Assembly: GCA_017517765.1 (NCBI GenBank)
Contig: JAFWYE010000006.1
Coordinates: forward strand, 186,001-250,000
Source: Bacilli bacterium
Lineage (GTDB): Bacteria; Bacillota_I; Bacilli_A; RFN20; DUOF01
Length of the DNA stretch: 64,000 nucleotides
Direction: 5' to 3'
The position numbers and the translations under genes were made by a program. This document shows positions 1 through 64,000 of this stretch, in pieces; the stretch's first letter is position 1; each line of letters starts with the position of its first letter. The notes beneath the pieces are model-generated. The model was not told the origin of the DNA. It did not search any database and saw only the letters and a program-made list of their open reading frames with translations.

Positions 1-343
1 CTTTAAGTTTATCATTAATCATCTTTAACGCTTCATTAATCATTAAGTCATTATCATTATCAGTATATAAATAATAAACTGTTTTTCCATCACTTGTATA
101 ATCTCTTAATGTATCATTAAATAATTGGCATGCACTACAATTATATTGACCAAAAACAATTATAAAATCTCTGTTATCATCTACCATATCAATAAAGGTC
201 TCAGAATCAATAACTGTAGTTCCATTAGGTGTATTATCCTTAACACATTTTGTAATCATCATTATCATACAAATAATAATGACAGTTAAAAAACTACCAT
301 ATATAACTATAGATTTCCAATTTCTTTTTACAATCTCAACCAT
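1..343 (-). CDS. Membrane-anchored thioredoxin-like protein (3' part outside window)
   Basis: The reading frame begins at an ATG at 343, preceded by AAGGAG at 354-359, and runs off the left edge after about 114 codons. Residues about 10-32 form one hydrophobic membrane segment. The next part resembles a thioredoxin fold: a beta-strand IIVFGQ followed by a CSAC motif (CxxC) in the position of a redox active site. A membrane-tethered thiol-disulfide oxidoreductase or reductase acting outside the membrane is a reasonable inference. The C-terminal half is not visible, so the cis-proline loop cannot be checked. It is cotranscribed after the methyltransferase gene, whose stop lies 5 bases upstream. 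Confidence 0.75.
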   Translation of the reverse strand, partial: MVEIVKRNWKSIVIYGSFLTVIIICMIMMITKCVKDNTPNGTTVIDSETFIDMVDDNRDFIIVFGQYNCSACQLFNDTLRDYTSDGKTVYYLYTDNDNDLMINEALKMINDKLK

Positions 344-347
344 ATAG

Positions 348-1520
348 TTATAACTCCTTATTAGCCAATAATTTTTCTAGGGTTAACTCATAATTAAACT
401 CATTTTTCAATGCCTCTAATTCATTCATGGCTTTTTTAACATTCACATTTTTGTTTCTTTTTATAGCTCTTATTAAAATGTTTTTTGGAGTATGCTCCAT
501 ATCTATAAACTCTAATAGTTGAGTCTTATAACCATTTATTTGAAGCAATTTAGCCCTAGTAACATCCGTCATTAAAGCACTTATTCTCTCTTTTACTATT
601 CCAAACTCATTTATTGCAGATAATGTAGTAGGCTTAATCTGCTTATTTAATTCATGTTGACAACAAGGGACAGAAAGAATAACTTTAGCATTCCACCTTA
701 TAGCATTATACAAAGCATAATCAGTAGCAGTATCACAAGCATGAAGAGTTACTACCATATCCACTTTTTCTTCTTTGTAATCTTTAATATCACCAACTTG
801 GAATCTTATGCCCTTCATGTTATATTTAGCAACTATCTTATTACAATCTTTAATAACATTTTCCTTCAAATCTAATCCTACAATATTAACCTTTAACTTT
901 TTAACTTCAGTTAAATAATAATGAATAGCAAAAGTAAGATAAGATTTACCACAACCAAAATCAATAATAGATATAGTCTTTTTAGGATCAAATTCCTCCA
1001 CTATATCATCAACAAATTCAACAAATCTATTTATTTGTCTAAATTTATCATATTTATCATTTAAAACCTTCCCAGCAATATTCATAACACCTAGTTCCAC
1101 TAAAAAAGGTACTACTGTATTGTCTTTTATAATATATTGCTTTTCCTTATCATGAGAAACATTAGATAATTTTTTATTTTCAACGTTTCTTTTAATAATA
1201 GTAACTTTGCCACTCTTATTACTTAAAAGATGATATTCATGCTCTTTGCAAGTAACAAGTGCTTGCTTAAATATTGATGTTATAAGAGTAGTAGTTTCAT
1301 TGATTGCATCGTCTTTATTTAAATTAGAATGAACTACTCTATTTTCAAAAAAATAAGAAAATTGATACTCCATTTTATCATCATGAATAAATGGAGATAA
1401 TTGCACTTTAGAAAAAGAATCTTTATTTTTCTTATATGGAGAAGAAAATATTATTCTTAAAAGAGAACCATTAGAAAATATTTCTGCCATTAAGTTTTCT
1501 AAATTTGTTAATGTCATCAT
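348..1520 (-). CDS. Class I SAM-dependent methyltransferase (Methyltransf_32-like)
   Basis: The 390-residue protein has an N-terminal domain of about 150 residues, then a Rossmann methyltransferase core. Motif I is [20 protein letters not shown] (about residues 185-204), followed by GLDLKENVI (acidic motif II) and the motif IV region [17 protein letters not shown] conserved [10 protein letters not shown] follows. This layout is that of the Methyltransf_32 family, whose members are thought to modify RNA; the substrate here is unknown. It begins with two ATG codons, and the first overlaps the sufB stop (ATGA). It is therefore translationally coupled to the suf operon, though nothing shows a functional link to iron-sulfur assembly. 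Confidence 0.8.
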
Positions 1521-2857
1521 CCTATGCTTCCCTCCATTTCTAATTTGATAAGATTATTTAATTCTACTGCATATTCCATTGGAAGTTCTTTAGCAAATGG
1601 TTCAATAAATCCCATTACTATCATTTGTGCCGCTTTCTTTTTATCTAATCCTCTAGACATCAGGTAAAATAGCTCATCATCACTTATTTTACTAACACTT
1701 GCCTCATGCTCTAAAATAGAACTATTATTACTAACTATATTAGTAGGAATAGTATCACTTGTAGAAATATCATCAATAAGTAAAGTATCACATTCAACCT
1801 TACTTCTAGAATTAGTCGCACCTTTAGTAATTTTTACAAGACCTCTATAATCTACACTTCCACCTTGCTTACCAATAGATTTAGAAATGATTGTAGAACT
1901 AGTTCTTTTTCCTATATGAATCATTTTAGCACCAGCATCTTGAATTTGATCTTTACCCGCTACTGCAATAGAAATACATACCCCTTTAGAATTATCTCCT
2001 TTCAAAACACATGCAGGATATTTCATATTGATGTGACTACCAATATTTCCATCAATCCACTCCATTAATCCTTCTTCTTCAACCATAGCTCTTTTGGTAA
2101 CTAAGTTAATAATATTAGTAGACCAGTTTTGAATTGTAGAATATCTACACTTAGCACCTTTTTTAACAATTATTTCAACTACTGCAGCATGAAGAGAATC
2201 TTTTGAATATATTGGTGCACTACATCCTTCAACATAATGTACATCACTTCCCTCATCCACTATAATTAAAGTTCTTTCAAATTGCCCCATAGATTGAGAA
2301 TTAATTCTAAAGTAAGATTGAAGTGGCTTATCTAAATGCGTATTTTTAGGAACATAGATAAATGTTCCTCCACTCCAAACAGCACTATTTAAAGCAGCAA
2401 ACTTATTATCTGTATATGGTACTACTGTAGAAAAATACTCTTTAAATATTTCTGGATATTGTTTTAATGCACTATCAGTGTCTAAGAAAATTATACCTTT
2501 TTCTTCAACCTCTTTAAGCATTGAATGGTAGACAACTTCACTTTCATATTGAGTACTAACACCAGATAAAAACTTTTGCTCTGCTTCTTTAATTCCTAAT
2601 TTATCAAATGTATCTTTTATATTTTCAGGAACTTCTTCCCAACTGTTTTCTACCTTATCAGTAGCTTTAACAAAATAAGTAAAATCATTAAAATCTATTT
2701 CTTTTAGGGATGGTCCAAATTTAGGTAATGGCTCATTAACAAAATGATTGTATGCTTTTAATCTATAATTAAGCATCCATTCTGGTTCGTTTTTACTTTT
2801 TGAGATAAATTTAATAACTTCTTCATTTAATCCTTTTCCAGAATTAACACCAGCCAT
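1517..2857 (-). CDS. sufB: Fe-S cluster assembly scaffold SufB
   Basis: SufB is the scaffold subunit of the SUF system; with SufC and SufD it assembles iron-sulfur clusters in the cytoplasm. The 446-residue length is close to family size (about 465). Recognisable stretches include [19 protein letters not shown], the beta-helix core with YSTIQNWS (YxTxQNW is a SufB hallmark), and the C-terminal helical part with [20 protein letters not shown]. It is the last suf gene of the operon. A TAAGGAGGG site lies about 9 bases before the ATG, and sufU ends 11 bases upstream. Confidence 0.95.
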
Positions 2858-2868
2858 AATATCCCTCC

Positions 2869-3300
2869 TTACTTATTTAATATATCTTTTAATCCAATCC
2901 AAGATAAAGTAGCACACTTTATCCTATTAGCTTGCTTACTGGTATTTACAAAAGCATTAGCTTCTTCAAGTAATTCTTCATCATACTCTTCCCCATGTAG
3001 CATAGCTATGTAATTATCTATTATAACCTTTGCCTCTTCTACACTCTTGTCTTTTAATAGTTCAGACATTATTGATGTTGATGCAGTAGATATAGTACAT
3101 GCTACTCCATCAAAACATATATCCTTAATTATCCCATCTTCTACTTTAACTTCTAAATCAATATTATCAATACATGATTCACTATCAAGATTAACTTTAG
3201 TATAACTAGGATCATTTTTTAATTTCTTATTTCTTGGATACTCATAGTGATCCATTATAACTTCCCTGATTAATGCAGGGTTATCTTTAAAAGTAGGCAT
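2869..3300 (-). CDS. sufU: SufU-type sulfur-relay/scaffold protein
   Basis: SufU is the zinc-binding partner of SufS in Firmicutes; it accepts persulfide sulfur from the desulfurase. At 143 residues it has normal length. Three expected cysteines are present: SESCIDNID (Cys-x-Asp, matching the Cys-Gly-Asp zinc motif), [10 protein letters not shown], and RIKCATLSW near the C-terminus. Its start lies inside the 3' end of sufS (14-base overlap), which implies translational coupling and matched production of the two partners. The first motif reads CID rather than CGD, but the Asp ligand is kept. Confidence 0.92.
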
Positions 3301-4489
3301 CTAAGAAATCACTTCCTTTACTAGCAACTTTAACAAATTCATCTACTTCTTCTATAGTGTTATAAAAATACATACTACATCTAAGTGAAGCATATGTGCC
3401 CATAACACCATCTATTAACTTGGCGCAATGTTGTCCAGCTCTTAAGCAAATATCATACTTTCCAAATAAGCTAGCAGCATCTTGAGCAAATACATCCTTT
3501 ACATTAAATGAAATCGTATAAGCCTCAGGATCATCATTATAAATAATTATATTATCTAATTTTCTAAGTCCGTCTAAAGCTCTATCCCTAAGTATTCTTT
3601 CTCTTTCTTCAATATAGTCCATTCCAATTTCGCTTAAATAATTAACTATTGCTTTAAAACCAAATATACCTTCTATATTAGGTGTACCTGCCTCAAACTT
3701 TCTAACAGAGTTATAAGGGTCATAATTTGTATCTTTTCCAAACTTCTTATTCATCCCACCGCCTAAGTTATATGGATCAGTATTAGCTAAATGCTCTTCT
3801 TTTCCATATAAGGCTCCAATTCCTGTAGGTCCACCAAGTTTATGTGCACTAAACACATAAAAGTCACAATCTATATCTTTAACATCAACTTTAATATGTG
3901 GTGTTGATTGAGCCCCATCTAAAATAAATATAATGTTATTTTCGTGAGCTATTTTAGCTATTTCTCTAGCATCTATCTTATATCCTAAAACGTTAGAAAT
4001 ATATGCTAATGAAATAATTTTAGTTTTAGAGGTAATTGATTCTTTTACTGACTCAGGAGTAATTTTACCATTAACTAGCTTAACATACTTTATTTCAGCC
4101 TTCTTTTGATGAGCTATCTTAAACCATGGTAATACATTAGAGGCATGCTCTAATTCACTAATTAATATTTCATCACCCTCATTAATAATTTTAGAAACAA
4201 ATCCATTAGCAATTATATTCATCCCTTCAGTAGTTCCAGAAACAAAAGCAATTTCATTATCATTAGCGCCTATAAAATTAGCAATATCCCTTCTTGCCTC
4301 TGCTATTTGTTTATCTACCAAATAAGACAAGTTATAATCTCCTCTATGCGCATTACAAGAAAGGTGAGAATAATAATACGTAACTGCATCAATAACACAT
4401 TGAGGTTTTAAAGCAGTCGCTGCATTATCAAAAAATATAGTATTAGGATTATTCTTAAAAAACGGATAATCTAATCTATAATCTTTCAT
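3287..4489 (-). CDS. sufS: Cysteine desulfurase SufS
   Basis: SufS is a PLP-dependent class V aminotransferase-fold enzyme that removes sulfur from cysteine and passes it to SufU. The 400-residue protein contains FFDNAATALKP near the N-terminus, the PLP-lysine segment FSAHKLGGPTGIGALYG, and the persulfide-cysteine loop RAGQHCA. The C-terminal ASLRCSMYFYNTIEEVD matches the family ending. The window holds a second desulfurase (41648-42784); this copy is assigned to Fe-S assembly because it sits in the suf operon. AAAGGATG precedes the ATG. Confidence 0.95.
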   Translation of the reverse strand: MKDYRLDYPFFKNNPNTIFFDNAATALKPQCVIDAVTYYYSHLSCNAHRGDYNLSYLVDKQIAEARRDIANFIGANDNEIAFVSGTTEGMNIIANGFVSKIINEGDEILISELEHASNVLPWFKIAHQKKAEIKYVKLVNGKITPESVKESITSKTKIISLAYISNVLGYKIDAREIAKIAHENNIIFILDGAQSTPHIKVDVKDIDCDFYVFSAHKLGGPTGIGALYGKEEHLANTDPYNLGGGMNKKFGKDTNYDPYNSVRKFEAGTPNIEGIFGFKAIVNYLSEIGMDYIEERERILRDRALDGLRKLDNIIIYNDDPEAYTISFNVKDVFAQDAASLFGKYDICLRAGQHCAKLIDGVMGTYASLRCSMYFYNTIEEVDEFVKVASKGSDFLDAYF

Positions 4490-4493
4490 ACTC

Positions 4494-5231
4494 TCACATC
4501 CTTTCTAATAATTCATTTCTTATTTTTTCATCTTTTATTTTTTCTATCATGTAACTAATTTTACCCATACTAACTAAATTTCTAGCTACATTTTCTTCTA
4601 TGCCTCTACTAGTTAAATAAAACAATGTTTCCTCATCAATCATACCAATGCTAGATCCATGATTAGCTTTAACATCATTTTCTTCAATTTCTAATATTGG
4701 ATTATTAATTCCTGTACTTTCTTTATCAAACAATAATATTTTACTATTTTGATTAACAACACTTCTTTTAGCACCATTTTTAATAAAAGAAGTAATATCA
4801 TATTTTAATTTAGAAGTATCTTCTACTATTCCAAAACAATCTATTTTAATGCTTGTATCATTAACATCATTTTGACTTTTTATTAGATATTCTTTATCAG
4901 AACTCTTTTTAGAAATACTTGCAACATTAAACTCTATATTATCATATTCATTACTGGTAATAAGTGTATAAACATTATTACCATTATTATTTTCTAAATC
5001 AATAATATTCACTATACACTTTCCATTTGAAACATGAATTATATTATTGCTTGAATCTCCATCATTTTTAACAAAGCAATATTCAAGTTCACCATTGCTT
5101 ACATATATCTCTTTATTTCCAATACAAGTATCAGTAATAGAAACCTTAGCATTTTGTATATATACTTTTATATCTTGTTTTTTTAATGGCAAAACAAGAT
5201 TACAATCTTTATCTATATTAATTATTTCCAT
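4494..5231 (-). CDS. sufD: SufD-like Fe-S assembly protein, short form
   Basis: It is a SufB/SufD-family protein by position between sufC and sufS and by its C-terminal segment: NHGSSIGMIDEETLFYLTSRG followed by ARNLVSMGKIS, the mixed His/Ser helical end of this family. At about 245 residues it is little more than half the usual SufD length (about 430), so the N-terminal part of the beta-helix is missing or strongly reduced. There is no sign of a frameshift. A TTG at 5237 opens the longer frame, but ATG at 5231 is better placed behind AAAGGAAAG. The start overlaps the end of sufC. Confidence 0.8.
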   Translation of the reverse strand: MEIINIDKDCNLVLPLKKQDIKVYIQNAKVSITDTCIGNKEIYVSNGELEYCFVKNDGDSSNNIIHVSNGKCIVNIIDLENNNGNNVYTLITSNEYDNIEFNVASISKKSSDKEYLIKSQNDVNDTSIKIDCFGIVEDTSKLKYDITSFIKNGAKRSVVNQNSKILLFDKESTGINNPILEIEENDVKANHGSSIGMIDEETLFYLTSRGIEENVARNLVSMGKISYMIEKIKDEKIRNELLERM

Positions 5232-6045
5232 TGCCAATACTTTCCTTTACTGCACAAGTTCCTAATACAACACGAGGTTTATCTTCTTTTTTACTGATGC
5301 TTACCCCATATTCTTTTTCAACCCATGAATACCCTTCCTTATCTACTCTTTCAATAAGTGAGTAGTCTCCACTAGTTACAATTCTACCATCAACGATAAT
5401 ATGAACATGTGTAGGCTTTACTTCCTTATATAATTTAGAATAGTGAGAAATAATTAAAGCACTAAACTCTTCATTTTTAGAATTATTTAAAGCATTAGAA
5501 ACCATATTTAATCCATCTACGTCTAATCCAGAATCAATTTCATCTATTAATGCTAATGAAGGATTTAATAATTTCATTTGTAGGATTTCATTTCTCTTTT
5601 TTTCTCCCCCAGAGAATCCTTCATTTAAGTTTCTATGAATCAAATTAGAATCAAATCCAACTTCTTCACTAGCTGTTTCAACTTCTTTTATAAATTTATA
5701 GAGACTAACTGGCTTATCTAATCTTGAATTAATTGCACTTTTTAAGAAATCAATATTTTTTACCCCACTAATTTCAAGTGGATGTTGCATTGCTAAAAAT
5801 ATTCCCTTTTTACTTCTATTATCTACACTAAAAGATAATAAATCTTCATCATTATAAGTAATACTACCTGCATCCACTATATATCTAGGGTGTCCCATTA
5901 TAACATTTAATAGAGTTGACTTCCCATGACCATTTGGACCAATTAGGGCATGGATTTCTCCTTTATTTATTTCTAAATTAATACCCTTTAATATTTTTTT
6001 ATCTTCAACACTTACTTCTAAGTCTTTAATTATTAATCTATTCAC
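5218..6045 (-). CDS. sufC: Fe-S assembly ATPase SufC
   Basis: SufC is the soluble ABC-type ATPase of the SufBCD complex. Visible motifs are Walker A GPNGHGKST (about residues 36-44), the signature GFSGGEKKRNEILQM, Walker B LALIDEIDSGLD and the H-loop IISHYSKL. The 275-residue length is slightly above the usual 250 because of a C-terminal tail after the KEYGVS region. It is the first gene of sufCDSUB and starts with GTG behind GGAAGG. A good sigma-A promoter lies just upstream (6070-6098). Confidence 0.95.
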   Translation of the reverse strand: MNRLIIKDLEVSVEDKKILKGINLEINKGEIHALIGPNGHGKSTLLNVIMGHPRYIVDAGSITYNDEDLLSFSVDNRSKKGIFLAMQHPLEISGVKNIDFLKSAINSRLDKPVSLYKFIKEVETASEEVGFDSNLIHRNLNEGFSGGEKKRNEILQMKLLNPSLALIDEIDSGLDVDGLNMVSNALNNSKNEEFSALIISHYSKLYKEVKPTHVHIIVDGRIVTSGDYSLIERVDKEGYSWVEKEYGVSISKKEDKPRVVLGTCAVKESIGNGNN

Positions 6046-6069
6046 AATAATCTTCCTTCCAACTCTAAT

Positions 6070-6098
6070 ATTTTACGCTCTTTCATATAAAATTACAA
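6070..6098 (-). promoter_or_regulatory. Predicted sigma-A promoter of the suf operon
   Basis: Read on the minus strand, the -35 box TTGTAA (6093-6098) and -10 box TAAAAT (6070-6075) are separated by 17 bases. The predicted transcript start near 6063 lies only a few bases before the sufC ribosome-binding site (6054-6059). No operator or IscR-like site is evident. Confidence 0.6.
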
Positions 6099-6127
6099 AT
6101 ATCTATATAATTTTATATTATATAGAA

Positions 6128-6385
6128 TTATCTACTCTTGCTTTTATTTTCAATTAGCTTCCTATATCTAGTTAAGCAACTCTTACATACATATCCTTCA
6201 CCATGTTCATTTAAGAATTCATCTATATTATAATCTTCAAAATATCTAGTATCTTGAGAATGTTTATCACATAAACTTTTATTATCTTCATAGCAATGCA
6301 ATTTAGCATTGTACCTTATATAATCATTGTTAGTTAAATTGCTTTGATGTGTAGGTAATTGCCAATTAAATTTATTTTTAGTCAT
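6128..6385 (-). CDS. Small conserved-looking cysteine protein
   Basis: I do not recognise this 85-residue protein. It contains LHCYEDNKSLCDKH and, near the C-terminus, YVCKSCLTRYRK, so four cysteines plus histidine could form one zinc site. It has no membrane segment or signal peptide. A GAGGTGA site lies about 6 bases before the ATG. The start overlaps the end of the phosphoesterase gene by 8 bases, so the two are translated together. A cytosolic zinc-ribbon accessory protein is the most that can be inferred. Confidence 0.6.
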   Translation of the reverse strand: MTKNKFNWQLPTHQSNLTNNDYIRYNAKLHCYEDNKSLCDKHSQDTRYFEDYNIDEFLNEHGEGYVCKSCLTRYRKLIENKSKSR

Positions 6386-6917
6386 TTAAATTCACCTCAA
6401 TAATTGTTGTATCACTAAATAAATCATAACTTTTATATAAACCATTATCTAATATGCCATAACTGTGATGACCATCTTTAGGAATTGATAAAGACCCCAG
6501 ATTAATACAAGCAACCTGATTTGCTTTAACAAACTCATTGATATGATAGTGCCCATATATCATATAGTATTTTTTATCATATTCAACTACGTTTTGTTTA
6601 TTATACTTATGTCCATGAGTCAAGAAAAGTTTATTTCCATTAATATCAATCCATTTATTTTCTTCTATTAAAAAGTCTAATACCATAAGATCAACCTCTG
6701 CATCACAATTCCCTCTTATTGCAATAATTTGGTCTTTTAATTCATTTAAAATACTAACCACTTCACTAGGATTATATTCATCAGGCAAGTTATTTCTTGG
6801 ACCATGATATAAAATATCTCCCAAAATAATTATTTTATCAAAATCATTAACTTTATTTAAAACAAGTTTTAAATACTTACTACTACCATGAATGTCTGTC
6901 AAAATTAAATATTTCAT
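6378..6917 (-). CDS. yfcE: YfcE/MJ0936-type metallophosphoesterase
   Basis: It is a small calcineurin-like phosphoesterase of the YfcE family. Metal-binding motifs appear in order: LTDIHGS (DxH), LGDILYHGP (GDxxxxGP), IRGNCD (GNCD), LTHGHKYN (THGH) and YGHYHINEF (GHTH-type). The physiological substrate of this family is unknown. A longer frame opens at 7037, but that extension would overlap the divergent radical SAM gene and lacks homology. The family N-terminus MKYLILTDIHG starts at ATG 6917 behind GGGTGAAG, giving 179 residues, which is normal. Confidence 0.9.
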   Translation of the reverse strand: MKYLILTDIHGSSKYLKLVLNKVNDFDKIIILGDILYHGPRNNLPDEYNPSEVVSILNELKDQIIAIRGNCDAEVDLMVLDFLIEENKWIDINGNKLFLTHGHKYNKQNVVEYDKKYYMIYGHYHINEFVKANQVACINLGSLSIPKDGHHSYGILDNGLYKSYDLFSDTTIIEVNLND

Positions 6918-6977
6918 TGTCTTCACCCACTTAAAATATAACATAAAATATGATATGATTAAACACAGGTGAGGCAA

Positions 6978-7913
6978 ATGTTTAAGTATTCTAACACTAA
7001 TAAAAGATATCATACTTATGACTATTACTTGAAACAAAAGTATGGAAGTAAAGTTTTTAAAGTATCATTAAACGCTGGTTTTACTTGTCCCAATAGAGAT
7101 GGCAATAAAGGCACTTCTGGTTGTGCTTTTTGTTCTACATTTGGTGGAGGTGAAAATGGAGGAAATGTAAAAGAAGATTTAAATACGCAATTTGAAAACA
7201 TCAAAAAAATAATGCAATTAAAGTGGCCAAATGGTAAATGTATAGCGTATTTTCAAGCATTTTCTAATACTTATGCCCCATTAAATAAATTACATGAAAT
7301 CTATGATCCTTTCTTTGAAAGAGAAGATATTGTCTCCATCTCTATAGCAACTAGAGCCGATTGTCTAGATGATTCAATAATAGAGTATTTATCTTCATTA
7401 AATAAAAAGAAAGAATTATGGGTTGAAATAGGATTACAAACCTTTAATGAAAATACTGCAAAACTCTTTAACAGAGGATATGATAACAAGTTATTTATAG
7501 ACAGAGTAAATAAACTTAGAAAGCACAATATAAATGTAACTGTTCACATCATAAACGGCCTAAAAGGAGAAACACCTCAAGACATGATTAATACCTGTAT
7601 AGAATTAAATAAATTAGATATTCAAGGAATAAAAATACATTCTTTAAATATAGTGAAAAATTCAACTTGGGGTAATGAATATTTAAAAAATCCTTTCCCT
7701 GTAATTTCTAGAGAAACTTACATAGATACTGTCATAAAGCAACTAGAAGTCTTAAAAGAAGAAATTGTTATTCAAAGACTAACTTCTGACCCTATAGTAG
7801 AGGACTTAATCGCTCCAATGTGGAATACTAATAAAACCCAACTTTTAAATGATATAGATAAAGAAATGGTAAAAAGAAATACTTATCAAGGAATAAAAAA
7901 AGAGTTCAATTAA
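6978..7913 (+). CDS. Radical SAM protein, TIGR01212/YtqA family
   Basis: The N-terminus has the family signature: KVSLNAGFTCPNRDG then TSGCAFCSTFGGG, giving the three cluster cysteines (C-x7-C-x2-C pattern). It is followed by YFQAFSNTYAP and the TIM-barrel-like core with ELWVEIGLQTFNE and GIKIHSLNIVKN. The family lies close to Elp3-like radical SAM enzymes and is suspected of tRNA or small-molecule thiol chemistry; the function is not established. A GTG at 6969 is in frame, but the AGGTGAGG at 6967-6974 sets the ATG at 6978 as start (311 residues). Confidence 0.9.
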   Translation: MFKYSNTNKRYHTYDYYLKQKYGSKVFKVSLNAGFTCPNRDGNKGTSGCAFCSTFGGGENGGNVKEDLNTQFENIKKIMQLKWPNGKCIAYFQAFSNTYAPLNKLHEIYDPFFEREDIVSISIATRADCLDDSIIEYLSSLNKKKELWVEIGLQTFNENTAKLFNRGYDNKLFIDRVNKLRKHNINVTVHIINGLKGETPQDMINTCIELNKLDIQGIKIHSLNIVKNSTWGNEYLKNPFPVISRETYIDTVIKQLEVLKEEIVIQRLTSDPIVEDLIAPMWNTNKTQLLNDIDKEMVKRNTYQGIKKEFN

Positions 7914-7926
7914 TATGAACTCTTTT
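7899..7926. terminator. Bidirectional Rho-independent terminator
   Basis: A perfect 10-bp stem (AAAGAGTTCA / TGAACTCTTT) closes a 7-base loop that contains the radical SAM stop codon. T-rich tails lie on both strands, so it can serve both this gene and the convergent gene ending at 7930. Confidence 0.85.
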
Positions 7927-7929
7927 ATT

Positions 7930-8784
7930 TTATCTTAATTGTGCTCCACAATTGCTGCACTTTTTAGTTCCTGGTTCATGAACTGTTCCACAATATTTAC
8001 ATGTAACAGAACTAGCACTAGAACTTCCTACTGAGCCACTTGCACCACTTGTATCAGATGCTGAACTCTTTTTAGAATTCTTAACAATTACTATTACAAC
8101 AAGCACTAAAAGTACACCAGCTATAGTTAAACATACAGTTCTTGTAGTTTTTGCACTCTTTAATGCACCATTTGCCATAACATATAAAGAAAATTCTTCT
8201 AATTCGATATTCTCAAAATCAAGATCAATTGATTCTGTATCAAAATTTATAGTACTTCTATCTAAAGCAATTGGTATAGCTCCACCACTTTTGTATTTTG
8301 AAACCTCTTCTAAAGAATATACTGAGAATGTTTCAAAATTTTCATTTAATCCAGGAAGTCTATATACAATGTAGTATTTTTCTACTTCGTAATCATAGTA
8401 TTTATTAACAACAATACCATTTACAATGTTTCCCTCATCTCTAGCATCATCGATCATATTTTGATAGAAATTATAATCTTCGATTGCTATTTGAACACTC
8501 TCTTCTTCATAAGCAATGTTACCACTCATACCAAATCCAATTAAACCAAAAAAGAAAGTAAAGAAAATTAGAACAATAACAAGAACACTTAATGGACTAG
8601 CACTTCCTCCACCACCATAGTAATAATGATGGTGTCTTCTTGGCCCTATATATACAGTGTGATGATGCCTATGTCCACCAAATCCACCTCTATGACTATA
8701 ACTTGGTCCTCCAAATGATGAACGGCTAGAACGTCCACCTCCAAATGAAGAACGTCCGCCTCCGCTTCTACTACCTCTTCCCAT
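7930..8784 (-). CDS. Gly/Arg/His-rich membrane protein with C-terminal zinc ribbon
   Basis: This 284-residue protein is not a named family to me. Residues 1-60 are a low-complexity Gly/Ser/Arg/His stretch, followed by YYYGGGG. There are two membrane segments (about 65-88 and 212-232) with an acidic extracellular-type domain of about 120 residues between them. After the second segment comes a Ser-rich linker and a zinc ribbon CKYCGTVHEPGTKKCSNCG. By topology both tails are probably cytoplasmic. The Gly-rich tail recalls that of the TPM protein at 57871-58632. An AGGAGG site supports the start. Confidence 0.7.
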   Translation of the reverse strand: MGRGSRSGGGRSSFGGGRSSRSSFGGPSYSHRGGFGGHRHHHTVYIGPRRHHHYYYGGGGSASPLSVLVIVLIFFTFFFGLIGFGMSGNIAYEEESVQIAIEDYNFYQNMIDDARDEGNIVNGIVVNKYYDYEVEKYYIVYRLPGLNENFETFSVYSLEEVSKYKSGGAIPIALDRSTINFDTESIDLDFENIELEEFSLYVMANGALKSAKTTRTVCLTIAGVLLVLVVIVIVKNSKKSSASDTSGASGSVGSSSASSVTCKYCGTVHEPGTKKCSNCGAQLR

Positions 8785-8915
8785 AATCTAACCTCCTAAA
8801 ACAATATTAATATACAAAAAAATTATAACAAAATCTTAAATATAAAAGAATGAATAAGCCAAAATAAATAAAAAGTATCTTTGAATATTTTTTTACTAAT
8901 TACATATACTAGTAA

Positions 8916-8931
8916 TGTACAAATTTGTACA
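8916..8931. promoter_or_regulatory. 16-bp perfect palindrome, possible operator
   Basis: TGTACAAATTTGTACA is a perfect inverted repeat in the intergenic stretch between the P-type ATPase terminator and the gene starting at 8784. It lies about 130 bases upstream of that start. It resembles a dimeric repressor site, but nothing links it to a named regulator. Confidence 0.35.
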
Positions 8932-8951
8932 AGGGGTATTTTTATTGAAAA

Positions 8952-8975
8952 AGGGTCCATCAGGACCCTATTTTT
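8952..8975 (-). terminator. Terminator of the P-type ATPase gene
   Basis: On the minus strand a 7-bp stem AGGGTCC / GGACCCT with loop TGAT is followed by TTTTC. It begins right after the ATPase stop codon. Confidence 0.85.
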
Positions 8976-11588
8976 TTATTTATTAATTAATCTTTTTACT
9001 AGCTTATAAATTTCCATTATAGCAACTATTGAAACCGCTAATCCCATAGACACCAATAATGGAACTATAGTTAATGCTTGTAAATTAAATACATCATTTA
9101 ATCCAGGAGTATATATAACAATAAATTGAAGAGCCATACCAACAATAAATGCTATATTTAACATTTTATTATTGAAAGTCTTTTTAGAGAATATTGTTCC
9201 ATCACTCTTAACATTAAATGCATGGAATAATTGTGCTGAAGATAAAGTCATAAAGGCCATTGTTTGTCCTAAATGAACATCACCTAATAATAAATCACCA
9301 ATCAAATAACTAGCAAGAGTAATTGAACCTATAAAGATACCTTCAATTGCTATATGTAATCCTAGTCTATTAGCAAAGAAACCTTCATCTTTATTTCTTG
9401 GTTTATCCTTCATTACACTTTCATCAGCTTTTTCCATACCTAGTCCAAATGCTGGTAAACTGTCAGTAATCAAGTTAATCCATAATAAGTGAATTGGAAG
9501 TAATGGTAATCCTAAATTAGCAGTACTAATTACAGCAATTAAACTAGCAACAAAGATAGTTACTACTTCACCAATATTACTTGATAGTAAGTACTTAACA
9601 CACTTTTTAACATTGCTATAGATTCCTCTACCTTCTTTAACAGCTTCAACAATAGTATTAAAGTTATCATCCATTAAGATCATGTCACTTGCTTCTTTAC
9701 TTACATCAGTACCTGTAATACCCATAGCACATCCAATATCAGCAAGTTTTAATGCAGGAGCATCATTCACTCCATCTCCAGTCATTGCAACTGTTTTTCC
9801 TTTTTTCTTCCAAGCCTTAACAATTCTAACCTTATCGCTTGGAGCAACACGAGCATATACACAATATTTTTCAATATTAGCATCTAACTCTTCTTCGCTT
9901 AATTCATTTAATTCTAGTGAAGTAATAACTTTATCTTCTTCGCTAGAAATAATACCTAAATCTCTAGCTATAGCAGCAGCAGTAGTCTTGTGGTCACCAG
10001 TAATCATAATTGTTCTAATACCAGCACCTTTAGCAATTCTAATAGAATCTTTTACTTCATCTCTACTTGGATCGATCATTCCAACAAATCCAACTACATC
10101 TAAATCATTTTCATCTTCTAAAGTTATATCTCTAACTTTGTCTAATTTTTTAATACCAATAGCAAGTACTCTCAATGCTTCATTAGCCATAACTTCACTT
10201 GCTTCAATATACTTTTCTTTTTCTTTTTTAGTTAATGTACTTCTTTCAAGAATAATGTCAAAAGCACCTTTTGTAATTAATAGGTTTTGCTTTTTATATT
10301 TAACTAAAACACTCATTAGTTTTCTATCACTATCGAATGGTAATTCTTTTAATTCTTCGATATCAGATATATCTAAACCATATGCATTATTAACATCTAA
10401 TAATGCTAATTCTGTAGGGTCACCAATTCTTTTCTCTCCCTCAATTTTAGCACTACAACATAATGCAAAATAAGCTAGCATTTCTTTTTCTTTGTCATTT
10501 GCATCACTAGGATTCTTTACTTCATCTACATATAATCTAGTAACAGTCATTTTATTTTGAGTTAAAGTACCTGTTTTATCACTACAAATAATTTGAGTAG
10601 ATCCTAAAGTCTCTACAGCAGGTAGTTTTTTAACAATTGCATTTCTTTTAGCCATCTTCTCTACACCCATTGCCAAAACAACAGTAACAACTGTAGCAAG
10701 ACCTTCAGGAATAGCAGCAACAGCAAGAGCAACAGCACTCTTAAATGCTGTAAGAGCAACTGTAGTATTAAATGATTCAAATGGTTTCATATTAGTTCCA
10801 GAAATATATTCTAAAGCAAATACGATAACACAAATAAACATACACATAACACCAATTGTTTTACCAACTTGTGTTAATTTTTCTTGTAATGGAGTAGTAG
10901 TACTCTCAGCATTTGATAACATTGAAGCAATGTGTCCAATTTCTGTATCCATACCAATGCTAGTAACTAAACATTTAGCATTACCATTAGTTATGTAACA
11001 AGAAGAAAATAACATATTATGTCTATCACCAATTGGAACATTTTCTTCATTAATAACTATATTGTTCTTTTCTACTGGTACACTTTCTCCAGTTAAACTA
11101 GCTTCATCAACAGTTAAATTATTGCAATCAATAATTCTACAATCGCTAGGAACAATATCTCCTGCCTCTAGAACAAGTAAATCACCTACTGTAATATCTT
11201 CACTTGCAACTACTGTAATTTTACCATCTCTAATAACCTTACAATTTGGAGAAGACATTTTCTTTAAAGCTTCTAATGATTTCTCTGCTTTATTTTCTTG
11301 GAATACTCCTAAAATTGCATTTATTAATACAACTAAGAATATAATAAGACTCTCCACCCATTCATGTGGATCAATAATAATAGAAATAAGAGCAGCACCA
11401 ATAAGAATAAGAATTAATACGTCCTTAAATTGAAGCAAAAACTTAACAAAAAGACTTACTTTTTTTCCTTCTTTAAGAGAGTTTTTTCCATATTTTTCTT
11501 GATTGCTAGCAACTTGTTCACTAGTTAAACCTTTGTCTATACTAGTTTCTAATAGTTTACTTACTTCTTCAATACTTTTATTAAACAT
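8976..11588 (-). CDS. Calcium-transporting P-type (P2) ATPase
   Basis: It is a full-length 870-residue P2-type ion pump that moves a cation, probably Ca2+, across the membrane using ATP. The actuator motif LTGES, the phosphorylation motif ICSDKTGTLTQNKMT (Asp near residue 337), KGAFDII, TGDH and MTGDGVNDAPALK are all intact. Transport-site residues match bacterial Ca2+ pumps such as LMCA1 and YloB: AAIPEGL in M4 and LLWINLITDSLPA in M6 (Asn and Asp ligands). The N-terminus is a cation-ATPase N domain without a metal-binding CxxC. AAGGTGA precedes the ATG, and the gene is monocistronic. Confidence 0.95.
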   Translation of the reverse strand: MFNKSIEEVSKLLETSIDKGLTSEQVASNQEKYGKNSLKEGKKVSLFVKFLLQFKDVLILILIGAALISIIIDPHEWVESLIIFLVVLINAILGVFQENKAEKSLEALKKMSSPNCKVIRDGKITVVASEDITVGDLLVLEAGDIVPSDCRIIDCNNLTVDEASLTGESVPVEKNNIVINEENVPIGDRHNMLFSSCYITNGNAKCLVTSIGMDTEIGHIASMLSNAESTTTPLQEKLTQVGKTIGVMCMFICVIVFALEYISGTNMKPFESFNTTVALTAFKSAVALAVAAIPEGLATVVTVVLAMGVEKMAKRNAIVKKLPAVETLGSTQIICSDKTGTLTQNKMTVTRLYVDEVKNPSDANDKEKEMLAYFALCCSAKIEGEKRIGDPTELALLDVNNAYGLDISDIEELKELPFDSDRKLMSVLVKYKKQNLLITKGAFDIILERSTLTKKEKEKYIEASEVMANEALRVLAIGIKKLDKVRDITLEDENDLDVVGFVGMIDPSRDEVKDSIRIAKGAGIRTIMITGDHKTTAAAIARDLGIISSEEDKVITSLELNELSEEELDANIEKYCVYARVAPSDKVRIVKAWKKKGKTVAMTGDGVNDAPALKLADIGCAMGITGTDVSKEASDMILMDDNFNTIVEAVKEGRGIYSNVKKCVKYLLSSNIGEVVTIFVASLIAVISTANLGLPLLPIHLLWINLITDSLPAFGLGMEKADESVMKDKPRNKDEGFFANRLGLHIAIEGIFIGSITLASYLIGDLLLGDVHLGQTMAFMTLSSAQLFHAFNVKSDGTIFSKKTFNNKMLNIAFIVGMALQFIVIYTPGLNDVFNLQALTIVPLLVSMGLAVSIVAIMEIYKLVKRLINK

Positions 11589-11650
11589 TCAAATCACCTT
11601 GTTACATTATACAAGATATAAAAAAACAAATTAATAAAATAATAAAAAAT

Positions 11651-11671
11651 CTTATAGAATATTCTATAAGA
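11651..11671 (-). terminator. Terminator after degV
   Basis: A 20-bp perfect palindrome (CTTATAGAAT / ATTCTATAAG) directly follows the degV stop on the minus strand and leads into a T-rich tail (ATTTTTTATTATT). Confidence 0.75.
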
Positions 11672-12496
11672 TCATTTATTTATTATTGAATAGCACACTC
11701 CATTGTCACCTAAACATAGTTTTAAAAATAAATTGCTTTTAATTAATGTTATTGTAATATTCTTACATCTTCTTTTTAAAGAGTGTTTTATTTTTTCTAT
11801 AGCTTCCTTATTTGAAACATAGCCTATTATTACTTCATTAATTTCATTGTTAGATAAACTATCAAAAATATTATCTTCAAATATTTGATATGCTGCATCT
11901 AATTTAGCAGAATTAAATGACACTTTCGCATCACCATCACTTAAATTCAATATTGGATATCTATCTTTAAAATTAATATATTTACACTCAAAATCTTCAC
12001 ATACATTTTGAGCATATAAAAAAGGAAAGTTTTCAATAACATATGTAGATTTAATGTCATACTTAATTTTATTTATGTAATTAGTAATATACTTTAATCC
12101 ATAGCCAGAATCTATTAATTCTAATGCTTTAAGCACTAACAAGGATTCACCACTACCAACATTCAAACTATCAATAATGCTAATTGTAGAACTATCATAG
12201 TTCTTAAATGTTTCTACCAAGTCATAATATTCATTGGATAATTTTGAACTTATAGTAATAAACAAAACATCCATTCCTAATTCAAGATATCTATCAATAT
12301 CTTTTTTAATTTTTGATATTTCAGGTTTATGAATAATTGGCATCAAATTTTCTTTTTGTTCATAATTAATATCATTTAGTTCCATTATTTCATTTTCACT
12401 TAGTTCTATGCTTAATGGAATAACTTGTATATCTTTCCTTTTTAAAATATATAGCGGCAAACTAGCGCCGCTATCTACCATAACTACTATACTCAT
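11672..12496 (-). CDS. DegV-family fatty-acid-binding protein
   Basis: This family (FakB) binds one fatty acid and presents it to the kinase FakA. The 274-residue protein shows the N-terminal VMVDSGASLP strand-turn and ITISSKLSNEYY, equivalent to the TxSSxLSGTY lipid-headgroup loop, followed by ISIIDSLNVGSGE in the second domain. The usual TSxxxP at the start is SGASLP here. It lies 8 bases after parC and probably shares its transcript. No fakA is in the window. AGAGGATAGT precedes the ATG. Confidence 0.85.
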   Translation of the reverse strand: MSIVVMVDSGASLPLYILKRKDIQVIPLSIELSENEIMELNDINYEQKENLMPIIHKPEISKIKKDIDRYLELGMDVLFITISSKLSNEYYDLVETFKNYDSSTISIIDSLNVGSGESLLVLKALELIDSGYGLKYITNYINKIKYDIKSTYVIENFPFLYAQNVCEDFECKYINFKDRYPILNLSDGDAKVSFNSAKLDAAYQIFEDNIFDSLSNNEINEVIIGYVSNKEAIEKIKHSLKRRCKNITITLIKSNLFLKLCLGDNGVCYSIINK

Positions 12497-12504
12497 ACTA
12501 TCCT

Positions 12505-15069
12505 CTAGAAGTCATCACCTAATAAATCTAAGATAGAAATTTTTTCATAGTTTTCAGTTTCAACTTCTTCTTTCTCTTTTACTTCATGTTTAGTATCTAA
12601 CTTTTCTTGCACAAAATTTGTCGTATTTTGATATGTTTTAATATTTTCATCAATTATATCAATTTCCAAATTAGATGAAGCAACTATTCTTTCTTTTCCT
12701 TTTAACTCAAGATTATTCTTCATGTTCTTATCAAAAGGTTGACCTCTTTCGCTTACATCTATTTCTCTAACTTCTGAATTATTTAATAATATATAAGCAT
12801 TTTTAGCTTCATTTACAAATAAGCTAGATACTGCTAGATGTGGATCTGATTTAAAGCACTTAAATACAGGTGTAGCCTTATTAGTTCTTAAAGTTAAATT
12901 AATATTTCTAGGATTAATAACTTTGCTTCCACCTTTATCAGTAACAAGATACATTAACTTAGTAGATTCGTTAGTTAATACTTCCATACCCACTAATTCT
13001 CCAGTTTTATCAACACCACTTACTGCTTTAACTCCACCAGATTTAATGCCCACTAAACTAATGCCTGATTCGCTATAACGTAGAGCATTCCCTTTATCAG
13101 TAATAACTACTACTTCACTATCACCATCACTATAACTAGCGCCAATTACGATATCATCACTCATAAGTCTCATACACTTAATTGGTTTAGTATATCTTTC
13201 TACTTTAAACTCTTCTAAACTAGTTCTCTTTATTACACCCAGTTTAGTTGCAATAATAATATTTACATTTTTATTAAATTCCTTAACACAAATAACCTTA
13301 ACAATAGATTCGTCTCCATTCATGGTAACAATACTATTTAAATGTACACCTTCATCTTTCCATTTATTCTCAGTCAACTCATATACAGGAATATATAAAT
13401 AATTACCCTTGCTAGTAAAAGCAAGCAAAGTATCTGTAGTCATACACTTACAAATACCAACAAGAATGTCTCCACTTTTAATCGCAGGTAAAGCACCATC
13501 GCTAGCACCATAACTCTTAAGTGAAGATCTCTTAGCATATCCTTTTTTAGATACACTAACCATTACTTCTTCTTTACTAACCATAGCAAGTTTATCAATT
13601 ACTAACTCTTCTACTTCATCTACTATCTCACTAACTCTATCATGAGCATATTTCTTTTTAACCTCAGTTAGCTCTTTAATAACAAGTTTTTTCATCTTGT
13701 TGTCATCTTCAAGTAAAGAATTCAATTCAACGCATAATTGTTCTAAATTAGATTTTTCATCTAATACCATATTAATATCAGTAGATGATAATCTATATAA
13801 TTGCATTGTAACAATACTTTCTGCTTGTTTTTCGCTTATATTAAATCTATTAATTAAGTTTTCTTTACAACCAGACTTATCCTTACTTCCTCTAATAATC
13901 TTTATAACTTCATCAATATGATTAAGTGCTATTACTAACCCCTCTAAAATATGAAGTCTAGCTTTAGCTTTATTTAACTCAAATACAGTTCTTTTTGTAT
14001 CAACATCAATTTGGTGTGCATTGTATGCATCTAAAATACCAAGTAATGGCATTTGTATTGGTCTTTTATTAGATATTACAACCATATTAAAGTTGTAATT
14101 AATTTGAAGTTCTGTTTGTTTAAATAAATAATTTAAAATGATATTAGGATTAGTATCTTTCTTTAAATCAATTGCGATTCTAAGTCCCTCTTTATCACTT
14201 TCATCTCTAACTTCAATAATTCCATCAACTTTCTTATCAAAAGCAAGTTGATCTATACTTTTTACTAAATCACTTTTAACAACTTCAAAAGGAATTTCAG
14301 TAACTATAATTTGATTCATGTTTTTAAGTTCAACTATTTCAGTTTTACTCTTTACTACACATTTACCCTTGCCAGTTTCATAGGCTTGTCTAATGCCTTC
14401 TTTTCCTTGGATAATAGCACCAGTAGGAAAATCTGGTCCTTTTATAAATTCTAAAATATCATCTAAACTACATTTAGGATTCTTCAATCTATAAATAGCA
14501 GCATCAATTACTTCTCCCAAATTGTGAGGAGGAATCTCTGTAGCATAACCTGCAGCAATACCCTTACTACCATTAACCAACAAGTTAGGGAATCTAGCAG
14601 GAAGTACAGTAGGTTCCATTAAAGTATCATCAAAGTTAGGAGCAGTAGACACCGTTTCTTTATCTAAATCCTTTAATAATTCACTTGATATTTCACTCAA
14701 TCTAGCTTCAGTATAACGCATTGCAGCAGCTGGGTCATTATCCATACTACCATTATTACCATGCATATCAATAAGTGGCTCATTTTGTTTCCACCATTGA
14801 GACATTCTAACCATTGCATCATATACACTAGTATCTCCATGTGGATGGTAATTACCAATAACATTACCAACAGTTTTAGCACTCTTCCTGTGTGGCTTAT
14901 CAAAGGTATTTCTTTCACTATTCATAGCTACAAGTATTCTTCTTTGAACAGGCTTTAATCCATCCCTTACATCAGGAAGTGCTCTTTCTTGAATAATATA
15001 TTTAGAATATCTTCCAAACCTATCTCCAAAAATATCCTCTAAAGGTGAAACTTCAATTCTCTCATCCAT
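12505..15069 (-). CDS. parC: DNA topoisomerase IV subunit A
   Basis: It is the DNA-cleaving subunit of a type IIA topoisomerase. The N-terminus has ALPDVRDGLKPVQRRIL, the active-site region MDNDPAAAMRYTEARLS (catalytic Tyr near residue 120) and the quinolone-region helix HPHGDTSVYDAM. The C-terminal half carries beta-pinwheel repeats such as VGICKCMTTDTLLAFTSKG. A degenerate acidic tail follows. At 854 residues it fits either ParC or GyrA. It is called ParC because it is paired with parE (stop and start overlap as TAATG) and lacks a clear GyrA-box (QRRGGKG). Confidence 0.9.
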   Translation of the reverse strand: MDERIEVSPLEDIFGDRFGRYSKYIIQERALPDVRDGLKPVQRRILVAMNSERNTFDKPHRKSAKTVGNVIGNYHPHGDTSVYDAMVRMSQWWKQNEPLIDMHGNNGSMDNDPAAAMRYTEARLSEISSELLKDLDKETVSTAPNFDDTLMEPTVLPARFPNLLVNGSKGIAAGYATEIPPHNLGEVIDAAIYRLKNPKCSLDDILEFIKGPDFPTGAIIQGKEGIRQAYETGKGKCVVKSKTEIVELKNMNQIIVTEIPFEVVKSDLVKSIDQLAFDKKVDGIIEVRDESDKEGLRIAIDLKKDTNPNIILNYLFKQTELQINYNFNMVVISNKRPIQMPLLGILDAYNAHQIDVDTKRTVFELNKAKARLHILEGLVIALNHIDEVIKIIRGSKDKSGCKENLINRFNISEKQAESIVTMQLYRLSSTDINMVLDEKSNLEQLCVELNSLLEDDNKMKKLVIKELTEVKKKYAHDRVSEIVDEVEELVIDKLAMVSKEEVMVSVSKKGYAKRSSLKSYGASDGALPAIKSGDILVGICKCMTTDTLLAFTSKGNYLYIPVYELTENKWKDEGVHLNSIVTMNGDESIVKVICVKEFNKNVNIIIATKLGVIKRTSLEEFKVERYTKPIKCMRLMSDDIVIGASYSDGDSEVVVITDKGNALRYSESGISLVGIKSGGVKAVSGVDKTGELVGMEVLTNESTKLMYLVTDKGGSKVINPRNINLTLRTNKATPVFKCFKSDPHLAVSSLFVNEAKNAYILLNNSEVREIDVSERGQPFDKNMKNNLELKGKERIVASSNLEIDIIDENIKTYQNTTNFVQEKLDTKHEVKEKEEVETENYEKISILDLLGDDF

Positions 15070-17012
15070 TAGTTTTCACCTCCAACTTTAAAGTCATCTT
15101 CAAGAGTAAACTTAACATTATTTTCAATCCATTGTCTTCTAATGTCAGCCTTATCCCCCATCAACACACTTATTCTTCTCTCTGCTGCCATTGCATCATC
15201 AATTGTAACTTCAATCAAAGTTCTAGTCTTAGGATCCATTGTAGTTTCCCAAAGTTGAGTATAGTTCATTTCTCCTAGACCTTTATACCTTTGAATTTCA
15301 CATTTACCATTTTCGCCAGCAATTTCTTTTTTTGCAGTCTCTAAATCTTCATCATTCCATACATATTTAAACTTCTCACTTTTACCAGTAGACTTACTCA
15401 CCTTGTATAAAGGCGGACAAGCTATAAACACTCTATGGTTTTCAATTAACGGTCTCATAAATCTATAAATAAATGTTAAGATTAAAACTTGAATATGAGC
15501 TCCATCAGTATCCGCATCGGTCATGATAATTAGTTTTCCATAATTAGCATCCTTAATATTGAAGTCTTGACCAACACCTGCTCCCATTGTATAAATGATT
15601 GTAGATATTTCTTCATTTTTCATTAAATCAGCAAGCTTAGTCTTTTCACTATTAATAACTTTACCTCTTAAAGGAAGTATAGCTTGGAACTTTCTGTCTC
15701 TTCCTTGCTTAGCACTACCTCCAGCAGAGTCTCCCTCAACTAAGAATAATTCATTCTTTAATTTATCTTTACCTTGAGCAGGAGTTAATTTGCCACTAAT
15801 AATTCTTTCAACCTTAGCTTTTTTTATACCTCTAGCTTCATCTCTTGCTTTTCTTGCGGCTTCTCTTGCTTGATATGCCTTCATTGCTTTTTTAATTAAG
15901 TTTTGTGCAGTCTCTTTATTTTCATCCAAGAAAATAGTTAACTTCTCATAAACCATGTTTTCAACAGCAGTTTTAGCTTCACTTGTACCTAATTTAGACT
16001 TAGTTTGTCCTTCAAACTGCAATAATTTTTCAGGAACTTTAACTGAAATAACAGCAGTTAATCCTTCCCTTATATCATTACCATCAAGATTTTTATCTTT
16101 TTCTTTTAATAGTCCTGTATTTCTAGCATAGTCATTTACAGCCTTAGTAAATCCACTTCTAAAACCAGTTTCATGAGTACCACCATCTTGAGTTCTAACA
16201 TTATTAACAAAAGACAATATTGTTTCATCATATGCATCGCAGTATTGGAATGCAACATCAATTCCCATACCTTCACTAGTAATTTGCTCAAAATTAATTG
16301 GTTGAGTTATAGGATCTTTAGTTTCATTTAAAAACTCGACAAAAGCAAGCATACCATTTTCATAATGATATACTTCTTGCTTATCATTTCTTAAATCAAT
16401 CAAACATAATTCTAGTCCTTTTAATAAGAATGCATTTTGTCTTAATCTTTCACTTATTGTATTAAAATTAAACTCTGTAGTAGAAAATATCTTATCATCT
16501 GGTAAAAAGTGAACCATAGTACCATGTCTATAAGTATTTCCAATTACCTCAAGTGGAGTTACCAATTTACCACCATTTTCAAATCTTATATGATGTGTCT
16601 TTCCGTCTCTATATATAGTTACATCCATATATTTACTCAAAGCATTAACAACTGAAGCACCAACACCATGAAGACCACTACTAGTTTTATATCCACCCTC
16701 TTGACCAAATTTTCCACCAGCATGAAGAACTGTATATACAACTTCTGGAGTAGATTTACCAGTAGAGTGCGTTCCTGTTGGAACTCCTCTTCCTTCATCT
16801 AAAACAGAAACTGAATTATCTTTATATATAGTTACAGTAATCTTATTTCCATAACCAGCCATTGACTCATCAATTGCATTATCTACAATTTCCCATATAA
16901 GATGATGTAATCCTCTATGATCTGTAGAACCAATATACATACCTGGTCTTTTTCTAACTGCTTCTAGGCCTTCTAATATTTGTATACTACTTTCATCATA
17001 TTTATTTGCCAT
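15069..17012 (-). CDS. parE: DNA topoisomerase IV subunit B
   Basis: It is the ATPase subunit of topoisomerase IV, which decatenates daughter chromosomes. The GHKL ATP site reads LEGLEAVRKRPGMYIGST, EIVDNAIDE, DEGRGVPTG and GLHGVGASVVNALS. The TOPRIM region has LFLVEGDSAGGSAKQGRDR and IIMTDADTDGAHI, ending with the LGEMNYTQLWETTMDP segment. RGLHHLIWEIVDNAIDE is more like ParE than GyrB. A TTG at 17021 opens the frame, but it abuts AAGGAG; the ATG at 17012, nine bases downstream of that site, is the start (647 residues). Confidence 0.93.
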   Translation of the reverse strand: MANKYDESSIQILEGLEAVRKRPGMYIGSTDHRGLHHLIWEIVDNAIDESMAGYGNKITVTIYKDNSVSVLDEGRGVPTGTHSTGKSTPEVVYTVLHAGGKFGQEGGYKTSSGLHGVGASVVNALSKYMDVTIYRDGKTHHIRFENGGKLVTPLEVIGNTYRHGTMVHFLPDDKIFSTTEFNFNTISERLRQNAFLLKGLELCLIDLRNDKQEVYHYENGMLAFVEFLNETKDPITQPINFEQITSEGMGIDVAFQYCDAYDETILSFVNNVRTQDGGTHETGFRSGFTKAVNDYARNTGLLKEKDKNLDGNDIREGLTAVISVKVPEKLLQFEGQTKSKLGTSEAKTAVENMVYEKLTIFLDENKETAQNLIKKAMKAYQAREAARKARDEARGIKKAKVERIISGKLTPAQGKDKLKNELFLVEGDSAGGSAKQGRDRKFQAILPLRGKVINSEKTKLADLMKNEEISTIIYTMGAGVGQDFNIKDANYGKLIIMTDADTDGAHIQVLILTFIYRFMRPLIENHRVFIACPPLYKVSKSTGKSEKFKYVWNDEDLETAKKEIAGENGKCEIQRYKGLGEMNYTQLWETTMDPKTRTLIEVTIDDAMAAERRISVLMGDKADIRRQWIENNVKFTLEDDFKVGGEN

Positions 17013-17044
17013 GAACCACAACTCCTTCCATGATTAACATATTT

Positions 17045-17050
17045 ATTATA
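17045..17050 (-). promoter_or_regulatory. Probable -10 box for parE-parC-degV
   Basis: A consensus TATAAT on the minus strand lies 33 bases upstream of the parE start. The matching -35 region (around 17068-17073) is only a T-rich approximation. Confidence 0.4.
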
Positions 17051-17072
17051 CTAAAATAACTTTTAAAATAAA

Positions 17073-17089
17073 ATATCTTAAGATATAAT
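17073..17089 (+). promoter_or_regulatory. plsY -10 box overlapped by a 14-bp palindrome
   Basis: TATAAT at 17084-17089 is followed about 7 bases later by the plsY ribosome-binding site GAGGTGA (17097-17103). The perfect palindrome ATATCTTAAGATAT (17073-17086) overlaps the box, so a repressor bound there would block it. The -35 region is weak. Confidence 0.45.
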
Positions 17090-17107
17090 AAATTTTGAGG
17101 TGAATTT

Positions 17108-17761
17108 ATGGGAGTAACAATATTTGTGCTTGTACTACTTTTATTATTCAGTTATTTAATGGGTTCTATTCCATTTTCTCTAGTTGTTGGTAAACTTTTC
17201 TTTAAAAAGGATATTCGTAATTTTGGGAGTGGGAACCTTGGTGGTACAAACACTGGAAGAGTTTTAGGAAAAGGTGCTGGATTTGCCGTAATGGTACTAG
17301 ATCAATTAAAAGCTGTAATAGCAATTCTAATTGGTACACTAATAATGAAACACATGGATCCAAATTTTGTAAATCTTACAATTTATTTATCTTCTATATG
17401 CATAGTGTTAGGACATTGTTATCCAATATTTGCTAAGTTTAAAGGTGGTAAAGCTGTTGCTTGTACATTTGGTATACTATTCATAACTAATATCTATGTG
17501 TACCTAATAACATTAGCAATCTATGCAATTTTACTAAAAATAACAAAGTATGTGTCATTTGGTTCAATCACTGTATTCTTCATTTCAGGATGTATAACAT
17601 TCTTTGAGATATTTAGAACTTCTCCATTCTTACAAATTAAATTCGATATATTTTATCCTATATTAATTTTATTCCTTGCAGTATTTATTGTAATAAAACA
17701 TAGAAGTAATATTACCAGATTACAAAAAGGAACTGAAAACAAAATCAAATGGATGGGTTAA
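17108..17761 (+). CDS. plsY: Acyl-phosphate:glycerol-3-phosphate acyltransferase
   Basis: PlsY is the membrane enzyme that transfers an acyl group from acyl-phosphate to glycerol-3-phosphate, the first acylation in phospholipid synthesis. The 217-residue protein has several membrane helices and all three family motifs: GSIPFSLVVGK, NFGSGNLGGTNTGR and GHCYPIFAKFKGGKAVA. The length is normal (about 200). It stands alone between divergent parE and a convergent gene. Fatty-acid handling by the DegV protein encoded just across parEC would feed the same pathway, but this is only proximity. Confidence 0.95.
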   Translation: MGVTIFVLVLLLLFSYLMGSIPFSLVVGKLFFKKDIRNFGSGNLGGTNTGRVLGKGAGFAVMVLDQLKAVIAILIGTLIMKHMDPNFVNLTIYLSSICIVLGHCYPIFAKFKGGKAVACTFGILFITNIYVYLITLAIYAILLKITKYVSFGSITVFFISGCITFFEIFRTSPFLQIKFDIFYPILILFLAVFIVIKHRSNITRLQKGTENKIKWMG

Positions 17762-17762
17762 A

Positions 17763-17792
17763 AAAAAGTATCACTTGATGTGATACTTTTTT
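17763..17792. terminator. Bidirectional terminator after plsY
   Basis: A 10-bp stem AAAGTATCAC / GTGATACTTT with loop TTGAT is flanked by A and T runs on both sides. It serves plsY and the convergent gene ending at 17805. Confidence 0.88.
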
Positions 17793-17804
17793 ATTTATCG
17801 TATA

Positions 17805-18410
17805 TTATTTTCCACGCTTAGCTTTATTGCTATTTCTCATAATAGCCATAGCTCTTTTTGTTTCATATTCATCTTTAGTAATCATACCTTCTTTTAATAG
17901 TTCTTTTAATTCATCAAGTTCTTTTTGAAGATCCTTACTATTACCAATCTTAATCTTTCCTTGAACACCATCAATCGCTTTAAATGAAGATAAATAGCAT
18001 TGAGTTCCTACCTTAGCTAAATTTCCTTTAATTAGCATTTGAGTGTCAATTTCACAATATGGAACGTACCCTTTTTTAAATAATCTTTTAATGTAGTTTC
18101 TTGGAGCAATAAATACAAGCAATACATGAACTACTGCAAGAACTCCAACTAACCACCAATATAAATCTTTAACTTTTAACATCCAGTCTATATACATGCC
18201 TGGGACATTAGCACCTGCAAGTAATGGATGAACAAGATCAAATAGTCCATACCACAAAACCAAAACATATAAAAGCAATAATAATATTCCTCTTACAATC
18301 ATACCTTTAGCTAAGTAATAAAATGGGCCAAATAATAAGTATCCGAAACTTATTTTAATATTGACTTCCTTAGCATTTCCTTCTGTGTTTGCAACTGTTA
18401 CCTTTTTCAT
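17805..18410 (-). CDS. Membrane protein with C-terminal SHOCT domain
   Basis: The 201-residue protein starts with a short polar segment, then FGYLLFGPFYYLAKG, a pattern seen in DUF2628-type membrane proteins, and three hydrophobic helices up to about residue 105. A soluble tail ends in a SHOCT motif: LQKELDELKELLKEGMITKDEYETKR. SHOCT domains are short oligomerisation modules. AAAGGAG lies 9 bases upstream of the ATG. It follows the large lipoprotein gene by 19 bases and is very likely cotranscribed with it, so a role together at the cell surface is possible. The function is unknown. Confidence 0.75.
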   Translation of the reverse strand: MKKVTVANTEGNAKEVNIKISFGYLLFGPFYYLAKGMIVRGILLLLLYVLVLWYGLFDLVHPLLAGANVPGMYIDWMLKVKDLYWWLVGVLAVVHVLLVFIAPRNYIKRLFKKGYVPYCEIDTQMLIKGNLAKVGTQCYLSSFKAIDGVQGKIKIGNSKDLQKELDELKELLKEGMITKDEYETKRAMAIMRNSNKAKRGK

Positions 18411-18429
18411 AGCTCATTACTCCTTTCAT

Positions 18430-20886
18430 TTACACTATGTATGTATATACATTACTACTACCATCAAGAGTAGTATATGGCATGTATATATATAAATTTT
18501 TGTGTGCTCCAGAAATTTTAATGTTTCCTGGGTTACTCATATTTGCTCTAGTTAGATATTCTGCATTTGCATCTGATTCGAAAAATTCTTCTTCAGTAAA
18601 TATGTATTCATTAGTTCCATCCCAATAATACTTTACACTATAATCATGACCTGGTTCAACATTTTTGTCATCATATCCAATAATTGCATTATCAGAAACA
18701 AGATATGTTAGTGTTCCATATTTTACAGCATACCACGAATCAGCATTTGCATTGAATGAATTAGTTATGTTTTCCGCCAAAGTTTCAAGAGTCAATCCAT
18801 CTCCTATATATTCAGGATTTGTAGAAACATCAGACCAACCAGGCGAAGATGTTTTTCTAAAGTATCTATATAAATCTTCTATCTTAAATCCATAATCCGA
18901 GGCCTTTATTAATTCATTCGATCCTCTCTTATAAGCATCCGTCAAATCAATTTCAAGACCATCTTCTGGTTTGAGCGCACCCACATACGTTGAGTTTGTA
19001 GGAATACTATGTGTGGATAGTCCATCACATGAAGGAGTATCTGAGGTAGATACGCAATATCTAAATCCATTAATTAATTGCGCTGCACCAACCTTCACTT
19101 TTATTCCGTCCATAGTATTATTTACAAGTAAGTTATATATATTACCAATTTGAGTTAATCCCCAAGTAAATAACGTTTCTCTTATAAGTTGTGTGGTTGC
19201 TCTACCATGTAAATCGTCTACTTTGTTACGATCCACAAATAGTAGCAAACTAGGCGAACCATAGAAACCTCCAACTATATTTCTAACAACCGCAACTTCA
19301 CACTTATCAGCATAGTTATATTCAGTTGCCAATCCACCAATAAGAATAGATGCTAATCCATCCGCAACCGCAATACGAGAATTTTGAGTTAAACATCTTC
19401 CTAAGTTTTTTTCATAATATTCTTCTAATACAGGATCTAATGTTCCTTTTTTATACTTACTCAAATTTCCATCAACAGTTCCTTGCTTAAAAGCAACATA
19501 ATCAGCAAATGAACTAATTTTATAACTAAACATTGGAACGTTAACTTCTGCATCATTTAAAGCTGAAGTCATAATAGCACAATATTGATCTCCTGTAATA
19601 CCATTGGCATGTTCCAATTTTTCCCCAATTTTTTCATTAGCAAAAAAGCCAATTATACCTCCAATAATTCCACCAACAGCAGTTCCTATACCAGGGAATA
19701 TCATTGAACCAACAGCTGCACCAAGAGCTGCACCAGCAGCAACAGACATTAATGCTTCTAGCATTTTTTGAAGAAAGGCTTTAAATACATCACTTTTCAC
19801 AGCACAGTTATCATTAAATGAAGAAGCTGTATTAAATAACAACATTATATTTTCTATTGCACTATCAATAGCACCCGTTACACCTTGATTTTCTGCAACT
19901 GGGCCATTACCATTCATAGCATCTTCAGGAGATTCATAAGCATAGTTATTACCTATCTTTTCCTCTAAAAATCCCTCAGTAGTAATTAATAATAAATAAT
20001 CATCAAATGCTGAATATATACCTTTTCCTTCAACTAAATTAATCAATTCATTCAAAGAATTAATTTGAGTTAGTGTTCTTTTTGTTGCTTGAACTGTAGA
20101 ATCAGCTGTCGCATTAGCAACACTCACTCTTTCCTTAACGGCGTTAACCATATTACTATAATATTCATCGTATGAAATTGTAGGTTTAATAACATTATCA
20201 TGGTCGTGATTACTATTTGCGTCTAGCTTTCCTGTAGGGTCAAGAGATCTATCAGATACCATACCAGCATAATCTCCATTATGGAAAAATAACATCATCG
20301 CATTTCCAACCATACTTGAATATCCTTGACTTGCAATATCTCTAGCATATTGACAAAACTCAACATCACTACCAGTACCACAAGTATTTTTTATAACATT
20401 TTCACTATCATTAAAATCACTGTGCTCAGTCCCTTTTGTTGGAGCCAAGAATGTAAGCCAGTTGGGGTCTTCAGCACCATTTCCAAAATTCTTAAATGCA
20501 GAAGCAGAAGTGTAATACATCAAGACATTCTTATCACTAGCTGCCCCTGTGAAATTTGTAGCTTTCAAACCATGTTGGATAAGTAATTGTCCCATTGCAG
20601 AAGCACATCCTACCTGCTCATTAGTTTGGCAACCACCCTTATCATGATCATAGTTATACTGTAAATTATCAACCAAAACAGCAAAGTCTCTTTGAGCGCC
20701 TAAATATCCAATATATAATTCCTCACTCATTTCTCTATATGTAACATTAGCTGGGGATGTAGTTAGAGTAACAATAGCAGCAGGCGGCACAGCCTCACCA
20801 GCAGTTTCCTCAAAACATCCACTACACGTAATAAGAGTCACGGCGACAGTTAGCATCCACGTAATATGCTTAAAAATTTTATGCAT
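18430..20886 (-). CDS. Large surface lipoprotein with ten cysteines and a glycine-zipper segment
   Basis: I do not recognise the family. The 818-residue product has a lipoprotein signal: a hydrophobic run MLTVAVTLITCSGC with the lipid-accepting Cys at the end. The mature part holds ten further cysteines, including pairs GGCQ/VGCAS, NTCGT/EFCQY and RYCVS/PSCDG, an even number that suggests disulfides. Residues about 384-415 are a glycine-zipper-like hydrophobic stretch (AAGAALGAAVGS...GIIGGIIG) able to insert in a membrane. The longer frame opens at 20907, but ATG 20886 directly precedes the signal peptide and follows GTGGGAG. It sits between trmL and the SHOCT gene. Confidence 0.7.
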   Translation of the reverse strand: MHKIFKHITWMLTVAVTLITCSGCFEETAGEAVPPAAIVTLTTSPANVTYREMSEELYIGYLGAQRDFAVLVDNLQYNYDHDKGGCQTNEQVGCASAMGQLLIQHGLKATNFTGAASDKNVLMYYTSASAFKNFGNGAEDPNWLTFLAPTKGTEHSDFNDSENVIKNTCGTGSDVEFCQYARDIASQGYSSMVGNAMMLFFHNGDYAGMVSDRSLDPTGKLDANSNHDHDNVIKPTISYDEYYSNMVNAVKERVSVANATADSTVQATKRTLTQINSLNELINLVEGKGIYSAFDDYLLLITTEGFLEEKIGNNYAYESPEDAMNGNGPVAENQGVTGAIDSAIENIMLLFNTASSFNDNCAVKSDVFKAFLQKMLEALMSVAAGAALGAAVGSMIFPGIGTAVGGIIGGIIGFFANEKIGEKLEHANGITGDQYCAIMTSALNDAEVNVPMFSYKISSFADYVAFKQGTVDGNLSKYKKGTLDPVLEEYYEKNLGRCLTQNSRIAVADGLASILIGGLATEYNYADKCEVAVVRNIVGGFYGSPSLLLFVDRNKVDDLHGRATTQLIRETLFTWGLTQIGNIYNLLVNNTMDGIKVKVGAAQLINGFRYCVSTSDTPSCDGLSTHSIPTNSTYVGALKPEDGLEIDLTDAYKRGSNELIKASDYGFKIEDLYRYFRKTSSPGWSDVSTNPEYIGDGLTLETLAENITNSFNANADSWYAVKYGTLTYLVSDNAIIGYDDKNVEPGHDYSVKYYWDGTNEYIFTEEEFFESDANAEYLTRANMSNPGNIKISGAHKNLYIYMPYTTLDGSSNVYTYIV

Positions 20887-20950
20887 ACATCTCACACTCC
20901 CACTCATATACCATAATTTTACTATTAATTGAATTAATATTCAATAACTA

Positions 20951-21475
20951 TCAGCCATCATTGTTGACTCTTAGCAAAAAATCTTCACCCTTAATTACTT
21001 CTTTTCTAGACAAACTAATATAATCTTGTTGTCTCAATATTTCATATGTAACAATAGCAACACAATTAGAAAGATTTAAACTTCTTGCATCTTCTACCAT
21101 GGGTAAACGATAGCATCTTGATAAGTCACTTTTCAAAATTTTCTTAGGAATACCCGTACTCTCTTTTCCAAACATAACGTATATGTCACTATTAAAATCC
21201 GAAAAATCACCTTCACTAGGTGCTTTAAAGCCATATCTAGTAATAAAATGAATTGTTGGGTTATTATTCTTTTGTAAAAATTCTTCATAATTTTCATAGT
21301 ATGAAAATTCAAAACCTATTAAATAATCCATTCCCGCCCTTTGAAGCCCTTTATCGTCAATTTGATATGTTAGTGGCCCAATTATATGCAATTTGGACCC
21401 AGTTGCCTTACAAGTTCTCATAATATTACCAGTGTTCATAGGCTTTTCTGGCTGAAATAATACTATATGAATCAT
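20951..21475 (-). CDS. trmL: tRNA (cytidine/uridine-34-2'-O)-methyltransferase
   Basis: TrmL is a SPOUT (trefoil-knot) enzyme that methylates the wobble ribose of leucine tRNAs. The 174-residue protein is a minimal SpoU-family member: IVLFQPEKPMNTGNIMRTC (motif 1, Asn-x-Gly-Asn-x-x-Arg), YVMFGKESTGIPKKIL (motif 2) and YRLPMVEDARSLNLSNCVAI (motif 3). Length and motifs match YfiC/TrmL. AGGTGAAGTT precedes the ATG. Confidence 0.93.
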   Translation of the reverse strand: MIHIVLFQPEKPMNTGNIMRTCKATGSKLHIIGPLTYQIDDKGLQRAGMDYLIGFEFSYYENYEEFLQKNNNPTIHFITRYGFKAPSEGDFSDFNSDIYVMFGKESTGIPKKILKSDLSRCYRLPMVEDARSLNLSNCVAIVTYEILRQQDYISLSRKEVIKGEDFLLRVNNDG

Positions 21476-21534
21476 AACTTCACCTCATTAAAATAATAAT
21501 ACTTTTTCAAGTATTTGTCCTTATAAAAATAAAA

Positions 21535-21554
21535 AAGATGAGTAAACTCATCTT
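21535..21554 (-). terminator. Terminator after the cwlJ-like gene
   Basis: Minus-strand stem AAGATGAG / CTCATCTT with loop TTTA, followed by TTTTATTTTT, starts at the stop codon of the upstream gene. Confidence 0.85.
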
Positions 21555-21972
21555 ATAAACCACACCCAATCAGTTTATCCGGATTATAAAAACAATGATT
21601 CTTGTATCTTCCAGATAATTTACCCCAAAATCTATTCTTACAATTTTTACTCTTTCCTGGATTTTGAAAGTATAGGGCATTAACTGCAGGTTTTCCTCTC
21701 CAATAATTCAAGCCTTTTTTCGCTAGTCCTTTAATTTTTGAATTAACTGGAGCATTGAATAATTTTGTATTTACACCTTCAAAATTGCCTTTTTGGTATA
21801 CCATTTTATTAACACTTGTAATATTTTTAAAAGGCATACATTTGTAGACTATTCTATTCACTCCAGTATTTGCCACCAAAAGCATTCCCGTATTTCCTTC
21901 TCCTAATGCCTCACTTTTTATAAGACGCCCCAAAGTTGTAACATCTTTTGAATTATATTTTACTCTTGCCAT
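21553..21972 (-). CDS. cwlJ: CwlJ/SleB-like spore cortex-lytic hydrolase
   Basis: The 139-residue protein consists of the Hydrolase_2 domain alone. It shows LGRLIKSEALGEG (family catalytic Glu), MLLVANTGVNRI and a C-terminal ALYFQNPGKSKNC...KNHCFYNP, typical of CwlJ. Like B. subtilis CwlJ (142 residues) it has no signal peptide, in contrast to SleB. In B. subtilis CwlJ is deposited in the coat and degrades cortex peptidoglycan during Ca-dipicolinate-triggered germination; that role is inferred here. The usual partner gene gerQ is not in the window. AGGTGA lies 6 bases before the ATG. Confidence 0.85.
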   Translation of the reverse strand: MARVKYNSKDVTTLGRLIKSEALGEGNTGMLLVANTGVNRIVYKCMPFKNITSVNKMVYQKGNFEGVNTKLFNAPVNSKIKGLAKKGLNYWRGKPAVNALYFQNPGKSKNCKNRFWGKLSGRYKNHCFYNPDKLIGCGL

Positions 21973-22023
21973 TATATATCACCTAACATATTTATATGCA
22001 ACTATTTTAAAAGTGCAAAAAAA

Positions 22024-22041
22024 AGAGGACCGAAGTCCTCT
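22024..22041 (-). terminator. Terminator with UUCG tetraloop
   Basis: On the minus strand the stem AGAGGAC / GTCCTCT encloses TTCG and is followed by eight T residues. It ends the 22061-23296 transcript. Confidence 0.92.
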
Positions 22042-22060
22042 CTAAAATGTTTAAAATGTA

Positions 22061-23296
22061 TTATCTACTGCCTGATTTTGGCTTTGTCTTTTTAGGCTCT
22101 TCTTCTGTTAATCTAGTATATGCAGCAACACCTTCAACTGCACGCTTTCTATCATCTTCAGTAACCACTTTCTTAGCTTCTGTAGATCTTCTTCCCTTTG
22201 TAGCAAAGTCTTGGAAGATTGCTCTTTCTTCTGGGCTTAAAGAATTGTTATTATCTGCAGCTTCTGCTTGTGCAGCTTTCTTAGCAGCTCTGAATGCTCT
22301 TTCTTCTAGATTAGTAATTTTCTTTTCCATAGCAACTTTTTCAGCTAATTCTTTTTGTTGAGCTGGAGTTGGATTTTCAATAGCAGACAACTTTCTAATA
22401 TCAGCTCTTAATGCTTTCATTTCAGCATTATAAATTTGTTGTAATGCCAACCATTCTCTAGCACTTAAATTTGCACCAAAGATGCTCTTAGACATAATTC
22501 TCTTGTAAGTTTGCTCAGGAGTTTCTTCTTGAGTAGTAATTTCTTCCTCATTTTCTATTGTTTCTTCGTGTTCTTCCTCTTCTATTCGAGTTCTTCTTCT
22601 GAAGATATTTCTAAAGAAACCAATAACTCCAGTTCTTTCTTGTTGAGTAACATTTGTTCTACCGTTCTTAGCAGCAAATTCTAAACGTTCTCTTAATTCA
22701 TCTTTATTATTCTTATTGTATTTCTTTCCTAATCTATTAATAAACTTCTTAAGTTTAGGATTATCCAAAGCTTTAGCAAGCGTTTGTTGTTGTTCTGGAG
22801 TTAAAGTATGGTTCTTACCTCTCTTTAATTCTTTTGCAAGTTTTCTAACTAGTGCCTTTTGATTCAATAATTCCTTATATTTTGGATTAACTGCTCTAAC
22901 AATTGCAGCAACACCTGCTGTAGCAGCACCAATACCAAGAACTGCTAAACCAACACCACCAGCTGTTATTGTAGCTGCAGCAAATGAAAATGCTTGTGCT
23001 GTAGCAAGCGGCAATGTACTTCCTGCAACAATAGTAGCAAGAGCATGAGCAACACCTGCACCAGCAATTGCACCTAATCCGATTCGAGTACCTGATCTAA
23101 AGAAACCACCCATTCTACTCCATAAACTAGGATTTTTAAGTGTTGGATATACCACTTCAACTTTTGGTTGTGGTGGTGGAGCAACACCTATAGTCCCTGT
23201 TTCTGAATGATACTCTTCTTCTACTACTGTCCTTTTTCTATTAGTTCTGCTGACTTGATTAGAACGCTTTTCGTTCTTAGTAACCTTCTTAGCCAT
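22061..23296 (-). CDS. Charged protein with central hydrophobic hairpin, unknown function
   Basis: This 411-residue protein is unknown to me. The N-terminal 60 residues are basic and acidic, with APPPQPK. Residues about 72-135 form an Ala/Gly-rich hydrophobic region with two helices (IGLGAIAGAGVAHALATIVAG and a second run). After that come basic helices, an acidic stretch EEEEHEETIENEEEITTQEE, and a long alpha-helical or coiled-coil region rich in Ala, Glu and Lys. No catalytic motif is visible. The frame opens with GTG at 23305, but ATG 23296 fits the GAGAGGA site. It is a single gene with its own promoter and terminator. Confidence 0.65.
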   Translation of the reverse strand: MAKKVTKNEKRSNQVSRTNRKRTVVEEEYHSETGTIGVAPPPQPKVEVVYPTLKNPSLWSRMGGFFRSGTRIGLGAIAGAGVAHALATIVAGSTLPLATAQAFSFAAATITAGGVGLAVLGIGAATAGVAAIVRAVNPKYKELLNQKALVRKLAKELKRGKNHTLTPEQQQTLAKALDNPKLKKFINRLGKKYNKNNKDELRERLEFAAKNGRTNVTQQERTGVIGFFRNIFRRRTRIEEEEHEETIENEEEITTQEETPEQTYKRIMSKSIFGANLSAREWLALQQIYNAEMKALRADIRKLSAIENPTPAQQKELAEKVAMEKKITNLEERAFRAAKKAAQAEAADNNNSLSPEERAIFQDFATKGRRSTEAKKVVTEDDRKRAVEGVAAYTRLTEEEPKKTKPKSGSR

Positions 23297-23326
23297 TTTA
23301 AACACATCCTCTCATACGACACCTAT

Positions 23327-23355
23327 ATTCTAACAATAAACAAGCTGACTTTCAA
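23327..23355 (-). promoter_or_regulatory. Sigma-A promoter of the 22061-23296 gene
   Basis: On the minus strand TTGAAA (23350-23355), a 17-base spacer and TAGAAT (23327-23332). The predicted start near 23320 is just upstream of GAGAGGA (23307-23313). Confidence 0.65.
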
Positions 23356-23496
23356 GTTTTTTTTGATTTTACTCACAATCCTGACATTAATTTTGTGTAA
23401 AACTTTTTAATAAACCCTTTTTTTCAATTCTATATTGACTTTTCTTTAATTAAATTATTTCAAACTTTTTCCACAATCTATGTAAAAAAATATTTT

Positions 23497-23934
23497 TTAT
23501 AACTCTAAAGTCAAAGTAAATGGGCCATGATTTGTTAAACTAACTATCATTTCTTCACCAAATACTCCATCTTTTACGACTAAATCACATTTCCTTAATT
23601 CTTCATTAAATGCGTTATAAAGTTCTATTGCCATATCTCTAGGTGCTGCATGAAAGAAATCTGGCCTATTTGTTCCTGCAGTATTAGCGCACAAAGTAAA
23701 CTGAGATATTGATAAAATTTCTCCACCAACTGCATAAATATTTAAATTTGTTTTACCATTTTCATCTTTAAAAACCCTTAATTTAGAAATCTTTATAGCC
23801 ATCTCTTTTACTTTTTCAAGTGTGTCTTCCTTATTTATTCCAACAAGTAAAAGGTATCCTTTTCCTATTTCATTGTGTAAGTTTCCCTCAACTTCTACCT
23901 TTGCATTATCTACAACTTGTAAAACAACTTTCAT
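23497..23934 (-). CDS. dtd: D-aminoacyl-tRNA deacylase
   Basis: Dtd removes D-amino acids (and glycine from tRNA-Ala) mischarged on tRNA. The 145-residue length is standard. Both active-site motifs are present: ILSISQFTLCA (SQFTL) and SLTNHGPFTLTLE (NxGPxT). AAGGAATG precedes the ATG. The gene is divergent from rarA with a 78-base gap. In many Bacilli dtd follows relA; here it stands alone. Confidence 0.96.
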   Translation of the reverse strand: MKVVLQVVDNAKVEVEGNLHNEIGKGYLLLVGINKEDTLEKVKEMAIKISKLRVFKDENGKTNLNIYAVGGEILSISQFTLCANTAGTNRPDFFHAAPRDMAIELYNAFNEELRKCDLVVKDGVFGEEMIVSLTNHGPFTLTLEL

Positions 23935-23962
23935 TTACATCATTCCTTTTTTTATATAACTC

Positions 23963-23991
23963 TTACAATATTAACATATCTAAGTTATAAT
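23963..23991 (+). promoter_or_regulatory. Sigma-A promoter of rarA
   Basis: TTACAA (23963-23968), a 17-base spacer and TATAAT (23986-23991). The predicted start near 23998 coincides with the ribosome-binding site AAGGAAG (23997-24003), so the leader would be only about 15 bases. Confidence 0.65.
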
Positions 23992-24012
23992 GTAAAAAGG
24001 AAGTGATACTAA

Positions 24013-25269
24013 ATGAATAATGAACCTTTAGCATATAGATTAAGGCCAACCACTCTAGATGAAGTGTATGGCCAAGATCATTTAACTAAGGAAAATGGAT
24101 TTATAAAAAAATGTGTGGATTCAAAATCTATATTTTCAATGATACTTTATGGCAATCCTGGTTGTGGTAAAACAACAATTGCTACAGTTGTCGCTAATTC
24201 TCTTGGCTTGCATTATAGATTTCTTAATGCAACAACTGGCAACAAAAAAGATATGGAGATTATAATTGAAGAAGCAAAAATGTATGGACATTTATTAGTA
24301 ATAATAGATGAAGTACATCGCTTACACAAAGATAAGCAAGATTTCTTACTTTCATATTTAGAGAGTGGACTTATTACTTTAATTGGAGCTACAACAAGTA
24401 ACCCCTATCACTCTATTAATCCTGCCATTAGATCAAGATGTCATATATTAAAACTAAATGATTTAACTGCAAAAGATATAGAGAACGCCCTTTACAATGC
24501 TTTAAGTAGTGAAAAAGGATTAAATAATGTATATAAGTGCGAGGATAAAGTTATTGAAACTCTAGCAAAATTAAGCAATGGAGATGTAAGATTTGCTCTT
24601 AACAACTTAGAACTTTTAGCCCTTACCTCTAATGATAATCTAATAACAATAAATGACTTAAAAGAAAAAGTTCATGGAGGAAACCTAATATTTGATAAAG
24701 GCGAAGATGGTTACTATAACTCATTAAGTGCATTTCAAAAATCTATAAGAGGTAGTGATGTAAATGCTAGTTTATATTATTTAGCTAGACTTATAGAGGC
24801 TGGAGATTTAGAAAGTATCGCAAGAAGATTATTAGTTACAGCTTATGAAGATGTTGGTTTTGGAAATCCTAATGCAGTTGATAGGGCATATCATGCAATT
24901 GAAACAGCTAGAATGGTAGGATTCCCTGAAGCTAGAATTCCTTTAGCATTTGCAGTTATTGATCTAGCATTATCTCCCAAAAGTAAAAGTGCAGAAGCAA
25001 GTATAGATAATGCAATTGCAAAATATAATGAGCACCCATTAGATGTTCCTAAATATCTGCAATTAACTCCGGAAAACAAAAATGAATCTTATCCATATGA
25101 TAGAAGCGACGTATGGAAAAAATTAGGATATTTGCCTAGACAATTAAGAAATGAAAAATTTTATGATTTTTGTTTAAATAGCAACTATGAAAAAGCTCTT
25201 GTAGAAAACTATAAAAACTTAGAAAAAACCCCAAGGGAATATGATCTTAAAAAATTATTAGAAAAATAG
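24013..25269 (+). CDS. rarA: Replication-associated recombination protein A (AAA+ ATPase)
   Basis: RarA/MgsA is an AAA+ ATPase related to clamp loaders that acts at stalled replication forks. The 418-residue protein begins with PLAYRLRPTTLDEVYGQDHL, followed by Walker A GNPGCGKTTIA (residues 47-57), Walker B LVIIDEVHRLHK, sensor 1 LIGATTSNP and the C-terminal MgsA region AYEDVGFGNPNAVDRAYHAI. The length is normal. It is monocistronic with a shared terminator downstream. Confidence 0.95.
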   Translation: MNNEPLAYRLRPTTLDEVYGQDHLTKENGFIKKCVDSKSIFSMILYGNPGCGKTTIATVVANSLGLHYRFLNATTGNKKDMEIIIEEAKMYGHLLVIIDEVHRLHKDKQDFLLSYLESGLITLIGATTSNPYHSINPAIRSRCHILKLNDLTAKDIENALYNALSSEKGLNNVYKCEDKVIETLAKLSNGDVRFALNNLELLALTSNDNLITINDLKEKVHGGNLIFDKGEDGYYNSLSAFQKSIRGSDVNASLYYLARLIEAGDLESIARRLLVTAYEDVGFGNPNAVDRAYHAIETARMVGFPEARIPLAFAVIDLALSPKSKSAEASIDNAIAKYNEHPLDVPKYLQLTPENKNESYPYDRSDVWKKLGYLPRQLRNEKFYDFCLNSNYEKALVENYKNLEKTPREYDLKKLLEK

Positions 25270-25290
25270 AGGCATCTGCCTCTTTTTTAT
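25268..25290. terminator. Bidirectional terminator between rarA and spoVAF
   Basis: AGAGGCA / TGCCTCT arms are flanked by A-rich and T-rich runs on each side, so it can end both convergent transcripts. Confidence 0.82.
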
Positions 25291-26630
25291 TTACTAATTC
25301 CCCTAAATAATACCTTATATAGTTCCTTGCAATCTAAAGGAAAAACTGGATATAGATATGGTACATCAAATAATTTTATATTTGCTAGATACAATACTAG
25401 TAAATATAGTCCAATAATAAAACCACTGCCTCCAAATAACCCTACCATCAAAATAAAAAACATTTTCACCATTTTATTTGCTAGTGATAGTTCATAAGAA
25501 GGAGTTGCAAAACCGCCTATTGATGAGATTGATGAAAACAAAAGCACTTCGCTAGCAAACCACCCAATTTCCACCGCCATTTGTCCTAAAATTAATGTGG
25601 CAATAAGTCCCATTGCACTAGTTAATTGATTAGGTGTATGAATGGTGGCAATTCTTAATATTTCTATAGTTAGTTCTACAAGAAGTATTTGAACAAGTAC
25701 TGGAATATTATTTGGTGTATCAATTTTAACAAAAATGTTACTTATAAAGTTATCATTGTTTAATGTAAGCATCCAAATGGGTACTAAAAAAATAGATATT
25801 AATATAGCAAAATATCTTATAAGTCTTATAAAAGTTCCTACTAAACTCACTTGTCTATATTCCTCGATATGTTTTGTATGTTCAAATATAGTGGTAGGAA
25901 CAATGATAACACTACTTGATGTATCTACAACTATCGCAATATGTCCTTTTAATAATTGTGCACTAATTACATCTGGCCTTTCACTATATCTAACTAAGGG
26001 AAACGGATTAAGTCCTTGATGAAATAAAGTCTCTTCCAGTTTTCTATCTGACATTGTTAAATTGTCTACTTTAATGTTTTCAATAGCTTTTTCAATTCTT
26101 TTTAACATTGACTCATTAACCTTGTTAGTAAGTGCACAAATAACCACATCACATTTACTACTTTCACCCACACTATAAATTTTTGAGTAAAAATATTCAC
26201 TTTTAATACGCCTTCTTATAAGAGCAATATTTACTATAATGTTTTCGGTAAATCCATCTTTACTTCCTCTTATAGTTCTTTCTGTATCTGGTTCACTAAC
26301 ACCTCTTGAAGGATAACTTCTGGTCTCTACAATATACATATTATTTAAATAAATAATTACACTCATACCACTACTTATAGAAATAAATGCTTTATCAATA
26401 TCATTACATAGTGTTATACTTCCATTTAATATTTGCTTTTCTAATTCATCATGAGTCAAATTAATAAAAGAATATGTTAGTTCAAATACACTTTTAGAAT
26501 CTGCTAAAGATGATAAAAAATAAATTATAGCATTCCTATTTATTCCAATTTCTTTTCTTACTACATCAAAATTAGTATCAGCATTAAGTAAATAATATAA
26601 TTTACTATCATAATAATTTAGAAAGTTCAT
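25287..26630 (-). CDS. spoVAF: GerA-family spore protein SpoVAF
   Basis: The 447-residue protein is a GerA-type A subunit: an N-terminal soluble half with DIDKAFISISSGMSVIIYL, ETRSYPSRGVSEPDTERTIRGSKDGFTE and YSERPDVISAQLL, then about five membrane helices in the C-terminal half. PSRGVSEPDTE..RG...GF is the GerA hallmark. Its position at the end of the spoVA operon identifies it as SpoVAF rather than a nutrient receptor. In B. subtilis SpoVAF forms an ion-release channel with FigP that speeds germination. It overlaps spoVAE by ATGA. No B or C subunit genes are nearby. Confidence 0.9.
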   Translation of the reverse strand: MNFLNYYDSKLYYLLNADTNFDVVRKEIGINRNAIIYFLSSLADSKSVFELTYSFINLTHDELEKQILNGSITLCNDIDKAFISISSGMSVIIYLNNMYIVETRSYPSRGVSEPDTERTIRGSKDGFTENIIVNIALIRRRIKSEYFYSKIYSVGESSKCDVVICALTNKVNESMLKRIEKAIENIKVDNLTMSDRKLEETLFHQGLNPFPLVRYSERPDVISAQLLKGHIAIVVDTSSSVIIVPTTIFEHTKHIEEYRQVSLVGTFIRLIRYFAILISIFLVPIWMLTLNNDNFISNIFVKIDTPNNIPVLVQILLVELTIEILRIATIHTPNQLTSAMGLIATLILGQMAVEIGWFASEVLLFSSISSIGGFATPSYELSLANKMVKMFFILMVGLFGGSGFIIGLYLLVLYLANIKLFDVPYLYPVFPLDCKELYKVLFRGISK

Positions 26631-26977
26631 GATTTAGGCTTGAATATTATTGCAATCAAAAAAGCAAATAAAATAGCACTAGTAATTCCTATGCTTGTCA
26701 TATTAAATAAACCAGCTGCAATTCCAAGAACACCTTTTTCACTTACACTTTCCATACCAGCATGCATAAGAGAATGCCCAAAACTAGTGATAGGTAAACT
26801 AGCACCAACTTTAGATACTTTTAATAAAACATCATATATACCAAATGAATCCAATAATGCTCCAGTTACAACAAATAAAGAAGTAATATGTCCAGGAGTC
26901 AACTTAGTATTATCATATAATAATTGCCCAACAATACAAATTCCCCCACACACTAACATAGATAAAATATAACTCAT
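26627..26977 (-). CDS. spoVAE: Stage V sporulation protein AE (SpoVAEb type)
   Basis: This small integral membrane protein (116 residues, four helices) belongs to the SpoVAC/SpoVAE family. GHSLMHAGMESVSEKGVLGIAAGLF is the shared motif, with paralogous SGFSNSLTSAALESRAEGLIYGIG in SpoVAC. It forms part of the dipicolinic-acid channel in the spore inner membrane. The frame opens with TTG, but ATG 26977 overlaps the spoVAD stop (ATGA) and follows GGAGGTG, so that is the start. Confidence 0.93.
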   Translation of the reverse strand: MSYILSMLVCGGICIVGQLLYDNTKLTPGHITSLFVVTGALLDSFGIYDVLLKVSKVGASLPITSFGHSLMHAGMESVSEKGVLGIAAGLFNMTSIGITSAILFAFLIAIIFKPKS

Positions 26978-27963
26978 CAATACACCTCCAAAGAAATAGC
27001 ATGTGCTATTGAAGGAATTGTTTCTTTTTGTCCTATACTAGTAGTAGACAAAAGAGCACCTGTAGAAACAATTAAAACCTTTTTATATTCCCTTTTTAAA
27101 AGTTTTTCTTTAACATATCCCAAGGTAACTAATGCACTACAAGCGCATCCACTTCCTCCTGCAAAAACTTTTTGATTTTCTCTATCATATATAATAAGAC
27201 CACAATCATCATAATTATCTAATTCTATATTATCCCTTTTAAATAAATTCAAAAGTGTTTTTTTGCCATAATAAGAAAGATCACCAGTTAATATTAAATC
27301 ATAATATGTATGATCAATGTTCATATCCTTAAAATGAGTTTTAATAGTATCATAAGCACTAATTGCCATAATATTTCCCATATCACTGGCATCTTTCAAA
27401 CCACTATCTATTACTCTCCCAATAGTAAAAGAAGTAACTTTTATATCTCTTATACTATTTGTTAAAATTGCACAAGATGCCCCAGTTACTGTGTATGTGG
27501 TTGTTTCTTTTTTTTGTACCCCATATTCTAATGGATATCTAAATTGTCTCTCTGCAGTAGCATTACTTGAAGAGGTAAATGCAATGGCATTATTAACATA
27601 ATTTGATTCTATATAGCTAGCTGCTAGTCCTAAAGTAAGAGCAAAACTTGAGCAAGCAGAAAATGTTCCTACAAATGGAATATTATATAAAGAAGAGATA
27701 TAACTAGAACTAGTTATTTGATTTAATAAATCTCCTCCAAACATGATTCCAATATCTTTTTCTTTATAATCACTTTTTTTAAAAGTAAATGAGAATGCAT
27801 CTTTTAATAAATGAAGTTCCCCTTTTTCATACGTTCTTTCATTGCAATATAAATCATCATATAAAATATCAAAACAGTTAGCTAATGGTCCTTCCTTTTC
27901 CATTTTAGATCCAACAATTGAACTACTATCTAAATATACACTATTAAACTTAATTGTAGGCAT
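26977..27963 (-). CDS. spoVAD: Stage V sporulation protein AD
   Basis: SpoVAD is the soluble, thiolase-fold component that binds dipicolinic acid and works with the SpoVA channel during spore loading and germination. The 328-residue protein contains GIMFGGDLLNQITSSSY, TFSACSSFALTLGLAASY, AFTSSSNATAERQFRYPLEYGVQK and GSGCACSALVTLGY, typical of the family. The start overlaps the spoVAC stop by one base (TAATG), behind GGAGGTG. Confidence 0.96.
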   Translation of the reverse strand: MPTIKFNSVYLDSSSIVGSKMEKEGPLANCFDILYDDLYCNERTYEKGELHLLKDAFSFTFKKSDYKEKDIGIMFGGDLLNQITSSSYISSLYNIPFVGTFSACSSFALTLGLAASYIESNYVNNAIAFTSSSNATAERQFRYPLEYGVQKKETTTYTVTGASCAILTNSIRDIKVTSFTIGRVIDSGLKDASDMGNIMAISAYDTIKTHFKDMNIDHTYYDLILTGDLSYYGKKTLLNLFKRDNIELDNYDDCGLIIYDRENQKVFAGGSGCACSALVTLGYVKEKLLKREYKKVLIVSTGALLSTTSIGQKETIPSIAHAISLEVY

Positions 27964-28418
27964 TAAATAACACCTCCAACAAACATAATTAAATATCTAA
28001 TTAACCCAAATATATAAGCACTAACTATTCCATAAGTAATAACACTTCCAGCAAGTTTAAACATATTACTTCCTATCCCATATATTAATCCTTCAGCCCT
28101 ACTCTCTAATGCTGCACTAGTAAGAGAATTAGAAAAACCCGAAATAGGAACAAAGGTCCCTGCCCCAAATATTTGCCCTAGTTTATCAAATAAACCAAAT
28201 CCTGTAAGTAATGCACTAATAAAAATTATAGTCACAAGCATTAAAGACAAAGAATCTTTTTCATTAATATTAAATACAAAAAGATATAAGTCATATAATC
28301 CTTGTCCAATAAAAGCAATAATAGCTCCTCCCATAAAAGCTAAAACTAATCTAGTTAATTTACCATTACTTTTTTCTTTTCCTTTACTTACCACATTTTT
28401 ATAAGATAATTTATTCAT
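27963..28418 (-). CDS. spoVAC: Stage V sporulation protein AC
   Basis: SpoVAC is the membrane channel subunit, mechanosensitive in B. subtilis, for dipicolinic acid. The 151-residue protein has a basic N-terminus, four membrane helices and the motif GTFVPISGFSNSLTSAALESRAEG. It is the first gene of spoVAC-AD-AE-AF; spoVAA and spoVAB of the B. subtilis operon are absent. Its ribosome-binding site GAGGAG and part of its start codon lie within the right arm of a 14-bp hairpin (28417-28472). Confidence 0.95.
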   Translation of the reverse strand: MNKLSYKNVVSKGKEKSNGKLTRLVLAFMGGAIIAFIGQGLYDLYLFVFNINEKDSLSLMLVTIIFISALLTGFGLFDKLGQIFGAGTFVPISGFSNSLTSAALESRAEGLIYGIGSNMFKLAGSVITYGIVSAYIFGLIRYLIMFVGGVI

Positions 28419-28472
28419 AATAAAAACTCCTCATTTCAAATTTATTATTTGCAAATTTGGAGTTTTTATTAT
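28417..28472 (-). promoter_or_regulatory. Hairpin: helD terminator that also encloses the spoVAC ribosome-binding site
   Basis: On the minus strand, ATAATAAAAACTCC (28459-28472) pairs perfectly with GGAGTTTTTATTAT (28417-28430), with an inner AAATTT/AAATTT pair. The left arm starts at the helD stop. The right arm contains the GGAG of the spoVAC ribosome-binding site and the AT of its start codon, and its T run makes it terminator-like. A transcript reading through from helD would stop here or have its ribosome-binding site hidden. Confidence 0.7.
28443..28471 (-). promoter_or_regulatory. Possible sigma-G-like promoter of the spoVA operon
   Basis: On the minus strand TAATA (28467-28471), 17 bases, AATAATA (28443-28449), each one mismatch from the sigma-G consensus (GMATR / CATNNTA). 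The sequence is very AT-rich, so a chance match is quite possible. A start about 7 bases later would exclude the left hairpin arm and free the ribosome-binding site. Confidence 0.3.
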
Positions 28473-30451
28473 TATTTTATCAATTTAGTAATCGGTCCTA
28501 TACTATATAAACTAAGTTCATGCATAGCTCTAGAACATGCAATATATAAATAGTTAATATCAATCTCAGAATTATAGTTGTTTTCACTTGTGTCTACTAC
28601 AATTACTTTTTCAAATTCTAATCCTTTTGTTAAGAATATACACCCAATAACAATACCTCTTTTTATATCCTTACCATTATAATTTAGCATATTAACATTG
28701 CACTTATCTTTTAGTTTATTATAAAGCTTCTTGCTATCTTTAAAACTTTTAGTAATGATTCCTAAGCTCTTCCCTTTGTAAGCATTTATTTCATCTACAA
28801 GTTTTTGAATCATGTCACTTTCTGAATCAAACTCAATAGTTTCGACTTCTTTACCAATTCTATTAACTGTATTAATCCCCTTGTTATCTATTATTTTATT
28901 TAAGAAATCAAATATTTGTTTACTACTTCTATATGAGTTATTTAATCTTATAATATCCCCCTCAAAAGCATCATTATATGATTGTAAAAATAGCCCTTGG
29001 TTTCTATCTCCTAAAAATGTTTTAGAACAATTAAATAATTTAAAAACAACGTTTCTTTCAAAGACATTTAAATCTTGATATTCATCTACAAGAAGATGAT
29101 TATACTTGTCAAAAATTGCGCAATCCTTAAAGAACAATCTAATGTAAATTAACGGATATACATTTTCATATTTTAAGTATCCTTTACTTATAATATTCGA
29201 ATCATAATTATATTTATTTATAAATTCATTATATAAATCAAAATAATTTACTTCTGGTAATAATCTATCCATAAAAATATCTATACTTCTAATAGCATCT
29301 TGAGTTAATTTACTTTTAGTAGATACTCTATCCATCAAAAATTCTTTAATCATCTTTTTTCTTTTATAATAATTTCTTCTAGAAAACTTATTGAAATATA
29401 ATTCCTTAAATATATCTTTAGTAAATGTTAATCCTCTTATCTTAAGACCTAGCCTAGCATCAAATAGTTCTGATAATTTATCATTTAAAAATTCATTTAA
29501 TTCGATAAACATTTTGTCATAATCAAAGGTAAGTTTATTGTCAATTACTCTTTCAAAGTATTCTTCTTTAGTTTCTAATTTGAGTTTCAATTTATATAGT
29601 TCACCTTTAAGCATTAAATGCGCTATTTGATTAAGTGTCAAATTAATAACATTATCTTCTCCAAGTTCGGGCAAGACATTATCTACATAGTTAAAGAAAA
29701 TATTATTAGGAGTTATAAAACATACTTTATTAGCACTATATTTTAATGCATTCTTATACATTAAATACGCAATCCTATGTAAAGCAATAGAGGTTTTCCC
29801 TCCTCCTGCAACACCAAGAACTAATACATTTTTATCATCCAAATATCTAATTACCTTATTTTGCTCTTTTTGAATAGTAGTAACTATATTTTTCATAACC
29901 ATATCATTACTATTTTTTAAAGTATCTAGTAGTAATTCATCACTTATATTGCTAACCATATCGGTATAATAAACTAATTCTCTATTCTTAAACTTATATT
30001 GCCTTTTTAAAGTTACTTCTCCATTTACTAATCCATTGGGGGATTCATAACTAGCTTCTCCCATAATTGAGTCATAGTACAAATTTGCTACTGGACTTCT
30101 CCAATCATATACAACAATTTCTTCTTCATCCATTAAAGTTTCTATCCCAAAATAATATGGAATTTCTCCCCAGTGGTTTTTAAAATCTAACCTTCCAAAA
30201 TATGGTTTATCAATCATCATAAGATATCTAGATAATTGTCTATTTGCAATTGAGGAAATATATTTAGAATAATTGATATCATCAATCATAGCTAATTTAT
30301 CTCCATAGTCTTTACTTTCCCCTTTAGAATTATAAAAACTATCTAAACTCTCAATAATAGCTTTAGACTTCTCATCAAGTATAGATTCATTCTCATGAAT
30401 TTTCTTATTTAGTAGCTCGACAACATATCTAGCACGCTCATATTCAGGCAT
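28472..30451 (-). CDS. helD: HelD-like RNA polymerase-recycling ATPase (UvrD superfamily)
   Basis: HelD releases stalled RNA polymerase from DNA. The protein (659 residues) has the N-terminal coiled-coil arm, then PYFGRLDF and IVVYDWRSPVANLYYDS, segments peculiar to HelD. Walker A GVAGGGKTSIALHRIAYLMY follows at about residues 212-231, then HLLVDEYQDLN (Walker B), LGDRNQGLF, and C-terminal LTKGLEFEKVIVVD with YIACSRAMHEL. The frame opens at ATG 30457, but the ATG at 30451 is better spaced from AAAGGAG (30459-30465). It overlaps tsaC by 8 bases. Confidence 0.9.
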   Translation of the reverse strand: MPEYERARYVVELLNKKIHENESILDEKSKAIIESLDSFYNSKGESKDYGDKLAMIDDINYSKYISSIANRQLSRYLMMIDKPYFGRLDFKNHWGEIPYYFGIETLMDEEEIVVYDWRSPVANLYYDSIMGEASYESPNGLVNGEVTLKRQYKFKNRELVYYTDMVSNISDELLLDTLKNSNDMVMKNIVTTIQKEQNKVIRYLDDKNVLVLGVAGGGKTSIALHRIAYLMYKNALKYSANKVCFITPNNIFFNYVDNVLPELGEDNVINLTLNQIAHLMLKGELYKLKLKLETKEEYFERVIDNKLTFDYDKMFIELNEFLNDKLSELFDARLGLKIRGLTFTKDIFKELYFNKFSRRNYYKRKKMIKEFLMDRVSTKSKLTQDAIRSIDIFMDRLLPEVNYFDLYNEFINKYNYDSNIISKGYLKYENVYPLIYIRLFFKDCAIFDKYNHLLVDEYQDLNVFERNVVFKLFNCSKTFLGDRNQGLFLQSYNDAFEGDIIRLNNSYRSSKQIFDFLNKIIDNKGINTVNRIGKEVETIEFDSESDMIQKLVDEINAYKGKSLGIITKSFKDSKKLYNKLKDKCNVNMLNYNGKDIKRGIVIGCIFLTKGLEFEKVIVVDTSENNYNSEIDINYLYIACSRAMHELSLYSIGPITKLIK

Positions 30452-31049
30452 TGTCATACTCCTTTAAAATATTTTCAAACTTAACTTTTCCCTCTCTAAG
30501 CAAAGTTAAACTATTATCATCATTAATCTTAACTATCGTAGATTCACTATTTTTACATTTTCCATCCAAGAAAACACAATCAATATATCCATCAAATAAC
30601 TCTATAATTTCCATAGGATCAGTAATATTTTCTTCATTAGATAAATTAGCACTTGTTAAGCAAAGTGGAGCATCTACTGATTCAATAATTTTATTTACAA
30701 GAGGAATATTAACCATTCTAACTGCTACAGTCTCTGCATCAAAAAAATCAAAGTCAGGATTTCTTTTACAAACTAGTGTAACTGGACCTGGAAAATATTT
30801 AGATAATTTTTTTACTACATTTAAGTCAACATCAGCCACTTTTAATAATCTATCATATGTATCTACAATTAGGGGTAGTGGTTTGTCTCTCCCTCTTTGC
30901 TTCATGTCATAAATTCTATCAATAGCAACTTTACTAGAACTCAAGCAAGCTAGTCCATAGATAGTATCAGTAGGAACAATAATAACCCCATCTTCCAATA
31001 ATGAATTTTTAGCATCTTCTAATGCATTTTTATAATACTTCTCTAACAT
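30444..31049 (-). CDS. tsaC: Threonylcarbamoyl-AMP synthase (TsaC/Sua5)
   Basis: This enzyme makes threonylcarbamoyl-AMP from threonine, bicarbonate and ATP, the first step of the t6A37 tRNA modification. The 201-residue protein has GVIIVPTDTIYGLACLSSS, KQRGRDKPLPLI (KxR..KPL), FPGPVTLVCKR and VRMVN..LPLCLTSANLS. It is the short TsaC form without the Sua5 C-terminal domain. It overlaps fmt by 20 bases. tsaB, tsaD and tsaE are not in the window. Confidence 0.94.
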   Translation of the reverse strand: MLEKYYKNALEDAKNSLLEDGVIIVPTDTIYGLACLSSSKVAIDRIYDMKQRGRDKPLPLIVDTYDRLLKVADVDLNVVKKLSKYFPGPVTLVCKRNPDFDFFDAETVAVRMVNIPLVNKIIESVDAPLCLTSANLSNEENITDPMEIIELFDGYIDCVFLDGKCKNSESTIVKINDDNSLTLLREGKVKFENILKEYDNA

Positions 31050-31980
31050 AAAACTTTTTCCCCACTATATCTTTATTACCGTTTAAATAATCTCTAGCTT
31101 CCATCACTTTTTTTCCAGCCGGTTGTAATGTCTTTACTTTATAAAGTCCATCATAGCATCTTACAAAAATACCATCTTTACTAGCCTTTACAATTTCTCC
31201 TATTTCCCCATCAATTGCTTCTTCAACTTCTTCTCCACTAATAATCTTTATATTTAGTCCATCTAAAGTCGTATATGCAATAGGGCTAGGATTAAAAGCT
31301 CTAACTTTATTGTGAATATTTCTTTTTGTATCCGACCAATCTATTAGCTCATCTTCTCTTTTAATCATTTTAGAAAAAGTTACTTCTTCTTCATTTTGTT
31401 TTGTTCCAACAACCTTTCCCTCCACAAAATCATCTAAGAAAGGAATGATAGTTTCTTTAACTCTAACAAGCAATTTATCAAAAACATCACTTGCTGTATC
31501 TTCATTACTTATATCAACATAAGCCTTTTGATACATCATACCTGCATCCATTTGCTTAATCATTTCCATGTAAGTAATTCCTGTTTCTTTCTCATCATTT
31601 AAAATCGCATATTGTATTGGAGCAGCTCCTCTATACTTAGGCAATAATGATCCATGAATATTAATACATTTGTATTTTGGAATATCTAAAACACCTTGAG
31701 GTACGATTTGACCATATGCACAAGTAAGGACAATATCAGGATTTTTTTCCTCAATAAATTTATAATCTTCTCTTATTTTTATTGGTTGAAAAACATCAAT
31801 ATTATATTTCATTGCAACTTCTTTAACTGGAGTGTTTTCCAATTTATTTTTTCTACCAACTTGTTTATCTGGTTGGCTTACAACTCCAACAATATTCACA
31901 CCATTTTCAAGTAAAAATTCTAATATTTTACTAGAAAAATCACTAGTTCCCATATAAACAATCCTAATATTATTTCTCAT
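31030..31980 (-). CDS. fmt: Methionyl-tRNA formyltransferase
   Basis: Fmt formylates initiator Met-tRNA with 10-formyl-tetrahydrofolate. The N-terminal domain begins RIVYMGTSDFSSKILEFLL and carries the catalytic Asn/His/Asp set in CINIHGSLLPKYRGAAPIQYAI and GITYMEMIKQMDAGMM. The C-terminal OB-like domain has VRAFNPSPIAYT. At 316 residues it is a normal length. It is the first gene of fmt-tsaC-helD, behind GAGGTGATAGT. A deformylase gene is not present here. Confidence 0.96.
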   Translation of the reverse strand: MRNNIRIVYMGTSDFSSKILEFLLENGVNIVGVVSQPDKQVGRKNKLENTPVKEVAMKYNIDVFQPIKIREDYKFIEEKNPDIVLTCAYGQIVPQGVLDIPKYKCINIHGSLLPKYRGAAPIQYAILNDEKETGITYMEMIKQMDAGMMYQKAYVDISNEDTASDVFDKLLVRVKETIIPFLDDFVEGKVVGTKQNEEEVTFSKMIKREDELIDWSDTKRNIHNKVRAFNPSPIAYTTLDGLNIKIISGEEVEEAIDGEIGEIVKASKDGIFVRCYDGLYKVKTLQPAGKKVMEARDYLNGNKDIVGKKFYVREVL

Positions 31981-32044
31981 ACTATCACCTCACTATAGTT
32001 TATAACAAAGTGAAATCAATAGTATATATTTTCTTAATAAAATT

Positions 32045-32070
32045 AAAAAAGAGATATTTTATCTCTTTTT
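32045..32070 (-). terminator. Terminator of the 32059-32703 gene
   Basis: Stem AAAAAGAGATA / TATCTCTTTTT with a 3-base loop; it overlaps the stop codon and ends in a T run on the minus strand. Confidence 0.82.
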
Positions 32071-32703
32071 GCCTTTATTAGTTTTATTTTCATTACTCTT
32101 AGTTAGAGCAACATTATATTTATCTATTATTTTCCTTAACAAATCATCTTTATACATCTTACTTCCATATAACGAAATATATTCAGGAGAAAGCGAATCC
32201 TTTCCATGACACATAAAGAATTCATATTGATTTGCTAGAGTTGCTAACATATCATCACTTGCTTTTAATGAAGCTCTTATAGATATTAAAAATTCTTTCA
32301 TCTTGTTAAAATCATCATTAGCTCTCAAATTGTATTTACTAGAGAATTCCTCTATCTCACCATCAAGGATTTCCATAAATTTTTCTTTATCAAAGTAAGC
32401 AACACCCAAAATATCTGATAATTCAACATTATGAGCAATCTTAACATCTATTTCTAAGTTTTCAATTAACTCCATATCTTCATCACTAATAACACTATAT
32501 ATAGAACTTAAAGAAACTTCTTTTTTCCTCATACTTTTAAGATTCTTTAATATTTTAACTAAAACATCATTTTGTCTAACATATATATTATCTTCTAAAT
32601 CTGAAATATTATCAGAAAACATATCAACAATAGCAACTAAATCGTTGATTTGACTAGATATTATATAGATAGCAAGATATCGATTCACAAGCAAATTTCC
32701 CAA
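32059..32703 (-). CDS. Unknown all-alpha cytosolic protein
   Basis: This protein of about 214 residues is predicted to be mostly helical, without membrane segments or a recognisable motif; the C-terminus is Lys/Asn-rich. The long frame opens with GTG at 32712, but that GTG is part of the ribosome-binding site (TTGGAGTG). By spacing, and by analogy with many genes in this window, the TTG at 32703 is the more likely start. The promoter is not clear. It lies between fmt and the gpr locus and may be an independent gene, since it has its own terminator. Confidence 0.55.
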   Translation of the reverse strand: MGNLLVNRYLAIYIISSQINDLVAIVDMFSDNISDLEDNIYVRQNDVLVKILKNLKSMRKKEVSLSSIYSVISDEDMELIENLEIDVKIAHNVELSDILGVAYFDKEKFMEILDGEIEEFSSKYNLRANDDFNKMKEFLISIRASLKASDDMLATLANQYEFFMCHGKDSLSPEYISLYGSKMYKDDLLRKIIDKYNVALTKSNENKTNKGKKR

Positions 32704-32757
32704 TTTAATCACTCCAATTGAGATTATCTTAACACAATAATGTTACCATTTCAACAT

Positions 32758-33054
32758 TTAATTAGTTATCCCATTCATTAAATTAACAACTAATTTTAAA
32801 CTAAAATTTAAACTTTCAACAATGACATTTGCAAAAAATGCACTCACTCTAGAAATAAGATTAGAAGTATCTTCTTTTTCTACTAAAACATTCCCCAAGT
32901 TCCCATCATTAATTTCTTCTCCGTTTTCAATTTTCTCTTCTAAAGAAGAGACAGACTCTTTATTTGAATCCACTTGATTTATATCGTTAATTATTCCTAC
33001 ACCTATGACTACAAGAAAAAAAATCAAACAAATATGTATAAGATATTTTTTCAT
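32758..33054 (-). CDS. Small membrane or secreted protein downstream of gpr
   Basis: The 98-residue protein has an N-terminal membrane helix or signal anchor (residues 5-23), an acidic middle, and an amphipathic/hydrophobic C-terminal helix (LISRVSAFFANVIVESLNF). In B. subtilis the position after gpr is occupied by spoIIP and yqxA. It is too short for SpoIIP and has no amidase motif. A YqxA-like role is only a positional guess. A GGTGA site precedes the ATG by 7 bases. Confidence 0.55.
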   Translation of the reverse strand: MKKYLIHICLIFFLVVIGVGIINDINQVDSNKESVSSLEEKIENGEEINDGNLGNVLVEKEDTSNLISRVSAFFANVIVESLNFSLKLVVNLMNGITN

Positions 33055-33104
33055 TTATTTCACCATGAATATTCTACTAGTTTCATTTATCAATTAATGT
33101 CAAA

Positions 33105-34019
33105 TTATAAGTTACTAGCATTATTATGAACAGCCTCATTTATTGAATTACCTATTATATATGCAATATTTTTTATATCTTCATCTATTTGTTTGGGAGT
33201 AACTATCATTTCCATATTGTTATCTTCAAGCAAAGAAGAAATTATGTGATATCTGTTTTCTTCTTTTAATGGACTATATACTGGTGGTAAATCTCCATAC
33301 ATTTTTTCTATAAGACTTATTGTTTCATAAACAATACTACTTATTCCCACAACTGTAGCCACCCCTATACAAATACATTCACACCCTAAATATTCTTTAT
33401 CTAATGCTTTCCTATTGTTTCCTATACCACTGCCTGGGGCAATACCTGTGTCAGTTATTTGTATAACCTTGTTTATTCTATTCATACTTCTTGTAGCTAA
33501 AGCATCAATAAAAATCACAACTTTTGGCTTATAAAAATCACAAACAGATTTTACTATGTCTGCTGTTTCTAATCCTGTTTGTCCCATAACCCCAGGTGAT
33601 ATTAATGAAACTTGCCTAGTCCCATCTTTTATATCAAAATCTTCTATTGTAAATAAGTGACTTGTAACTATGACCTCTTTTGAAGCCATCGGCCCTAGTG
33701 CATCTGCACTAAAATCTTCATTTCCCAAACCCACAACAAGTATTTTATCTTCATTGTTTAGTTTCATACTAGTTAACATATTTTTTAATGATTCCACTAA
33801 TACATCTTTTATATCATTCCTAGATTCTTTTTCTTCTAAATTATTAAAAGCGATAGACACATAAGTGCCTATACTTTTATTTAAACTATTATCTTCTTTT
33901 AATATGGAAATTTTACTTATAGAAATATCTTTATACTTCCTATTTTCTATTTCATACTCACCTTTATTAGTTTTTTCAATTAACTCATCTGCTAAATCAC
34001 TTCGAAAACAATTATTCAA
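33105..34019 (-). CDS. gpr: Germination protease Gpr
   Basis: Gpr degrades small acid-soluble spore proteins at germination. The protein shows FRSDLADELIE at the N-terminus, ILVVGLGNEDFSADALGPMA, SLISPGVMGQTGLETADIVK, VIFIDALATRS and ITDTGIAPGSGIGNNRK, all conserved in the A25 family. The frame opens with a TTG at 34049. The site GAGGTG followed by GACAAA points to the TTG at 34019 instead, which puts FRSDLA close to the N-terminus as in other Gpr proteins (305 residues). It sits downstream of holA as in B. subtilis. No SASP gene is visible in the window. Confidence 0.93.
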   Translation of the reverse strand: MNNCFRSDLADELIEKTNKGEYEIENRKYKDISISKISILKEDNSLNKSIGTYVSIAFNNLEEKESRNDIKDVLVESLKNMLTSMKLNNEDKILVVGLGNEDFSADALGPMASKEVIVTSHLFTIEDFDIKDGTRQVSLISPGVMGQTGLETADIVKSVCDFYKPKVVIFIDALATRSMNRINKVIQITDTGIAPGSGIGNNRKALDKEYLGCECICIGVATVVGISSIVYETISLIEKMYGDLPPVYSPLKEENRYHIISSLLEDNNMEMIVTPKQIDEDIKNIAYIIGNSINEAVHNNASNL

Positions 34020-34037
34020 TTTGTCCACCTCATGAAC

Positions 34038-34069
34038 TATTGTTTCCAATTAAATAATATTAATTAGAC
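34038..34069 (-). promoter_or_regulatory. Possible sigma-F-type promoter of gpr
   Basis: On the minus strand GGAAACAATA (34038-34047) fits the sigma-F -10 pattern GGNRANANTW at every position. GTCTA (34065-34069) is one mismatch from GYWTA, with a 17-base spacer, slightly longer than usual. Gpr is under sigma-F and sigma-G control in B. subtilis. Confidence 0.4.
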
Positions 34070-35013
34070 ATTTTTAAAATAAATAATTCTAATCCAACAA
34101 ATCTATCAATATCGCCTGTTTTAATTTGGATATCTAATTTAGATAATTCATCAAGTAAATCTTCTAGTTCATATTCGCTATAATTTCTTACTTTTTCCAT
34201 TCCCATTTTAACCCTATATGGATGAGCAGATAACTCATTAGCAATGTTTGATTCTCCATAACCTTTATTAGATAAAACTAGTATTTGATATAAAAATCTA
34301 ACTTGCGTAGCAATAATAGACACAAGACTAACTGGCTCATTTCCCAAAGACTTTAAATCATTATAAATTCTAAATGCCTTGTTAGAATTTTTCTTAAACA
34401 TTGCATCTATCATATCAAATATATTATCATCCATTTTTTTAGGTGTTAGTGCTTCTACATCATGTAAATATATTTTATTTGAATAAGTAGATAGTTTTTC
34501 TACTTCATTACTTATTTGATACATATCTACATCTACTCTTGATAAAAGTTCATGCAAGGCATCATCTGTAATCTCTACATTTCTTTTAGTAAACATTTGT
34601 TTTACTATTCTTGGTAAGTCTTTTTTATTTACCCCATCTACCTCTACTACTTTAGCAATTTTTCTTAAGGACTTTACTATAGTTCTTTTTTCATCTAGTT
34701 TACTAGCATTAACACTTATTATAAAAGTTGTACCCTCAGTTTCATTTTCTAAATAAGCTTCAATAGGTTCACTTTCATATGGCCCTTGAGTATTGTTATT
34801 AGTTAAAAAATAACTATTGGTTAAACTAACAACTTTTTTATCACTAGAAAAGCAAAAAGATTCTAGTTCTCCAATAACTTGACTAACATCATGTTTATAT
34901 GCATCCAAAACAATATAATTAAACTCATCTATTTCTTTTAAAGTGTCTTTTGCTATTTTATCAATCATTTTATTAACTAATAACTCTTGTTCTCCATATA
35001 CTAAGTAAATCAT
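34060..35013 (-). CDS. holA: DNA polymerase III delta subunit
   Basis: HolA is the clamp-loader delta subunit that opens the beta clamp. The 317-residue protein has the family start MIYLVYGEQELLVNKMI, FIISVNASKLDEKRTIVK, KDLPRIVKQMFTKRN and the C-terminal collar-domain segment LVSIIATQVRFLYQI. No Walker A is expected in this subunit. It lies 21 bases after comEC, with TAGGTGATAG before the ATG. The order comEA-comEC-holA-gpr resembles B. subtilis, without comEB and rpsT. Confidence 0.93.
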   Translation of the reverse strand: MIYLVYGEQELLVNKMIDKIAKDTLKEIDEFNYIVLDAYKHDVSQVIGELESFCFSSDKKVVSLTNSYFLTNNNTQGPYESEPIEAYLENETEGTTFIISVNASKLDEKRTIVKSLRKIAKVVEVDGVNKKDLPRIVKQMFTKRNVEITDDALHELLSRVDVDMYQISNEVEKLSTYSNKIYLHDVEALTPKKMDDNIFDMIDAMFKKNSNKAFRIYNDLKSLGNEPVSLVSIIATQVRFLYQILVLSNKGYGESNIANELSAHPYRVKMGMEKVRNYSEYELEDLLDELSKLDIQIKTGDIDRFVGLELFILKMSN

Positions 35014-35034
35014 CTATCTATCACCTAAAAAGAA

Positions 35035-37035
35035 TTATATCATATCTTTTTCTTTTTCAATAATTATCGAGTTAGTAAATAAACTTTTGTATATTATTAT
35101 ATTTCCATGATAATCACTTCTAAATATTTTAACTCCATAAAATAAAAGAACATCTATAACATCTTGGCAAGGATGACCATATTTGTTATTTTTTCCAACA
35201 CCTATAAGGGCTACTTTGGGTTTTAGCTTTTCAATGAACTCAATGGAACTAGACGTATTAGATCCATGATGGCTAACCTTTAAAATATCTATTGAAAGAT
35301 TATAATTATCTATAATTTCTTTCTCTACTTCACTTGAAATGTCACCAGTAAATAAATAATTAATGTCTCCCCACCTACCATATAAAACTATACTATCGTC
35401 ATTTTCTCTTCCTTCTTTTTTATTAAGATTAACAAATTCTTTATCACCTATTTGAACTTTTTCTATATTTGAGTTTTCAATTATTTTTCCAACATTAAAA
35501 TTATTAATTAAACTTTCACATCCTCCACTATGATCAAAGTCGTCATGAGTGATTACTATCTTTTCAATATAATTTATTCCTCGCTCTTTTAAAAATGGAA
35601 TTATATCTTTTAATGCTACATCTCGATATTTATTGCCACCTGTGTCTATTAAAACAACTGTTTTAGAGTTAGGGATTTTTAAGCCTATACAATCACCCTG
35701 TCCCACATCTATAAAATAGACAATTTCTCTACTATCTAAAATAGGAATGGAGTATTGGAACCCCAACATAAAAACATATAAAAATAAAAAGCAATAACTA
35801 ATTTTTCTCATTCTGTTTTGATAAAAATAAAGCATTAAAAATAAAGATAAATAAAGCATAACAATAATAAGACTACTTGGCTTTCCAAAAATCAAATTAA
35901 AGCTCCAATTTAAGCACCATTTAAAAATAAATTCAATAATAAAAATAGATAGTTTATATAACAAATAAAATTTATCAAAAAATAAATATAACAAAGAAAA
36001 AACAAACAATACCGAAATAGGAAATTCAAACAATAATATCATCAAAAATGAAGCTATGTTTATTTCATAATTAGACATAATTATTAATGGCAAACTAGTA
36101 AAAAATGTAAGTAATTTTACCAGAAACTTTCCTCCAAGCTTTTTAGAGTCAATTATATTATTTATAAGATCTATTGCATAAGAGAAAATAAAAGTATAAA
36201 TAAACCCCAAATTAAAACAATAACTAGGATTAACAAAAAGCATAGCAATAAGAATAAAGGACAATAAATCAAAATTATTATATCTCCATTTAAATGACTT
36301 ATTAACTTTTTTTAGCACTATGTAAATAAATGCTTTAAGACTAGAAACTGATAAATCTAGTAAGATTAAATATCCCCCTATAATCGCATATTTTATTCCT
36401 TTAGTTTTTTTTAAAACTTTAAATAAAAGATTAATATGAAACCCCGAAATAACAACCAGAAAATTTAAAGAAAATGTTTCAAAATATTTGTAAAAAGACG
36501 AATTACTTTCATCTTTTATATTAAATAACATTAGCTTAAGTATCCTCTTATTATTCTCATCCTTATTTTTTAATAAATGATTTATTATTTTTGATGAAAA
36601 AGTAAGATGATTGTCATTAAAAGTAACCTTGCCTTCAACTACATAATAAATTTTTTGAGTAGCCAAGTATTTGTGAAAATCGTTTTCTTTATCTAGCTTT
36701 TTTATTTCACCTTTTATGCTTACATGATTTCCTTTATTTAAATCATTTTCATCATAATATACAAATTTATGCCCACAATTTTCTAAAATAACATATCCAT
36801 TATAATCTTCTATAACATTAAATTCATTTGTAACTCTGCTTAAAGTTGATTCATTAAAATAATTAAATCTAAAAATACAAAAAATAAATAAGATTATACA
36901 TGATGCTATAAATACATTTACTTTGTGTCTTTTGAAAGATAAAGATAATGAAGCAACTATAAGGACAAGATAAAAATAATTTGAATAGCAAAAAAATAAA
37001 ATAGCAAAAACTATAGATAATGCAGCAAATATCAT
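35035..37035 (-). CDS. comEC: DNA uptake channel ComEC/Rec2
   Basis: ComEC is the inner-membrane channel for transforming DNA. The 666-residue protein has a hydrophobic N-terminus, an OB-like part, the competence membrane core (VVISGFHINLLFKVL and many helices to about residue 440) and a C-terminal metallo-beta-lactamase-like domain: FIDVGQGDCIGL, LIDTGGNKYRD, ITHDDFDHSGG, LLFTGDIS and VSHHGSNTSS. The HxxDH-type metal site is HDDFDH. The start is 1 base from the comEA stop, with no strong ribosome-binding site, so it is translationally coupled. Confidence 0.94.
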   Translation of the reverse strand: MIFAALSIVFAILFFCYSNYFYLVLIVASLSLSFKRHKVNVFIASCIILFIFCIFRFNYFNESTLSRVTNEFNVIEDYNGYVILENCGHKFVYYDENDLNKGNHVSIKGEIKKLDKENDFHKYLATQKIYYVVEGKVTFNDNHLTFSSKIINHLLKNKDENNKRILKLMLFNIKDESNSSFYKYFETFSLNFLVVISGFHINLLFKVLKKTKGIKYAIIGGYLILLDLSVSSLKAFIYIVLKKVNKSFKWRYNNFDLLSFILIAMLFVNPSYCFNLGFIYTFIFSYAIDLINNIIDSKKLGGKFLVKLLTFFTSLPLIIMSNYEINIASFLMILLFEFPISVLFVFSLLYLFFDKFYLLYKLSIFIIEFIFKWCLNWSFNLIFGKPSSLIIVMLYLSLFLMLYFYQNRMRKISYCFLFLYVFMLGFQYSIPILDSREIVYFIDVGQGDCIGLKIPNSKTVVLIDTGGNKYRDVALKDIIPFLKERGINYIEKIVITHDDFDHSGGCESLINNFNVGKIIENSNIEKVQIGDKEFVNLNKKEGRENDDSIVLYGRWGDINYLFTGDISSEVEKEIIDNYNLSIDILKVSHHGSNTSSSIEFIEKLKPKVALIGVGKNNKYGHPCQDVIDVLLFYGVKIFRSDYHGNIIIYKSLFTNSIIIEKEKDMI

Positions 37036-37036
37036 T

Positions 37037-37546
37037 TTACAAACATATTAAATCTTTTATCTGCTCAAATAGGGCATCGCCTATACCACTTACGTCTTTT
37101 AATTCTTCAATAGTTTTAAAATTACCGTTAGTGTTTCTATAGCTTATTATTCTTCTTGCTATAACTGTTCCTATTCCTGGGAGAGTATCTAATGATGCAA
37201 TTGTAGCGGTATTTATAGAAACCTTCTCTTCACCACTACTTTCATAACTAATATAATAGGTAACACCATTCTCTAAAAGAACATTTAAATTATATGCCTT
37301 TTCATCTGCGCCCTCACTTAATCCTCCTGCTAGTGATATTAAATACGATAGCTTATCTCCTTTTGAGACAGTGTAAGTACCAGGATTATTTACAGCACCA
37401 GTTATACTAACACTATACAAACTAGAATCACTTTCTATTGCTACAGTCTCACTTTCAAAATTAATTGTCTCAAGTTTTTTATTAATAAGTTCCATCCCTA
37501 CTAAATAAACAATTGAAAAAATAATCATACCTATAAAAACTTTCAT
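37037..37546 (-). CDS. comEA: Competence DNA receptor ComEA
   Basis: ComEA binds incoming double-stranded DNA at the cell surface. The 169-residue protein has one N-terminal membrane anchor, an SLBB-like domain (VSITGAVNNPGTYTVSKGDK and LISLAGGLSEGAD) and a C-terminal tandem helix-hairpin-helix, SINTATIASLDTLPGIGTVI followed by ELKDVSGIGDALFEQI. AGGAGGGGATAGAC precedes the ATG. The intergenic region upstream is divergent with the chromate transporter genes. comEB (dCMP deaminase) is missing between comEA and comEC. Confidence 0.95.
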   Translation of the reverse strand: MKVFIGMIIFSIVYLVGMELINKKLETINFESETVAIESDSSLYSVSITGAVNNPGTYTVSKGDKLSYLISLAGGLSEGADEKAYNLNVLLENGVTYYISYESSGEEKVSINTATIASLDTLPGIGTVIARRIISYRNTNGNFKTIEELKDVSGIGDALFEQIKDLICL

Positions 37547-37649
37547 GTCTATCCCCTCCTAATAACTTACATACCAACTTCTTTAAAAAAACTTCCCCAT
37601 TAATTAAAAAAAAGTTAATTTTATCTATAATTTATTTAAGGATAGGAAG

Positions 37650-38216
37650 ATGGGAATGAAAAATATATTAAAATTATTTGCCATATTTTTTAAAATTGGT
37701 TTGTTCACCTTTGGTGGAGGATATGCAATGATTTCTTTAATCGAGGATGAATGTGTAAATAAATACAAATTTATATCTAAAGAGGAAATGAAAGAAATAG
37801 TTATACTTAGTGAATCCACTCCAGGGCCAATCGCAGTAAACGCTGCTACATTTGTTGGGTTCAAAGTTGCTAAAGCACTAGGAAGTAGCTTGGCTACACT
37901 TGGAGTAGTATTACCCTCATTTATTATAATTACACTTATCTCAATATTTTTAACTTATTTTCAAGATAACCAAGTTGTAACAATAATGTTTGAAGCAATA
38001 CGAGCTAGCGTAACTATACTTATGGCACAAGCTTTCTTAAATTTAGTAAAAACGCCACAAAAAAACGTTCAATTTTATGCATTATTAATTACTGCATTTA
38101 TTCTTAATTTTGTTTTCTCAGTAAAAGCTATTTATATTATTATTTTTGCTTTCGTATATACTCTTATTTTGCTTTTTATAAACAAAAGAAAAAAGGAGGT
38201 AAAAAACAATGCTTAA
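37650..38216 (+). CDS. Chromate transporter family protein, first half (short-chain CHR)
   Basis: The 188-residue membrane protein carries the CHR signature FKIGLFTFGGGYAMISLIED and ESTPGPIAVNAATFVGFK, then more hydrophobic helices. Short-chain CHR proteins work as pairs of half-size proteins equivalent to the N and C halves of ChrA. Chromate export is known for some members; here the true substrate is unknown. TATAAT at 37626-37631 is a possible -10 box. It overlaps the next gene by 8 bases. Confidence 0.9.
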   Translation: MGMKNILKLFAIFFKIGLFTFGGGYAMISLIEDECVNKYKFISKEEMKEIVILSESTPGPIAVNAATFVGFKVAKALGSSLATLGVVLPSFIIITLISIFLTYFQDNQVVTIMFEAIRASVTILMAQAFLNLVKTPQKNVQFYALLITAFILNFVFSVKAIYIIIFAFVYTLILLFINKRKKEVKNNA

Positions 38217-38790
38217 TTTATTTTTAACCTTCTTTAAAATAGGATTATTTACTTTTGGTGGAGGATATTCAATGATTCCTCTAATAAGCGAAGAAGCTGC
38301 AACTTTTGGTTTAGAGATGGATGAGTTATCTAACTTTATAGCAATTTCTGAATCAACACCTGGTCCATTTGCTATAAATATTGCAACATTTATTGGATAT
38401 GAAAGCTTTGGCATACTTGGAGCAATTTTAGCTACTCTTGGGGTAGTATTACCTTCATTTATAATCATGATGATAATAGCCATGCTGGTTAATAAAATTA
38501 GAGACTCAGATTTCTTTAAAACATTTATGAAAGTTACAATTCCAATTGTCTCTGGACTAATATTATCTTCCACATTAAAAATCACTTTACAAAACTTATT
38601 CAATATATCAAATTTAACTACAATTGTAAGCGATTTTAAATTTAATATACTAACAATAGTTACCTTTGCTATCTTACTAGCGCTTACATTATCATATTAC
38701 TTTATAAAAAAGAAAAAGCTATCACCTTTTATAGTAATAGCTTCTTCGATAGTCATTGGAATAATTGCTAATATCATTAATCTTTTTTGA
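38209..38790 (+). CDS. Chromate transporter family protein, second half
   Basis: The 193-residue partner repeats the signature FKIGLFTFGGGYSMIPLISEE and ESTPGPFAINIATFIGYE, showing a duplication of the same module as the preceding gene. AAAGGAGG lies 9 bases before the ATG, within the end of the first gene. Its 3' end overlaps the convergent gene by 14 bases, and that gene's terminator (38716-38743) lies inside this coding region. The pair very likely forms a heterodimeric transporter. Confidence 0.9.
   Translation: MLNLFLTFFKIGLFTFGGGYSMIPLISEEAATFGLEMDELSNFIAISESTPGPFAINIATFIGYESFGILGAILATLGVVLPSFIIMMIIAMLVNKIRDSDFFKTFMKVTIPIVSGLILSSTLKITLQNLFNISNLTTIVSDFKFNILTIVTFAILLALTLSYYFIKKKKLSPFIVIASSIVIGIIANIINLF
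38716..38743 (-). terminator. Terminator of the 38777-39247 gene, inside the opposite gene
   Basis: On the minus strand AAGCTATTAC pairs with GTGATAGCTT (10 bp with one G-T pair) and is followed by TTTCTTTTTT. It lies about 35-60 bases past the stop of the minus-strand gene. Confidence 0.6.
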
Positions 38791-39247
38791 TCTTAAATGA
38801 AAGATAAATCATTATCGATACATATGAAACTAAAATAAGATACCAAATTGTCATGAAATTAAAGTAATAATAATTTGTAATAGTTCCAATAGAAACTGGA
38901 GTAAATCTGTTTATATATGTAAATAATAGTATAAGTATTGATATAAGTAAAACAATCATCGAAGCCTTTAGTAAAAAAGGCTTTTTTTCTTTTAATATAT
39001 AAGACAATATAACCCCCACTATTGACACAAGTAGCAAACACAAAGAAATAATCACAATTATTTTTGCAAATAGTAATCCATGATTAACATATAAAATTTC
39101 ATATAAAGAAACATTAGTATCATTAGATAAGAATGTTTCATTATACTTACTTGCATCAACATATAAAGCAAAGCCACTTATAAAATAGAGCAATAATGCC
39201 ACTACTGGAGCAATACTGATAAGTATATTTATTAATTTCTCTTTCAT
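38777..39247 (-). CDS. Four-helix membrane protein, unknown
   Basis: The 156-residue protein has four hydrophobic segments (about 8-30, 58-85, 92-112 and 130-150) and short charged loops; no family motif is recognised. TAGGATATAAATT precedes the ATG weakly. It lies 10 bases after the hemolysin III-like gene and is probably cotranscribed with it. A plus-strand terminator for the chromate genes (38962-38988) lies inside its coding region. Confidence 0.6.
   Translation of the reverse strand: MKEKLINILISIAPVVALLLYFISGFALYVDASKYNETFLSNDTNVSLYEILYVNHGLLFAKIIVIISLCLLLVSIVGVILSYILKEKKPFLLKASMIVLLISILILLFTYINRFTPVSIGTITNYYYFNFMTIWYLILVSYVSIMIYLSFKIKKD
38962..38988 (+). terminator. Terminator of the chromate transporter genes, inside the opposite gene
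   Basis: AAGCCTTT / AAAGGCTT with a 6-base loop is followed by TTTTTCTTTT on the plus strand, about 170 bases past the second chromate gene's stop. Confidence 0.7.
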
Positions 39248-39257
39248 AATTTATATC

Positions 39258-39926
39258 CTACAAAATAACATAAAACAAGATACTTAAATATTGCAAGATA
39301 GTACCTGCTAGTACAAATAAATGCCATACTGAATGGATGTATTTAGCCTTCTTTCCAAAGCCATAAAATACAGCTCCAATCGTATATGCTATTCCACCAA
39401 AAAGTAACAATAAGAAGCCCCATGTTTCTAGATTTGACATTAAAGTATTAATCTCTAATATTACACACCATCCCATTGCAATATAGGCAATCATACTTAA
39501 AACCTTTATAACAGGATGATGCATATTTATTGCATTGCCAACTACACCAAGAATTGCACATCCCCAAACAATCGAAAACAATAACCATCCAGTAAATGGA
39601 TTAACTTCCCTTAATGTTATAAGACAATATGGTGTATATGTACCTGCAATTAAAAAGAAAATACTACAATGGTCAAATATTCTAAAAATCTTCTTAGCTA
39701 AATTTGTATGTAAGAAGTGATAAATTGAACTCATGCTATACATAATAATCATTGATATACCATATACAAGCATGCTAGCAATTCCATAACCATCACTAAA
39801 TATACAAGCAATTACTAATCCTATAACAAAACCCGCAATAGCAAGTCCTCCACCTGCCATGTGGCTTATTCCACTAAATCTTTCTTCTCCCCTAGTATAA
39901 GAGGGCAATTCTTTACTATATTCCAT
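39258..39926 (-). CDS. Hemolysin III family (PAQR-like) membrane protein
   Basis: The 222-residue protein has seven hydrophobic helices and the family motifs EERFSGISHMAGG near the N-terminus, SMSSIYHFLH (SxxxH zinc ligand) and HSVWHLFVLAG at the C-terminus (HxxxH). These histidines and the Ser/Asp set form the metal site of the CREST superfamily, which includes adiponectin receptors (ceramidase-like hydrolases). Hemolytic activity is not implied. ATG 39926 is chosen because GTG 39935 lies in the AGGTGA site. Confidence 0.9.
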   Translation of the reverse strand: MEYSKELPSYTRGEERFSGISHMAGGGLAIAGFVIGLVIACIFSDGYGIASMLVYGISMIIMYSMSSIYHFLHTNLAKKIFRIFDHCSIFFLIAGTYTPYCLITLREVNPFTGWLLFSIVWGCAILGVVGNAINMHHPVIKVLSMIAYIAMGWCVILEINTLMSNLETWGFLLLLFGGIAYTIGAVFYGFGKKAKYIHSVWHLFVLAGTILQYLSILFYVIL

Positions 39927-39976
39927 CTTTATCACCTTTTTAAATTATATCATTTTTTTTATTATTTAAAATAAAA

Positions 39977-40004
39977 AAGTAGATAATATTAATATTATCT
40001 ACTT
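39977..40004 (-). terminator. Terminator of the 39995-40303 gene
   Basis: A 28-base perfect palindrome, AAGTAGATAATATT and its complement, overlaps the stop codon and is followed by TTTTTATTTT on the minus strand. Confidence 0.85.
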
Positions 40005-40303
40005 GTCTTTTTTACTTTAAGATTAGTTGCATTAGCCTTACTTATCAAGTTTTCTATTGCTTCAACTCGTTTTCTAGCTCTACTATATTCAGTTAGCATA
40101 GGGACTGATCTAGGTACTTTTAGTGCCATTTTGTAGCAATCACTAGCAATTTTATTTTCCCTTGCATGTTCTTTTAATAATTCTTCTATAATAGCATCAT
40201 GGTAAAATCCACATCTAATAGATTCTTTAGCCCTTGTGATACTAATACCAAGTTTACTAGCAACTCTTGATAAAATAACTAATTCCATATCTATTTCTTT
40301 CAT
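39995..40303 (-). CDS. Small helical protein, unknown
   Basis: This 102-residue protein is basic and probably all-helical. It has no membrane segment or signal peptide, and ends in a Lys-rich tail. VASKLGISITRAKESIRCG could form a helix-turn-helix-like segment, but this is weak. The frame opens with GTG 40312 in the GGTGA site; ATG 40303 is the likely start. It lies 74 bases downstream of trmD and may be transcribed with rimM-trmD. Confidence 0.5.
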   Translation of the reverse strand: MKEIDMELVILSRVASKLGISITRAKESIRCGFYHDAIIEELLKEHARENKIASDCYKMALKVPRSVPMLTEYSRARKRVEAIENLISKANATNLKVKKTSR

Positions 40304-40376
40304 CCTTATCACCGGCTATATTTTAATACTTTCAAGCAACAAATTCAACTAAAATATAGTTTGTAGAGCGGGTATA

Positions 40377-41123
40377 CTAGTCCTTATTTGACTTCTTTAT
40401 TGCCTCATTTATATAATTCTCATCGCACTTTTCAAGGATTTCTTCTTCCTTTTTACTTAGAACATGATTTTTATATAAATCTGGTCTATTTTGTTTAGTA
40501 ATTAGTAAACTTTGCTTAATATTGTACTCCTTAATGACTTTATGGTTTCCACTAAAATATATGTCTGGAATACTCTTATTGTTATATGTTCTAGGTAAGG
40601 TATATTGAGGATACTCTAATAAGTTATTATCAAAAGTTTCTGTATCTAGTGAACTTTTATTAATAACCCCATCAATAAGTCTAATTATAGAATCACTTAT
40701 AACTTGACTAGCTAATTCTCCACCTGTAAGAATGTAATCACCAATTGAAATTGCATAATCTACTTCATCCATAATTCTTTCATCTATCCCCTCAAAATGA
40801 GGACAAACAAAAATAAGTTCTTCTTCTTTAGAAAGCTTAATAGCTAAATCTTGATTAAATAGTTTTCCTTTAGGAGTAACTAGTATTACTTTGCTTTTTT
40901 TACTTTTATATCTGTTTAAAGCATCACTAACTACATCATATCTAATCAAATTTCCACTACCACCACCAACAATTTTACCATCAACTCTCCCATCAGTTAC
41001 TTCTCCTTTTAGATCTATAACTTCAATATCAACTAGCCCTTTGCTAATGGCATTTTTTATAATAGAAGTGTTTTTAAACTCATTATAGTAATTTTCAAAT
41101 AATGTTAAATATTTAATTTTCAT
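40377..41123 (-). CDS. trmD: tRNA (guanine-37-N1)-methyltransferase
   Basis: TrmD is a SPOUT enzyme making m1G37, which prevents frameshifting. The 248-residue protein shows DGRVDGKIVGGGSGNLIRYD, VILVTPKGKLFNQ, FVCPHFEGIDERIMDEVDYAISIGDYILTGGEL (SAM knot) and the C-terminal domain. Substitutions against the usual GGGxGMVM and CGHYEG are visible (GGGSGNLI, CPHFEG), but the catalytic Asp region and the knot are intact. It overlaps rimM by 11 bases. The usual next gene rplS is absent. Confidence 0.94.
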   Translation of the reverse strand: MKIKYLTLFENYYNEFKNTSIIKNAISKGLVDIEVIDLKGEVTDGRVDGKIVGGGSGNLIRYDVVSDALNRYKSKKSKVILVTPKGKLFNQDLAIKLSKEEELIFVCPHFEGIDERIMDEVDYAISIGDYILTGGELASQVISDSIIRLIDGVINKSSLDTETFDNNLLEYPQYTLPRTYNNKSIPDIYFSGNHKVIKEYNIKQSLLITKQNRPDLYKNHVLSKKEEEILEKCDENYINEAIKKSNKD

Positions 41124-41619
41124 AAAAAACTCCTATATTAGTCAAAGTAATAGTTTTCTTTTCCTTATCTATATTTACTATAAACTCATTCAAAAAAGGA
41201 ACTAAAAAAGTTTTATTACCTGTATCAATTCTTAATAAATCTTGTCTTCCATTACTTTCAATATTAATTACTTTACCTATAACAGTATCATTAAAAATAA
41301 CATCCATATCTTTTAGAGTTAAATAATGGTATACATCCTTACTTTCATTAAGCTTTTCATCTTCACAAAAAATGTAATATTCTCTATATTCATTTGCTTT
41401 ATCAATATCATCTATACCTTCCAAAGTTAAATAAATAAATCCCTTGGTAAATGAGTACTTAACTATAGTTTTTTCAATAAAATTTTCTTCATCTTTGCTC
41501 AAATAGACAATATTTCCACTCTTGTACCTATCTTTTATGAAGCTAGATTTATTATCTACTTTCATTTCACCCTTCAATCCACGAGTATTAATAATTTTTC
41601 CAATAATTAATTTCCCCAT
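41113..41619 (-). CDS. rimM: 16S rRNA processing protein RimM
   Basis: RimM helps assemble the 30S head. The 168-residue protein has the N-terminal IIGKIINTRGLKGEMKV beta-barrel and the PRC-barrel C-terminal part with YHYLTLKDMDVI and DLLRIDTGNKTFLVPFLNEFI. The length is standard. AAGGAGGT precedes the ATG. It is paired with trmD as in most bacteria, while rpsP is not adjacent; the upstream neighbour is nifS. Confidence 0.94.
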   Translation of the reverse strand: MGKLIIGKIINTRGLKGEMKVDNKSSFIKDRYKSGNIVYLSKDEENFIEKTIVKYSFTKGFIYLTLEGIDDIDKANEYREYYIFCEDEKLNESKDVYHYLTLKDMDVIFNDTVIGKVINIESNGRQDLLRIDTGNKTFLVPFLNEFIVNIDKEKKTITLTNIGVFYEN

Positions 41620-41634
41620 ATTTACCTCCTTAAT

Positions 41635-41661
41635 AATTAAAAAGGAGTTACCCTTTTAATT
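41635..41661 (-). terminator. Weak terminator between nifS and rimM
   Basis: On the minus strand AATTAAAAGGG pairs with CCTTTTTAATT (one mismatch) around the nifS stop, followed by ATT. It may attenuate rather than fully stop read-through into rimM. Confidence 0.45.
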
Positions 41662-42784
41662 CATCATGAATTCTTTTTAACTCCTTAACAAATATATCAA
41701 TTTCTTCTTTACTAGTCAAATAAGAAAAAGAAACCCTCAAACTATTCTTGCTAGTAAACTCATCTCTAGTTACAGCATATACACTCTTAGAATAATCTTT
41801 ACTATATGAACTACATGCGCTTTTACTAGAAATATATATTCCCGCATTACTTAATGCATTGACAATTACTTCTCCTCTTTTATTTTTGAAAGCAAAATTC
41901 AAAATATATGGAGAAGCATCCATAGGACTATTTATAATTAAATCGTCAAAAGTTTCATTTAACTTAGTAATTAAATATTTATTTATCTCTTTTACATGTC
42001 TATATTCTTTTTGATGATTTTCCAATCCAATTCTTAGGGCTTTAGAGCACATTACATGATTATGATAGTTGCTAGTGCCACCACGTAAGTTAAACTCTTG
42101 TTGCCCTCCACTAATAAGAGGAACAATTCTAACTTTTTCTTTTTTAACTAACACGCCACTACCCTTTAATGAATATATTTTATGTCCTGAAAAATTGTAT
42201 AAATCCACATAAGAATAATCTATATTTTCTTTTCCCATAGCTTGTGTTGCATCAGTATGGAACATCGCAATTGAATTTTCTTTTACGTACTTAGATAATT
42301 TATAAATATCATTAATTGATCCAAGTTCATTATTAACAGCCATTATACTCACTAATATAGTATCTTCTCTTATTGCCTTTTTTAAATCATCAAGTTCTAT
42401 TTTACCTTCTTTATTAACAGGTAAATAAGTTACTTCAAAATCTAAATTTTCTTCTAACCATTTACAAGAATCTAAAAGAGAAGGGTGCTCAATAGAGGTA
42501 GTAATAATATGCTTACCTCTACCTTTATAAGCCATTGCAACACCTTTTATTACAAGATTATTAGCTTCAGTAGATCCACTAGTGAAAACGATTTCTTTTT
42601 CTTTTACATTTAATAAATTTGCAATCTGTTTTCTAGCTGCAGTCAAATATTTTCCTGCCTCACTACCTAAAGCATGAATAGAATCGCTATTAGCATAAGA
42701 TATATCTAATAGCTTTTTATATGCCTCTAATATTTCTTTTCTAACAGGAGTTGTAGCAGCATAATCCAAATATATATTATTCAT
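41648..42784 (-). CDS. nifS: Cysteine desulfurase (NifS/IscS type)
   Basis: This PLP enzyme generates persulfide sulfur. The 378-residue protein starts IYLDYAATTPVR, with SGSTEANNLVIKG, the PLP-lysine loop FSGHKIYSLKGSGVL and the catalytic-cysteine loop SKSACSSYS. In B. subtilis the gene after ezrA (nifZ/braB region) supplies ThiI for 4-thiouridine in tRNA; the same order ezrA-nifS here suggests a tRNA thiolation role, distinct from SufS. No thiI is seen in the window. It overlaps ezrA by 8 bases. Confidence 0.92.
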   Translation of the reverse strand: MNNIYLDYAATTPVRKEILEAYKKLLDISYANSDSIHALGSEAGKYLTAARKQIANLLNVKEKEIVFTSGSTEANNLVIKGVAMAYKGRGKHIITTSIEHPSLLDSCKWLEENLDFEVTYLPVNKEGKIELDDLKKAIREDTILVSIMAVNNELGSINDIYKLSKYVKENSIAMFHTDATQAMGKENIDYSYVDLYNFSGHKIYSLKGSGVLVKKEKVRIVPLISGGQQEFNLRGGTSNYHNHVMCSKALRIGLENHQKEYRHVKEINKYLITKLNETFDDLIINSPMDASPYILNFAFKNKRGEVIVNALSNAGIYISSKSACSSYSKDYSKSVYAVTRDEFTSKNSLRVSFSYLTSKEEIDIFVKELKRIHDELKG

Positions 42785-44429
42785 TTACTTCAGTCCTATA
42801 CTTAATCATATCCTCATATGCTTTAGGATGAACTTGTTGTAATATTTCACTAACTCTATCAATAGCAAACTCAAACTCACCATTTTCGAAATGAACTTGT
42901 GCACTATTTAATACTTCATTAACAGCACTAAAACTACTTCTATATTTATTAGTGTAAACAATTATACTACTAGCATTAGCATGAAGTTTAACGCTTTCTT
43001 TCATATCTTTTAATAATGTAGTAACTTTTCCTTTAAACTCTTTTAATTCACTATTTATTTTTTCTACATATATAGGTTTAGTTGTTAGAGATTTATTAAT
43101 GCTATCAATCATTGAAGCAACCTCTTCATATCTATCTTTATAAGTAGACTCTAATGCTTGATGATGCAAGCTTAAAATCAAATCATAATAATAAGTAACC
43201 GCAACTGAAGCATCATTTACATACTTATATGCATAATTACTATCATCTTTTAATGAATAAATATAGCTTTGGAATGCTTCCACTTTAGCATTGATTGAAT
43301 CACTGAAATCAGTAACATCAACAAGCTTATTATTTAAAATAGAATATGGTGATTTAGTTGGAGCATGAATATAGTTATTTAACTCTATTTTTGCTCTACT
43401 TAAACTAGCAAGTTCATTTTCAATAAATAAAAGTTCATCTTCTTTACTCTTATCAATTAGATACACACCATTAATTGAATAAAAATCTCTCTTTGCTTTA
43501 AGGAATTTTTTATTAACTTCATCAATAAAAGCATATATACGATCATTATTTTCTTCAAAATCTTCTCTAGCTTCTTTTTCAGTAGTTAATAAAACATCAA
43601 TATCATTTATTTTGTAAGTTAAAGTTTTAATTTCCTCTTTAACTTCCATATATCTAAGTTCATAAAACGCTTGTTTAATTGTTTCAAATAAAGCATTGAT
43701 TTCCTCTTTTGCAGGATTAATTTTAATTAAAGTTAAAATATATCCTTCATCCTTCATTGTTTCATACATTGTTAATACTTTTTCATAACGTTCAGGCAAT
43801 ACAGTAAAAGCAAAATTAACCATTTGAGGCATTTCAATAACATGATTGTAATATTCATCTAATGTTGCCTTAAATGTATTAAGAACATCTCTAGCCTCTT
43901 TATAATCACCTGCACCTAGACATTCATCTATTTGGTTAAGATTTTTATCTAAAGAAGTAAGAGCGTCCTTAAATAAGCATACGCATTCACCTAAACTATC
44001 TTTGCAATCACTATACTTAGAAACAAAATCTCTATATTTTTCTTTTAAAGGCATTAATTCATCTCTTATTTGATTTTCTTGTTCAAACATTGTAGAAATT
44101 TGTTTAACAATTTGATCTTGCTCATAAAAAGCTTTATCCAATTTATCATTAACGCTTTTAACTTCTGCTTTAAAAATCTTAACATCAGTTGTGTTTTTTA
44201 TTGCATCAAGTCTAGTGATAGATGATTCTATATCCAAATAGTAATCATTTATCAAGCTATTATAATTTGCCTCAATCGCAGTATATAGCTCTTTGTATTC
44301 TACATTGTTATAGCTAATAAGTTTTAACTTAGCCATTTTAGTATCTAAATTTGAATCTTTTAAGGCATTATACCTCTTATTTAAATCATCAACCCATTTA
44401 TTTACTTTACCTTTACCAAAAAATAACAT
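42777..44429 (-). CDS. ezrA: EzrA-like division regulator without membrane anchor
   Basis: EzrA is a spectrin-like regulator of FtsZ rings. The 550-residue product consists of repeated helical bundles, with the EzrA-like parts YEKVLTMYETMKDEGYIL and, at the C-terminus, VLNSAQVHFENGEFEFAIDR. The length fits EzrA (about 560), but the usual N-terminal transmembrane helix is absent: the protein begins MLFFGKGKVNKWVDDLNKRY. The GTG at 44438 lies in the AGGTGA site; ATG 44429 is the start. The assignment rests on helical pattern, length and the nifS neighbour. Confidence 0.75.
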   Translation of the reverse strand: MLFFGKGKVNKWVDDLNKRYNALKDSNLDTKMAKLKLISYNNVEYKELYTAIEANYNSLINDYYLDIESSITRLDAIKNTTDVKIFKAEVKSVNDKLDKAFYEQDQIVKQISTMFEQENQIRDELMPLKEKYRDFVSKYSDCKDSLGECVCLFKDALTSLDKNLNQIDECLGAGDYKEARDVLNTFKATLDEYYNHVIEMPQMVNFAFTVLPERYEKVLTMYETMKDEGYILTLIKINPAKEEINALFETIKQAFYELRYMEVKEEIKTLTYKINDIDVLLTTEKEAREDFEENNDRIYAFIDEVNKKFLKAKRDFYSINGVYLIDKSKEDELLFIENELASLSRAKIELNNYIHAPTKSPYSILNNKLVDVTDFSDSINAKVEAFQSYIYSLKDDSNYAYKYVNDASVAVTYYYDLILSLHHQALESTYKDRYEEVASMIDSINKSLTTKPIYVEKINSELKEFKGKVTTLLKDMKESVKLHANASSIIVYTNKYRSSFSAVNEVLNSAQVHFENGEFEFAIDRVSEILQQVHPKAYEDMIKYRTEVNE

Positions 44430-44444
44430 AAACTTCACCTACCA

Positions 44445-44463
44445 TAATGTTATTATAACATTA
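44445..44463 (-). promoter_or_regulatory. Extended -10 promoter of ezrA inside an inverted repeat
   Basis: TATAAT (44452-44457, minus strand) is preceded by TG with one base between, an extended -10 box. It is centred in the inverted repeat TAATGTTA / TAACATTA (44445-44463). The AGGTGAAG site follows at 44434-44441, so the leader would be very short. Confidence 0.5.
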
Positions 44464-44571
44464 CATTATCTTTTTCTAACAAAATCGCTCCCCTTTTTTT
44501 AGATAAAATAACAACAAATATTATTATTCAAATAAAAAATCATTATTATTTCTAAAGAAATATAATTTTAG

Positions 44572-44600
44572 TTGACAAACAAACCAAAACACTTTATTAT
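44572..44600 (+). promoter_or_regulatory. Strong sigma-A promoter of rpsD
   Basis: A consensus TTGACA (44572-44577), 17-base spacer and TATTAT (44595-44600). The predicted start is near 44607, leaving a leader of about 165 bases. The rest of the 44430-44571 stretch holds only the ezrA promoter and AT-rich sequence. Confidence 0.8.
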
Positions 44601-44606
44601 AAACAC

Positions 44607-44770
44607 GCATGTACTTGCAGCAGACAATCACTTTCTGTATTGGAGTTATTACCTTAAAGGATTAAAGTAGTCTTAGCTGAGAGATGAAATAACTATAATA
44701 ACAACCCTGGAAAAGGAGCTTGTCCCTAATGTAAGTTTTGCAAAGAAACTGACAAAGGAGGAAATTATTA
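44607..44770 (+). ncRNA. rpsD leader, probable S4-binding autoregulatory RNA
   Basis: The leader of about 165 bases is long compared with other genes here. It is comparatively GC-richer and contains structured-looking segments (CTTGCAGCAGACAATC, ACCCTGGAAAAGGAGCTTGTCC) before the AAAGGAGG at 44754-44761. In Bacilli, S4 represses rpsD by binding such a leader. The fold was not computed, so the assignment rests on position, length and the family precedent. Confidence 0.6.
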
Positions 44771-45379
44771 ATGTCACGTTATACAGGACCTAGATGGAAA
44801 ATCTCAAGAAGAACAGGATTTTCAATTCTTGAAACTGGTGATGAGTTAGCAAAAAGACCATATGCACCAGGACCTCAAGGAGCTTTAAAGAAAAAGAAAT
44901 TATCAGAATATGGTAAGCAATTACAAGAAAAACAAAAGGTAAGACACATGTATGGTGTTAATGAAAGACAATTCCGTAACACATTCGAAACAGCTAAAAA
45001 ATGTGATGGAGTTACAGGTGCTTCATTCTTATTCTTATTAGAATCAAGATTAGACAACATCGTATACAGAATGGGTCTTTCTAGAACAAGAAGTGGTTCT
45101 AGACAATTAGTTAACCATGGTCACATCCTAGTTGATGGAAACAAAGTTGATATCCCATCATATAGAGTAAAACCTGGACAAGTTATTTCAGTTAGAGAAA
45201 CTTCTAGAAACTTAAAAGTAATTAAGGAATCTCTAGAAACTCTTCACACTGTTCCTGCATATGTAACTTTCGATAACGAAAAATTAGAAGGTACTTATGT
45301 AAGATTACCAGAGAGAAGCGAATTATCTCCTGAAATCGATGAGTCATTAATCGTTGAATACTACAACAGATTAGACTAA
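44771..45379 (+). CDS. rpsD: 30S ribosomal protein S4
   Basis: S4 nucleates 30S assembly and is a translational repressor. The 202-residue protein begins [20 protein letters not shown] and contains [15 protein letters not shown] and the S4 RNA-binding domain [41 protein letters not shown]. It lacks the N-terminal zinc cysteines (C- form). It is monocistronic, as in B. subtilis, and close to tyrS, which is also its B. subtilis neighbour (divergent or convergent). Confidence 0.98.
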
Positions 45380-45400
45380 TCTAAAATTAAATCAGCATTT

Positions 45401-45428
45401 AAAAAGGCAGAGAAATCTGCCTTTTTTA
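45401..45428 (+). terminator. rpsD terminator
   Basis: AAGGCAGA / TCTGCCTT around a GAAA tetraloop, followed by TTTTT, about 25 bases after the stop. Confidence 0.92.
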
Positions 45429-45448
45429 TTTTATTTATATGTTAATAA

Positions 45449-45478
45449 AAAAGTAGTAGTTTATTCTACTACTACTTT
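45449..45478 (-). terminator. tyrS terminator
   Basis: On the minus strand a 10-11 bp stem (AAGTAGTAGT / ACTACTACTT), whose loop includes the tyrS stop, is followed by TTTTTTATT. Confidence 0.85.
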
Positions 45479-46678
45479 CAAGAAATTCTTCTTACCTTTC
45501 TTTAACAAAGCATATCCATCTTTAAAGAAACTATTATCTATTGCTAAATTAATATCCTCTACTTTTTCTCCATTAAGATTTAATCCACCTTGCATAATAA
45601 GTCTTCTTGCCTCACTTTTAGAAGGAAGGAAATTACTCTTAACACATAAATCCATTACATTGATTCCTAAATCATCTTTGCTCATGCTGTAAGTAGGAAC
45701 GTTATCTAAGTTAACACTACCACTAAATAATGCCTTAGCGGCTTCACTTGCTTTATCTGCATTTTCTTTACCATGAACTAAGTTAGTTAATTCATATGCT
45801 AATATTTCTTTAGCTTTATTTAATTGTTCACCTTCCCAAGACTCCATTTTCTTAATTTCATCAAGTGGGATAAAAGTTAACATTTTTATACATTTCAATA
45901 CATCGCTATCATCAACATTTCTCCAATATTGATAGAAATCAAACGGAGAAGTTTTATTTTCATCTAACCATACAGCTCCACCACTAGTTTTACCCATTTT
46001 AGTACCATCACTCTTTAATAATAAGTTAATAGTCATAGCTTCTGCATCCTTAGCTAATTTCTTTCTTATTAATTCAGTTCCACCTAGCATATTAGACCAT
46101 TGATCATCTCCACCAAATTGTAAATTACAATCATAGTTTTGATACAAGTGATAGAAGTCATAAGATTGCATAATCATATAGTTAAACTCTAAAAATGATA
46201 ATCCTTTTTCCATTCTTTGTTTATAGCATTCAGCCCCCAGCATCTTATTAACTGAAAAACAAGGCCCTACTTCTCTTAATAAGTCCACATAATTAAGATT
46301 TAATAACCAATCAGCATTATTAAGTAATATAGCTTTATTATCGCTGAAATCTATAAACTTAGACATTTGTTTTTTAAAACATTCAATATTGTGATTAATG
46401 TCATCTTTAGTTAGCATCTTTCTCATATCGCTTCTACCACTAGGGTCACCAATCATAGCAGTTCCACCGCCCACTAAAGCAATTGGTTTATTTCCAGCCA
46501 TTTGTAATCTTTTCATCAAACAAAGTGCCATAAAATGACCTACATGTAAACTATCCGCAGTAGGGTCAAATCCAATATAAAAAGTTGCCTTTCCTGTGTT
46601 TACTAATTCTCTAATTTTACTCTCATCTGTTACTTGAGCAAGTAATCCTCTTTCAATTAATTCTTCATAAATTCCCAT
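45461..46678 (-). CDS. tyrS: Tyrosyl-tRNA synthetase
   Basis: It charges tRNA-Tyr. The 405-residue class I enzyme has the HIGH-type motif DPTADSLHVGHFMAL, tyrosine-binding YDFYHLYQNYDCNLQFGGDDQWSN and the KMSKS loop DGTKMGKTSGGAVWL. It ends in an S4-like domain (SEARRLIMQGGLNLNGEKVED). KMGKT is the form typical of this TyrRS subclass. AGGGAGG precedes the ATG. Expression is controlled by a T-box leader (46710-46926). Confidence 0.97.
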   Translation of the reverse strand: MGIYEELIERGLLAQVTDESKIRELVNTGKATFYIGFDPTADSLHVGHFMALCLMKRLQMAGNKPIALVGGGTAMIGDPSGRSDMRKMLTKDDINHNIECFKKQMSKFIDFSDNKAILLNNADWLLNLNYVDLLREVGPCFSVNKMLGAECYKQRMEKGLSFLEFNYMIMQSYDFYHLYQNYDCNLQFGGDDQWSNMLGGTELIRKKLAKDAEAMTINLLLKSDGTKMGKTSGGAVWLDENKTSPFDFYQYWRNVDDSDVLKCIKMLTFIPLDEIKKMESWEGEQLNKAKEILAYELTNLVHGKENADKASEAAKALFSGSVNLDNVPTYSMSKDDLGINVMDLCVKSNFLPSKSEARRLIMQGGLNLNGEKVEDINLAIDNSFFKDGYALLKKGKKNFLKVVVE

Positions 46679-46709
46679 CTTATTTTTTCCTCCCTTTCAA
46701 AATAAAAAA

Positions 46710-46926
46710 ACGTCCCTAAAAATAGGAACGTGAAATTACGCGGTACCATCCTAATTCATAGATAAACACTTATATCTATGCACTTAATTGCTTTAACGCA
46801 GCTAACGTTCTTACTTTGCATAAGACAGCTCATAGGTGTATTTCATTAACACTATTATTAGTTTCCACCAGCCACTAATTCTCTAGTTAAATCATGTTAA
46901 CTACTCTTCTAATCAACGCATGAAAA
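46710..46926 (-). promoter_or_regulatory. T-box riboswitch (tRNA-Tyr) upstream of tyrS
   Basis: On the minus strand the T-box core AGGATGGTACCGCG (46739-46752) sits between an antiterminator and the terminator ACGTTCC / GGGACGT with a T run (46710-46731, tail to 46704). Upstream are T-box stem I landmarks AGAGAATT and GGCTGGTGGAAAC. The likely specifier codon UAC (46838-46840), in ATACACC, reads tyrosine and agrees with the gene. Uncharged tRNA-Tyr is expected to stabilise the antiterminator. Confidence 0.93.
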
Positions 46927-46927
46927 T

Positions 46928-46955
46928 AGTATATCACACAACAAAAATAAATCAA
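46928..46955 (-). promoter_or_regulatory. Promoter of the tyrS T-box transcript
   Basis: On the minus strand TTGATT (46950-46955), a 16-base spacer and TATACT (46928-46933), immediately before the T-box start. The -35 box overlaps the stop of the upstream gene. Confidence 0.6.
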
Positions 46956-47860
46956 CCCTTATAAATATCTAATTCTCTTTTCTTATAATTATTTAAAATC
47001 ATTTGTTTTTGTCTATCAATATTATTAGCAACCATCAATGCTAATCTCTCTTTTTGAAGTGGAGTATATCCTTCTTTATTATAAATTTCTTTCATATATA
47101 TTTTAGAAATTTGTTCAAATAACATTACTTCCATTGGATACTCATTTCCCTTTACATCTTTAGTCATTAAACAATAACCTTCTCTATTTACACATTCAGG
47201 TGTCTTTAATTCATATTTAGTGAAGTCCATATTACAAGTAATATCCATCTCTACACATATCTTTGTATGTGTACCTAATAGTACTTCTTTTCTTTCTACC
47301 TCAGTCATAGATTTATATTGATTTTGTAATATTCCATATGAATTTTCTCCAATTTGATTATAAACAACACTGTCTCTAGTTTCTTTTATAGCATCCATTA
47401 TATTTTCATATTCAGCTTCTAAATCAATTTCCTCTTCTTTTTCTTTCTCTTCTTCCTCAATTTTATCCATCTGCTTATCTGCAACTTCAAGAGCTTCTTC
47501 TTTTAATTCTTCATATTCATCATTATTTATTTCATTATTATGTAACATATCTTCTAATATTTGCAAATACATACCTACATCCATCTTGTACTCTTCACTA
47601 TCTTTTGTAACATATTTAAGATTTCCTTTTTCATCTTGAACTTCTTTAAATGGATAAAGTAAAGTAACATTTATACCTAGCTTTTCATTCTTTTCATAAA
47701 ACTTTTTATATTTATTATACATCAAGAGTTCATCTCTAACTTCATCAAACTCTTCTTCTTTCTCCTTCTTTTCCTCTTCGCTAGCAAACATATCCATCTC
47801 TAGCATTTCAAGATCTTCTCTTAAAGAAAAATATTTAGTAGCAAGTTCATTAATCTTCAT
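46952..47860 (-). CDS. Acidic coiled-coil protein, unknown
   Basis: The 302-residue protein is strongly charged. It has helical segments rich in Glu/Lys (EEEKKEKEEEFDEVRDEL; KIEEEEKEKEEEIDLEAEYE), likely coiled coils, and a C-terminal domain with several cysteines (KICVEMDITCN, TPECVNREGYC). There is no membrane segment. I do not recognise the family. GTG 47869 is part of AGGTGATAG; ATG 47860 is the start. It follows the murC operon by a gap of 88 bases without a clear terminator. Confidence 0.6.
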   Translation of the reverse strand: MKINELATKYFSLREDLEMLEMDMFASEEEKKEKEEEFDEVRDELLMYNKYKKFYEKNEKLGINVTLLYPFKEVQDEKGNLKYVTKDSEEYKMDVGMYLQILEDMLHNNEINNDEYEELKEEALEVADKQMDKIEEEEKEKEEEIDLEAEYENIMDAIKETRDSVVYNQIGENSYGILQNQYKSMTEVERKEVLLGTHTKICVEMDITCNMDFTKYELKTPECVNREGYCLMTKDVKGNEYPMEVMLFEQISKIYMKEIYNKEGYTPLQKERLALMVANNIDRQKQMILNNYKKRELDIYKG

Positions 47861-47948
47861 AACTATCACCTACTACTAGTATATATTTAAATTCAGTCTC
47901 AAACAACTAAACACATATTTTTTTGATATGGCGATGTTTATAAAAACA

Positions 47949-48272
47949 TTAGCTATAACTTAACAAGTTACTTTTAAACTCATCTAAACTATCTAAGATA
48001 TTTTCTATCATTTCACTACCAGCATCTTTAATATCCTTAACAGTAAGATTATCTATTTTATATTTCAATTTATTATATTCTTTAATTAAATTATCTTTAT
48101 ATTTCTTTAAACTATTTTCATCAATATTATTAAAAAAATCATCCATTTTTTTAGTTAATTGCTTCCCCTTTTTTTTGATGCAATTCATATTGCAATCTCC
48201 TTTAACAAGGGAGTAAACCATTACAGTGGCACCTACAACAAGCAAACAACCAACTACTTTTTTACACCACAT
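47949..48272 (-). CDS. YtxH-like small membrane protein
   Basis: The 107-residue protein has one N-terminal membrane helix (residues 5-21), then a basic and amphipathic helical tail. This matches the YtxH general architecture, and its location just after murC is where B. subtilis has ytxG and ytxH. Sequence identity cannot be judged by eye. AAAGGATG precedes the ATG by 5 bases, within the end of murC. The function is unknown; it is possibly linked to the cell envelope or stress. Confidence 0.6.
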   Translation of the reverse strand: MWCKKVVGCLLVVGATVMVYSLVKGDCNMNCIKKKGKQLTKKMDDFFNNIDENSLKKYKDNLIKEYNKLKYKIDNLTVKDIKDAGSEMIENILDSLDEFKSNLLSYS

Positions 48273-48276
48273 AAAA

Positions 48277-49554
48277 TCATCCTTTGTACTTCAATATATT
48301 TTCTTTTACTTCTCCCATATTTTTAGAACTCATCATCAAATAGACAACATTCTTTTTTTTAGCAATCCTATAATAAACCTCTTCATTCAACTCTTCTATT
48401 TTATATTTATTTAAAAAATTGAAATAACTTTCATTAGTTACCTTATCACAATTAATAAATGGCAAGATATAAAACTCATTTGCCTTCTTTAGGCTCAATA
48501 TAAAACGAGACGAAAAGTGATTTAATCTAGATACTCTATCAGGCCTAAAGAACGCAATTATTTCTCTATCTTCATACTTTTGTTTTACGGCATCTATAAT
48601 TGCATCTATTTTACTAGGATGATGAGCATAATCATCTATATAAACATCGCCATTTATTATTGTTTCCTTAAATCTTCTTTTTACTCCATTAAAGTTTTCT
48701 AACCCCCTCTTTATAACATTTAAATCTATTCCTAAAGACATACACACGCTTATACAAGCAAGCGTATTATAAACCATATGCTCACCATATAAATTCAAAT
48801 TAAAATGATTAACAAATTCACCTTTACAATACAAATCATAACTTATCCCATTACTATCATATTTAATATTTTTTGCTCTAATCAATACATTTTCTTTTAA
48901 TCCAAAAGTCATCACATTATTAACGCATTTCAAATTTATGTCATCGCCATTTACTATAACCATATTTTTTGCATTATTAATAAAATTATAAAATGATTTT
49001 ATATAACTTTTTTCATCCTTGAAATAATCCACGTGATCATAGTCTATATTATTTACTAAAACAACATTAGGCTCATACTTTAAAAAATGATCTTTGTATT
49101 CACATGCCTCAAAAGTGAAATATTTACTATTTCTCCCTTTTCCCTCACCACTGCCAATTAAAAAAGAAGTATCTTCCACTTCATTTAAAACACTAGAAAT
49201 AAGAGCAGTAGTAGTACTCTTTCCATTACTACCAGATACTGCTATACTATAATAATTTTTTATCACCTTAGATAAAGCAACATGGTACTCTAATATCTTA
49301 ATATTTCTTTTTCTAGCCTCCAAAAGTTCAATATTATCACTATCTATAAAATTGTGTCCAACTATTACTACATCTACATCATCCAAATTATTTAAATCAA
49401 ATCTTCTAATCTCTATATTATGCTTTTTTAAGTTGTCTTCAGTAAATATATACCCTTCATAATCACTTCCTAAAACCTCATGTCCTAAACCCTTTAAGAC
49501 AATTGCCAATGAAGACATCCCACTGCCTTTAATTCCAATAAAATAATATTTCAT
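48277..49554 (-). CDS. murC: UDP-N-acetylmuramate-L-alanine ligase
   Basis: MurC adds L-alanine to UDP-MurNAc in peptidoglycan synthesis. The 425-residue protein shows YYFIGIKGSGMSSLAIVLKG at the N-terminus, ATP loop AVSGSNGKSTTTALIS, VLVNNIDYDHVDYFKD and DYAHHPSKIDAII (the Mur ligase C-terminal signature). GSNGKST replaces the more common GTHGKTT, still a P-loop. GGAGGTGCTGA precedes the ATG. Confidence 0.93.
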   Translation of the reverse strand: MKYYFIGIKGSGMSSLAIVLKGLGHEVLGSDYEGYIFTEDNLKKHNIEIRRFDLNNLDDVDVVIVGHNFIDSDNIELLEARKRNIKILEYHVALSKVIKNYYSIAVSGSNGKSTTTALISSVLNEVEDTSFLIGSGEGKGRNSKYFTFEACEYKDHFLKYEPNVVLVNNIDYDHVDYFKDEKSYIKSFYNFINNAKNMVIVNGDDINLKCVNNVMTFGLKENVLIRAKNIKYDSNGISYDLYCKGEFVNHFNLNLYGEHMVYNTLACISVCMSLGIDLNVIKRGLENFNGVKRRFKETIINGDVYIDDYAHHPSKIDAIIDAVKQKYEDREIIAFFRPDRVSRLNHFSSRFILSLKKANEFYILPFINCDKVTNESYFNFLNKYKIEELNEEVYYRIAKKKNVVYLMMSSKNMGEVKENILKYKG

Positions 49555-49607
49555 TCAGCACCTCCAGTTAAATATATGCTAAGTTTTTATCTTTAAATCA
49601 AATAAAA

Positions 49608-49627
49608 AAAGAGTCGCTTGACTCTTT
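49608..49627 (-). terminator. Terminator of the VWA gene
   Basis: AAAGAGTC / GACTCTTT with a 4-base loop overlaps the stop of the VWA gene and is followed by TTTTATTT on the minus strand. Confidence 0.88.
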
Positions 49628-50276
49628 AATCATCTTTTCTAGTTTCTAAATCCTTGTCTATAGCGCTTCTCCAAGACTTTGACATCTTTTTATTTTTTCT
49701 CACTTCGCTAATAGCAGTTGATAAGCAGTCATAGTTTAAAGAAACACCCTTAGCATCATATTTGTAGTTAACAGCATTACCACTATCAATTCCCATTTTG
49801 CTTGCTTCACTAACAGCATCCATATTAGCTCCTAGAAAAATAAATTCCCATTCATATTTTTCTTTAACATTTTCTATCATCTTTTTAATGGATTTATAAG
49901 TATACTCTCTACTTGAATTCTCTAACCCATCAGTAGTAATAATAAACATAGTCTTACTTGGTACATCTTCTTGCTTACAATTTTTGTGTTCTTTCAAAAT
50001 ATGGTTTATTGAATTTCCTATTGCATCTAACAAAGCTGTACACCCTGAAACACAATATTCTTTATCTGTTAAAGGTTTTATTCCTTCCAAGTCAACTCTA
50101 TCATGGATAACTTCTACTTCATGATTGAATAAAATTGTAGATACCCTAGCTTTTCCATCTTCCTTTCTTTGTTTTTCAATTAGCGAATTAAATCCACCTA
50201 TAGTATCACCCTCTAACCCAGACATAGAACCACTCTTGTCTAAAATAAATACTAATTCTGTTAAATCATTTTTCAT
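49626..50276 (-). CDS. von Willebrand factor A domain protein
   Basis: The 216-residue protein is a single cytosolic VWA domain with the MIDAS motif ELVFILDKSGSMSG (DxSxS, residues 13-17), the Thr of the metal site in SGCTALLDAIG, and IITTDGLENSS. It has no signal peptide. Such stand-alone VWA proteins often sit next to the HTH protein family encoded just upstream (50355-50861), and the pair is probably functionally linked. Its role is unknown. ATG 50276 is chosen over TTG 50282 because AAGGAGAG lies about 9 bases upstream. Confidence 0.85.
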   Translation of the reverse strand: MKNDLTELVFILDKSGSMSGLEGDTIGGFNSLIEKQRKEDGKARVSTILFNHEVEVIHDRVDLEGIKPLTDKEYCVSGCTALLDAIGNSINHILKEHKNCKQEDVPSKTMFIITTDGLENSSREYTYKSIKKMIENVKEKYEWEFIFLGANMDAVSEASKMGIDSGNAVNYKYDAKGVSLNYDCLSTAISEVRKNKKMSKSWRSAIDKDLETRKDD

Positions 50277-50335
50277 AATCAATCTCTCCTTTTCTGATTT
50301 ACACCCATAGTATAAATTTTTAAAGAAAAGAAAAG

Positions 50336-50352
50336 GTCGCAGCTACTGCGAC
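50336..50352 (-). terminator. Terminator of the HTH gene
   Basis: GTCGCAG / CTGCGAC with a 3-base loop, followed by CTTTTCTTTT on the minus strand. Confidence 0.85.
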
Positions 50353-50354
50353 TT

Positions 50355-50861
50355 TTAATTTATTGGAAATAATTTTAATTTAAATTCATCTAAAACCAAG
50401 TTCATCTCATCTACATTATATATTTCATTCTCAATAAAATATCTTACAACTAAATCTCTTTTAATAGAATTACTTAATGTGTACCCTGCTTTAGCTAGTA
50501 AGTCCAATGTATCATCTATATTTAACTTTAATCCAATACACATTTGGATTGCAGTATCCTTATTTGGTTGATACTTATTATCACATCTAATTTTAGAAAA
50601 AGTTTGCTTTGATAAATTAGCTCTTTTATATACCTCGGGATCCTTATATTCTTTTTCATCAATGATTGAAAAAACCACTTCTTGCCACGTTGCTTTAACT
50701 TCTATATTAATATTCAAAAAGCTCTCCTCAACATCATAAAAGCAAGCCTTATCAAAAGATGCCTTTAACATCTTTTGTTTACTATATACCATAGTTTTTT
50801 CTTTGACATAATTCTTTTTAATATATGACTTTATTTGCTTAATCATTGTTCTATCAAACAT
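50355..50861 (-). CDS. Helix-turn-helix protein paired with VWA gene
   Basis: The C-terminal two thirds match a known Firmicute helix-turn-helix family: DPEVYKRANLSKQTFSKIRC, NKDTAIQMCIGLKLNIDDTLDLLAKAGYTLS and DLVVRYFIENEIYNVDEMN. The central part is an XRE-like DNA-binding fold. The N-terminal 55 residues are variable and basic (IKSYIKKNYVKEKTMVYSKQ). Members are frequently encoded beside VWA or stress-related genes, as here; DNA targets are unknown. GAGGTGA precedes the ATG. An extended -10 box TGTTATAAT lies at 50882-50890. Confidence 0.75.
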   Translation of the reverse strand: MFDRTMIKQIKSYIKKNYVKEKTMVYSKQKMLKASFDKACFYDVEESFLNINIEVKATWQEVVFSIIDEKEYKDPEVYKRANLSKQTFSKIRCDNKYQPNKDTAIQMCIGLKLNIDDTLDLLAKAGYTLSNSIKRDLVVRYFIENEIYNVDEMNLVLDEFKLKLFPIN

Positions 50862-50881
50862 ATAATCACCTCAACACATTC

Positions 50882-50890
50882 ATTATAACA
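50882..50890 (-). promoter_or_regulatory. Extended -10 promoter of the HTH gene
   Basis: TGTTATAAT on the minus strand with no good -35 box. The predicted start lies a few bases before the ribosome-binding site (50866-50872). Confidence 0.5.
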
Positions 50891-50935
50891 TTATCCCTTT
50901 ATTAACACATCCTAAAAAAATAATATTTCATACTA

Positions 50936-50952
50936 TATAATAGAGGGGGGGG
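50936..50952 (+). promoter_or_regulatory. TATAAT box followed directly by a G8 tract
   Basis: TATAAT at 50936-50941 is followed by AGA and eight G residues (50945-50952). The predicted transcription start near 50948 falls within the G run, which also forms the ribosome-binding site (GGGGTGAAATA before ATG 50960). The -35 region is poor. Confidence 0.5.
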
Positions 50953-50959
50953 TGAAATA

Positions 50960-51061
50960 ATGAATAATGAAGAAGTAAAAAGCAAGGCAAGTTCTGAAAA
51001 TTGTAATTGCGATAACAATTTTGATCCTAAACCATTTAATATAAAAAACAATAATAAATAA
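50960..51061 (+). CDS. 33-residue Asn-rich peptide with CxC
   Basis: The frame encodes MNNEEVKSKASSENCNCDNN and ends in NIKNNNK. It is hydrophilic, with two cysteines in a C-N-C arrangement, and without membrane segment or signal. It is supported as a gene by a -10 box, a ribosome-binding site, correct spacing and its own terminator just after the stop. I do not recognise it. A metal-binding peptide or small regulator is possible but unsupported. Confidence 0.55.
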   Translation: MNNEEVKSKASSENCNCDNNFDPKPFNIKNNNK

Positions 51062-51065
51062 ATTT

Positions 51066-51094
51066 AAGCATGGCTTAAGTCATGCTTTTTTTTA
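51066..51094 (+). terminator. Terminator of the 33-residue peptide gene
   Basis: AAGCATG / CATGCTT with an 8-base loop followed by TTTTTT, beginning 5 bases after the stop codon. Confidence 0.85.
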
Positions 51095-51126
51095 TAGTTA
51101 TATATATTTAAATAGGTGAAATAAAG

Positions 51127-51432
51127 ATGGATTTAAACTATTCTAAATTCAAAGATTTATCCTTATCATCATTAATAGATAAGCTACTTTCATTATTTGG
51201 AGAGGAATTATCTATCTTAGCATGTATCATAGGTTTTGCCCTAACTAGCAATACCACAATTGAAGAACAAGATAGCATAGGTAACTTCTTTGAATTATTA
51301 GGTGAATTCATTTTAACAACCTCTGCACAAAATTACAAATTGCAATCCTCTAAATTGCCCTCATCTCAAGAATTGAAATCAGAAATTGATAATCTTTATA
51401 ACATAATTTTTAATATAAAAAGAAATCAATGA
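51127..51432 (+). CDS. Small helical protein, unknown
   Basis: This 101-residue protein has a hydrophobic segment in the middle (LSILACIIGFALTS) and otherwise mixed helices (SSLIDKLLSLFGEELS). AGGTGAAATAAAG precedes the ATG. No family is recognised. Its 3' end overlaps spoIVFB (convergent) by 7 bases. It is separated from the tiny upstream gene by a terminator, and no clear promoter of its own is seen. Confidence 0.5.
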   Translation: MDLNYSKFKDLSLSSLIDKLLSLFGEELSILACIIGFALTSNTTIEEQDSIGNFFELLGEFILTTSAQNYKLQSSKLPSSQELKSEIDNLYNIIFNIKRNQ

Positions 51433-52181
51433 TTTAGAAATTTTTTGATCACTGACTTCTCAGATAATATCTTCTTATCATATATAACATAGTTATTTTT
51501 ATAAATGTATAGATCTTTTTTGTTGTGCACTTTTTCTTTATATTTATTAATGAAATATAACCGTTTAAAAAGAAATTCTTTCCATTCTTTTTCAATAAAT
51601 AAAACATTAACTAATAGATTCATTATAGTAAATAAATACATCAAATATTGTTTATGTTCCCTTGTATAAATAACAAATAATAATATGAATACAAAAGATA
51701 TGCTAATTGACAATATCTTTGAGAACTTAAAAGTGAATATTTTATCTAAAAACAACTTTAATAGTCTGCCTCCATCAAGTGGATATATTGGCAAAATATT
51801 AAAAAGTAAAATATATTTGTTAGTTAATAAAGCCTTATGATAAGTAATCAAAGAAATTATATCATGAAGATAAAACTGATTTATAAGTATTTTACTTATA
51901 AAATAAGTCAAGGGCCCCGCAAGCAAAATAAGTATTTGCTTGTATGAATCTAGATGAGTGTAATCATCAATTTGACCACTAAATCCAAATATATTTAATT
52001 TTATTTTTTCTACTTTAACCTTAAATAAACTAGCCATAATAATATGGCCTAATTCATGGATGAAAGTTATTAGAAAATAAGTAAAAAACAATTTATAATT
52101 ACCTGTTAATAAAATAAGAATAAGAAACGGAATTATACTTATTCCCACCTCTAATTTACTAATTAGATATAGCATCTTCAT
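51426..52181 (-). CDS. spoIVFB: Stage IV sporulation protease SpoIVFB (site-2 protease)
   Basis: SpoIVFB is the intramembrane zinc metalloprotease that cleaves pro-sigma-K in the mother cell. The 251-residue M50 protein has FIHELGHIIMAS (zinc motif HExxH, residues 42-46), FGFSGQID, and FNILPIYPLDGGRLLKL (third zinc ligand Asp), within a multi-helix membrane core. No CBS domain is apparent at the C-terminus. It overlaps spoIVFA by 23 bases, the same gene order as B. subtilis minC-minD-spoIVFA-spoIVFB. Two ATGs (52181, 52175) are possible. Confidence 0.92.
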   Translation of the reverse strand: MKMLYLISKLEVGISIIPFLILILLTGNYKLFFTYFLITFIHELGHIIMASLFKVKVEKIKLNIFGFSGQIDDYTHLDSYKQILILLAGPLTYFISKILINQFYLHDIISLITYHKALLTNKYILLFNILPIYPLDGGRLLKLFLDKIFTFKFSKILSISISFVFILLFVIYTREHKQYLMYLFTIMNLLVNVLFIEKEWKEFLFKRLYFINKYKEKVHNKKDLYIYKNNYVIYDKKILSEKSVIKKFLNH

Positions 52182-52749
52182 ATGATACTTTCATATCATT
52201 TTTTATAAATATAATTCTAACTTTTTCATTATACGAACCAATTATATCATTAGAGTATACCCTATCATTACTAAAAACATTTACTTCTACCAAATCATAA
52301 TAAGTAGCCATTACCCCATTATCATATTCTATAATAACCATGTAACTATCATCTTTTCCATTTACATAACTTACCACACCATCATCTAATGATATAGCTA
52401 AGTTACCATCACTCATATAATAATCATTCCCTAAGTCAATATAATTAGTAGAGCCACTTACTACCATATCACCATTATTTTTATCCTTTATTATTCTTAA
52501 ATCTAAAAAATCATTAATTGTCTCATTAAATTCTTTAAAGTTAAAATTTGTCTTTAATACTGAATTTAAATATATCCCATTAACATCATTTTTAGCATAT
52601 ATAGCAAACCCTACAAATAAAGCATAAACAGTCATAAAAAGCATACATATTTTATATAAATTACTTCTTTTATTTATTTTTAATGCTTCATCCTTTAATT
52701 CTACATGTCTTCTTTTCAAACTTTTTTTAATCTTAGTTATATTATCCAT
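52159..52749 (-). CDS. spoIVFA: SpoIVFA-like membrane protein with degenerate M23 domain
   Basis: The 196-residue protein has a basic N-terminus, one membrane helix (about 31-50) and an extracytoplasmic domain resembling a LytM/M23 fold (ISLDDGVVSYVNGKDDSYMVIIEYDNGVMATYYDL), without the zinc histidines. This is the SpoIVFA architecture; SpoIVFA scaffolds and inhibits SpoIVFB until signals from the forespore arrive. The call depends on position directly before spoIVFB and after minD. GTG 52758 lies in the AGGTGA site; ATG 52749 is the start. Confidence 0.8.
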   Translation of the reverse strand: MDNITKIKKSLKRRHVELKDEALKINKRSNLYKICMLFMTVYALFVGFAIYAKNDVNGIYLNSVLKTNFNFKEFNETINDFLDLRIIKDKNNGDMVVSGSTNYIDLGNDYYMSDGNLAISLDDGVVSYVNGKDDSYMVIIEYDNGVMATYYDLVEVNVFSNDRVYSNDIIGSYNEKVRIIFIKNDMKVSYEDAISN

Positions 52750-52780
52750 AATTATCACCTAAATAAAATTATGTAAAAAA

Positions 52781-53554
52781 CTAACTAAATATTCTTTCTA
52801 ATATACTTCTTTTATACTTAAACATTCTCACTTCTTCTCCATTAAGTCGCTTTGCTATATTTAAATAGCATTTGTTTATTATGTTTTTACTTTCCATAAT
52901 AAGCGGAGTTCCATTGTTATTAGCTTTTATTATACTTTCATCTTCATATACAACGCCTAAAAGAGGAATATTTAACACCTCTAATACATCATTTATTCCA
53001 ATACATGTTTTCTCATCTATTTTTCTTGAACTCACCTTATTCATCACTAACTTTGTATCTAATATTGATTGAGAATTTAAAATACCAATAACCTTATCTG
53101 CATCTCTAATAGAAGTCACATCATTATTAACTACAACAATAGCCTCACTTGCTCCCCTTATAGCATTATAAAATCCTCTTTCAATACCAGCTGGAGAATC
53201 AATAAAAACAAAATCAAATTCCCTTTTTAATTCAACTATTATTTTTTCCATATAAATATAATTAACCTTAGTTACATCAATAGATTTACATGCTGGAAGT
53301 AAAAACAAATTCTCTAACCTCTTATCTCTAACTAATGCCTTATTAAGAGTCACATTACCATTTATTACATCTTGAATATCAAATATTACTCTCCCCTCTA
53401 ACCCTAACATAACATCTAAATTTTTCAATCCTAAATCAGCATCTATAAGACATACCCTATATCCCATATTTGCAAGTTGCCCAGCTAAATTCACACACAA
53501 ACTGCTTTTACCAACGCCACCTTTACCCGATGTAACAACTATCACTCTTGCCAT
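52781..53554 (-). CDS. minD: Septum site-determining ATPase MinD
   Basis: MinD is the membrane-binding ATPase that places MinC at the poles. The 257-residue protein has the deviant Walker A SGKGGVGKSSL (residues 9-19), CLIDADLGLKNLDVMLGLE, FIDSPAGIERGF and VNNDVTSIRDADKVIG. The C-terminal FKYKRSILERIFS is the amphipathic membrane-targeting helix. minC overlaps its start by 32 bases. Confidence 0.96.
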   Translation of the reverse strand: MARVIVVTSGKGGVGKSSLCVNLAGQLANMGYRVCLIDADLGLKNLDVMLGLEGRVIFDIQDVINGNVTLNKALVRDKRLENLFLLPACKSIDVTKVNYIYMEKIIVELKREFDFVFIDSPAGIERGFYNAIRGASEAIVVVNNDVTSIRDADKVIGILNSQSILDTKLVMNKVSSRKIDEKTCIGINDVLEVLNIPLLGVVYEDESIIKANNNGTPLIMESKNIINKCYLNIAKRLNGEEVRMFKYKRSILERIFS

Positions 53555-54128
53555 TATTTTTTTCTCCTATCCTATACTCAATATTTTTCATTTTATTATT
53601 TTCTAAATATATCATTTGATCATATAAATTATCAGTATATATTTGATATACTCCTCCAATCTTAACTAATGCATTTGATATTTCTTCACAATATATCTTT
53701 CTTTCACTATTTATGATTTCTATCTCTCCATTAATCTTTCCAAGTACGTATAAATTCCCGGCACAAATAATTTTACTTCCTCTATTTATATTCCCTATAA
53801 ATAAAATAGATTTATCATAAATACCTACTTCACCATTCCTAATATTACCTTTAATTATTGCTATTTCCTCTTTAATCTTTTTTCTAGAAATAATCTTACT
53901 TATTAAGTAATTATCTAACGTCTCAAAAATATCAAACAATTGAAGCACTTCTTTACTAGTGAAATTCCTAGAAAAAACCTCTAATATTACCTCTTTTCTT
54001 TTATTAGAATAAACAAATACTTTTTCTAGTCTCTCTTTAATTAATCTAAGACATTCGATATTATCTAATTTCTCATTAAGGATTATTTTTAATTTATCAT
54101 CACTATTAACTATCTTTATATATTCCAT
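53523..54128 (-). CDS. minC: Septum site-determining protein MinC
   Basis: MinC inhibits FtsZ assembly and is recruited by MinD. The protein (about 201 residues) has an N-terminal domain and the C-terminal beta-helix with GNIRNGEVGIYDKSILFIGN, GSKIICAGNLYVLGKINGEI, in the pattern R-x-G-x-x-V...GA-x-I-x-A-x-GNI-x-V-x-G of MinC. Two consecutive ATGs exist; the second (54128) is better spaced from GGAGGT. It is the first gene of minC-minD-spoIVFA-spoIVFB. mreB, mreC and mreD, which precede it in B. subtilis, are absent. Confidence 0.88.
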   Translation of the reverse strand: MEYIKIVNSDDKLKIILNEKLDNIECLRLIKERLEKVFVYSNKRKEVILEVFSRNFTSKEVLQLFDIFETLDNYLISKIISRKKIKEEIAIIKGNIRNGEVGIYDKSILFIGNINRGSKIICAGNLYVLGKINGEIEIINSERKIYCEEISNALVKIGGVYQIYTDNLYDQMIYLENNKMKNIEYRIGEKNNGKSDSCYIG

Positions 54129-54186
54129 CATTACCTCCTGATATCAATTATAATTAATTAGCATGTCGGAATTTGTAAAAATAAAA

Positions 54187-54215
54187 AAACATGATACCAA
54201 TTTGATATCATGTTT
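54187..54215 (-). terminator. Terminator of the SPFH gene
   Basis: AAACATGATA / TATCATGTTT stem with T run on the minus strand, 23 bases after the stop. Confidence 0.85.
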
Positions 54216-54238
54216 CATTAATAACTTTAATTTAGCTA

Positions 54239-55024
54239 TTATTGATCTTTCTTGTTAACAATCTTAGATACTACTTCAGTTGCATTGGCACCCTCAAAAG
54301 CTCTTAAAACCTCGATAGGTACTGCAAAGATGATAGTATTAGATTGATCTGAAGATAAATCATTAAGTGTAGATAAAGTTCTCAAATGTAAAGCTCCTGG
54401 AGATTGTGATAAAGTTACAGCAGCTTCTGCTAAGTTTTTAGATGCCTCTAATTCACCTTGAGCCTTAGTAATAACTGCAGCTTTTTCTCTTTCAGCTTCA
54501 GCAACTTTAGCAATAACTCTCTTCATCTCTTCTGGTAAAGCAACGTCTTTTAGTTCAACGTTAATAACTTTAATTCCCCAGTCGTCAGTTGCCCTGTCTA
54601 CAATCGAACAAATTTCAGTAGAGATTTTTTCTCTTTCTACTAATAATTCATCAAGAGTAACACTACCAACAATATTTCTCATAGTTGTTTGAGCTAATTG
54701 AGATACTGCATATCCATAGTTTTCTACTGCAAGAATTGCTTTCTTTGCATCAAAAATACTGAAATAAATAACAGCATTGATTCTAATAGAAACGTTATCT
54801 TTTGTGATTGTATCTTGTTCAGGAACATCAACAACTTTAGTTCTAATATCAATTTTTCTAAATGATTGGAATATAGGAAGTACAATATGCCATCCTGGTT
54901 CTAGAATTTTTGAAAACTTACCAAAAGTAAATTTTAATCCTCTCTCATATTCTCCAATTTGTTTAACTGATACTACTAAGAAAATAAATATAATTATTCC
55001 CAAAATAATAAATAATCCTTCCAT
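54239..55024 (-). CDS. SPFH/stomatin-like (slipin) membrane protein
   Basis: The 261-residue protein has an N-terminal membrane helix (residues 3-22) followed by the SPFH/band 7 domain: QIGEYERGLKFTFGKFSKIL, PGWHIVLPIFQSFRKIDIRT and NVSIRINAVIYFSIFDAKKA. A helical region AEREKAAVITKAQGELEAS ends in LSSDQSNTIIFAVPIEVL. It is typical of bacterial slipins, which form large membrane-associated cages; the usual NfeD partner is not adjacent. ATG 55024 is preferred over 55048 because AAAGGATG lies 8 bases upstream. Confidence 0.92.
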   Translation of the reverse strand: MEGLFIILGIIIFIFLVVSVKQIGEYERGLKFTFGKFSKILEPGWHIVLPIFQSFRKIDIRTKVVDVPEQDTITKDNVSIRINAVIYFSIFDAKKAILAVENYGYAVSQLAQTTMRNIVGSVTLDELLVEREKISTEICSIVDRATDDWGIKVINVELKDVALPEEMKRVIAKVAEAEREKAAVITKAQGELEASKNLAEAAVTLSQSPGALHLRTLSTLNDLSSDQSNTIIFAVPIEVLRAFEGANATEVVSKIVNKKDQ

Positions 55025-55116
55025 CTTTATGTCATCCTTTCTCTTCATTCATATTACAAAATTTGCCATTTAATTACAATATTTGCAGTATTATTATTTC
55101 CTTAATACTAAATATA

Positions 55117-55791
55117 TTAACAATTCATTTGGCTGAATGAAAAATACTCTTTTTTTCCTATGATGATATGGTCTAATAATGGGATTTTTACTATTTTTGA
55201 TAAATTCCTAATATCATTAGTGATTTTTATGTCTTCTTCACTCGGTGTTGAATCCCCAGAAGGATGATTATGTACACATATTATGTTTTTAGCACCACAT
55301 AAAATTGCATGCTTAAATATCATGTTTATATCTATAAATGCCTTTGTTTCTCCTCCTTTAAATAGTGTTTCTTTTTTTATAATCTGTAATTTCACGTTTA
55401 AATAAATAACAATAAACTTCTCTTGTGATTCAAATTCCAAATCATTTCTAGTAAGATTATAGATATCTTTTGCACTAGTAAATGTTTGTATAAAATTTAT
55501 TTTTTCTTTGCTAGCTCTTTTACTTATTTCTAAAATAGCAATAAGTAGATTAGCTTTTGCCTTTTTTATACCTTTAATTTTCATTAATGAATAAATATCA
55601 CAATTTAATAGGTTATTTAAACCACCATACCTTTCTAATAATTCCTTTGAAATATCCAAGGCTGAATTATTTTTTGTTCCACTTCCTATTAATAATGCTA
55701 ACAATTCTTCATTACTTAAACTCTCTACACCTTCCCTTATTAACTTTTCTCTTGGCCTATCTGATGGATTTATATTTCTTATAAGACTCAT
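55117..55791 (-). CDS. radC: RadC-family JAB-domain protein
   Basis: The 224-residue protein has the N-terminal helix-hairpin-helix region (RPREKLIREGVESLSNEELLALLIGSGTK and LMKIKGIKKAKANLLIAILE) and the C-terminal MPN/JAB metal site VHNHPSGDSTPSEEDI. Despite its old name, a role in DNA repair is not established. In B. subtilis radC precedes mreBCD-minCD, and the position close to minC is kept here. The frame opens with GTG 55797, but ATG 55791 overlaps the stop of the upstream peptide gene (ATGA). Confidence 0.93.
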   Translation of the reverse strand: MSLIRNINPSDRPREKLIREGVESLSNEELLALLIGSGTKNNSALDISKELLERYGGLNNLLNCDIYSLMKIKGIKKAKANLLIAILEISKRASKEKINFIQTFTSAKDIYNLTRNDLEFESQEKFIVIYLNVKLQIIKKETLFKGGETKAFIDINMIFKHAILCGAKNIICVHNHPSGDSTPSEEDIKITNDIRNLSKIVKIPLLDHIIIGKKEYFSFSQMNC

Positions 55792-55970
55792 GACCACTCA
55801 AAAGAATAATTAGGGCCCAATGTGGCTTTTCCTTTAGAAGAGTTGTACATTTTATAACAAGCCACTAATATAGCAAGCACTGACATAAGGGCCATAATAG
55901 TAGCAGCACTTATATACTCTCCCCCACAAATGCTTGATAATTCTGATTCTCCTACCATTTCGAAACTCAT
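55788..55970 (-). CDS. Double-glycine-leader peptide (bacteriocin-like)
   Basis: The 60-residue peptide begins MSFEMVGESELSSICGG, which fits the class II bacteriocin leader pattern (ELxxIxGG) closely, with cleavage expected after Gly17. The 43-residue core is EYISAATIMALM..., a hydrophobic helix to about residue 40, then a hydrophilic tail ending YSFEWS. GTTATAAAGGAGGGG gives a very strong ribosome-binding site. No C39-peptidase ABC exporter or immunity gene is in the window, and the stop overlaps radC. It may be a bacteriocin, a secreted signal or a small membrane protein. Confidence 0.65.
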   Translation of the reverse strand: MSFEMVGESELSSICGGEYISAATIMALMSVLAILVACYKMYNSSKGKATLGPNYSFEWS

Positions 55971-56073
55971 ATATTTTCCCCTCCTTTATAACTTACATAC
56001 CATCAAAACAATAAAATGTTCCTTAAAATTTATTTTTTTATATTTTTGGACATAAAAGTAATCTTACTTTTAA

Positions 56074-56102
56074 TTGCTATTGAATAAAAAATAAACTATA
56101 AT
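56074..56102 (+). promoter_or_regulatory. Sigma-A promoter of the 56125 operon
   Basis: TTGCTA (56074-56079), 17-base spacer and TATAAT (56097-56102). The predicted start near 56109 lies right before GAGGTG (56111-56116). Confidence 0.6.
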
Positions 56103-56124
56103 TTCTTTAAGAGGTGTAGTTGAT

Positions 56125-56811
56125 ATGGCAAACAAACAAGTAATGAATGCAAAAATAGAACCGATACAATTAAATGGATTACAAATAAAAGAAAAAATAG
56201 AACAATTTATATCAATCGAATCAGATAGATATCCAACTTCAAAGATTTTATTTGAACAAAAAGATAACGACTATGTAAAGCTACCATTTTCCGATTATAA
56301 AATTTCTATTGCTCAAGAATTAGAGGATGAAAAGCTACTAATTCAACAAATTCAAGATGGAGATTATGATTTAATCGAAGAAAATGTAGTTGTTGAAGAA
56401 GCTCCTATTGTTCCTATAGTTACTGAAGAAGCTCCTCCAAGTGATGAACCTGAATTCAGTGTTATTGAAGAATTATATGAATATGAAGATGAAGGAAAAA
56501 GAAATAAAGATAGATATCGTTCTAAGATTAAACAAGTTGATACCGATGCTGTAATTGCTAAAATTAAAGCTGAAGCAAGAGAAAAGAATAAAGGTAAAAA
56601 AGTTATTTCATTTAGAGATATAAATAAAGAACTTAGACCTTATATGATTAAAAAGATGAAGGGTGTTAATGCTGTAGATAAAGATGCAATGTCTAGTATT
56701 GATATTTATTTAAATGCTGTAGATAAAATAGATGTTGTAGATGATTCAACTACACATCCGGAATTAAACAAACCTGATCTTAATGAAATAATAGATGATT
56801 TAGATAAGTAG
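56125..56811 (+). CDS. Acidic soluble protein, unknown
   Basis: The 228-residue protein has no membrane segment or signal. The middle (residues about 85-120) is acidic and Pro/Val-rich (VVVEEAPIVPIVTEEAPPSD), suggesting a disordered linker between an N-terminal domain with ISIAQELEDEKLLIQQI and a basic helical C-terminal part (KIKAEAREKNKGKKVISFRD). No family is recognised. It is the first gene of a likely operon with the zinc-ribbon and TPM genes that follow. Confidence 0.55.
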   Translation: MANKQVMNAKIEPIQLNGLQIKEKIEQFISIESDRYPTSKILFEQKDNDYVKLPFSDYKISIAQELEDEKLLIQQIQDGDYDLIEENVVVEEAPIVPIVTEEAPPSDEPEFSVIEELYEYEDEGKRNKDRYRSKIKQVDTDAVIAKIKAEAREKNKGKKVISFRDINKELRPYMIKKMKGVNAVDKDAMSSIDIYLNAVDKIDVVDDSTTHPELNKPDLNEIIDDLDK

Positions 56812-56848
56812 ATGACAATCTACTTTTTCTTTTAAAGGAGTGAAAATA

Positions 56849-57877
56849 ATGGACCATACAGAGAGCAAAAAATGTTTAAATTGCGGAGGTATACTAACGT
56901 TTGATCCAGCATCCAAATCACTAACTTGTGAGTATTGTCAAAGTTCTTTTTCAATCGAAGAGTTAGAAACTAAAGAACCTTCCAAAGAAGATATAAATTA
57001 TTGTAACTCAATGAATGAATATCGTTGCCAAAATTGTGGTGCAACAGTATTAATGGATGAAACCACTGCTAGCACTAAATGTGCTTATTGTCACTCAAGT
57101 ATTACCCTAACTGGTAAATTATCTGGTGATATTAAGCCAAACAAAATTATTCCATTTGCCTTTGATAAACAAGAAGCAAAGAATATTTTTTTAAACAAAG
57201 TCAAAGGGTACAAATTTATACCAAACAATTACTTTTCAAGTGAACAAATAGAAAATATTCAAGGCATATATTACCCATTTTGGATAGTAGATGCAAAAAT
57301 AAATGTTTCTGCCAACTTAAAAAGTCAAGTTGTTAAAACAAGAATAAGTGGCGATTACAAACACATTACAACATCGGTTTTTTCTCACATAAGAGAGGGA
57401 GAAATTACACTAGAAGATGTATCTAGTTGTGCCATTAAAAATGTAGATAGAAGTATGCTTGAAGGCATATTACCTTACCCTTTTGATAAATATGAAGATT
57501 TCAATTCTTCTTATCTTACAGGATTTACTACCCAAAAAAGAAATTTAGAAAAGGGAGATTTAACTGGAGATGTTCATAGTAAAATAAAGCAATACTCTAT
57601 AGATAAACTATTATCTACAATCGCTTCACCTTACTCATCTATTACAGTCATTGATTACAAGCACACTATATTAAATGAGGAATGGTCATATGCATTAGTT
57701 CCTATATATCTTTTAACTTATAAAAAGAAGGATAAAGTATATACATTTGCAATCAATGGTTACACAAAAAAAGTATATGGTGAATATCCTATTTCTTATT
57801 TCAAAGTAACTTTCTTAGGAATTATGATTGTAGTAATTGCAATGCTTATAGGAATGGTAGGTGGATTTTTATGGTAA
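56849..57877 (+). CDS. Double zinc-ribbon protein with C-terminal membrane helix
   Basis: The 342-residue protein starts with two zinc ribbons, CLNCGGILTFDPASKSLTCEYC and YRCQNCGATVLMDETTASTK followed by CAYC. A beta-rich domain (PFAFDKQEAKNIFLNKVKGY; GIYYPFWIVDAKI; LVPIYLLTYKKKD) comes next, and one membrane helix ends the protein (ISYFKVTFLGIMIVVIAMLI). Such proteins accompany TPM-domain proteins in many Firmicutes, as here, and may act in membrane protein quality control; that is inference. GTG 56840 is part of the AAAGGAGTG site; ATG 56849 is the start. Confidence 0.75.
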   Translation: MDHTESKKCLNCGGILTFDPASKSLTCEYCQSSFSIEELETKEPSKEDINYCNSMNEYRCQNCGATVLMDETTASTKCAYCHSSITLTGKLSGDIKPNKIIPFAFDKQEAKNIFLNKVKGYKFIPNNYFSSEQIENIQGIYYPFWIVDAKINVSANLKSQVVKTRISGDYKHITTSVFSHIREGEITLEDVSSCAIKNVDRSMLEGILPYPFDKYEDFNSSYLTGFTTQKRNLEKGDLTGDVHSKIKQYSIDKLLSTIASPYSSITVIDYKHTILNEEWSYALVPIYLLTYKKKDKVYTFAINGYTKKVYGEYPISYFKVTFLGIMIVVIAMLIGMVGGFLW

Positions 57878-58632
57878 GAAGAATATCTAAATACATAGCT
57901 ATATTAGTCATTGCTATAGCATCTTACTTTATAATATTTCCTAATGAAGCAAAAGCGGCCCAACTATTACTTTTTGATGATGCTGATATTTTTAATGATG
58001 GTGAAGAAAAAATTTTAAATGATTATGCAAATACAATAAATACCGATGACTATATTTTTATTGTTTTAACAACAAGAGTTTCTTCTAATTATGAATATAA
58101 TCAAAATAATTTTTTTCTAAATTATTTAGAACCATATGGATATGATGAATCAGATAATGTTATAGGTCTAATAATAAATATGGAATTAAGATTATATGAT
58201 TTATTTGTTTATGGGGCTATAGATAGTGAAATTACTCGTGATGAAAGTGATGATATAATAGAGCAATTATCAATACCATTAAGAGATGATGACTACCTTA
58301 GAGGTGTAAAAGAATTTATGAAGAAAACTAATACAGCCTACAAAGGTACTTATGTAAAATTTAATATTGAACCTTTCCTTGTATTTACTGTAATTGGAGT
58401 TATTGTAGCAATTGTTACGGGATTTTGCATTTACAATAATTACAAAAACAAATATAAATTTACTCCTTATCCTAGAGATTATATGACTCTTAATTTAACC
58501 TCTAAATTTGACACACTGTTGCATTCACACACTAGCCATATAAGAAGAAGTAGCAATAGTAATGGTGGAAGCTCTAATGGTGGGTTCCATGGTTCTAGTG
58601 GTGGAGGTCACAGAGGTGGCGGTAGCTTTTAA
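57871..58632 (+). CDS. TPM-domain (YgcG-like) membrane protein with Gly-rich tail
   Basis: The 253-residue protein has an N-terminal signal peptide ending in EAKAA and then a TPM domain (LFDDADIFNDGEEKILNDYA...NVIGLIINMELRLYDLFVYG, DDYLRGVKEF). A membrane helix follows (about 168-188), then a tail ending SSGGGHRGGGSF. This is the YgcG/TPM_phosphatase family; the Gly-rich tail is typical. It overlaps the preceding gene by 7 bases. The TPM domain faces outside. The gene ends with a terminator. Confidence 0.88.
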   Translation: MVRRISKYIAILVIAIASYFIIFPNEAKAAQLLLFDDADIFNDGEEKILNDYANTINTDDYIFIVLTTRVSSNYEYNQNNFFLNYLEPYGYDESDNVIGLIINMELRLYDLFVYGAIDSEITRDESDDIIEQLSIPLRDDDYLRGVKEFMKKTNTAYKGTYVKFNIEPFLVFTVIGVIVAIVTGFCIYNNYKNKYKFTPYPRDYMTLNLTSKFDTLLHSHTSHIRRSSNSNGGSSNGGFHGSSGGGHRGGGSF

Positions 58633-58634
58633 TT

Positions 58635-58665
58635 AAACTGATTGTAACAAATCAGTTTTTTTATT
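58635..58665 (+). terminator. Terminator of the TPM operon
   Basis: AAACTGATT / AATCAGTTT stem with a 6-base loop, followed by TTTTATTT. Confidence 0.88.
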
Positions 58666-58694
58666 TCATAAATTAATTTACATTATCATATTCT
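58666..58694 (+). promoter_or_regulatory. Possible sigma-E-type promoter of the spoVID-like gene
   Basis: TCATAAA (58666-58672), a 14-base spacer and CATATTCT (58687-58694) resemble the sigma-E consensus (KMATATT / CATAYRHT) at 5 of 7 and 7 of 8 positions. SpoVID is a sigma-E gene in B. subtilis. The AT-rich background limits confidence. Confidence 0.4.
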
Positions 58695-58713
58695 AAAAAT
58701 AGGAGTGATAATA

Positions 58714-59355
58714 ATGAATAAAATAAATTATAAAGAAAGTATTAATATAGATTCTCTAATCAAAGAATTAATTCTTATCAATGTTGATGAAAACATTTCT
58801 CTTGTTAAAGAAGAAGATTTTGTTAACTTTAATGGGGAAATTAGAATAAGTGGTGAGGTACAAACTGATAAAGAAAAAAAAGAATTTAATCATCCATTAA
58901 CTTTAGATATTAGTTTGAGTAAAGAGCAACTAACAAGTGATTCGCCTTCAATTTCAATTGATGACTTTAAATATGTAATCAATGAAAATCTAATTGATAT
59001 AGAATTATCATTAAAAATAGAGGGGTTAAAAGAAATTGAAAATGAATTTCCTGCCCCAGAAAGTGAAGAGATTGTTCTTTCACCAATAGAGGATTTAAAT
59101 ATTAATAATCCTCACGAAGATGAAATCATAGAAACTTTAGAAAGTGAGCTAAAAGAACATAGTACTCTAATGAATCAATTATTTAAAAGAAGTATAAAGA
59201 AAACAAAAGCATATCTTATTCATGTAGTTAAAGAAGAAACAAGTTATGATGAAATTGCACAATTATATAATACAGATATAGATATCTTAAAAAATTATAA
59301 CAAAAACAAAGAGTTGACTAGTGGTTCATTAATATTTATTCCTAACACGAAATGA
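58714..59355 (+). CDS. SpoVID-like spore coat protein with LysM domain
   Basis: The 213-residue protein has an N-terminal beta-rich part with FNGEIRISGEVQ, comparable to the SpoVID/DUF3794-type domain, an acidic central linker (EFPAPESEEIVLSP), and a C-terminal LysM domain AYLIHVVKEETSYDEIAQLY followed by SGSLIFIPN. SpoVID directs coat encasement in B. subtilis; this one is much shorter (575 residues there). The next gene resembles ysxE, the B. subtilis neighbour of spoVID, which supports the call. ATG 58714 follows AGGAGTG. Confidence 0.7.
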   Translation: MNKINYKESINIDSLIKELILINVDENISLVKEEDFVNFNGEIRISGEVQTDKEKKEFNHPLTLDISLSKEQLTSDSPSISIDDFKYVINENLIDIELSLKIEGLKEIENEFPAPESEEIVLSPIEDLNINNPHEDEIIETLESELKEHSTLMNQLFKRSIKKTKAYLIHVVKEETSYDEIAQLYNTDIDILKNYNKNKELTSGSLIFIPNTK

Positions 59356-60272
59356 AAGACATCATAAATGATTTATATGATATAAATGTTTTATCCTTTA
59401 TTAAAGTTAGTGATAAAACATATAGGATTAAATCAGATGAAAATGATTATGTACTCAAATATATAGATAAAGCCAATTTAGACACAATAATAGAAAAAAT
59501 TAAAGTATTGAAAATAGACACTATTTTACTACCTATATCTAATAAGTATGGAGAGTATGTTTCAAAAAGCAATGATTATACATTTACTATCTTCCCATAT
59601 TTAAATGAAGAAAAAACTTCTTTAAATGATCTCAAACTAAAATTTTATTTAAGTGAATTAGCATCATTACACAATAAAACTTATTATCATTTAAAAGTTA
59701 ACTCTTCCTTTTTTAAAGACACCTATGAATACATTGGAAGTATAATCGATAAAGAAGAAGAAAAAATTAATAACTATATGAATGTTATAGAAAAAAAAGA
59801 TTATAAGTCTCCATCAGAGTGGTTGTTTTTATTAAATTATCCTTTATATGTTAAGGCTATTGATGAAGCAAATAGTTCATTAGAAAAATTTAAAAAAATA
59901 AGTTATTCTAAAAGCAATGTTAGAATGGCTTATTGTTTTAATAATTTTGATTATAAACATATATTTTTAAAAGAAAGAATGATAATAGGAGTAGATAATA
60001 TCGTGCTTTCTTCTCCTGTATATGATATTTTTTACATATTATCTACTATAGAGAATAACGATATTGACATTAAAAATTACTATGTTAAATACTTTCATTC
60101 TTTTATTCTAGATGACTATGAAAAGGAATGGCTATATTCACTTTTATATATACCAAAACTAGAAACCTCTGAATTTGAACATCTCAACATAATTAATATA
60201 AGTCAATCTTTAAATAAATTAAAAAGTTCCTATGACATCATAGAAACTTTAAAAAATATTAATTTTAATTAA
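59352..60272 (+). CDS. ysxE: CotS/YsxE-like kinase-fold spore protein
   Basis: The 306-residue protein has the aminoglycoside-phosphotransferase-like fold of the CotS family: KVSDKTYRIKSDENDYVLKYID (N lobe, Lys in VLKY), FTIFPYLNEEK, LASLHNKTYYH, and a C lobe with NFDYKHIFLKERMIIGVDNIVLSSPVYDI. The second acidic metal residue appears in GVDN, but the catalytic HGD loop is replaced by NFDYKH, so kinase activity may be lost. It overlaps the SpoVID-like gene by ATGA, as expected for a spoVID-ysxE unit. Confidence 0.75.
   Translation: MKDIINDLYDINVLSFIKVSDKTYRIKSDENDYVLKYIDKANLDTIIEKIKVLKIDTILLPISNKYGEYVSKSNDYTFTIFPYLNEEKTSLNDLKLKFYLSELASLHNKTYYHLKVNSSFFKDTYEYIGSIIDKEEEKINNYMNVIEKKDYKSPSEWLFLLNYPLYVKAIDEANSSLEKFKKISYSKSNVRMAYCFNNFDYKHIFLKERMIIGVDNIVLSSPVYDIFYILSTIENNDIDIKNYYVKYFHSFILDDYEKEWLYSLLYIPKLETSEFEHLNIINISQSLNKLKSSYDIIETLKNINFN
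60223..60250 (-). terminator. Terminator of the repeat lipoprotein gene, inside the ysxE-like gene
   Basis: On the minus strand AAAGTTTCTATGA pairs with TCATAGGAACTTT (one mismatch), followed by TTAATTTATTT. It lies 15-42 bases past the lipoprotein stop, within the 3' end of the opposite gene. Confidence 0.6.
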
Positions 60273-62019
60273 GTACGAATGCAAATGCTGCCCCTTCAGA
60301 AACAGCAAAGTCTTCTGCCATTGACTCATCAGGTTGTAAAATGATTGGATATAGCCATACATTTGCTCCCATACTTACTGGTTGTTTTGAAAAATCTGGT
60401 ACAACTTTGAATTTTGTTCCATCAAAATCGTTACTGATATTGTTTAAAATAAATTGCGGCATACCATCAGGATTACTAGGATCAAACGTACCCTCTACTA
60501 CATCTACAGAGAAATCCACACCGTCAACCAATACACGCTTGTTAACTTTAAAATCACCTGTTACACTTACATCATCATAAGTCACAGTATATGTATAAGC
60601 TCCTGGATCATTCTTTCTATATAATGGAGAAACTGTAATAACAATCTTGTTCTTATCTATAGCAACTTCACTGTTATCATTATAAATAAGCTTTCCTAAT
60701 AAATTTGCCTTAATGTCAATTGCAATTTCTGAATCAGTTTTAGAATTATAATCATAACTTGGAAGATAACCATCATCAATTTTAATGTCTACTATTTTAA
60801 AAGTATTGATAGCAATTTCTCCTCTTCTAACTTCATAGTACTCATTACTTGGCTTAAATACATATGAATAAGTATAATTACCAACCTTTAATACTTCTCC
60901 TTCTTCAAATTCAAAAGTTCCAGGAGTAGTAGATTCATAATAATCATCAATATCAGCTAAGATATCATCTAATGTCGTGTTGCTATTAATCTCCACTCTT
61001 TCCATTTCAAAAACCTCAAGTGAATAGTTTTCATTCTTCCTAACATTGACATAAACAGTAGCAACAAGATTCATATCATAGGCAATAGTAAATGGAATAT
61101 TATCTCCAGCTTGGCCAACTTTATATTCAGAATCAATCACATAGAATTGAGGATCTATTTCTCTATAAATATTTCCAAATGTACCAGTAACTTTCAACCC
61201 TTCTTGAATAGCATTTATAATAGTTGTTTTGCTAGTTCCATAATCAAATGTCATCACTTCATTTTCTTTATTAGTAACAATAGATGTAGCATTTATAATA
61301 TTAACTTCACTCTTACCATGTACCACTGCATACTTATTAGTATCAGATGGAGTAAAAGTCCAGTTATAAGATTTTGTCCCAATTACTAAAGTTTGGTTAT
61401 CATCAAACTTAATAGTTCCTGGTACTTCAGTATTAGCTGTAATTTTTGGTAACCCCTCATTAAGATATCCTCTATCACTGCTTAACACAGCTGTAACATA
61501 ATCAGTAATTTTTGTAACATGAATACTTAAGAATATTTCCTTATTATTATAAGCCAATCCAACTCTATAATTTCCTACAACGTCCTTACTATATCCATTC
61601 TCATTAACTTTATAATCTCCTTTATAAAGTTTTTTTACATTTCCATCTTCAAGTGTAGCAGTCATTTGTAAATCTTTTAAAATATAATCTAAACTAGCTT
61701 CTTCGCTAGAAACAACTACCTCTATACTATGATTGATATTACTTGTAAGTGTCTTTACAGAATCATAGCATGTATAATTGATTGTTGTGTCTTCTGTTAA
61801 TGAAGAAAAGTCAACATCATCCCACAAGCAATATTTGCCAGGCTTTTGTGGTGTTGCAGGTATTTTGTCAGCATCAATATTTTGACCTTTTTCAATTTTT
61901 CTAGTAATCGACCCATTATCGCCAACAAAAGTAATTTCAATTTGATTTCCACAACCCGTAAAGGCAAACGTAGATAATAAAATTGATAAAGATAATACCT
62001 TTAAACACCTTTTCTTCAT
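60265..62019 (-). CDS. Repeat-containing surface lipoprotein (MBG/Ig-like)
   Basis: The 584-residue protein has a lipoprotein signal KVLSLSILLSTFAFTGC with the lipid Cys at the end. The mature part is beta-rich with internal repeats. Two clear copies share the pattern PGTxxFxxxxxLxxGxxxYxxxFxPSxxxYxxxxGxxxIN: PGTIKFDDNQTLVIG...NWTFTPSDTNKY and PGTFEFEEGEVLKVG...SYVFKPSNEYYE. This resembles MBG/Ig-type adhesin modules, so an extracellular binding role is inferred. The frame opens at 62034; ATG 62019 lies 7 bases after GGGGTG. Confidence 0.8.
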   Translation of the reverse strand: MKKRCLKVLSLSILLSTFAFTGCGNQIEITFVGDNGSITRKIEKGQNIDADKIPATPQKPGKYCLWDDVDFSSLTEDTTINYTCYDSVKTLTSNINHSIEVVVSSEEASLDYILKDLQMTATLEDGNVKKLYKGDYKVNENGYSKDVVGNYRVGLAYNNKEIFLSIHVTKITDYVTAVLSSDRGYLNEGLPKITANTEVPGTIKFDDNQTLVIGTKSYNWTFTPSDTNKYAVVHGKSEVNIINATSIVTNKENEVMTFDYGTSKTTIINAIQEGLKVTGTFGNIYREIDPQFYVIDSEYKVGQAGDNIPFTIAYDMNLVATVYVNVRKNENYSLEVFEMERVEINSNTTLDDILADIDDYYESTTPGTFEFEEGEVLKVGNYTYSYVFKPSNEYYEVRRGEIAINTFKIVDIKIDDGYLPSYDYNSKTDSEIAIDIKANLLGKLIYNDNSEVAIDKNKIVITVSPLYRKNDPGAYTYTVTYDDVSVTGDFKVNKRVLVDGVDFSVDVVEGTFDPSNPDGMPQFILNNISNDFDGTKFKVVPDFSKQPVSMGANVWLYPIILQPDESMAEDFAVSEGAAFAFVLN

Positions 62020-62108
62020 ATAAAAACACCCCATTTAACCTAATAATAACAAACTATACAAAAATTGTCATTATTGTGTTAAAAGTATTTTATTTATTAA
62101 TAAATAAA

Positions 62109-62142
62109 AAAGTGTATAACTAGCCTTTCAGTTACACACTTT
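62109..62142 (-). terminator. argS terminator
   Basis: On the minus strand AAAGTGTGTAACT pairs with AGTTATACACTTT (G-T pair included), followed by TTTTATTT, 9 bases after the stop. Confidence 0.88.
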
Positions 62143-62150
62143 CCATTTTT

Positions 62151-63887
62151 TTACATTTTATCTATCATATCAATAGCTAATACATTTAATAATTTTTCAA
62201 TTACAGAATAAGTTAATTGAGACAATGCCAAATAAGTTTCTTTCTTATTTTCATCTTCTTCATTTAATATGTTATGTTCAGAATAAAATTTGTTATATAA
62301 ATTAGCTAAATTAAATAAATAGTCACATATATAACTTAATGTTTTTTCATTAAATGCAGCATCTATTGTTTTTGTTAGTTCTACTAATTTTAGATATATA
62401 TTTAGTTCCTCATCACTATAGATTCCCTTAATATCATACTTATCTTTTTTACTTTCTAATTTAGAAAAGATAGAATTGATTCTTACTGCAGTATACAAAA
62501 TATATGGTCCTGTTTTTCCTTCAAGAGAAGAAAACTTATCTACATCGAAAATATAGTCTGTATTTCTAAGTGGCAATAAATCAGCATATTTTAAAACCGC
62601 TATCGCAAGTTTTCCTGATAATTCTCTTCTTTCATCTCCAACAATTGTTTCTTTTAATTTAGTATATGTAACATCTTCTACCATAGAAACTAATTGCCTT
62701 AATTCCATAACTCCACCATCTCTAGTTTTAAATGGTTTACCATCACTACCATTCATAGTACCAAATCCATAAAAATTAAGTTCTGTAGATTCTTTTACTA
62801 ATCCTGACTTATAACTAGATCTAAATACTTGTTTAAAATACATCCCTTGTCTATTATCTACAACATAACAAATTTCATCTGGAGAAAATCTTTCCATTCT
62901 AGAATAAATAGTTGCTAAATCTCTAGTAGCATAAATTGTTGATCCATCTTTTTTAATTACAATTAGTGGTGGGATTTCAATTTTGTCATCTTCTTTTGCA
63001 ACGTCCATTACTAAAGCACCTTCAGATTCATACAAATATGGATTTAAAATTTTTATTGTATCATCAATATATTTATAACTATCCATTTCGCCTTCCCACA
63101 AATCAAAATCACAATTCAAAATATCATAAACTTGTTTAATATCTTCGCTTGATACTTCAATGATTTGTTTCCATAAATCAACATATGGCTTATATCCTTT
63201 GTCAATTAGAGCAGTAATTTCTCTTACTTCTTCCATTCTCTCTTCATTTTCTTTAGCAGCATTACTGGCACATGGATATATTTCTCCTAAATCAGCTGGA
63301 GTAATATCAATTTTAGGATTACTTCCATCATAGTTATCTTTAAAGAAAATCCAATCAGGATGTCTAAGTTTAAGCTCAGATATAACCATACCAGCTTGTC
63401 TACCAACATCACCTAAATGAACATCTCCAATAACCTTGTGTCCAACAAGCCTATATAATCTTTTTAATGCTTCTCCAATATTTGCACTTCTCATGTGTCC
63501 AACGTGAAGTGCTTTAGCAGCATTAGCTCCCCCATAATCTACAATTACATTTTTTGTTTCTTTTTTGTCTACTAATAAATCAAAATTATCTTTAACTAAA
63601 TTAACATATTCTACTAATTTTTCATTATTAAAAGATAAATTAATAAAACCAGGGCCTGCCATGTTAACATTAGTAAAATATTCATCTTGATTTAATTCTT
63701 CTACTAGTTTTTTAGCTATTTCAATTGGATTAGTACGCAATCTTTTAGCGATTCCCATAACTCCATTGTACTGGAACTGACCTAAATCAGGACGTGATGA
63801 AACACTTAATGTTACTTCATCTTCATAGCCACATTTTTTTAAAGCATCTTCTACTCTTTTTTCTACGATTTTAATAAATGGTTTCAT
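62151..63887 (-). CDS. argS: Arginyl-tRNA synthetase
   Basis: ArgRS charges tRNA-Arg. The 578-residue class I enzyme has the N-terminal additional domain (SVSSRPDLGQFQYNGVMG), the HIGH region GGANAAKALHVGHMRSANIG, IYATRDLATIYSR, and the C-terminal anticodon-binding DALR domain (CDYLFNLANLYNKFYSEHNI). The KMSKS motif is degenerate, as in many ArgRS (KPFKTRDGGVMEL). GGAGGTAAGT precedes the ATG. The start overlaps the stop of the upstream ABC-F gene by one base (TAATG). Confidence 0.97.
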   Translation of the reverse strand: MKPFIKIVEKRVEDALKKCGYEDEVTLSVSSRPDLGQFQYNGVMGIAKRLRTNPIEIAKKLVEELNQDEYFTNVNMAGPGFINLSFNNEKLVEYVNLVKDNFDLLVDKKETKNVIVDYGGANAAKALHVGHMRSANIGEALKRLYRLVGHKVIGDVHLGDVGRQAGMVISELKLRHPDWIFFKDNYDGSNPKIDITPADLGEIYPCASNAAKENEERMEEVREITALIDKGYKPYVDLWKQIIEVSSEDIKQVYDILNCDFDLWEGEMDSYKYIDDTIKILNPYLYESEGALVMDVAKEDDKIEIPPLIVIKKDGSTIYATRDLATIYSRMERFSPDEICYVVDNRQGMYFKQVFRSSYKSGLVKESTELNFYGFGTMNGSDGKPFKTRDGGVMELRQLVSMVEDVTYTKLKETIVGDERRELSGKLAIAVLKYADLLPLRNTDYIFDVDKFSSLEGKTGPYILYTAVRINSIFSKLESKKDKYDIKGIYSDEELNIYLKLVELTKTIDAAFNEKTLSYICDYLFNLANLYNKFYSEHNILNEEDENKKETYLALSQLTYSVIEKLLNVLAIDMIDKM

Positions 63888-64000
63888 TACTTACCTCCAT
63901 ACTCTAAATATTCATCATAAGTACAAGACTTATCGAATACTTTTTTATTATCTTCTATAACAATAATTCTATTAGCAACTGTACTATTGATTTCATGGTC
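63887..64000 (-). CDS. ABC-F ATPase, C-terminal end (partial)
   Basis: The last 37 codons of a gene running in from the right edge read DHEINSTVANRIIVIEDNKK and end CTYDEYLEYGGK. This matches the end of an ABC-F protein: the H-loop in SHDHxF followed by VANRIIxI and TYDEYL. ABC-F proteins act on the ribosome (EttA/YkpA-type). The rest of the gene, with Walker motifs, is outside the window. Confidence 0.7.
   Translation of the reverse strand, partial: DHEINSTVANRIIVIEDNKKVFDKSCTYDEYLEYGGK

Follow-up and report, generated by a model that had tools for sequence, protein, structure and literature searches.

Within the window, a stretch of 64,000 nucleotides from the genome of a Bacilli bacterium, a 60-residue ORF that overlaps radC probably encodes a conserved membrane peptide that is matured by an exporter-derived C39 protease. 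According to this model the product of the gene would be a precursor, to be turned into a small membrane protein that is conserved and spans the membrane once; the double-glycine (DG) leader of this precursor would be recognized and then cut after Gly-Gly by a C39 cysteine peptidase encoded beside ybeY; in the organism itself the cutting enzyme would be a stand-alone C39 domain of about 131 residues. The core of about 43 residues would remain in the cytoplasmic membrane after cleavage, with its Lys-containing, Trp-ending tail predicted to face the cytoplasm on the basis of the positive-inside rule. The C39 enzyme, in turn, would descend from a complete peptidase-containing ABC exporter (PCAT), kept at ybeY in related families and in mollicutes, and would have lost its ATPase in this order and, in some families, its membrane domain as well, with the catalytic residues and the leader being retained.

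The peptide gene, its neighbourhood and its leader

The ORF is present as described in the initial annotation, which also correctly pointed out the ATGA overlap with radC, the very strong ribosome-binding site and the hydrophobic core (Table 1). The core is laid out as a single hydrophobic helix, followed by Y-K and a ..SSKGK...F-E-W tail. In Pfam the peptide gives a sub-threshold match to Lactococcin (PF04369, E 0.015, 15.9 bits vs a cut-off of 23.1), NCBIfam yields no match, and a description of this peptide family was not found in the literature. Neither immunity nor exporter genes lie beside the peptide gene, the neighbours encoding RadC, a band-7 protein, MinC, MinD, and M23 and M50 proteins. 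The window as a whole is devoid of an exporter, as had been noted, and the C39 peptidase of the genome is located elsewhere, on contig C4. The MinC, MinD, M23 and M50 (SpoIVFA/SpoIVFB-like) genes follow radC and the band-7 gene at 51426-54131, an arrangement like the radC-min-spoIVF cluster of Bacillus, and at 58705-59355 a protein of the sporulation coat type, with a SpoVID N-terminal (SPOCS) domain and a match to LysM, is encoded in what is a reduced Bacilli genome.

Table 1. Features of the peptide locus in the window
Feature	Position	Strand	Basis
Precursor gene of a putative DG-leader membrane peptide, 60 aa	55970..55788	-	sequence; homologues in 54/58 relatives
Leader and core of the 60-aa ORF: MSFEMVGESELSSICGG followed by EYISAATIMALMSVLAILVACYKMYNSSKGKATLGPNYSFEWS	55970..55788	-	
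Double-glycine leader MSFEMVGESELSSICGG (V-12, E-8, L-7, I-4, G-2, G-1)	55920..55970	-	position profile, 52 distinct homologues
Predicted C39 cleavage site after residue 17 of the precursor, at the end of leader MSFEMVGESELSSICGG		-	
Predicted mature core of 43 aa, EYISAATIMALMSVLAILVACYKMYNSSKGKATLGPNYSFEWS	55791..55919	-	family consensus YKLF.S..G...LPGGFKF.W
Strong Shine-Dalgarno sequence AAAGGAGGGG	55987..55978	-	sequence; equally strong sites in homologues
ATGA stop/start overlap of the peptide gene with radC	55791..55788	-	sequence; (near-)overlap in 48/54 homologous loci
radC, positional partner, dispensable for peptide retention	55117..55791	-	PF04002/PF20582, NF000642

A whole-genome search of 58 relatives revealed homologues in 54 of them, covering 28 of 30 genera, and in a class-wide sample 40 genomes of the same order were among the matches listed, carrying the peptide at E < 1e-20. 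The named relatives are uncultured Bacilli from gut and rumen. Present almost universally in its order and as a single copy, the gene is preceded by a strong Shine-Dalgarno sequence in almost all homologues, and encodes a core that is better conserved than the leader (consensus xxLxxxExxxxxGGEAITLxxVMAxLAxAIVAVIxYKLFxSxxGxxTLPGGFKFxW). One genome (G034) has a divergent second copy away from radC, in which the site reads GKE rather than GGE (L069 1304-1483). There was no match on plasmids, a phage match only at E 0.8, and in PHROGs nothing but weak matches of unknown function; on the plasmid and phage results a mobile origin was rejected.

In the relatives the peptide gene is found in the neighbourhood of valS, rplU, rpmA and obg, and radC lies directly downstream in 48 of the 54 copies, usually overlapping. 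Among the six copies without radC in their locus, one belongs to a genome with two copies, the other of which adjoins radC, and the remaining five belong to genomes without any detectable radC, which nevertheless keep the peptide. In three of these (G028, G023, G030), which were inspected, it is still located downstream of valS, and it precedes the rplU cluster where downstream genes are visible in these three. Thus the peptide is independent of radC. Of the three initial suggestions, the one of an unusual small protein that is conserved along with radC is right, although its link to radC is one of position and not obligatory. Families f20 and f25 also have radC-linked peptides of the same family, although radC was not used as search criterion. 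In two f20 genomes (G289 and G189; L156 4509-5068 and L158 2-639) the radC-linked DG peptide occurs three times in tandem, with one diverged copy per array.

We scored six features of the leader, namely hydrophobic residues at positions -12, -7 and -4, an acidic residue at -8 and small residues at -2 and -1. At least five of these are present in 44 of 52 distinct homologues vs 0.16% of shuffled leaders, so that the DG leader proposed initially is real and conserved as a C39 recognition sequence. In the profile of the 52 distinct sequences E-8 (48/52), G-1 (50/52), L-12 (42/52) and G-2 (33/52) stand out, 69% of the sequences have a hydrophobic residue at -7 and the same share at -4, and positions -5, -6, -9 and -13 carry little information. 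In the co-crystal of LahT150 the C39 domain contacts the leader at positions -4, -7 and -12 (PMC6363468), and the conserved positions match the contact residues seen there. Part of the order shows less constraint at -2 (PG, VG, SG, AG, CG, KG), and in two homologues residue -1 is K or Y; cleavage of some copies may thus be inefficient or fail altogether. Several homologues exceed the cut-off of TIGR01847. With a leader model, further short DG-leader ORFs were picked up in no genomes of the order other than the four with a full-length PCAT. A prepilin-like reading was dropped upon inspection of the sequences, as the usual residue after the G is E and no prepilin pattern is apparent.

C39 proteins at the ybeY locus

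A C39 domain (PF03412) is found in 54 of the 58 relatives, with scores of up to 82 bits, the protein of the organism itself scoring 24.9 bits vs a gathering cut-off of 22. This protein is a stand-alone domain of 131 residues, encoded on contig C4 upstream of ybeY-cdd-era-recO and predicted to fold as C39. The genome search for C39 ABC transporters, as called for in the initial annotation, thus brought up a stand-alone C39 peptidase, but a complete C39 exporter was not found in this genome. Hence, a C39 protein is present and the GG site is conserved among the homologues, the two points on which the proposed leader had been made to depend. A Na/Pi-cotransporter-like gene lies divergently beside the C39 gene on contig C4 (L117 6334-7266), and such transporters adjoin the C39 gene also in families f2 and f25.

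The C39 proteins of the order differ in size. Nearly everywhere they comprise about 370-445 residues, except for 120-171 residues in f1, the family of the window, and in f2; in four relatives a C39 ABC exporter of full length (about 725 residues) is encoded in addition. The 42 longer proteins that were compared, at about 20% identity, all have Cys13 and His87; 40 of them have Asp103 (the aligned Asp being missing in G007 and G024) and 41 the oxyanion Gln, the remaining one having a gap at this position, whereas a Walker A motif was found in none of the 42. The AlphaFold model of a longer protein (pLDDT 92.8) contains six long membrane helices and has PCAT1 as best structural match (E 1.1e-12). 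Judged by fold, an ABC transmembrane domain is present in most of the order, absent in f1 and reduced to one segment in f2. Compared with complete PCATs the whole ATPase is missing, as are stretches of the TM2-TM3 and TM4-TM5 cytoplasmic loops, namely those that would contact the NBD. Without an ATPase and, in the family of the window, without a membrane domain too, the C39 protein is therefore incapable of export by itself.

In the order ybeY follows directly downstream of the C39 gene in 32 of 51 loci, many of the others being short loci or contig ends. In f20 a complete PCAT with C39 and ABC_tran is encoded upstream of ybeY, and ABC_membrane scored in three of the four proteins scanned. The genes for the enzyme and for its candidate substrate are unlinked, i.e. 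C39 is located at ybeY and the peptide near radC/rplU, and as both are near-universal their co-occurrence inside the order is weak evidence. The simplest history would start from one ancestral pair, a PCAT at ybeY and a peptide near radC/rplU, with the ATPase being lost in this order, and the membrane domain being lost in f1 and f25 and for the most part in f2.

A corresponding pair may exist in mollicutes. All 21 TGA=Trp mollicute genomes examined encode a C39 ABC protein upstream of ybeY (one frameshifted), and a DG-type ORF, mostly with a good ribosome-binding site, precedes rplU in 17 of 29 mollicute genomes if TGA is read as Trp, radC being absent there; among these 17, G178 has lost the GG, and G123, G160 and G099 need ATT or a similar start codon. 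In profile comparisons over the full length, four f22 peptides matched the radC-linked family with probabilities of 95-97%. As the match of the f22 mollicute cores alone is weak (probability 27%, E 7e-4, above 100 column-shuffled nulls), the homology of the mollicute peptides rests on leader, synteny and tail motif together. JCVI-syn3A 0401 has been described as a C39 transporter without identified DG substrate, and other mycoplasmas were likewise reported to have no apparent DG-substrate candidates (PMC6609329). Extending from the genomes of other mollicutes, the DG-type peptide upstream of rplU may be a candidate substrate of the mollicute C39 transporter, e.g. of JCVI-syn3A 0401. It is possible, if somewhat short of probable, that an exporter has turned into a maturation protease for which the DG leader, known otherwise as a signal for export and processing, is the removable pro-segment that controls how a housekeeping membrane peptide matures, and that the same peptide family is the substrate of the C39 transporter of mollicutes including JCVI-syn3A.

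Leader loss in family f25 and alternative explanations

In f25 the peptide was detected at convincing E-values in 28 genomes. In 17 of these the leader is gone, with a Shine-Dalgarno sequence and an ATG directly before the core, and in none of the 17 was a C39 gene found. By contrast, nine of the 11 leadered genomes have a C39 gene directly upstream of ybeY, none being found in the other two (G331, G372). This association of leader and C39 is significant if relatedness is ignored (Fisher p 8e-6), but the leader changed only about twice on the tree of YbeY, Cdd and Era, and thus there are few independent events. From the leaderless forms it seems that neither leader nor exporter is needed for use of the core, which favours a membrane-resident product.

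This bears on the proposals made initially that the ORF might be an orphan bacteriocin or a secreted signal. Export via a C39 ABC transporter, be it of an orphan class II bacteriocin or of a secreted pheromone, would account for the DG leader, and a bacteriocin also for the matches to Lactococcin and bacteriocin leader models, which are weak and under threshold. The gene is, however, single-copy and near-universal in the order, its synteny is fixed, its core is more conserved than its leader, leaderless versions are kept in part of a related family (f25), and the matching C39 protein has no ATPase and, in the window's family, no membrane domain. Moreover, a bacteriocin would be expected to come with an immunity gene and more than an NBD-less or lone C39, plasmid matches and convincing phage matches are missing, and the cores of the PCAT-adjacent DG peptides of family f17 are unlike the radC-linked core; for a pheromone of the ComC type, the core would have to be something other than a conserved membrane helix. 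We abandoned both proposals in view of the conservation, the loss of the ATPase and the leaderless forms, and consider them highly improbable.

A related question is whether the peptide is a small membrane protein with a GG-like N-terminus that arose by chance or has some other function, with the C39 protein acting on another substrate. Such a scenario, which we regard as unlikely, would fit the relaxed residues -2 and -1 in some lineages and the leaderless forms that are kept without processing, but conservation is concentrated at the C39 contact positions, leader loss coincides with the absence of C39 in f25, and no further DG peptide was found in genomes that have an NBD-less C39 only. A role of the peptide in tethering RadC to the membrane or regulating it there is very improbable: the start/stop overlap and the adjacency in 48/54 loci, seen also in f20 and f25, would be in line with a RadC partner, yet a RadC-dependent role is weakened by the five genomes that keep the peptide without detectable radC, and the mollicute DG-type peptides precede rplU without radC. 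We thus favour a conserved membrane peptide that is matured by the C39 protein, and its neighbours, i.e. radC, the min genes in the window and the mre genes in f20, hint at a possible role in envelope or division.

Comparison with known systems

DG leaders and C39 domains are usually taken as signs of bacteriocin or pheromone export. Here, they form a vertically inherited pair across several Bacilli families, a pair whose parts for export have decayed and which seems to retain only cleavage. The mollicute peptides, in addition, provide a concrete and testable candidate for the question of the JCVI-syn3A 0401 substrate raised in PMC6609329.

The C39 proteins of the order share catalytic residues, a PCAT1-like fold and, as predicted here, a DG-leader substrate with PCAT/AMS exporters such as PCAT1, LahT, ComA and SunT (PMC6363468). 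In contrast to these exporters they lack the ATPase, their cytoplasmic loops are shortened, the membrane domain is absent in the family of the window, the genes for enzyme and substrate are unlinked, and the putative substrate is a near-universal membrane peptide. The mollicute C39 ABC transporter (NF045998, Mbov_0121 family) is weakly matched by the NBD-less proteins, far under the cut-off, and is likewise encoded upstream of ybeY (21/21 mollicutes), but retains its ATPase. FapD (NF058616) and FilB (NF050078), which have amyloid and pilus roles according to NCBIfam, are also non-exporter C39 peptidases and give weak matches; they belong to different systems, however, with scores far under the family cut-offs, and are not PCAT-derived at ybeY.

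In family f17 (L163, L164, L175, L176, L179) several small DG-leader ORFs adjoin a complete C39 ABC exporter and have bacteriocin-like cores, many with a K-C end; a comparison of the cores showed them to be unrelated to the radC peptide. Class II bacteriocins (PF04369 Lactococcin, TIGR03949 cerein 7B) resemble the radC-linked peptide in leader type, small size and hydrophobic core, whereas the latter scores below their cut-offs, is conserved as a single copy throughout the order and has neither an immunity gene nor a dedicated exporter.
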